A stretch of 23,497 bases of DNA, from the IMG/VR virus record IMGVR_UViG_3300030451_006972, positions 23,652 through 47,148 of that record; one strand, written 5' to 3'. The position numbers were made by a program, and so were the translations under genes. The notes under the pieces are model-generated. The model saw nothing but the letters and a program-made list of their open reading frames with translations, searched no databases and was not told the origin of the DNA. The number at the start of each line of letters is the position of its first letter. The stretch's first letter is position 1. Below are positions 1-23,497 of the stretch, piece after piece. The DNA comes from a virus.

Positions 1-816
1 AGCAATTTCCCTAACTCCTCTAATTCCATTATTAATAACTCTAATATCTCTAACTAATTTAATTACTCCCATAGGTTCTATAGAAGCTGCCTGATCTGAA
101 CCATACATTGCTCTATCTAAAGTTATATGTCTTTCGATCGCTGAAGCGCCAACGGCTACCGCCAGTACTGTGGGTGTGGTACCACCTTCGTGTCCAGAGT
201 ACCCTACTGGGCAATTATACCTTTCTGATAATGTTGTAATCAAATTTAAATTGCAATCTTCGTCTGCGCATGGGTAAGTTGATACACAGTGAAACAAAGT
301 AAATGGACAGTCATGCTTGTTGAAAATGTCGACTGCAGTATCAATATTTTCAAAATTACACATACCAGTGGAAATAAAAGTATGACGACCTTCGGCGGCG
401 ATTACTTCCAACAGCTCCGTGTGAGTCAACATTGCCGAAGCTACCTTATTAAATGGAAGATTGTACTGTTGAAGAAATCTCTGACTTTCAATGTCCCACG
501 CCGACGCAGACCATAATATTCCGACTGAGCGACAATAATCATCAATTACATCGTAATCTTCTTTAGTAAATTCAAGTCCCTCTTTCTGTTCGCGTTGTGT
601 AGTTCCCCAAGGGCTTTCCCGGGAACCAGCGAGATATTCCGCAGTATAAACCGTATCAATGTCTCTTTTTTGAAATTTAACTGCATGACAGCCAGCAGCT
701 TTTGCCATGTCAATAAGTTGTTTAGCAATATCTAAATCGCCATTGTGATTAATCCCAATCTCGGCAATAAAGAATGGCATATTTGTATTTTTGTTATATG
801 GATCAAAAGATTCCAT
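1..816 (-). CDS. neuB: N-acetylneuraminate (sialic/nonulosonic acid) synthase, 3' end cut by window edge
   Basis: The reading frame is open for 272 codons from ATG at 816 to base 1 and continues beyond the window; the family is usually about 340-350 residues, so a short C-terminal part is missing. NeuB-family enzymes condense phosphoenolpyruvate with a hexosamine to make a nine-carbon sugar acid in the cytoplasm. Family signatures seen are FFIAEIGINHNG (residues 15-26), AVKFQKR (45-51), GYSGHEGG and ERHITLDRAMYGSDQAAS. A ribosome site (CAGGGAGAAAAC) precedes the ATG. It follows the 670-residue glycosyltransferase by 12 bases and is the last visible gene of the sugar cluster. The exact sugar (sialic, legionaminic or pseudaminic acid) cannot be told from sequence alone. 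Confidence 0.93.
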   Translation of the reverse strand, partial: MESFDPYNKNTNMPFFIAEIGINHNGDLDIAKQLIDMAKAAGCHAVKFQKRDIDTVYTAEYLAGSRESPWGTTQREQKEGLEFTKEDYDVIDDYCRSVGILWSASAWDIESQRFLQQYNLPFNKVASAMLTHTELLEVIAAEGRHTFISTGMCNFENIDTAVDIFNKHDCPFTLFHCVSTYPCADEDCNLNLITTLSERYNCPVGYSGHEGGTTPTVLAVAVGASAIERHITLDRAMYGSDQAASIEPMGVIKLVRDIRVINNGIRGVREIA

Positions 817-828
817 GTTTTCTCCCTG

Positions 829-2841
829 TTAGTCTAAGCTTATTCTTTCTATTCCATCATAAAGGGTGCTGATATCTGAGACTAGTTGAAGATTTATGCC
901 AAGATTTTTTAGCCAATAAAACACATCTTTTGAGGATTCTCTTCCTGCTTCAATCTCCCAATCGAGTACATCTCCACGATTAAAAAGATTTCTTGTATTT
1001 CCATAAAAATGTTGATATGTATCTTCATTGACTTTATCGTTGGTGAGATCCCAACCCAAGCCTACTATATTTTTTACCCCTAAATGAACAGTTAAGAATA
1101 TCACTGTTTCTAACATTATACCCGGCCCACACGGCCTTGTCAAGGAATTAGAGAATAAAAAATCATCAAACTTCTTAGTAAGCGTGACGAACTCGTTATT
1201 TATTTCAGTTCTAATTGGGATTTTAAAAAATAAATCATGTTTCTGGCAAGGATGCCACCTCTGCCCAAGATCATAATTACTACTAGCAATTACAATGGGG
1301 CGTGTATCTTCGTTATATTTATAATGACGAAGAAGTGGTGCGCCAACTGGTATTGGTAAATTAGCGCAATTAAAAAAATGAAAATCTGTTACTTCTGGAA
1401 ATGCATTATATGCTTGCTTCACACTTATGGTTAATTTATCTGCTAGATAGTCATTTATAAACTGAGAGGAGTAGTTGCTTAAGGATGGCCCACAATTTAA
1501 AATATATGCCGTTTCTCCTTCATAAGAATTTTTAAGAATATCCACTTGCTCCTGAAGATTTGAAGCTAATGAGAGCTTCTTTCTGAGAGAATTTCTCTTA
1601 AGAATGGACGCGGAATAGGGTGTTTTGGCTTCTTTTGTTACATGCGCAATAATGTCTTTTCCTATCTTTGCTGAATCATAGTTTTCGTTACCTAGTAGAT
1701 GGTTTTTTAGGCTTTGTCCTTCAGCCTCTAGGGTTCCAGATTTCCACATGTCATATGCTAATTTTAATTTCTTTCGTGCACTTGAAATATTAGATTCATA
1801 CCACTCACTATCTACAGAATAAACTGGATTATTGGCAACCACACAGCTATCCCACATTCCATTTACCATGAACTTGTTAGATGAATCAATATAGTCTAAA
1901 TGTCCGCCTTGATCGGGGACTAACACCGGCACTCCATTGAGAATTGCTTCGAATATCGTTAAGCCAAATCCTTCGCCGCGGGGAAGCAATGCAAATATAT
2001 CGCTCTTTTCATATAGCCATTTAATATTGGATTCTGCAATATACGACGGGAGCAGCAATATGTTGTTTTTTATATTCTCTTTATTAACAGCGCCACGAAT
2101 GTTTTTAACTGCATTTGCTATCTGTTCTGCGGAGTTTGCCTCAGCCGATTCAAATGTTTTTAAAACAAGCATGCAATCTTCTTTATCTCCAAGCTCGGCA
2201 GTAAATGCTGTCAATAATTTATCAAATCCCTTTCTATGTGTCCACTGCGACATTGAAAATATTACGAATTTATCATCAAGCGACTGAGGTAATGCTAATG
2301 GTTGTGGCTTGATAGACTCAACGTCGTAAATAGGATGGGGAGCTAACAGCACATTGTCACAATACTTAGAATACAACTTTACATTCATTTCGCAAGCAGT
2401 AATAATGCTGTGAGGCTTGAACCACTCCAGCGATTCTTTCCATTCGGTAGATATATCAGTTGTCTCCCAAACTACCAAGTGGTGATTTCTCTTGGATGAT
2501 TTAATCAAACGAGATAAAGAAGGTGTCTCGATTCCTGGAGTTGTTTTAAACCTATTATCTGCAAATAAAGGCATAGGAGTAGGCATGTGCCATATGCACT
2601 CATAGTCGTTGCCTTTCATAAAATTTGTAATTTCTGCATCATTTTTGAAGGAATATTTTTGAATCAATTCTTGCTCGCGCTTAGATAAAGAATTTAATTG
2701 AACACCAGCAGCAACTGTGGTGTAGATCTTTAATTCTACATTATCATCTATAGCCAAATCTAGGGAATCCAGATAGCGACGTGCTGCAATTCCATATCCC
2801 GATAAATCCAAAAACTGCGCGCAGTAAACTATTTTTTTCAC
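829..2841 (-). CDS. Two-domain glycosyltransferase: GT4-type domain plus C-terminal GPSL domain (DUF115- or sialyltransferase-like)
   Basis: This 670-residue protein starts at GTG 2841, which overlaps the previous stop by 4 bases (GTGA). Residues 1 to about 400 look like a GT-B fold retaining glycosyltransferase of family GT4, with the nucleotide-sugar signature PRGEGFGLTIFEA at 287-299. After a linker, residues from about 443 begin YILNCGPSLSNY and continue to RPCGPGIMLETVIFLTVHLGVKNI-type sequence near 569-592. That layout (GPSL near the domain start, then a small-residue helix followed by a GxD/GWD strand end) resembles DUF115/MptE-like proteins and also GT42 sialyltransferases. The neighbouring NeuB gene makes a nonulosonic-acid transferase role attractive, but this is inference. 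It probably acts in the cytoplasm on phage or host surface glycans. Confidence 0.85.
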   Translation of the reverse strand: MKKIVYCAQFLDLSGYGIAARRYLDSLDLAIDDNVELKIYTTVAAGVQLNSLSKREQELIQKYSFKNDAEITNFMKGNDYECIWHMPTPMPLFADNRFKTTPGIETPSLSRLIKSSKRNHHLVVWETTDISTEWKESLEWFKPHSIITACEMNVKLYSKYCDNVLLAPHPIYDVESIKPQPLALPQSLDDKFVIFSMSQWTHRKGFDKLLTAFTAELGDKEDCMLVLKTFESAEANSAEQIANAVKNIRGAVNKENIKNNILLLPSYIAESNIKWLYEKSDIFALLPRGEGFGLTIFEAILNGVPVLVPDQGGHLDYIDSSNKFMVNGMWDSCVVANNPVYSVDSEWYESNISSARKKLKLAYDMWKSGTLEAEGQSLKNHLLGNENYDSAKIGKDIIAHVTKEAKTPYSASILKRNSLRKKLSLASNLQEQVDILKNSYEGETAYILNCGPSLSNYSSQFINDYLADKLTISVKQAYNAFPEVTDFHFFNCANLPIPVGAPLLRHYKYNEDTRPIVIASSNYDLGQRWHPCQKHDLFFKIPIRTEINNEFVTLTKKFDDFLFSNSLTRPCGPGIMLETVIFLTVHLGVKNIVGLGWDLTNDKVNEDTYQHFYGNTRNLFNRGDVLDWEIEAGRESSKDVFYWLKNLGINLQLVSDISTLYDGIERISLD
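1115..1143 (-). promoter_or_regulatory. Perfect sigma-70 consensus promoter inside the glycosyltransferase gene
   Basis: On the minus strand TTGACA (1143-1138) and TATAAT (1120-1115) are separated by exactly 17 bases, a 12 of 12 match to the bacterial housekeeping consensus. It lies in codons for residues 567-576 of the 670-residue protein and points toward neuB. It could give extra transcription of neuB and genes beyond the window. Chance within coding sequence is possible, since the protein sequence fixes most of these bases. Confidence 0.45.
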
Positions 2842-4094
2842 AGTACAATAACCTGCGCGTTATCTGCCTCTTCTGTCGATGCATCTCCGACAACAGAAAC
2901 AACTGATTCAACAAACTGAGAATACATTTTTTCTTGAGAAAACTTATCATTAAGAAACTTTGCATGCTCAATAGCCATCTTGTTATTGCCATTAATAACA
3001 TCTTCATAACATGCTCTCATTTGCTTCTTGGCTGAGTTTTCTCGGGCATATGCCCACTTGCTATCTGCCTGGAGCACTCCATCCCAAACTGCCTCTTTTT
3101 GAATATTATTGATATCAAAGGAAACGTTGTAAAACTTTTCCTTGCCATTATCGTCGATCAAGAAATCTAATTGTCCTGACCATCCTACTGTGACAACCGG
3201 CATTTCGGAATATGCTGCCTCAAAAAGAGGAAGCCCGAAACCCTCACCATGCGGAAGAGACACAAACGCTCTCATCTTTGGGTGTACATACAGAGAGTGA
3301 ATTTCCTCATCAGTCATATCTCCATGTAGTAGGTACAATTTACATTTTCTGCTTGATGCATCATCATTTATGTCATCTAAAATTTTCCTAAATTTTGACT
3401 CAGTTCCTATCATATCAATGTGGCAATTTTTAGCCATATTTGTCTTAACCACAAGTCCAACTTCATCATCTTTAAATTCTGACAAAAACCACTTAATCGT
3501 ATTGGCAATATTTTTTCTAGGACCGTACTGAGATATTAAAAGAAAATTGAAATCATAGTCTAATTTTAAATCTAAGTCATCTTCAGTTGAATGATTTTTA
3601 GTAGGATAGTTTACAACATCAACTGGTATCTGTAACCGATACTCAAATTCTTCATTGGTTGCTTCATTTTTTGCAAGGTATACAGTATTTTCAAAAACAT
3701 TCTTAGAATGATTTGATACTACAATTAATTTATTTACAGTTTCATTTGATTTTTGCAGCCATTGGGGTGCCACCTTGGTGCTTTCAATCCCCGCTGTGTA
3801 TCCAATATTGAGTGGTGCCATGGGCTCAAACTCATTCGGCACAGTAACTTGGAGGGAAGCATCGAAGCGTCCTCCTTGTTGAATAAATCCAATAGTCTTT
3901 TCAATAGTATCGTCAATCCACCTTCTTTCTTCGTTTATTTCATTTATCCAAGAAGTCGCTCCCCACTGAAGTGGTTGTATGAAAACATTAAATAAATCCG
4001 GACGAGATCGGAGAGCCCTTAAAGCAAACCTGGCTTGTTCTCCGTAACCACTTCGAGTGAGCACTGGACCCTTTAGTATAATATTTTTTCTCAT
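2838..4094 (-). CDS. GT4-type glycosyltransferase
   Basis: The protein has 418 residues from ATG 4094, chosen because AAAGGAGATAGC lies just upstream and the start overlaps the previous stop as ATGA; an upstream start at 4142 would add 16 residues inside the preceding gene. It is a GT-B fold glycosyltransferase: LLISQYGPRKNI around 186-196 looks like the start of the second Rossmann half, and PHGEGFGLPLFEAA at 281-294 is the sugar-nucleotide binding signature with its conserved glutamates. It likely transfers a sugar from an NDP-sugar in the cytoplasm. It is translationally coupled to glycosyltransferases on both sides, suggesting one glycan is assembled by all three. Confidence 0.92.
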   Translation of the reverse strand: MRKNIILKGPVLTRSGYGEQARFALRALRSRPDLFNVFIQPLQWGATSWINEINEERRWIDDTIEKTIGFIQQGGRFDASLQVTVPNEFEPMAPLNIGYTAGIESTKVAPQWLQKSNETVNKLIVVSNHSKNVFENTVYLAKNEATNEEFEYRLQIPVDVVNYPTKNHSTEDDLDLKLDYDFNFLLISQYGPRKNIANTIKWFLSEFKDDEVGLVVKTNMAKNCHIDMIGTESKFRKILDDINDDASSRKCKLYLLHGDMTDEEIHSLYVHPKMRAFVSLPHGEGFGLPLFEAAYSEMPVVTVGWSGQLDFLIDDNGKEKFYNVSFDINNIQKEAVWDGVLQADSKWAYARENSAKKQMRACYEDVINGNNKMAIEHAKFLNDKFSQEKMYSQFVESVVSVVGDASTEEADNAQVIVL

Positions 4095-5374
4095 GCTATC
4101 TCCTTTAATTGCCAACGGGCGTAATTTTTCCTTGTTTCCCAAGAGCCAGAATTTTCTATAATTTCATCTATTTTGTCAACCCAGTTTTTTTCAAAGTTTT
4201 CAAAATTGTAATTTTCATCGATGTGTTTTAATCCTAATTCTGACATATTGTTGTAAGCCTTTTTGCTGCATTTTAATGCCTTATTCATCATTTTTTCAAA
4301 TTGATCTTGCCCCATTCTATCTTCATAAATATATGGAACCTGTAGAGAGCCAATAACTGACTTACTTGCCGGTACACAACCCCAACCAAACCAATTTTTA
4401 CCATCGGTAACTTGCTCTTGTAATCCACCAGTCATGTTTACAATAATTGGCGTACCACACGCTAAAGATTCAAGAGTTGCCAAACCAAAGCCTTCAGCGT
4501 CTGCTATATTTACAGTGAAATCTGCTGAGTTATAGAAGCGTGCTAACTCTTGAGGAGTCACCTTGTCGGTAGACAACAACACTTGTCCATCGTTAACGCC
4601 TAGATGTTCAATCAAATGAGGTAAATCTTGTCCATGTGGATCTCTGGCATCCGTATGCATTAAGAGAGTTGCTTTGTCGTGTCCAACTTTATCAAGCCAC
4701 TCCTTGAACCACCAAACCAAAGTCCCACTTTGCTTGCGTCTTGCATTTCTGTTATTCCAAAAGAAAATCTTCTTTTTAGGATTGTTAAAATTTTTGCTTG
4801 AGTTAATAATTTGAGTTCTAAGATCCTTTACAATCTCTAAATCTTGAGAACTATTAAATTTATAGAATATAGATGAATTGACAGCATGCGGTATTCTTCC
4901 TGCATATGAATCAGGTGAAGCTGTTTTTACAATCTCTTCTGTAACTTTTGATATTGAGACAACTGAATCTGTGGAATCATACCACATTTTATTGAACATT
5001 GGTACTGGGAAATTATCCCACACATGGTAGTATACCATTGGCACTAATGCTCGAATTTCATTTTCGATCTCCCACAGCCAATCATAAAATCTAGGATCTG
5101 TCATAAACCAAAGTAAGTCTGGTTTCTCTTTTTGCAATATGGAGCGCACGATTTCGTGATTGCCGTAGTTATCAACCGGAATAATTATCCAATCTTGATT
5201 CCACCCATCTACCATAACTGGATCGTAGTTGTTGTGCTTCATAGCACCGCCTAAGCATACGAATTTATATCTGCCGGTTTTTAGCAATGATTCGATAAAA
5301 TATTTTGTTTGCGTACCTACGCCAGATGGCGAAAGTGGGTGATCTGATATTACCAGAATTTTCTTTTTTTGCAT
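4091..5374 (-). CDS. GT4-type glycosyltransferase (first of three)
   Basis: The protein has 427 residues, with AAGGA placed 8 bases before the ATG. The N-terminus KKILVISDHPLSPSGVGTQT is a typical GT-B first strand and glycine-rich loop, and ADAEGFGLATLESLACGTPI (291-310) is the GT4 donor-binding motif. It probably moves a hexose or related sugar from a nucleotide donor. It is the first gene of the run of three glycosyltransferases plus neuB, 11 bases after the Cas4-like nuclease gene, so it may share the promoter at 6174-6202. The acceptor is unknown; capsid, tail or host-surface glycans are all possible. Confidence 0.92.
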   Translation of the reverse strand: MQKKKILVISDHPLSPSGVGTQTKYFIESLLKTGRYKFVCLGGAMKHNNYDPVMVDGWNQDWIIIPVDNYGNHEIVRSILQKEKPDLLWFMTDPRFYDWLWEIENEIRALVPMVYYHVWDNFPVPMFNKMWYDSTDSVVSISKVTEEIVKTASPDSYAGRIPHAVNSSIFYKFNSSQDLEIVKDLRTQIINSSKNFNNPKKKIFFWNNRNARRKQSGTLVWWFKEWLDKVGHDKATLLMHTDARDPHGQDLPHLIEHLGVNDGQVLLSTDKVTPQELARFYNSADFTVNIADAEGFGLATLESLACGTPIIVNMTGGLQEQVTDGKNWFGWGCVPASKSVIGSLQVPYIYEDRMGQDQFEKMMNKALKCSKKAYNNMSELGLKHIDENYNFENFEKNWVDKIDEIIENSGSWETRKNYARWQLKEIA

Positions 5375-5385
5375 TTATTGTTTCC

Positions 5386-6150
5386 TTATGAGCAATGTTT
5401 TGTGTTATAGAATTTACAGCCGTAGCCTTTTGTGCAGGACAGCTTGTTCTTAATATAACGTTGTTTTTTGATATTGTATAACGCTTTGTTTAATAGTTTA
5501 AGAGCATTTTCTGTCTTTCTCGCACCAGAAGTTACTCTAAAAAATTCCACCCTGTTTTTATTAGCAGTTCTCTTAAGTAGTGCAAAATGAGTTTCTACAT
5601 CTTTTGGATCTACATTCATTTTTTGGCAAAAATAGTTCTTGTAAAGCGTTAACTGATATGTAACCATCGGTTCTGCGCGTTTTCTAGCATCCCAACCCCA
5701 CGAACAAGTTTTCCAATCAAAAATATGAACCTTTCCATCAGGAGTCGCCACTACAGCATCGATAAATCCTTTAAATTTATACTCATCATGCCCTTCAATA
5801 TCTTCCATTAGGGGCATCTCAACTGCCAAGACTTCATACTCTTCAAAATAATCTTTCAGAGCATCACTAATCTCAGGAATAATATCATTGCCCTGCTTCA
5901 TCATTTGATGAACGATTTTATTGTCCACTGGCTCATCAAGTTCTGAAATATTTTTCTTCAATTCTTTGACAAAAAAATCTTCTTCTATTTCTTCTTGAAG
6001 CAATTTTTTCTCACAAACAGAGTGCATAGCAGAACCAAAGGCTGTATACTGATTACCAGTGAACCCGTCGATGCCATCAACTCTAGTAAGTTTGTGATAA
6101 TACGGACAATGTGCCCAATCTTTTAATTCAGAAAATGAAATATGTGCCAT
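5386..6150 (-). CDS. Cas4/RecB-like PD-(D/E)XK nuclease with probable iron-sulfur cluster
   Basis: This 254-residue protein shows the PD-(D/E)XK nuclease order: FGSAMHSVCE with H43, GFIDAVV with D131, FDWKT with D145 and K147, and QLTLY (166-170). One cysteine near the N-terminus (C15 in HCPYY) and three near the C-terminus (C239, C245, C253) match the split four-cysteine arrangement that holds a 4Fe-4S cluster in Cas4, AddB and related exonucleases. The likely role is single-strand or end-specific DNA processing during phage recombination or replication. No cas1 or CRISPR array is nearby, so a CRISPR role is not supported. The start has a TGAGGT ribosome site and a promoter 24-52 bases upstream. 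Confidence 0.88.
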   Translation of the reverse strand: MAHISFSELKDWAHCPYYHKLTRVDGIDGFTGNQYTAFGSAMHSVCEKKLLQEEIEEDFFVKELKKNISELDEPVDNKIVHQMMKQGNDIIPEISDALKDYFEEYEVLAVEMPLMEDIEGHDEYKFKGFIDAVVATPDGKVHIFDWKTCSWGWDARKRAEPMVTYQLTLYKNYFCQKMNVDPKDVETHFALLKRTANKNRVEFFRVTSGARKTENALKLLNKALYNIKKQRYIKNKLSCTKGYGCKFYNTKHCS

Positions 6151-6173
6151 TGTAACCTCAGCAATTCACTTTC

Positions 6174-6202
6174 AATATAACACATTATCTACATAGAGTC
6201 AA
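6174..6202 (-). promoter_or_regulatory. Sigma-70-like promoter for the nuclease and sugar cluster
   Basis: TTGACT (6202-6197), a 17-base spacer and TATATT (6179-6174) lie just before the nuclease start at 6150. The predicted transcript start is about 6167, leaving a leader of about 17 bases that contains the TGAGGT ribosome site. The stop codon of the upstream gene (6189-6191) sits in the spacer. Confidence 0.65.
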
Positions 6203-6884
6203 GAAATTCTTCATTTTGAATATTAATTAATTTTTCATATACCGCTGGGGATACTTTTTGCAAAAAATTATGATTGCTATCTAAATAAAAATCCGTGAAT
6301 GCTGTTGCAAAATACTCTCTCAGGGAGGTTGCTGCGTATACATTGATAAATAAACCTTGCATTACTCTTGCTAATTTGTCATATCCAACTTTTTTATGAA
6401 GAAAGTCGTCAAATTCTTGATTAAATTCAATTTCATTAAAAAATGATTTTGGCGTCTTATATCCCATATTCCACAAAATATCGTGTAACATAGAGCGCTT
6501 AGCAAGAAATTCGTTTTTAATTTTCTCATCCGCATACAAATAATAGCCATGAGGTGATTCAACAGAGTGAGCAACTTCATGAACTAAGTCGTCATACATA
6601 TCTTCTTCGTCATCTTGTAAATTAGATACGTATATTGTACCACCATCATAAAAAGCATTAATATCTCGTTCTTCGAATTCTTCAAACCAGCCCACAATTA
6701 TCATTTCAATTTCTTCTAAAAGGTGAGAAGGTATTTTTGATTCTAATTTTGCCACAACGTTTTCTACATCAATTTTCGCAGCCACTGGCTCTTTGAAATA
6801 TACATGAATTCCTGTGGGAGTGTAAAAATCAGTATTATTCTGTTGTAAAGTCTGGTGTTTCTCCATCAAGTGTTTTATAAGCAT
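6189..6884 (-). CDS. Putative zinc metallopeptidase (HEVAH)
   Basis: The frame gives 231 residues with HEVAH at 102-106, the zinc-binding and catalytic core of gluzincin-type peptidases, and a downstream SLREYFATAF segment with E190 as the likely third zinc ligand. This resembles the HExxH...ExxA layout of ATLF/Zmp1-like peptidases, but I cannot assign a family firmly. There is no signal peptide, so it would act in the cytoplasm or within the virion. The start is uncertain: ATG 6884 lies 50 bases inside the previous gene and has no clear ribosome site, and ATG 6866 is an alternative. Loss of E190 or H102 function cannot be judged here. Confidence 0.75.
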   Translation of the reverse strand: MLIKHLMEKHQTLQQNNTDFYTPTGIHVYFKEPVAAKIDVENVVAKLESKIPSHLLEEIEMIIVGWFEEFEERDINAFYDGGTIYVSNLQDDEEDMYDDLVHEVAHSVESPHGYYLYADEKIKNEFLAKRSMLHDILWNMGYKTPKSFFNEIEFNQEFDDFLHKKVGYDKLARVMQGLFINVYAATSLREYFATAFTDFYLDSNHNFLQKVSPAVYEKLINIQNEEFLDSM

Positions 6885-7152
6885 CGTCTAATCCTAGTTG
6901 ATAACCACGTAAAAAATTCTCCTCCGCGAAAGCAAAAACAAACTCTGGGAATTCGTGCGCCATTGTCTCTGCAATCATATTTACGGTAACTTCTTCTTTA
7001 TCAAATTTTGTTCCAACATATTCAACAAGAATATTTTTTAATTTCGTATCTGATTTAACTGCCATGGCTAGCATTTCGTTTTTGTGAGCTTCTTCTTCGC
7101 TTAAAGCGTTATCAAGAATTTCTTCAATATTAGTTATTTTTTCTTTACTCAT
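6835..7152 (-). CDS. Conserved-looking phage protein of unknown function
   Basis: I do not recognise this 105-residue acidic protein. It is probably mainly helical, with no membrane segment or cysteine. The ATG at 7152 has a strong ribosome site (AAAGGAGACTTTACT), and a promoter-like sequence lies at 7171-7199. It overlaps the metallopeptidase gene downstream by about 50 bases, so the two are probably co-translated. Confidence 0.75.
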   Translation of the reverse strand: MSKEKITNIEEILDNALSEEEAHKNEMLAMAVKSDTKLKNILVEYVGTKFDKEEVTVNMIAETMAHEFPEFVFAFAEENFLRGYQLGLDDAYKTLDGETPDFTTE

Positions 7153-7170
7153 AGTAAAGTCTCCTTTATT

Positions 7171-7199
7171 AATATAACATACAATAAACTATTTTACAA
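7171..7199 (-). promoter_or_regulatory. Probable sigma-70-like promoter after phoH
   Basis: TTGTAA (7199-7194), a 17-base spacer and TATATT (7176-7171) precede the 105-residue gene. The -35 matches 4 of 6 positions and contains the TAA stop codon of phoH, so the promoter is built into the end of that gene. The predicted start of transcription is about 7164, shortly before the AAAGGAG ribosome site. Confidence 0.45.
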
Positions 7200-8528
7200 G
7201 ACTTTTGAAGCTAAAGTTGCTAACTCTGAACGTTCTCCTTTTTTGAACGTCATATGTCCTGCAATTGGATATTCCTTAAAACTTTCGACTGCATGTGCCA
7301 AGCCATTAGAAGTTTCATTAACATAAACATTGTCAATTTGCTCAACATCGCCGGTAAGAATAATTTTAGTACCCTCGCCAATACGTGTAATAATAGTTTT
7401 AATTTCGTGCTTGGTTAGATTTTGTGCTTCATCTATCACAATAAATGCGTTAGAAATCGATCTACCTCGGATATATGTGAGCGCTTCAATTTCAATTTTA
7501 CCTTTTTCCATATACATCTCTAGAGACGTCCTATCTCCCATAAGAAATTTGAGATTGTCTTGAATAGGCATTAGCCAAGGAAGCATCTTCTCTTCCATAG
7601 TCCCTGGCAAAAATCCAATATCTTTTCCAAGTGGCTGCACAGGACGAGAAACTATTAATCGTGAATAGTGATTCTCATCTGTACGCAATCCTATTGTTTG
7701 CTGTAATCCGGCAGCAATTGCTAATAATGTTTTACCCGATCCGGCACGTCCAACTAACGATACAATTTTAATGTCGGGATTCATTAGCATATCGATGGCA
7801 AATGCCTGTTCCTTATTGCGTGCGTCTATCTTCCAATCATGAATATTTTTATTAACTACATTCTGGAGTGGTTCATGGTGATTTTTAAATTTTGCTAACG
7901 CAGACTTTTTATCATTGGCGTTTGACACCATCATAACATATTGATTTGGATACATAGGCTGCTCAGCTTCGTCTTCAGTAATCATTATATCTTCGCCTGC
8001 ATAAAACCGATCAATAACCTCATCATCAAAACATTGAACAATAAATCCGTTATACAACTCTTCAAACGATGGGGCAGCTTTTTCAGAAATATAATCCTGC
8101 GCTTCTAGCCCAATAGAGTCGCAAATTACCCTCATATTGATGTCGCGAGAAACCATAATTGTTTTTCGGTTCTCACAGTCTGATTGAATTGCTTTTGCTG
8201 TTGCTATAATAGCATGATCTGGGTGTCTCATATCTAAGTCAGGTGGGAATATCACTTCCTTCAATATTGCATATGAAACAACTTTTAAAATACCCATACC
8301 TTTACCGATACGAGCACCTTTCTCTAAATTTGCTTTCTCTCTTAAAGTATCGAGTGTTCGAATGAATTGTCTAGCATTAGAACCAACTGAATCTTGTCGC
8401 TTTTTGTGTCCATCGATCTCTTCCAACACCTTGAGAGGTATGAAAATATCATGATTATCAAATTTGTAGATTACATCAGCATCTGTCAAACAGACACTCG
8501 TATCTAACACATAATTTTTTTTAGCCAT
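7194..8528 (-). CDS. phoH: PhoH-family ATPase with N-terminal PIN domain
   Basis: The 444-residue protein has a PIN ribonuclease-like domain at about 1-150 (acidic positions D9 in YVLDTSV, D104 in HPDHAIIATA and D129 in VSRDINMR) and a PhoH ATPase domain from about 230 onward. GRAGSGKT (260-267) is Walker A and FIVIDEAQN (362-370) is Walker B. This PhoH2-type layout is known from bacterial proteins with RNA helicase and ribonuclease activity, and phoH is a common marker gene of marine phages. The role in infection is unknown; a part in RNA turnover is likely. The ribosome site is weak (GGTGG). Confidence 0.95.
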   Translation of the reverse strand: MAKKNYVLDTSVCLTDADVIYKFDNHDIFIPLKVLEEIDGHKKRQDSVGSNARQFIRTLDTLREKANLEKGARIGKGMGILKVVSYAILKEVIFPPDLDMRHPDHAIIATAKAIQSDCENRKTIMVSRDINMRVICDSIGLEAQDYISEKAAPSFEELYNGFIVQCFDDEVIDRFYAGEDIMITEDEAEQPMYPNQYVMMVSNANDKKSALAKFKNHHEPLQNVVNKNIHDWKIDARNKEQAFAIDMLMNPDIKIVSLVGRAGSGKTLLAIAAGLQQTIGLRTDENHYSRLIVSRPVQPLGKDIGFLPGTMEEKMLPWLMPIQDNLKFLMGDRTSLEMYMEKGKIEIEALTYIRGRSISNAFIVIDEAQNLTKHEIKTIITRIGEGTKIILTGDVEQIDNVYVNETSNGLAHAVESFKEYPIAGHMTFKKGERSELATLASKVL

Positions 8529-8552
8529 TTACCACCGCTAATGATATCATAA

Positions 8553-8810
8553 TTAGTTGCATTTCTTGATTATTTGCCAGTCGAATACCCAAACTTTGGG
8601 TTTTTCACCTTTTTTATATGGTACACCACGTTTACGAAGTTTTTCAACTTCTTTTTGATTTGTTATTTGAGCGTTCCACCCATCGACACCAAGTTTGGAC
8701 TGTGATTTTGACACAATGTACCGGCTTTTTAAAACAACACAAACATTTGGACCGGCAAATGATTTAACCAAAACTCTATCATTCTTGGTATATCTCTTCT
8801 TCGACTTCAT
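8553..8810 (-). CDS. Small basic protein of unknown function
   Basis: I do not recognise this 85-residue lysine-rich protein. It looks beta-rich (VLVKSFAG, VCVVLKSRYIV, KVWVFDWQII), compatible with a small nucleic-acid or protein binding barrel. The ATG has no clear ribosome site of its own and lies inside the end of the upstream 48-residue membrane ORF, which would fit translational coupling. Confidence 0.7.
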   Translation of the reverse strand: MKSKKRYTKNDRVLVKSFAGPNVCVVLKSRYIVSKSQSKLGVDGWNAQITNQKEVEKLRKRGVPYKKGEKPKVWVFDWQIIKKCN

Positions 8811-8925
8811 AAATTTTGTCTATGGTTTTTATGGCTGAATCTGGTATAAACAAAACTTTCAAACAAAAGAAAGCCGCCAAAAACATACTCATAGCTAATA
8901 TTGCTAATTCTGCCACCGTTTCCAC
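8779..8925 (-). CDS. Candidate 48-residue single-pass membrane protein
   Basis: A GTG-initiated frame of 48 codons fills the space between the class II tRNA and the 85-residue gene and overlaps the latter by 32 bases. Residues 7-28 (LAILAMSMFLAAFFCLKVLFIP) form one hydrophobic segment, followed by an acidic, probably helical tail. ATG codons at residues 12 and 14 are alternative starts. There is no clear ribosome site. I infer a gene from the fit of the frame and the membrane segment only. Confidence 0.42.
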   Translation of the reverse strand: METVAELAILAMSMFLAAFFCLKVLFIPDSAIKTIDKIYEVEEEIYQE

Positions 8926-8953
8926 ATTAGTAACTATGGCTTAAAATAAAAAA

Positions 8954-9049
8954 TGGCTGGAGGGGAAGGATTCGAACCTTCAAGGTGCATTTTCATGAAT
9001 CACCGCCCGGGAAACAGCCGGGTGCGTTTGCCAATTCCGCCACCCCCCA
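8954..9049 (-). tRNA. Class II (long variable arm) tRNA with anticodon GUU
   Basis: A complete 96-base cloverleaf with encoded CCA can be folded. The acceptor TGGGGGG (9049-9043) pairs with CCCTCCA (8964-8958) with one G-U; the discriminator is G73. The D-arm (GCGG, AATTGGCAA, ACGC) is of leucine type, the anticodon stem CCCGG/CCGGG is perfect, and the loop CTGTTTC (9017-9011) gives anticodon GTT. The variable region is 24 bases with a GGTG/CACC stem, and the T-arm is GAAGG-TTCGAAT-CCTTC. GUU, U1-A72 and G73 fit asparagine, but tRNA-Asn is normally class I, and U37-C38 are unusual. A T-rich run follows the CCA. Its amino acid is therefore uncertain. Confidence 0.88.
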
Positions 9050-9159
9050 TAAATAAAACCGGTTTTCTGTCTAGAACTAGGATAACCGGAAACCTTTGCC
9101 TACGTGACGATCGGCAACCACGTCCTGCTTATAAAGCGAGCAGAACAGCGCTTTGGGAA
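9050..9159 (-). other. Non-coding leader between the cysteine-rich peptide and the class II tRNA
   Basis: No gene is seen in these 110 bases. On the minus strand CCGGTT (9089-9084) and AACCGG (9064-9059) can pair as a 6-bp stem around a 19-base loop that itself contains the palindrome CTAGTTCTAG, and TTTTATTT follows. It may act as a weak terminator or as a processing hairpin before the tRNA. Confidence 0.3.
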
Positions 9160-9222
9160 TTATTTGCAGCAGCATTCGCACTCACAAGGTGCAACGCAGC
9201 CACAACAGTCACATTTTTTCAT
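9160..9222 (-). CDS. Cysteine-rich 20-residue micropeptide
   Basis: The ATG at 9222 follows a strong ribosome site (GGGAGG, 8 bases away) and reads MKKCDCCGCVAPCECECCCK before TAA. Nine of twenty residues are cysteines, in CxCC, CxC and CCC arrangements, with three acidic side chains between them. This looks like a metal-binding or metallothionein-like peptide that acts in the cytoplasm. I know no named family for it. It sits alone between the sulfotransferase and the tRNA. The good ribosome site and the composition argue that it is real; its small size keeps the call tentative. Confidence 0.6.
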   Translation of the reverse strand: MKKCDCCGCVAPCECECCCK

Positions 9223-9279
9223 GATATAATCCTCCCATAATATATAGATTAGCTACGTAGAACCGAGTGCTACTATTGA

Positions 9280-9975
9280 TCAAAACTCGTAATCAAACAT
9301 TTCTATATCCTTTTTGTATAAGTTGTATACCATATCAATTTCTATATCCGTATAGTAATTTCGATAATGCTTCCGGGGAGTGGGATTAGCATTTAAGTGC
9401 GGCAATGTGAGAGTGTCAGACAGCGTTACTTCTGAACCTCTCTGTTCCCATTTGTTTTTATTAATACCAATCTCCCCACATAGCCTACGCCAGTCTTCAT
9501 GAAGATTTTCATACTTACCTATAAAATCAACCTCTATCTCTCCGTTCTCATTTATTATGTATTCATATTGTGGCATTTGTGGCATAATATTATGCCATGG
9601 CAATCTGTCGCATCGATGTTTAAGTAACATTTCAGGTATACCTGATAAAAAATTTCTAAATGTGTTTTCTCGCATGAAAGTATCGCCATAGTGCCAATAA
9701 TAGGATAAAATCCAATCCCAAGGGTTTCTAACAAATGCTACCTTGTAAGAAGCTTCATACAGATCTGTGGGGCATACCGCTCTTGTTTCGGTTATCCTAC
9801 TGTGCTTGTATGTTTTCATAGAACTAGAACAAACGCGTGGTGGCCTAGGCTTTTTACCAAAATCACGTTGTTGACAGTCACAAGTATATAAATGTCTGTT
9901 AATGCTAGTGCTAGCTGTTTTTGGAATTCTAACTAAAATAGTTTTGAGATTTGGGAAAATAGTCGGGTATTCCAT
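9280..9975 (-). CDS. Sulfotransferase family protein
   Basis: The 231-residue protein has the two PAPS-binding signatures of cytosolic or Golgi-type sulfotransferases: VRIPKTASTS at 15-24 (5'-phosphosulfate loop) and FVRNPWDWILSYY at 81-93 (3'-phosphate site). It would transfer sulfate from PAPS to a sugar or other hydroxyl. Such genes are often seen in phages beside glycosyltransferases, so it may decorate the same glycans as the cluster at 829-5374. The ATG has only a weak upstream AGGA about 15 bases away; a stop six codons upstream limits the start. Confidence 0.88.
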   Translation of the reverse strand: MEYPTIFPNLKTILVRIPKTASTSINRHLYTCDCQQRDFGKKPRPPRVCSSSMKTYKHSRITETRAVCPTDLYEASYKVAFVRNPWDWILSYYWHYGDTFMRENTFRNFLSGIPEMLLKHRCDRLPWHNIMPQMPQYEYIINENGEIEVDFIGKYENLHEDWRRLCGEIGINKNKWEQRGSEVTLSDTLTLPHLNANPTPRKHYRNYYTDIEIDMVYNLYKKDIEMFDYEF

Positions 9976-10000
9976 AAGATATTCAACAAATCATCCTGTT

Positions 10001-10477
10001 CTATACATCAAATGATAAGGTTCCGTTTTCTGTTTCAACAGAGACATTCCACCCAGAGATAAATGGATCAACTTCTACCAAATTTTCGTACGGTACTTCT
10101 ACTTGAGCGGTTAGTGTGCAAAAGCCGCGCTTATGATCGTATTTCTCTGTGGAATACTCAATTAGTTCAGTATCATAAAAATTTTCAGCCAATGTTTCTG
10201 CTAAGTATTCTTCGAAGTTGTACGTACCACGTTCATAATCTTCAAGGTAGTCTTCGGCTCGGAGATGTTCTAGAACATTTCCACTCCAACGATTTCGTGC
10301 ATCAAGCTTACTTTGAGCAATTAATGATGCAAACTCGTTAATAACGCTAGTATGATTGATGGCGTCCTCTACTTCTGTTTCATTGTGAACAAAAACATCA
10401 GTTCCTTCTTCATACGTAAGAGTTACCATCGCGTCAGGTGATAACTTAAGTGATTGTAGTCTTTTTACAGCAGACAT
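10001..10477 (-). CDS. Phage protein of unknown function
   Basis: The protein has 158 residues from ATG 10477, which has a perfect AAAGGAGAAAAA site; the frame stays open upstream only by running through the tRNA-Asn gene, so I exclude that extension. It is acidic, with a central helical stretch (EDYLEDYERGTYNFEEYLAETL) and a beta-like end. No catalytic motif is visible. The gene starts 19 bases after the tRNA-Asn CCA and probably shares its promoter at 10581-10609. Confidence 0.8.
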   Translation of the reverse strand: MSAVKRLQSLKLSPDAMVTLTYEEGTDVFVHNETEVEDAINHTSVINEFASLIAQSKLDARNRWSGNVLEHLRAEDYLEDYERGTYNFEEYLAETLAENFYDTELIEYSTEKYDHKRGFCTLTAQVEVPYENLVEVDPFISGWNVSVETENGTLSFDV

Positions 10478-10496
10478 TTTTTCTCCTTTATTAAGA

Positions 10497-10572
10497 TGGC
10501 TGCCCCTCGCGGGCTTGAACCGCGGACCCAATGATTAACAGTCATTTGCTCTACCAACTGAGCTAAGGGGCA
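10497..10572 (-). tRNA. tRNA-Asn (GUU), canonical class I
   Basis: The 76-base cloverleaf includes an encoded CCA. The acceptor TGCCCCT pairs perfectly with AGGGGCA, the discriminator is G, the D-loop contains AGTTGGTA, the anticodon stem-loop is AATGA-CTGTTAA-TCATT with GTT, and the T-arm is CGCGG-TTCAAGC-CCGCG. U1-A72, G73 and the CUGUUAA loop match normal bacterial tRNA-Asn. It is transcribed from a promoter whose start point is about 2 bases before the mature 5' end, and the next gene begins directly after it. Confidence 0.97.
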
Positions 10573-10580
10573 ATATATAA

Positions 10581-10609
10581 ATCATAACACTCAAAAACTA
10601 AAGTGTCAA
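10581..10609 (-). promoter_or_regulatory. Near-consensus sigma-70 promoter for tRNA-Asn
   Basis: TTGACA (10609-10604), a 17-base spacer and TATGAT (10586-10581) match 11 of 12 consensus positions. Transcription should start near 10574, almost at the tRNA 5' end. The TGA stop codon of the HNH gene (10608-10606) is part of the -35 box. Confidence 0.85.
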
Positions 10610-11118
10610 GACATTCCCCACAAATATTCTTTCCATATTGGATTTATTTGACTTTTACTTACAGCTCTTAGGATATTTGTTTTTGGTTTAAACGGAGTGC
10701 GCAATAAAGGCATATGAGCCTCTTCGGGAGTTCTATTACCTTTTTTTTGATTGCATTTTTTACATGCTGTAACTAAATTGAGCCACGTATTTTTACCGCC
10801 CTTGCTGCGGGGCTTAACGTGATCGAGAGTAAGCTCTTCTTTTAAGAAGGTTTTAGTACAATATTGACATTGATTGTTGTCTCTCCAAAAAACATTATCT
10901 CTGGAGGGCGCCATCGTAGTAAATCTAAATTTAACAACCTTTTTTAAAGCTATGACAGATGGCAATACAAATTTTCTTGTTACGGTTCTTATTTCTTCAG
11001 TGTATTCCTCTACTGGCATGGCTTTTCCAACAATACATAAAACCAAGGCTTCGACTGCATCTATTACTTCTACAGGACGAAAGGAGGAATCTAATTTTAA
11101 AGTTTTAAAACTTTTCAT
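10606..11118 (-). CDS. HNH endonuclease
   Basis: The 170-residue protein carries an HNH nuclease core at about 78-128: a zinc-knuckle pair C84/C87 (CQYC) and C119/C122 (CKKC), the catalytic LTLDH with D99-H100, and N114 in TWLNL. The N-terminal 70 residues resemble the extension of the HNH family widespread in cyanobacteria and phages. It may be a free-standing homing-type endonuclease or act in DNA processing or packaging. No intron or inserted target is visible next to it. The start has no strong ribosome site. Confidence 0.9.
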   Translation of the reverse strand: MKSFKTLKLDSSFRPVEVIDAVEALVLCIVGKAMPVEEYTEEIRTVTRKFVLPSVIALKKVVKFRFTTMAPSRDNVFWRDNNQCQYCTKTFLKEELTLDHVKPRSKGGKNTWLNLVTACKKCNQKKGNRTPEEAHMPLLRTPFKPKTNILRAVSKSQINPIWKEYLWGMS

Positions 11119-11139
11119 TATTGTAACTAGATTTTTGAA

Positions 11140-11643
11140 TTATCTTTCGGAATGTGGACCGGATGATCGGATCGGAGGAATATCAAAATCTCTGACTTTT
11201 TTTGTTAACTCAGATGAACTTTGTAATTTTTCTTCGCCGCCGATTCCCCACAACAATTCAACTCCAAGCTCTTCACATACAGCCTGTTCTGGTGTGTTTG
11301 TCCTTCCGCGATCGCCGCCGTTAGCAAAATATGTTGGCTTAAGTCTTCGAATTGCTTCACAAACTGTTCCATCGCTATCATCTACAGAATCGACTAAGAT
11401 AACGCCTTTAATGGCGTTTAAAATCTCTATACGGCGAGCATACTCCATAAAAACAAAGCCCTTTTTTCGAAAAAGCCAATCATCTGAATTCGCGATTATG
11501 ATGACATCCCCAAATTCTGCAGCATGTCGAATCATACGAATATGTCCTGCATGAACCGGATCGAAACCGCCAGATACCATTACTGTAGGTTTTTTTGATT
11601 TACCTGATAATTCTTGATCGTACATTCTATTATGTATTGTCAT
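11140..11643 (-). CDS. HxGH nucleotidylyltransferase (RfaE/cytidylyltransferase-like)
   Basis: The 167-residue protein has the nucleotidyltransferase signature GGFDPVHAGHIRMI (25-38) with H31-A-G-H34, and an R-x-E-I-L-type helix (RRIEILNAI) with the LKPTYFANGGDR end of the fold. It resembles the C-terminal domain of RfaE (HldE) and glycerol-phosphate cytidylyltransferases, which activate a sugar phosphate or alcohol phosphate with ATP or CTP. It may supply an activated precursor for the glycan genes, but the substrate is not evident. It overlaps the preceding gene by 14 bases. A second HxGH domain occurs in the 689-residue protein. Confidence 0.88.
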   Translation of the reverse strand: MTIHNRMYDQELSGKSKKPTVMVSGGFDPVHAGHIRMIRHAAEFGDVIIIANSDDWLFRKKGFVFMEYARRIEILNAIKGVILVDSVDDSDGTVCEAIRRLKPTYFANGGDRGRTNTPEQAVCEELGVELLWGIGGEEKLQSSSELTKKVRDFDIPPIRSSGPHSER

Positions 11644-12133
11644 TTAAGTTCTCCAAATTAATTTTTTTGAAATCACATAATAACAGTATATCATGTAATT
11701 TAGAAGGTGACAAGTCTGATTGATCAAATATTTTAATTATTTTCCAATCAACTATACATGATATCCTTAAAGCGTATAAAATCCACTCGCTGCAATACCA
11801 TTTATGTTTTTGTTTTATTCGAAACGAAAGGAATTGAGATAACAACATCCCAATCCAATCATACGTCGCACCCTTTGTTATATCATAAAAATCTAGTATT
11901 GACTGATGTTGTTCTTCAGTTACTGGTATTTCATAAAAATCCCAATTTTCTGGATTATATTCAACATTTTTTCTGTCCGTTATCTTTGATTTTATAAACG
12001 GACTAATTCCAATCCATGTTTTTCCATCATCCAATATTAACTCTGCATGGCTATACTGGCTTTTTGTCCAGCGGCGCACAATGGTATTTATTAAATTTCC
12101 TTTACCTTTGTATAACGCCACCCAAATATTCAT
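11630..12133 (-). CDS. Permuted NlpC/P60-like (YiiX/YebB-type) cysteine hydrolase
   Basis: The protein has 167 residues. The order of motifs is that of the circularly permuted papain-like family: the histidine comes first (SQYSHAELIL, H29) and the cysteine later (KWYCSEWI, C114). Members cleave amide bonds in peptidoglycan peptides or lipid conjugates, but the phage versions are mostly uncharacterised. There is no signal peptide. The ATG overlaps the previous stop as ATGA, with only a weak ribosome site, so translation is probably coupled. Confidence 0.78.
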   Translation of the reverse strand: MNIWVALYKGKGNLINTIVRRWTKSQYSHAELILDDGKTWIGISPFIKSKITDRKNVEYNPENWDFYEIPVTEEQHQSILDFYDITKGATYDWIGMLLSQFLSFRIKQKHKWYCSEWILYALRISCIVDWKIIKIFDQSDLSPSKLHDILLLCDFKKINLENLNDNT

Positions 12134-12321
12134 TTCTTGTTTTTAACACACTCATTCATATAATTTATATAGTGTCGCTTCTGGAATACTGTCATTTCGA
12201 CTTCTTCGGTTTCTAAATCATATTCTTGCTTGATTTCCCAAAGAGTTTCCTCAATGGTATCTTCAAAATCAAAATTTGGTTTCACAGATTTTTTGTCTTC
12301 TTTCTTAAACCAATTGAACAT
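12130..12321 (-). CDS. Small acidic protein directly after the tmRNA
   Basis: I do not recognise this 63-residue, highly charged, probably helical protein (MFNWFKKEDKK start). Its ribosome site AAGGAGAAGAG begins 4 bases after the tmRNA CCA, so the tmRNA and this gene share a transcript. The strong site supports it as a real gene. Confidence 0.72.
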   Translation of the reverse strand: MFNWFKKEDKKSVKPNFDFEDTIEETLWEIKQEYDLETEEVEMTVFQKRHYINYMNECVKNKK

Positions 12322-12335
12322 CTCTTCTCCTTAAA

Positions 12336-12669
12336 TGGTGGAGGCGGCGGGAGTCGAACCCGCGTCCGTAATAAATCCAAAATTAAGTCATTCACAAGCT
12401 TAGCCAGTTAATGTCACTTACTGACAAAGTTAGGAAGTTATAAAACAACGCTTACTTCCCTGTTGCGTTGAGTTTTTTGATTTTAACAACTTATCTGTTG
12501 TTTTGATTAGATTGGATAGAAGGCTCTAATCTGCCTCCCTACTAAGCGGCTAAGCGCTGTTCGAAGTGTAAGTTGTTATTTGCAACTAAATTATTTGAAC
12601 TATTAAGGCTGTATCTTACCTGCTTGCATTTAATATTTTCAATACCACGTCGAAACCTGAGTCACCCCC
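12336..12669 (-). ncRNA. ssrA: Transfer-messenger RNA (tmRNA), complete
   Basis: This 334-base RNA has all end signatures of one-piece tmRNA. The 5' end GGGGGUG pairs with CGCCUCC at the 3' end over seven base pairs with two wobbles, followed by A73 and encoded CCA. The 5' domain contains CAGGTTTCGACGTGG, and the 3' domain has GGACGCGGG and the T-arm GCGGG-TTCGACT-CCCGC. The segment CTAAGCTTGT before the 3' domain matches the usual tmRNA layout. The tag frame at 12583-12542 begins with GCA after TTTAGTT. tmRNA with SmpB rescues stalled ribosomes and tags the broken product; no smpB is visible here, so host SmpB is presumably used. Confidence 0.97.
12542..12583 (-). other. tmRNA tag-peptide reading frame
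   Basis: Thirteen codons plus TAG read ANNNLHFEQRLAA, beginning at the GCA resume codon. The C-terminal LAA is the classic end recognised by ClpXP and related proteases. The middle part differs from the common ANDENYALAA-type tags. Confidence 0.92.
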
Positions 12670-12871
12670 GAGTTTTTTTCACTATAACACCTACAGGTGT
12701 ATGATCTGTGCTATCTAGCCAAATTAAAGTTTCTTTATCTCTTTTAACTTTTTCTGCAAAAGTAAAATCAATTTCTTTTGCAGCCCTTTTCAGCGCTGCG
12801 TCTTCACTAGAGTGCTTACTTATTAGATCACCCATGATGTAGTGTCCGTTCCATTTATATATTTTCCACAT
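12662..12871 (-). CDS. Small protein whose stop codon lies in the tmRNA 5' end
   Basis: I do not recognise this 69-residue lysine-rich protein, MWKIYKWNGHYIMGDL at the start. It is co-translated with the lipoprotein gene (TAATG overlap). Its last codons are CGG GGG TGA, and that GGGGGTGA is at the same time the first bases of the tmRNA acceptor stem, so processing of the tmRNA would destroy the end of this message. It is similar in size and composition to the 70-residue protein at 18775-18987, but I cannot prove relatedness. Confidence 0.72.
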   Translation of the reverse strand: MWKIYKWNGHYIMGDLISKHSSEDAALKRAAKEIDFTFAEKVKRDKETLIWLDSTDHTPVGVIVKKTRG

Positions 12872-13467
12872 TATAAACCTTCTTCTATTGTTTGCCTGAC
12901 ATGCTCTTCATTAAAACCAACATGCGCTGAATAAAATTTCATATCCTTGCCAATATAAACATACGTTGGAAATCCGCCCAATAAGTAACCATCATATCCT
13001 GAAGAATCTGACGATAACATTTTTTCTCTACTTCCTTGTAATATTGGAGCAGTAGTTATTCCATGAGATTGTACCCATTCTGAAATTTCATCCTGTGTAG
13101 GTTCTACCGAATGTTCCATTCCATCTAACAACACAGTTACAAAATTAACACCGCGATCGGCATAATCATCTTGAATTGGTTGCGCGAAATTCCCTGCAAC
13201 TTGGCATGGGTAACACCATATAGTTGAAAAGTCAAGAACTGTGACTTCACCGATATGGTTATAAAGTTCCCAATTTTCAGAATTTTGATCATGTAACACA
13301 AAATTACACGCCATATCACCCCTATCAACGTGCCTGCAGTCATCTGCAGTAATGACTCCATTAGGTGGAGCTGGGGGCTCTATGATTGTAAACTGTTCGG
13401 AATCTTCGGTAGTTTCTAAGTCTGCCGGTGGGCATCCTAAAAGAAATAGAATATATAAGTTTTTCAT
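12871..13467 (-). CDS. TlpA/ResA-like thioredoxin-fold lipoprotein
   Basis: The 198-residue protein starts MKNLYILFLLGC, a very short lipoprotein signal with C12 as the lipidated residue. A proline- and acid-rich linker (about 13-45) leads to a thioredoxin fold: FSTIWCYPC (80-88) with redox cysteines C85 and C88, and the cis-proline loop GGFPTYVYI with P167. The family reduces disulfides in the periplasm, for example in cytochrome c maturation. A phage-encoded, lipid-anchored copy is unusual. C44 and C54 could form an extra disulfide. The gene is second in the operon from the promoter at 13830-13858; the ribosome site is AAAGAG. Confidence 0.88.
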   Translation of the reverse strand: MKNLYILFLLGCPPADLETTEDSEQFTIIEPPAPPNGVITADDCRHVDRGDMACNFVLHDQNSENWELYNHIGEVTVLDFSTIWCYPCQVAGNFAQPIQDDYADRGVNFVTVLLDGMEHSVEPTQDEISEWVQSHGITTAPILQGSREKMLSSDSSGYDGYLLGGFPTYVYIGKDMKFYSAHVGFNEEHVRQTIEEGL

Positions 13468-13470
13468 TTT

Positions 13471-13803
13471 TTACTCTTTATCAAAATAATTGTCAATATT
13501 ATAATTTCTGTAAATTTTTTGAAACTCTTGAGGAGTTATTCCTAAAAATCTAGCAGCATCTTTTTTTGACTTGGTTGTAGAAATTGCAAATTTTAATATT
13601 GCATCTTTTACTATATAATTAGTTTTTTTCCAAATATCAAAGCCATAAAGTCTATTATTAATTTCTTTGGCTGCTAATTCTAATCTGATAGCAATTAGTT
13701 CTTCAAGAGACAGTGAGCTAATTCCTATTAATAAACTATCGTTTAATTTATGTTGATCTTTTAGTTTACTTATGATACTTTTATTAATATTATTTGCTTT
13801 CAT
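13471..13803 (-). CDS. Fis-type helix-turn-helix protein
   Basis: From ATG 13803 the protein has 110 residues; a GTG three codons upstream (13812) is also possible. The C-terminal 45 residues (KDAILKFAISTTKSKKDAARFLGITPQEFQ...) have the Fis/HTH_8 pattern of a helix followed by a turn and a recognition helix, which suggests DNA binding. The N-terminal part is helical and may dimerise. It is the first gene after a near-consensus promoter and has almost no ribosome site, with a leader of only about 20 bases. It could regulate phage or host transcription. Confidence 0.75.
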   Translation of the reverse strand: MKANNINKSIISKLKDQHKLNDSLLIGISSLSLEELIAIRLELAAKEINNRLYGFDIWKKTNYIVKDAILKFAISTTKSKKDAARFLGITPQEFQKIYRNYNIDNYFDKE

Positions 13804-13829
13804 AACTATCACAAGCAGAACACATTTTA

Positions 13830-13858
13830 AGTATATTATTAAATTTTATATTTGTCAA
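13830..13858 (-). promoter_or_regulatory. Near-consensus sigma-70 promoter of the HTH-lipoprotein-tmRNA operon
   Basis: TTGACA (13858-13853), a 17-base AT-rich spacer and TATACT (13835-13830) match 11 of 12 positions. It lies in the 77-base gap between the 140-residue gene and the HTH gene, and no terminator is seen until after the tmRNA, so it may drive the HTH protein, the lipoprotein, the 69-residue protein and the tmRNA. Confidence 0.87.
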
Positions 13859-13886
13859 GCAACTTTTTAAAATTATTATTATGCCA

Positions 13887-14309
13887 CTATCCTGCGCCGA
13901 AGGACGTCGACCATGAGACACCATCGTGATGAGCCATAATGTGGTATCGAACAATAAACAATGCTGCAGCCCACATTGCTTCTGCTTTGGCATGTGACAT
14001 GTCAGCTGACTCAGCAGCAACTTTATTAACGTATTCCATTCTCTGTACAGAGTTTGCTGTAAAATCTTTTGCTGCTGCAGCCGACAATCCTAGATCTTTT
14101 CCTATAGTTTTATCTAAGTGCCCGCCTTCATCATTCGGATCGTCTGGATCTCCGAAAGCAGCTACCATTAGATTTGCCCTTACCTCATCGACACCATCGA
14201 TTATCTCAAATGCTTTTTTAAGTTTATCCTTGTCTGATATTCTTAAATTTCCAGTAGGCCCTTCGCCTAACTCATCAAATAATTTTTCTACTATGGTTTT
14301 TTCTGCCAT
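13887..14309 (-). CDS. Phage protein of unknown function
   Basis: This 140-residue protein has no motif I can name. It is alanine-rich and helical in the second half (KVAAESADMSHAKAEAMWAA), with a histidine-containing C-terminus (RYHIMAHHDGVSW). The ribosome site GGAGTTTTAA is good and the ATG is directly after the preceding stop. It ends 29 bases before the promoter at 13830-13858. Confidence 0.75.
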   Translation of the reverse strand: MAEKTIVEKLFDELGEGPTGNLRISDKDKLKKAFEIIDGVDEVRANLMVAAFGDPDDPNDEGGHLDKTIGKDLGLSAAAAKDFTANSVQRMEYVNKVAAESADMSHAKAEAMWAAALFIVRYHIMAHHDGVSWSTSFGAG

Positions 14310-15059
14310 TTAAAACTCCAACTCTACCAAATCTTCATCATTGGCTTCTCCTGATTTTGCCATACTATAAGCCTGATTTGTAGGTTCCTCTACAGAAGAA
14401 GCTAATTCCTCTTCGAATTTATCAAAATAAAGTTTAAGATTTGCAATCAAATAATCATAAAATAATTCTTGATCATCAGGATCAGAAAGAAGCTCATATG
14501 CATCGATTACGTTGGTTTCTATCTTTTTATAAGACTCATAAGCCATATTACGTCCAGTTTCATCACCCTCTAGTCCAGAACCAAAGGAATCGCGAGGATC
14601 TTCTTCCTCTTCTTCGGCTGCTTGTCTTTCTGCATCGGTGCGAATGTCGATAAACTTGTCATCCACTTCGTCCCCAACGTTAATTTCAATCTCCTCTTCT
14701 AAATCATCAGAAGCAGCATCGTTGTTAACTTGCGCAGGAGTAAGGGAGTTTACAACAGCATTTAATATGTGAGAACGAAAAGATTGCCTTTGATCATTAT
14801 TTGTTGTTAAAGACTTGTAATCTTCTTCTAAAACTGGTATAATCTTTTTAAGGAGTTGTTCCAGAACATTAATTCCGGTAGACTTGTTGGGCGTCGGATC
14901 TACATCCGGTGTTTGCCCTTCAGATATAGTCGAGTCGACGTCTATTAATTGTCTAATTATATTTCGTAATTCTGACTCTTCGCCAGATCTTTTTGTCTTG
15001 ACATGCTTAATAAGGTGTCTTATACTCTCTCTAAGGATTTTTTCTTCATTTGGATTCAT
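14310..15059 (-). CDS. Acidic protein with LRESIR motif, unknown function
   Basis: The 249-residue protein starts MNPNEEKILRESIRHLIKHV, followed by a second helix ELRNIIRQLID. The rest is very acidic and probably partly disordered (DLEEEIEINVGDEVDD; EEEEEDPRDSF). The opening motif closely resembles the C-terminal end of the metallopeptidase-like protein (ALREAIRAVLLKHLKG). It overlaps the 689-residue gene by 14 bases and has an AGAGG ribosome site inside it. It may be a scaffold, packaged or chaperone-like protein, but this is a guess from composition. Confidence 0.78.
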   Translation of the reverse strand: MNPNEEKILRESIRHLIKHVKTKRSGEESELRNIIRQLIDVDSTISEGQTPDVDPTPNKSTGINVLEQLLKKIIPVLEEDYKSLTTNNDQRQSFRSHILNAVVNSLTPAQVNNDAASDDLEEEIEINVGDEVDDKFIDIRTDAERQAAEEEEEDPRDSFGSGLEGDETGRNMAYESYKKIETNVIDAYELLSDPDDQELFYDYLIANLKLYFDKFEEELASSVEEPTNQAYSMAKSGEANDEDLVELEF

Positions 15060-17115
15060 TGTTAATGCCTCTTTCTATAATTAGTTCCATAACTTCAGCA
15101 AGTAAGCCTAGATCTATATATTGCTTTTGTTTTTTCTTTTTCGTACTTTTAGGCGCAGTTGTACCTCGCTTAGCCGATCCAGATCCCAAAGGGGCACTAA
15201 ATCCCCCCACTGCGCCGGATCCTGCTGCAGACATTTCATCGACTGTGACTGCTAGTCCAAGAATATCTAAAACATCGTCGACGTTTTCTTCGCCAACAAA
15301 ATCAGCTATTTCAGCGCGATCGGCTGCGACGTCTCCCGAGCCACCCCCAAGGGCATTTCGAAAATCTGTTGCGCTATACGGCGCTCCACTGGCTCTCACA
15401 GTGGGTTTTACTCCCATATTGGGTACCAGCTCTACTCCGTCTTTTATGTACTTTGTAGCACCCGCCCAGCGCTTGCAATCGCCTCCTTTGGTGCTGCAGC
15501 CTAATATCACTTTGTCTCCTGTGTTAAGAGAACCCTCTTCTCCTATAAAATCATATGCAGCATTGATTGGGGAAGCATGGGGTGATATATCAATTTTTAC
15601 ATTAGGTATTCCGGCGGCTAATTTATTCCATATTTTAAGGGAGTCTTCGGCTGTCACTTCGCGCCCATTAGGTAATCTTCTGCCGCTCTTTGTTGGGCGA
15701 GAGATTAAAACAATAACCTCATCGGCAATATCTGCATATTTTCGTACCATATCCAGATGTCCCTTGTGAGGTGGCTTAAAAGCACCCGGAACAACTGCCA
15801 CTGTCTTGGGGTAATCAGCATCTACTACTGGATCGTCCGACTCGTCATCCATTAAATCAAATTCTATTTCTTCTTCTAACTCTTCATCTTCTGTCATACC
15901 CGAGCGCCTTGCTCTGCCAATAATCTGGTTAGCCATGGCAAATGCACCGGTTAATTTATAGATTTTTTCTGAACCCGGCGGATATTCAAATACAACGCCT
16001 TCCATCGATGATGCGAGATTTTCAATTGAGCCAAGTTTTGCTAATTGCTGATCAACAAGTTCACCCATCTTTTCATCACCTGATGCTTGTAGGTTTTTGA
16101 GATAAGCAATTGATTGTTCAAGTTCTGCGCGCATGCGTGCCACTTCTTTATCGTTGTCGCTAACAAAATAACTCTTAACACCACGAAGTACCTCGATGGC
16201 AAAATCGCTAATTGCTATTTCTAATGGCTTGAGTACACTAGCAATATATTTTCTAGATTTAGTTTTTGAACCTAGGTTTGAAACAGTAGCCTGCAACTCT
16301 TTTGGCAATCCCTTTTTTAATTGTACAACTGACAGCCCTTGTTTTTTTGCAGCATCTGAATTCAACATTAGTACAACAAGTTTATCTACGGTATCTTCTG
16401 GTAGATTAACTTGGCTAGCATATTCTCTTACAACTTTTTCGATATAGTCGCCTAAAGTGGCTTTCATGCCAACAGGCTCAGCAAAAGCTTGTATTTTAGA
16501 TGTTACTTCTTCAAGTGCTTTTCCGTCCGCTAGCTTCTTAAGGGATACTATCTTAGGACCGTTAATAGCCCATTCTTCTTTGCCAATTTTTTCTGAGGCT
16601 CCATCAACAAGTCCGGACAATTTAGCAAACTTTTGCCTTGTAAGAATACGATCATCTTGAGTTTCCTCTTTGTCTCCAAAATACTGTAATCCATGTAGAA
16701 CAACGTTTGGTGTCGAGTAGAGAATAATATTTGGATTTTTAGGATACATTATTTCCATGTTAACGTACCTGTCACCGCCTGCAAAGATGGCATCTAAGTC
16801 CTCGGGGCTAAGTTTGCGTAAAGCCGCTGAGATCGCCTTGAAACCGTTCGTAAACGCATTTTCTGCTGGGTGTCCTTTCCACTTGCTGACGTATTCTTCG
16901 GTAGTCATACCACCTTTTTTCACATCACCACTATTACGAGCAGTTTTTACTTCTCCGCTAGCGTCAACTGTTAGAAACAGGTTTTGTCCATCAACTTTTT
17001 CAGTTGCATTTTTAATATCTGCATTTGCAACTTTGCCGAGAATAGACACAATCTCATCGAAGGTTAAAGATAAATCCTCCGATAAGTGTGCCATATGCCC
17101 GGCAACACCGCCCAT
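15046..17115 (-). CDS. Fusion of ligase-like nucleotidyltransferase domain (DUF6267-like) and HxGH nucleotidylyltransferase
   Basis: The 689-residue protein has two enzyme-like parts. Residues 1-400 contain motifs of the covalent nucleotidyltransferase superfamily (RNA and DNA ligases): TEKVDGQN with K40 as the possible AMP-bound lysine, NMEIMYP with E121, MEGVVFEY with E372-G373, and EKIYKLTG with K384 and K387. From memory the start (MGGVAGHMAHL) matches phage DUF6267 proteins. After an acidic linker, residues 437-590 form an HxGH nucleotidylyltransferase domain (VVPGAFKPPHKGHLDMV, H450 and H453; SATDFR near 581-586). A lysine-rich linker and a helix end the protein. The substrate is unknown; RNA repair or cofactor synthesis are both possible. 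The ribosome site is AAGGAG. Confidence 0.88.
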   Translation of the reverse strand: MGGVAGHMAHLSEDLSLTFDEIVSILGKVANADIKNATEKVDGQNLFLTVDASGEVKTARNSGDVKKGGMTTEEYVSKWKGHPAENAFTNGFKAISAALRKLSPEDLDAIFAGGDRYVNMEIMYPKNPNIILYSTPNVVLHGLQYFGDKEETQDDRILTRQKFAKLSGLVDGASEKIGKEEWAINGPKIVSLKKLADGKALEEVTSKIQAFAEPVGMKATLGDYIEKVVREYASQVNLPEDTVDKLVVLMLNSDAAKKQGLSVVQLKKGLPKELQATVSNLGSKTKSRKYIASVLKPLEIAISDFAIEVLRGVKSYFVSDNDKEVARMRAELEQSIAYLKNLQASGDEKMGELVDQQLAKLGSIENLASSMEGVVFEYPPGSEKIYKLTGAFAMANQIIGRARRSGMTEDEELEEEIEFDLMDDESDDPVVDADYPKTVAVVPGAFKPPHKGHLDMVRKYADIADEVIVLISRPTKSGRRLPNGREVTAEDSLKIWNKLAAGIPNVKIDISPHASPINAAYDFIGEEGSLNTGDKVILGCSTKGGDCKRWAGATKYIKDGVELVPNMGVKPTVRASGAPYSATDFRNALGGGSGDVAADRAEIADFVGEENVDDVLDILGLAVTVDEMSAAGSGAVGGFSAPLGSGSAKRGTTAPKSTKKKKQKQYIDLGLLAEVMELIIERGINNESK

Positions 17116-17366
17116 TATTCCACTCCTTGAGATTCTTCAAGAATACTAAGCTTTTCTTGAAGTACACCCATGTCATTTTCCATTTTTCTGGCACATCTCT
17201 TAACTTCGCGCAAATGAGTCTTCGCAAGTTGAAGTCTCCTTTTTTCAGTTAATGTCTTTGGATTTAGATTGGAAATTATCTCTTGGAGTCCCTGAATATA
17301 GGTAAAGATGTTTTTCTCATCAAGACTCTCGTTAAGAAAATCTCGCCATTGTGAATCTAACGACAT
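17115..17366 (-). CDS. Small coiled-coil protein with WRDFLNE start
   Basis: This 83-residue protein is helical and charged, with heptad-like stretches (LQLAKTHLREVKRCARKMENDMGVLQEKLSIL). It begins MSLDSQWRDFLNES, a short motif also seen at the start of the HAD phosphatase (NWRKFITE). The next gene starts on its stop codon (TAATG). AAGGA precedes the ATG. I infer a structural or packaged protein only weakly. Confidence 0.72.
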   Translation of the reverse strand: MSLDSQWRDFLNESLDEKNIFTYIQGLQEIISNLNPKTLTEKRRLQLAKTHLREVKRCARKMENDMGVLQEKLSILEESQGVE

Positions 17367-17456
17367 GGTGTGTTCCTTTTGTGTTAATAATAGTTTTTTG
17401 ATAAACTTGTTTCTTGACTTTTTAAGTTCAACTTTTGTACTTACCTGACATGGTTT
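17367..17456 (-). other. Short gap with nothing recognised
   Basis: These 90 AT-rich bases hold no ORF beyond a few codons, no convincing promoter on the coding strand and no hairpin with a T-run. It may contain an element specific to phage transcription that I cannot identify. Confidence 0.4.
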
Positions 17457-18473
17457 TTAGCCCTTGAGGTGCTTGAGCAACACTGCTCGAATCGCCTCAC
17501 GTAAGGCGTTAGCGTCTTTGTTGGACTCATCCAAATCTTCTTCCTCGTCATCATCACGCTTACCAACAGGGTGTCCATGACCCTCGGCTAAGCTAGCGTT
17601 GGTGACTTGAATGTCCTCAAACGGAACACCTTCCATAATCGTACCATCTTCAAATTTCATGTCATAGTGTGTAACCTTGCCAAGCTCTTCATTGAAGTTG
17701 TGTCCGACAGCCTCAGCCATTTCAACAGAACCATTTCTTGAAACTCCGCCGTGGTGCACGCAATAATGGTTAGGTGAGAAAACGCCTTCTTCGACAACAT
17801 CTTCATTCTCTTCAACGGTTTCTTCTGATTCTTCAACGACTTCCTCGTCTTCATCAACTTTTGCTTCATCAACTTTCTTCTCTTCGTCGTCGTGATCTTC
17901 GGCTTCTTCTAATTCTTCTTCCTCTGCTTCTGCTTGAAGTTCACCCTTTCCGTTGAACTCATTGAACTCATCGAGAGTGTTAAATTTAAAGCCCCAAGCT
18001 TCCGAAAGAAGTTGAGTAATTTCTTTGTTTTTCCAATCTTTTGTAGACATCTTATTTTCTCCTTTTTCTAGATGTTCGTAATAAATAGTATTTTTTATAC
18101 CATCTTCCCAATCTCTGAAGCACATATTTCCAACTTCATAAGCTTCACGCTCCATTTCTCTCATGTGCTCGTCGTTTTGGGCATATCCCGGTTCAGCTGA
18201 AGTATTACTCAGATCCCCGCGACAATTCTGTGTATGGTGAACTAATTCATGCGACAAGGAACGCATTACGTCTTTAAGATGCCTGCCTGTAATAAAAAGA
18301 GTTATCGATTCTCTTTCTGGATCATAGTATGCAGTTTTTCCAAGTGGGTTTTGTGCATTTTTGGCATCATTGCGTATAAATAATCTAGGTGGATGACTGA
18401 AACCCATGCGTGATTGTGCGAAAGGCATGAATTTTCCAACCAAAGATTTCAAAACGTTAGAATAGTTTTCCAT
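17457..18473 (-). CDS. Putative HELVHH metallopeptidase with acidic C-terminal half
   Basis: The 338-residue protein starts at ATG 18473 (GCAGGA site); an upstream extension to 18521 has no ribosome site. Residues 1-130 form the peptidase-like domain: SHELVHHTQ with H75, E76 and H79, and a downstream EMEREAYEVG helix with E108 or E110 as the probable third zinc ligand. Residues from about 175 to 240 are almost pure Glu, Asp, Lys and Val. The C-terminus has a compact histidine-containing region (HYCVHHGGVS) and ends ALREAIRAVLLKHLKG. A strong internal ribosome site gives a possible shorter product from residue 142. It may be a maturation protease, but this is not shown. Confidence 0.78.
   Translation of the reverse strand: MENYSNVLKSLVGKFMPFAQSRMGFSHPPRLFIRNDAKNAQNPLGKTAYYDPERESITLFITGRHLKDVMRSLSHELVHHTQNCRGDLSNTSAEPGYAQNDEHMREMEREAYEVGNMCFRDWEDGIKNTIYYEHLEKGENKMSTKDWKNKEITQLLSEAWGFKFNTLDEFNEFNGKGELQAEAEEEELEEAEDHDDEEKKVDEAKVDEDEEVVEESEETVEENEDVVEEGVFSPNHYCVHHGGVSRNGSVEMAEAVGHNFNEELGKVTHYDMKFEDGTIMEGVPFEDIQVTNASLAEGHGHPVGKRDDDEEEDLDESNKDANALREAIRAVLLKHLKG
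18048..18063 (-). promoter_or_regulatory. Strong internal ribosome binding site and in-frame ATG
   Basis: AAAAAGGAG followed after 8 bases by ATG (18050) lies inside the metallopeptidase gene, in frame. It is stronger than the site of the full-length start and would yield a 197-residue protein MSTKDWKNKEITQLLSEAWG... lacking the HELVHH domain. Confidence 0.6.
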
Positions 18474-18524
18474 TATTAATCCTGCAGTTTTAAATAGTTT
18501 TAAAAATAATATAAACCACACATA

Positions 18525-18782
18525 TCAAAATCTCAGGAGATTGTCTACTGGCTGCAAACTAATTGTAAACAATTCTAAAAACTCATGCGGCTCATTTATT
18601 GGTTTTACGGTAGATACAGAAACCATCCGGTTTGATTTTATTTTATTTTCAATTTTTATTAAAATACCGTAATTGCTTATCCATTTTTTTTCTGATGAAT
18701 CCCATTTAGTCCATTCTACCATATCACCTATTTCAAAATCTTTTAGGATTAAATTACCGAATGGCTCTTTTTCGTTACTCAT
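18525..18782 (-). CDS. Small SH3-like protein (FEIGDMVEW), unknown function
   Basis: The 85-residue protein has the opening FEIGDMVEW and alternating beta strands (YGILIKIENKI, RMVSVSTVKPI), a layout common among short phage proteins with an SH3-like barrel; the 84-residue protein at 19480-19734 starts similarly (FKIGDLVGI). Function is unknown. Its ATG overlaps the previous gene by 8 bases. Confidence 0.72.
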   Translation of the reverse strand: MSNEKEPFGNLILKDFEIGDMVEWTKWDSSEKKWISNYGILIKIENKIKSNRMVSVSTVKPINEPHEFLELFTISLQPVDNLLRF

Positions 18783-18987
18783 AACTTACCATCCAGCTAC
18801 ACTTGCCAGATCTAAGGTTATCGTGAAGAAGCTCGCAAGCCTCATCGACGTCAGAAAACGGCCCAGCATTTTTTATGTGAGAAAACGACTCACTTTCGTT
18901 ATCTAGCCACTTTACCATATATCCTCTAATTGATTTTGAGACACCATCACCAGAGGTTTTAAAATATCTTCTCTTCTTTTTGCCCAC
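18775..18987 (-). CDS. Small protein of unknown function
   Basis: The frame begins at GTG 18987 (70 residues), limited by a stop two codons upstream. The N-terminus is basic (GKKKRRYFK). An internal ATG at 18921 follows AGAGGA but at only 3 bases, so the start is uncertain. The rest (SDVDEACELLHDNLRSGKCSWMV) may be a small alpha-beta unit. I do not recognise it. Confidence 0.62.
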   Translation of the reverse strand: MGKKKRRYFKTSGDGVSKSIRGYMVKWLDNESESFSHIKNAGPFSDVDEACELLHDNLRSGKCSWMVSYE

Positions 18988-19003
18988 CTTCTAAATAGTA
19001 GTT

Positions 19004-19156
19004 TTATAGCAAAAAATCATTATCATCTAATTTGGATATTAATATAAAAGCTAGAAGAGTTATGACTACAAATTCAAAATCAAAAAAAAGATATAACGCC
19101 CACGTTGATGATAGCAATATTAATGATTTCCAAAATTTTCCAAATTTAAATAACAT
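19004..19156 (-). CDS. Small hydrophobic membrane protein (50 residues)
   Basis: A complete ATG-to-TAA frame fits exactly between two other genes, 2 bases after the upstream stop and 16 bases before the downstream GTG. The product starts MLFKFGKFWKSLILL and has two hydrophobic stretches around 12-25 and 28-41 with a basic N-terminus and acidic C-terminus, giving one or two membrane passes. AGGA lies 11 bases upstream. The exact fit and clean membrane profile support a gene. The function is unknown; a holin-like or superinfection role cannot be judged. Confidence 0.6.
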   Translation of the reverse strand: MLFKFGKFWKSLILLSSTWALYLFFDFEFVVITLLAFILISKLDDNDFLL

Positions 19157-19158
19157 TA

Positions 19159-19476
19159 TCAATCAAATCCTGTAAAAATTATTTCCTTAATTAAAATTTC
19201 AACCAAATGTCCGTCATATGTGTAAACAAGATACTTTTCGTTATTTCCCTTCATCTCGTCTATTACATAACCTTTTTGTCCAGATGAAATTTTAATAAAT
19301 CTTTTTTTCCCAGGCGAATAGCAGTGAATGTATTTTGAACCACGTGTACTGCCAATTGCAATCTCTGGGATTAGTTCAATTTCGTTCCCATCTTCATCTA
19401 CTTCATCTGGCAATCCATTAATTTGTTTAATGGCAAGTTTTATTTTCCTAGATGCCTCTTCTTTATCATAACTCAT
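19159..19476 (-). CDS. Small beta-rich protein of unknown function
   Basis: I do not recognise this 105-residue protein. It has a helical start (EEASRKIKLAIKQIN), an acidic loop, and then beta-like strands with repeated Lys, Gly and Tyr (KYIHCYSPGKKRFIKISSG). It starts 3 bases after the preceding stop with a weak ribosome site, so coupling to the promoter at 19739-19768 is likely. Confidence 0.72.
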   Translation of the reverse strand: MSYDKEEASRKIKLAIKQINGLPDEVDEDGNEIELIPEIAIGSTRGSKYIHCYSPGKKRFIKISSGQKGYVIDEMKGNNEKYLVYTYDGHLVEILIKEIIFTGFD

Positions 19477-19479
19477 ATT

Positions 19480-19734
19480 TTAACTAGAGTTTAGCAAAAA
19501 CAAAGACGCCCTCTCATTTAATCGATGATAAGACTGTTTTGATAAAAGGTATGATTTGTTCAATTCTTTAAAAATTTCACCTTCTTTTTCCATAAAAAAA
19601 GATTTGTCATATGAAAACCATTGTATCATAACATTGTACTCAGTGGTATCGACTACTATGCCTGTCTTAATCGCAGCTTTTGGTTTTTGTGGGTGCTCTA
19701 TTCCCACTAAATCTCCAATTTTAAATTTATACAT
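19480..19734 (-). CDS. Small SH3-like protein (FKIGDLVGI), possibly leaderless
   Basis: The 84-residue protein opens MYKFKIGDLVGIEHP and continues with strands typical of a small barrel. The ATG at 19734 is only 4 bases after a consensus -10 box, so the mRNA may start at the initiation codon itself. A GTG at residue 10 has GGAG 5 bases before it, but starting there would cut the KIGDLV strand. Function is unknown. Confidence 0.72.
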   Translation of the reverse strand: MYKFKIGDLVGIEHPQKPKAAIKTGIVVDTTEYNVMIQWFSYDKSFFMEKEGEIFKELNKSYLLSKQSYHRLNERASLFLLNSS

Positions 19735-19738
19735 AATG

Positions 19739-19768
19739 ATTATATAACACTTTTGTATATTTTGTCAA
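19739..19768 (-). promoter_or_regulatory. Consensus sigma-70 promoter (TTGACA-18-TATAAT)
   Basis: TTGACA (19768-19763) and TATAAT (19744-19739) match 12 of 12 positions with an 18-base spacer. It lies in the gap after the coiled-coil membrane protein gene and drives the small-protein run 19734 to 18525. The predicted start point coincides with the ATG at 19734. Confidence 0.87.
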
Positions 19769-19771
19769 TAT

Positions 19772-20095
19772 TTAAAATAATTCTAAGCCCAAAGCCAACG
19801 CCAAGCCCATTACTGCTTGAACAACCATAAAAATAGTCATCGATCGAGTTTTAAATTCTTTTAATTCTTGAATATCTACAAGTGCTTCTTTAAGCTGCGG
19901 AGGGCTGGCAATATCGTCCATTTTTTCTTTCCATGCTTTTATATCCTGAACTCTATCTTCCTTAGCTTTTAGTTCAGTCAACTGCTCCTTCATGTCTTGA
20001 AGTTCGCCTCTTAAGCCTTCTATACCGCTAGCTAGAGTTTCCAATTGTTGCAAAACTAGCTTTGAATAAGTTTCCCATCCACTATTGTCAGACAT
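19772..20095 (-). CDS. Coiled-coil protein with C-terminal membrane segment (holin/XhlA-like layout)
   Basis: The 107-residue protein has a long helical, charged region (about 10-80, with leucine heptads such as IEGLRGELQDMKEQLTELKA) followed by one hydrophobic segment at 85-107 (MTIFMVVQAVMGLALALGLELF). This layout is that of haemolysin XhlA-like or other phage membrane-anchored proteins found in lysis modules, but no lysis enzyme is adjacent. The ribosome site AGGAG lies 8 bases from the ATG. The call rests on layout only. Confidence 0.75.
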   Translation of the reverse strand: MSDNSGWETYSKLVLQQLETLASGIEGLRGELQDMKEQLTELKAKEDRVQDIKAWKEKMDDIASPPQLKEALVDIQELKEFKTRSMTIFMVVQAVMGLALALGLELF

Positions 20096-20123
20096 TGTAG
20101 TACTCCTATTGTGCTATTCTTAA

Positions 20124-20822
20124 CTAGTTTGGCTGTGTACAATCAATTCGTTGAATATTGTAACGATTACCATTATTAATAACTTTATTGATTATCAGTT
20201 CAAAATCAATTGGTTTGATGTCGTCTATCTCTGGATTCGTGCATACTTTGCTTAATACATCATCAATGTTTTTTTGAGAGTCCTCATAGTATTCGATTCT
20301 ATTAATATTTGATTTACCGTTGTCTAAGATTTTGTTTTTCATCATCGCAACCATAACATCGCCCTTTGATTCACCTTGGGTTGCTATAGCTCTGATTTTA
20401 GAAGAATCAATTCCTATATCGTTAAGATAATCTAAAATAGGAGCTAAGGAATTTCCTCTTCTAGCGGTTAGAATATAGGTTCTAGAATTTTCAGAAAACT
20501 CTCTTAGCTTGTCAGTTACAATTTTAATTTCATCCGGATCCTTAACAATAGAAAAATCACTTAAATCAATCTTATATCCCAAGTTTATCAACTCATCAAC
20601 CGCATCAAAAGCTTCAACGCCCTCCTTAGCTGCTGCAGCGTTCATATACTCTTCGAACTCCTGTTGATTTCTCAAGGTAGCAGTTGTTCCATCGGGCGCT
20701 GTAACTCGGGTTTCGGAGCGAGTGTGAGCTATTGTCTCATCAAAGTCAAAGATGCGAAGAGTTGTAACTGGTTCGTAATCTTCTGTTATGAATTTTCGCC
20801 AATTTTCAAGTAGGAGTTTCAC
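20124..20822 (-). CDS. HAD-superfamily phosphatase
   Basis: I choose GTG 20822 (232 residues): GGAG lies 6 bases upstream and it overlaps the previous stop as GTGA, whereas the longer frame begins with TTG at 20846. The HAD motifs are complete: FDFDET with nucleophile D26 and acid D28, LTARRG with T119, K153 and YYEDSQ with E180-D181. It is a cytoplasmic phosphatase, similar in layout to the 3'-phosphatase half of polynucleotide kinases, although no kinase domain is present. The N-terminus MKLLLENWRKFITE resembles a short leader found on some packaged phage proteins. Confidence 0.87.
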   Translation of the reverse strand: MKLLLENWRKFITEDYEPVTTLRIFDFDETIAHTRSETRVTAPDGTTATLRNQQEFEEYMNAAAAKEGVEAFDAVDELINLGYKIDLSDFSIVKDPDEIKIVTDKLREFSENSRTYILTARRGNSLAPILDYLNDIGIDSSKIRAIATQGESKGDVMVAMMKNKILDNGKSNINRIEYYEDSQKNIDDVLSKVCTNPEIDDIKPIDFELIINKVINNGNRYNIQRIDCTQPN

Positions 20823-21172
20823 ATATTTCTCCAGTACTTTACCCAAGCATATGCTTTTCTTTCATTTAAATAACCTTGTTTCTCATCATTATCATAAGCT
20901 TCAAGTTCAAAAGGGTTAACATAGTAAGCATCAGATCCACTAAGTCCCGAAAGCAGCCCGTTTAAATGAAAATAAGCATACATAATCCACTGAAAAATAA
21001 AAAGCATTTCTAATTGCTGTTTATAATGAATTGTTTCATGCCTTCTTACTCTTTCATCCATCTCACCTCGTGAAAAAACAAAGATAAAAAAACTTAGCGC
21101 ATTTATTTCAATTGGGGCAAGTTTGGACAACCAAACAGGTATCTTGCTATTTTCAAAAAACAAAGGAAACAT
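20819..21172 (-). CDS. Membrane protein with HETIH metal-binding motif
   Basis: The 117-residue protein carries RRHETIHYKQQLEMLFI, an HExxH motif directly before a hydrophobic helix (IFQWIMYAYFHL), and a later FELEAY segment with a possible third zinc-ligand glutamate. An N-terminal hydrophobic stretch (INALSFFIFVF) precedes it. It may be a small membrane-linked metallopeptidase, or metal-binding protein. It is coupled to the genes on both sides (TAATG and GTGA junctions). Confidence 0.75.
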   Translation of the reverse strand: MFPLFFENSKIPVWLSKLAPIEINALSFFIFVFSRGEMDERVRRHETIHYKQQLEMLFIFQWIMYAYFHLNGLLSGLSGSDAYYVNPFELEAYDNDEKQGYLNERKAYAWVKYWRNM

Positions 21173-21417
21173 TATTTAATTTCCTGGATAGTTTTTTCTA
21201 TTTCATCATCAAAATCTGCTCTAATCCATACCATTGAGTTGAACTGTGCTCGCTTTCTTTCTAAAACCAGAGAGCCTTGGGGCTTTACTAGACTTCCATC
21301 TACCTCCACGCCTTCAAAATCAATTTCAGTTTTTTGCTTGTAAACAACCTGTGGTTGTGGCTCGTCCTCGTTTGCATACGCCGTGCCTGATAATAAAAAT
21401 AAGATTAAATATTTCAC
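21172..21417 (-). CDS. Small secreted (periplasmic) protein
   Basis: The 81-residue protein begins with GTG 21417 after GGAGG, 7 bases away. It has a clean signal peptide, MKYLILFLLSGTAYA, with likely cleavage before NEDE, leaving about 66 residues (EIDFEGVEVDGSLVKPQGSL...). No cysteine or catalytic motif is seen. From memory the EIDFEG...LVKPQG run recalls short periplasmic proteins of Deltaproteobacteria or Myxococcota; this is unchecked. A phage-encoded exported protein may modify the host envelope. Confidence 0.78.
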   Translation of the reverse strand: MKYLILFLLSGTAYANEDEPQPQVVYKQKTEIDFEGVEVDGSLVKPQGSLVLERKRAQFNSMVWIRADFDDEIEKTIQEIK

Positions 21418-21746
21418 TTGTATTCCTCCGCATGCCCTTCATTCAATAATAGCATGTTAATATTGGTATCGTCAATAAATAGTGTCCCAAGACATCTTCC
21501 GTATTTTCCAACCCCGTGAGATTGTAAAATAAATTCATTGTTAGATTCACTCAGAATCTCCACTAGTCTAGCCATAGCAGCTTTTCCTGCCTTTTTCTCT
21601 TCAACGTCTTTGGTGCGTGTTTCTGGTGTGTTAATACCGTATAATCTAACACGCTTCTTAATCCAAACATCAAAACCTAAATCAACCAAAGCGTCTATAG
21701 TGTCGCCATCAATTACTCGGATCAGGTTCGCTTTGTATCTGTACAT
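21414..21746 (-). CDS. Staphylococcal-nuclease-like (thermonuclease) protein
   Basis: From ATG 21746 the protein has 110 residues; the frame extends upstream only to a TTG at 21812. The SNase core is seen: VIDGDTIDAL (11-20) with calcium-binding-type D15, KRVRLYGINTPE (31-42) with R34 and E42, and KYGRCLGTLF (81-90) with R84. These correspond to the two catalytic arginines and the glutamate base of staphylococcal nuclease. The usual GIDTPE is GINTPE here. It lacks a signal peptide, so it should work inside the cell, cutting DNA or RNA. Confidence 0.87.
   Translation of the reverse strand: MYRYKANLIRVIDGDTIDALVDLGFDVWIKKRVRLYGINTPETRTKDVEEKKAGKAAMARLVEILSESNNEFILQSHGVGKYGRCLGTLFIDDTNINMLLLNEGHAEEYK
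21446..21475 (-). promoter_or_regulatory. Possible promoter inside the SNase gene
   Basis: TTGACG (21475-21470), an 18-base spacer and TATTAT (21451-21446) match 10 of 12 positions. Transcription would start near 21439, just before the GGAGG site of the secreted-protein gene. Confidence 0.42.
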
Positions 21747-21831
21747 TTTCTTTATTTTTATGATCGTCTTTGGTGGCAGTAAATACTGCAATACTAATGC
21801 ATGCAAATCCAATGATTAAAAAATCAATCAC
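21709..21831 (-). CDS. Candidate 40-residue membrane-anchored peptide
   Basis: A GTG-initiated frame starts 8 bases inside the end of the DUF6356-like gene and ends 38 bases inside the SNase gene. It reads a short hydrophobic stretch (FLIIGFACISIAVFTAT) followed by a charged tail. GAGG lies about 9 bases upstream. Position and membrane profile favour a gene, but the overlap with a coding start means it could be chance. Confidence 0.42.
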   Translation of the reverse strand: MIDFLIIGFACISIAVFTATKDDHKNKENVQIQSEPDPSN

Positions 21832-22066
21832 CACCGTAAACCTCATACAGCTCTTCTTCTGAGTCTTCTTGTGTTCGGTGTGCCAATTTTTCCAAACAAC
21901 TTATTTTTCCAGAAAGAGCGTCAGTAAATAAAAATGGAAAAATTGAATGGACAAAACATTGAGACTCGATCACTTTAAGTGTATATACTATTTTCCATGA
22001 TGACAGCATGTGTTGAAGATAGGTTTCACCTTTTTCACTTGGATGTTCTGTAAATTTTTTTAACAT
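21824..22066 (-). CDS. DUF6356-like protein
   Basis: The 80-residue protein has the pattern I remember for DUF6356: FTEHPSEKGETYLQHML, then a hydrophobic helix and CFVHSIFPFLFTDALSG. The central segment (SIFPFLF) could associate with a membrane. The family function is unknown; some bacterial members lie near capsule genes. The ATG overlaps the preceding stop (TAATG). Confidence 0.75.
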   Translation of the reverse strand: MLKKFTEHPSEKGETYLQHMLSSWKIVYTLKVIESQCFVHSIFPFLFTDALSGKISCLEKLAHRTQEDSEEELYEVYGGD

Positions 22067-22308
22067 TAGTTGTCGTATACCTTGTCTATATCATCTCGAA
22101 CCATTGAAGTTGCTTGAAGCATATCTTCTGGCGCCACTTCTTTAAGTATAATGCTCCCAGTTTTTGGTTCAAAATACATTCCAATTAAATCACCCTTAGA
22201 GACACTTTTAATTTCTTCTTCTGTCAAAGTTATTTTACCACCGTTCTTTTTAACAAGGATTGTTAAGATACTGAACAAGTAATCAGGATCTTGCAAATAT
22301 TTACTCAT
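22066..22308 (-). CDS. Small protein of unknown function
   Basis: From ATG 22308 the protein has 80 residues (MSKYLQDPDYLFSILTILVKK); the start overlaps the previous stop as ATGA, with AAAGGA 11 bases upstream. A GTG at 22329 would add 7 residues. The sequence (KNGGKITLTEEEIKSVSKGDLIGMYF) looks like a small alpha-beta domain common in phages. No function can be given. Confidence 0.75.
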   Translation of the reverse strand: MSKYLQDPDYLFSILTILVKKNGGKITLTEEEIKSVSKGDLIGMYFEPKTGSIILKEVAPEDMLQATSMVRDDIDKVYDN

Positions 22309-23497
22309 GAGTTTAAAAATCCTTTCCACGTTTTTACGAGGTTTTCGTTTGTTTGCATAAACGCAGGCTTGCGAGAATTAACAAACTGAGCCAATACCCT
22401 GTTGAATACCACCGTAAGGTTATCTTCATCATCCATTTCACCCTCTACAAGCTCTCTGAACAATCCAGCCATGATATCAGGCTCGTCAGCGTTAATCGAG
22501 AATATAGCGGTAAATGCGACCTCTCCACTCTGGTCTACTGTTATAGCGTTCATAGATAAGTAATATTGTGTATTTTCTTCTTTTCTTGGTGCCTCTAAAA
22601 GCTGTTTTCTCAACTCAATTCTAAAGTCGCGAGAATCAACAATCTGCTTTAATACATCAATTCCCAATCCTAGGTCTTCTGGATCATAATAATGTGTATA
22701 GCGCGCTGTGGATTCATATGACTCTGTGTATTCTCCATCAGTCTCAAGATCCCACTCATAAGAAGTAAGATCACCATCTTCGATTTCCATGGCTAATTTA
22801 ATATAATCACCACCTTCCATTTGTCCTTCGCGCTTAAAGTAGTCGGTAAGCACAGCTTCAAATTGATCTCTTCTGTCGTCGATTATAACATCAATGTTTT
22901 GAAGTGCTTCTTCATATTCTTCTGGCATTGCCATATAGCCGTTACCATAAATGTCAGGATGCTCAAAGTTAATCTTTATAGTTAAATGTATTTCTTCACG
23001 AACACGACGAATAACAGGTGTATAGTTGTTGGAGTCTTCAAATATGTCACCATATATCGCAATAACCTCATCGACAGAGTTCCAAACAACTTCTTCATTA
23101 TTGCCGGGCAGTCTTTTCCACTCATCAATCGGCCACTTAGCAATAAACGCAGCGAAAGGTCTAATATAGGCGCTATCGGCACCATCATCTTGAACTTCAT
23201 AATCAGAATATGTTTGAGCCATTCTATTATTGTACTCATTCATTATTTCTTCGCACTGCCCTTCGTACTGTGCGATAATATCGCCAACTAAATTAGCATC
23301 AAGATTATCTTCAGTGTCTGTATTTTGGCTCATCGAGCCTTCGACATCTACACCAGGACCAACAAGCTGGCGTACTAATTGACGCCGACCCTCTTTGCCA
23401 GAAGTATCTTCATATGAACCACCAAACAACATAAATTTACTCAGATCAATCATTCCATCTTGTTTTGGCATATTTGCGATGACTTCTTCTTGGCTTG
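22305..23497 (-). CDS. Large acidic protein of unknown function, 5' end possibly beyond the window
   Basis: The first visible ATG is at 23471, giving 388 residues, but it has no ribosome site and the frame stays open to the window edge, so the gene may begin outside. It is acidic throughout, with a region of long charged helices (QYEGQCEEIMNEYNNRMAQT) and later beta-rich parts. It ends KTWKGFLNS, close to the WRDFLNE and WRKFITE leaders of two other proteins here. I do not recognise the family. A structural or head-associated role is possible from size and context. Confidence 0.72.
   Translation of the reverse strand, partial: SQEEVIANMPKQDGMIDLSKFMLFGGSYEDTSGKEGRRQLVRQLVGPGVDVEGSMSQNTDTEDNLDANLVGDIIAQYEGQCEEIMNEYNNRMAQTYSDYEVQDDGADSAYIRPFAAFIAKWPIDEWKRLPGNNEEVVWNSVDEVIAIYGDIFEDSNNYTPVIRRVREEIHLTIKINFEHPDIYGNGYMAMPEEYEEALQNIDVIIDDRRDQFEAVLTDYFKREGQMEGGDYIKLAMEIEDGDLTSYEWDLETDGEYTESYESTARYTHYYDPEDLGLGIDVLKQIVDSRDFRIELRKQLLEAPRKEENTQYYLSMNAITVDQSGEVAFTAIFSINADEPDIMAGLFRELVEGEMDDEDNLTVVFNRVLAQFVNSRKPAFMQTNENLVKTWKGFLNS

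Follow-up and report, generated by a model that had tools for sequence, protein, structure and literature searches.

Class II tRNA-Asn(GUU) genes with leucine-type bodies in phages and the AsnRS core gene that often precedes them

In a 23,497-nt stretch of marine phage DNA (hereafter the window), which forms part of a 47-kb virus record, we confirmed an intact and conserved class II tRNA carrying Asn features on a Leu-type body. It belongs to a large group of phage tRNAs, most of which come with a dedicated enzyme, something that the single window could not show to the first-pass annotation made from these letters alone. To our knowledge, a long variable arm is normally found in bacteria only in the tRNAs for Leu, Ser, Tyr, and Sec; this phage group breaks the rule for one amino acid, and most of its members bring their own AsnRS core. 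We infer, at slightly under even odds (a probability of about 0.45), that these are functional phage tRNAs that accept Asn and read AAC/AAU codons, with body and loop rebuilt to escape host recognition or cleavage. If this function holds, the viruses carry a ready-made private charging set, which would allow a direct test of the reasons for which tRNAs are retained in phage genomes and provide a possible source of new orthogonal pairs; the pair occurs in three isolated Prochlorococcus phages and is therefore open to testing now. In open-licence papers, we found no description of this class II tRNA-Asn type or of its pairing with an AsnRS core.

Structure of the window tRNA

The window features on which the analysis rests are listed below.

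8954..9049 (-): class II tRNA-Asn(GUU), CCA included (CCA at 8954-8956); ARAGORN and Rfam RF00005, kept in seven other contigs
9011..9017 (-): its anticodon loop CUGUUUC, from the sequence; anticodon GUU at 9013-9015, U37 at 9012, C38 at 9011
8982..9005 (-): its 24-nt variable region, a hairpin plus two unpaired nt on the 3' side (Leu register), from the sequence and register counts
10497..10572 (-): canonical class I tRNA-Asn(GUU), loop CUGUUAA; ARAGORN and Rfam (67.1 bits)
9057..9156 (-): conserved structured RNA directly 5' of the class II tRNA; alignment A1, 38 relatives

ARAGORN called a tRNA-Asn(gtt) at exactly the ends 8954-9049(-), and the gene scored 47.9 bits with Rfam RF00005 (cut-off 29). 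The acceptor stem UGGGGGG/CCCUCCA contains U1-A72 and is accompanied by G73 and an encoded CCA, whereas the loop CUGUUUC comprises U33, the anticodon G34 U35 U36, and then U37 and C38. The variable region is paired at its base by GGTG/CACC and leaves two unpaired nt before the T arm, and the D arm is of Leu type, with A20a in its loop. Among the marks of bacterial tRNA-Asn, GUU, G73, and U1-A72 are all present, and neither A37 (modified to t6A) nor the short class I variable loop is found. The tRNA-Leu marks are likewise divided, as the Leu-type D arm and the variable arm with two unpaired 3' nt are there and A73 and a Leu anticodon are replaced by G73 and GUU; the tRNA-Ser marks, namely a single unpaired 3' nt after the variable arm and C72, are absent, position 72 being A.

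These observations bear out the first-pass annotation, which had described a class II body with a long variable arm and a Leu-type D-arm joined to GUU, U1-A72, and G73, a loop with U37 and C38 instead of the usual purine-37, and a normal tRNA-Asn(GUU) in the same phage. It had also named homologs with a Leu or Ser anticodon as the sign of an error or a decayed gene. None was seen. Of 61 related loci, fetched via the neighboring PhoH-like gene, seven (L012, L017, L024, L030, L040, L068, and L070) share this class II GUU tRNA; compensatory changes have occurred in its anticodon stem and variable arm, and its loop always reads YUGUUUC. Conservation of this kind rules out both a sequencing error and a decayed Leu/Ser gene.

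The class II tRNA-Asn set and its synthetase core

A pattern combining a Leu-type D arm with U33 and GUU downstream of it was searched in 2.9 million viral contigs, for which the matches listed are a lower bound, and in 84,980 species genomes, where 11 stretches matched. Together with the window group, these matches comprise at least 73 distinct intact class II tRNA-Asn(GUU), mostly from marine phages. Among the 73 listed, G73 occurs in 72, U1-A72 in 63, and C2-G71 in 39, and the conservation of the D arm and U33 is partly imposed by the pattern itself. A variable-arm stem of at least 3 bp forms in the Leu register in 62/73 and in the Ser register in 1/73. U37 was found in 56/73, versus 5/263 class I tRNAs of the same loci (Fisher p 2e-42, only nominal because the sequences are related). 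The motif U36-A37-A38 is kept by 13/73, ten of which have the full UAAU, compared with 36/42 class I Asn tRNAs with U8/G8. In a control scan, this body was combined with A, C, or U at position 34, again with U36, and three of about 90 distinct matches were intact tRNAs; hence, for the anticodons compared, the tRNA type is indeed confined to GUU. Most of the other control matches look like interrupted tRNA-Leu genes or fragments, which does not explain the GUU set, and BLAST matches in mycobacteriophages were set aside as ordinary class I tRNA-Asn having anticodon-arm and T-arm sequence in common.

A third class II Asn(GUU) set, with A37 or G37, comes from phage and Bradyrhizobium tRNA arrays and from Microvirga and Xanthobacteraceae, where its members stand alone or in arrays. 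In Bradyrhizobium sp. Ai1a-2 (L191, 427-6253), and also in the viral contig L167, there is a 22-tRNA array with class swaps, the L191 array combining class II Asn, Lys, and Met tRNAs with class I Leu tRNAs. Phage and plasmid tRNA array units (PMC12803027, PMC5966550) resemble the tRNAs described here in having bodies unlike those of host tRNAs, and some include a class II Asn (L191); they differ in comprising dozens of tRNAs, in having A37 or G37, and in an Asn gene that has no adjoining AsnRS core.

Unexpectedly, the commonest neighbor of the class II tRNA-Asn is a gene for an AsnRS catalytic core. In 44 of the 70 non-redundant class II loci, the gene immediately upstream, in the same orientation and at a median distance of 10 bp, encodes one and the same protein family. 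The protein is a class II aminoacyl-tRNA synthetase core, about 271 aa long (PF00152, E 6e-14 to 2e-16), and is assigned to phrog_29758, a family annotated without function. Its AlphaFold2 model (mean pLDDT 88.9) best matched the AsnRS of Pyrococcus horikoshii (1x54, E 4e-17, TM-score 0.79 on the query), its loop QTGQMWLE resembles the QSSQLYLE of AsnRS and is without the lysine of the AspRS loop QSPQLYKQ, and the residues R88, E90, H98, R207, and R263 are invariant in the protein alignment. The protein starts at the catalytic core and therefore has no counterpart of the N-terminal anticodon-binding domain of AsnRS. A 2010 comparison of cyanophages tabulated this gene as 'tRNA ligase' (T4-GC 194) in P-SSM2 and P-SSM7 (PMC3037559); an RNA-repair ligase beside the tRNA, as the name might suggest, is ruled out, the gene being an aminoacyl-tRNA synthetase core. 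The adjacent tRNA of P-SSM2 and P-SSM7, for which the annotation is either simply tRNA-Asn or absent, is like that of the window a class II GUU tRNA with U37 and G73, but sits behind the AsnRS core gene, which the window lineage does not have.

The linkage was also observed in the reverse direction, by a protein-only search from which the best 80 of at least 598 confirmed loci were kept, with tRNAs behind the core genes sought as cloverleaves with no anticodon condition. A tRNA followed the core gene in 76 of these best 80 loci, and in two of the four others an Asn-like class II tRNA overlaps the reading frame. The distinct enzyme-linked tRNAs of the best 80 loci all have GUU, G73, and U1-A72 (47/47), and nearly all start 4-10 nt past the stop codon (46/47); U37 is present in 38/47, and C or G takes the place of U33, a near-universal residue in tRNAs, in 3/47. 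Loci with C33 or G33 downstream of the AsnRS core gene are L367, L370, L381, L383, and L437. Isolated Prochlorococcus phages with the pair are P-SSM2, P-SSM5, and P-SSM7, and the paired tRNA is the only tRNA of P-SSM2 (252 kb) and likewise of contigs of 47-145 kb. Two very large phage records, of 735 kb (L359, 2001-2828) and 484 kb (L360, 2001-2795), encode proteins related to the AsnRS core (48% and 46% identity, respectively), with no tRNA found beside either.

From their adjacency, the AsnRS core and the class II tRNA-Asn have the appearance of a private enzyme-tRNA set. PylRS-tRNA-Pyl and SepRS-tRNA-Cys likewise match a dedicated synthetase to a tRNA of its own, although those pairs are cellular and serve a new or indirectly made amino acid, whereas in the phages the enzyme is a viral AsnRS core and the anticodon an ordinary sense one. 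Stand-alone synthetase cores without an anticodon domain are known as well, such as GluQ-RS, EpmA, and archaeal asparagine synthetase A, none of which charges a tRNA 3' end for translation; the phage core differs from them in having a tRNA gene within 10 nt.

Proposed charging, decoding, and escape from host factors

Across the set, the anticodon, G73, and, in most members, U1-A72 are retained while the body differs. In bacteria, the anticodon together with G73 confers Asn identity (PMC9976931), and Asp-tRNA-Asn is marked for amidation by U1-A72. Charging of the window-type tRNA with Asn is our best guess, and it fits better than charging with Leu or Ser because such tRNAs sit 4-10 nt behind a stand-alone AsnRS core in many phages. 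In those phages, the co-directional upstream core, devoid of an anticodon-binding domain, most likely charges the class II tRNA-Asn; in the window lineage, host enzymes appear to do so.

As to escape, a class II Leu-type body together with a loop that has neither A37 nor A38 would cause host factors that recognize or cleave normal tRNA-Asn to fail. Positions 36-39 read UAAU in the canonical tRNA-Asn of the window versus UUCC in the class II tRNA, so that U36-A37-A38 and U36AAU39 are both present in the former and neither in the latter. The first of these motifs is needed for t6A in human mitochondria (PMC7102964), where the rules may differ from those of bacteria, and the second lies at the cleavage site of AriB, for which distal parts of the tRNA also matter (PMC12409363). 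AriB targets Lys(UUU), Thr(UGU), and Asn(GUU) tRNAs, and the phage T5 versions of these overcome PARIS (PMC12409363); a distinctive variable loop shields the T5 tRNA-Tyr from retron-Eco7 (PMC11555353, PMC13096335). The T5 tRNA-Lys/Thr/Asn set against PARIS-AriB and the T5 tRNA-Tyr set against retron-Eco7 and Septu are, as here, phage tRNAs of an attacked isotype with changed loops, although in these papers (PMC12409363, PMC11555353, PMC13096335) they exhibit local substitutions on a normal body, whereas here the tRNA class itself has changed and a charging enzyme often stands alongside. By this analogy, nuclease resistance of the class II tRNA-Asn would fit. Several points speak against the rebuilt-tRNA reading: U37, and C33/G33 in three enzyme-linked tRNAs, should weaken decoding on the ribosome; the AsnRS core is absent from the window-lineage records examined; U36-A37-A38 survives in the 13/73 class II tRNAs given above, with the full UAAU in ten; and we know of no tRNA-Asn nuclease in these hosts.

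A wider proposal, which we advance tentatively, is that marine phages possess a natural orthogonal AsnRS-tRNA pair, in which an anticodon-blind minimal synthetase would serve a class II tRNA-Asn(GUU) that host AsnRS and nucleases ignore, possibly feeding a non-decoding reaction; the window lineage would have kept the tRNA alone or converged on it. The window tRNA matches the enzyme-linked type in class II body, GUU, G73, U1-A72, and U37, and the Leu core, U37, C38, G73, and U1-A72 are common to it and many enzyme-linked tRNAs, but no AsnRS core gene lies directly upstream of it. No PF00152 match was obtained in the window-lineage records G000 (47 kb), G001 (195 kb), G003 (162 kb), and G012 (69 kb), nor any phrog_29758 match in these four and eight further records (one of 185 kb). 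A first tRNA tree of 60 columns suggested that the window type is kin to class I tRNA-Asn, but AU tests on the same columns favored neither descent from enzyme-linked tRNAs nor descent from class I tRNA-Asn (p 0.58 and 0.61).

The relaxation of U33 and purine-37 speaks against tuning for decoding and leaves a non-decoding role as a serious, if unlikely, rival. Here, the tRNA would be charged with Asn and act mainly as an amino-acid donor or regulator outside the ribosome, as special glycyl-tRNAs serve cell-wall synthesis in staphylococci. Besides the U37 and lost U33 of the enzyme-linked tRNAs (38/47 and 3/47), their standing as sole tRNA of P-SSM2 and of the 47-145 kb contigs is unlike codon supply. 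However, GUU is invariant (47/47) and the enzyme core should be unable to read it, which argues for some other reader of the anticodon. U8, TTCRA, and the elbow G18-G19 are also kept, which the searches partly required.

The first-pass annotation had offered mischarging with Ser or Leu at AAC/AAU codons, whereby host SerRS, through the long arm and G73, or LeuRS would place these amino acids at Asn codons. The window tRNA does combine a large variable region, G73, and G2-C71, all Ser elements in E. coli, with a Leu-type D loop containing A20a. Leu charging is nevertheless disfavored by G73, a LeuRS antideterminant, and Ser charging by the variable-arm geometry, which is in the Leu rather than the Ser register (62/73 against 1/73), as well as by A72 in place of C72 and by C2-G71, a SerRS antideterminant, in 39/73; the partner enzyme of other phages is moreover of AsnRS type. 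Mischarging is thus improbable, and the earlier interpretation is partly supported: the class II tRNA is genuine and has Asn identity features and a non-purine 37, whereas charging with Ser or Leu is disfavored. Of the other options in that annotation, nuclease resistance would fit the data, and a non-translational role gains some weight from the loss of U33 in 3/47 enzyme-linked tRNAs.

It is similarly hard to credit that the GUU loop is a decoy occupying host tRNA-Asn nucleases or toxins with no part in translation. GUU is constant while the flanking loop positions vary, and the AriB study raised competition by certain viral tRNAs as a possible means of inhibiting AriB (PMC12409363); yet a dedicated charging enzyme would then be superfluous, and the substrate motifs are lost, not kept.

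Exchange of tRNA bodies at the locus and the neighboring RNA

The slot of the class II tRNA is occupied in other relatives by a class I A8 tRNA-Asn (YUGUUAC), an ordinary tRNA-Asn, or a tRNA-Thr(UGU), or is empty. Placed on the PhoH protein tree, the five slot states imply no fewer than 20 changes, and even if only well-supported branches are counted, three are needed for the class II state; in L013, whose PhoH is 96% identical to that of the window, the slot holds the A8 class I form. Hence, tRNA bodies have been exchanged at a fixed locus, and across the 61 relatives the slot has repeatedly been refilled by differently built tRNAs, most often another Asn(GUU). The pattern would fit nuclease escape by analogy with the T5 tRNAs. 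The A8 form is itself a second odd tRNA-Asn(GUU) type, a class I tRNA with A8 for U8, the loop YUGUUAC with C38, and an unusual D arm.

L013 8490-8566; L037 9401-9477; others at the same locus: A8 class I tRNA-Asn(GUU)

The structured RNA directly 5' of the window tRNA was seen only in the phage group of the window and had no Rfam match. In the alignment of 38 relatives, 91.4% of cells are paired and covariation exceeds that of all shuffled and slid versions. Its approximately 95 nt form two hairpins, each with a pseudoknot partner, followed by a CCGGTT/AACCGG stem whose loop contains, for most relatives, a 6-nt palindrome that varies in sequence (among others TCTAGA, CCATGG, TCGCGA, CATATG, and GACGTC), as would be appropriate for dimerization through kissing loops. 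The function of this RNA is probably separate from that of the tRNA, and a role as general partner of class II tRNA-Asn is ruled out, other class II loci being without it. That the tRNA is mainly a processing tag setting the 3' end of this RNA is the least probable of the readings. In the window group, the RNA does stop only a few nt short of the tRNA, and a tRNA-Thr takes the same place in other relatives, but many relatives have the RNA with no tRNA following and other class II tRNA-Asn loci have no such RNA.

Just upstream of the structured RNA, at 9160-9222(-), lies a 20-aa cysteine-rich reading frame, MKKCDCCGCVAPCECECCCK, which is similar in L003/L068, partly so in others, and lost in many relatives. 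The window additionally encodes a phage tmRNA at 12336-12669(-) with the predicted tag ANNNLHFEQRLAA, variants of which are found in most relatives.
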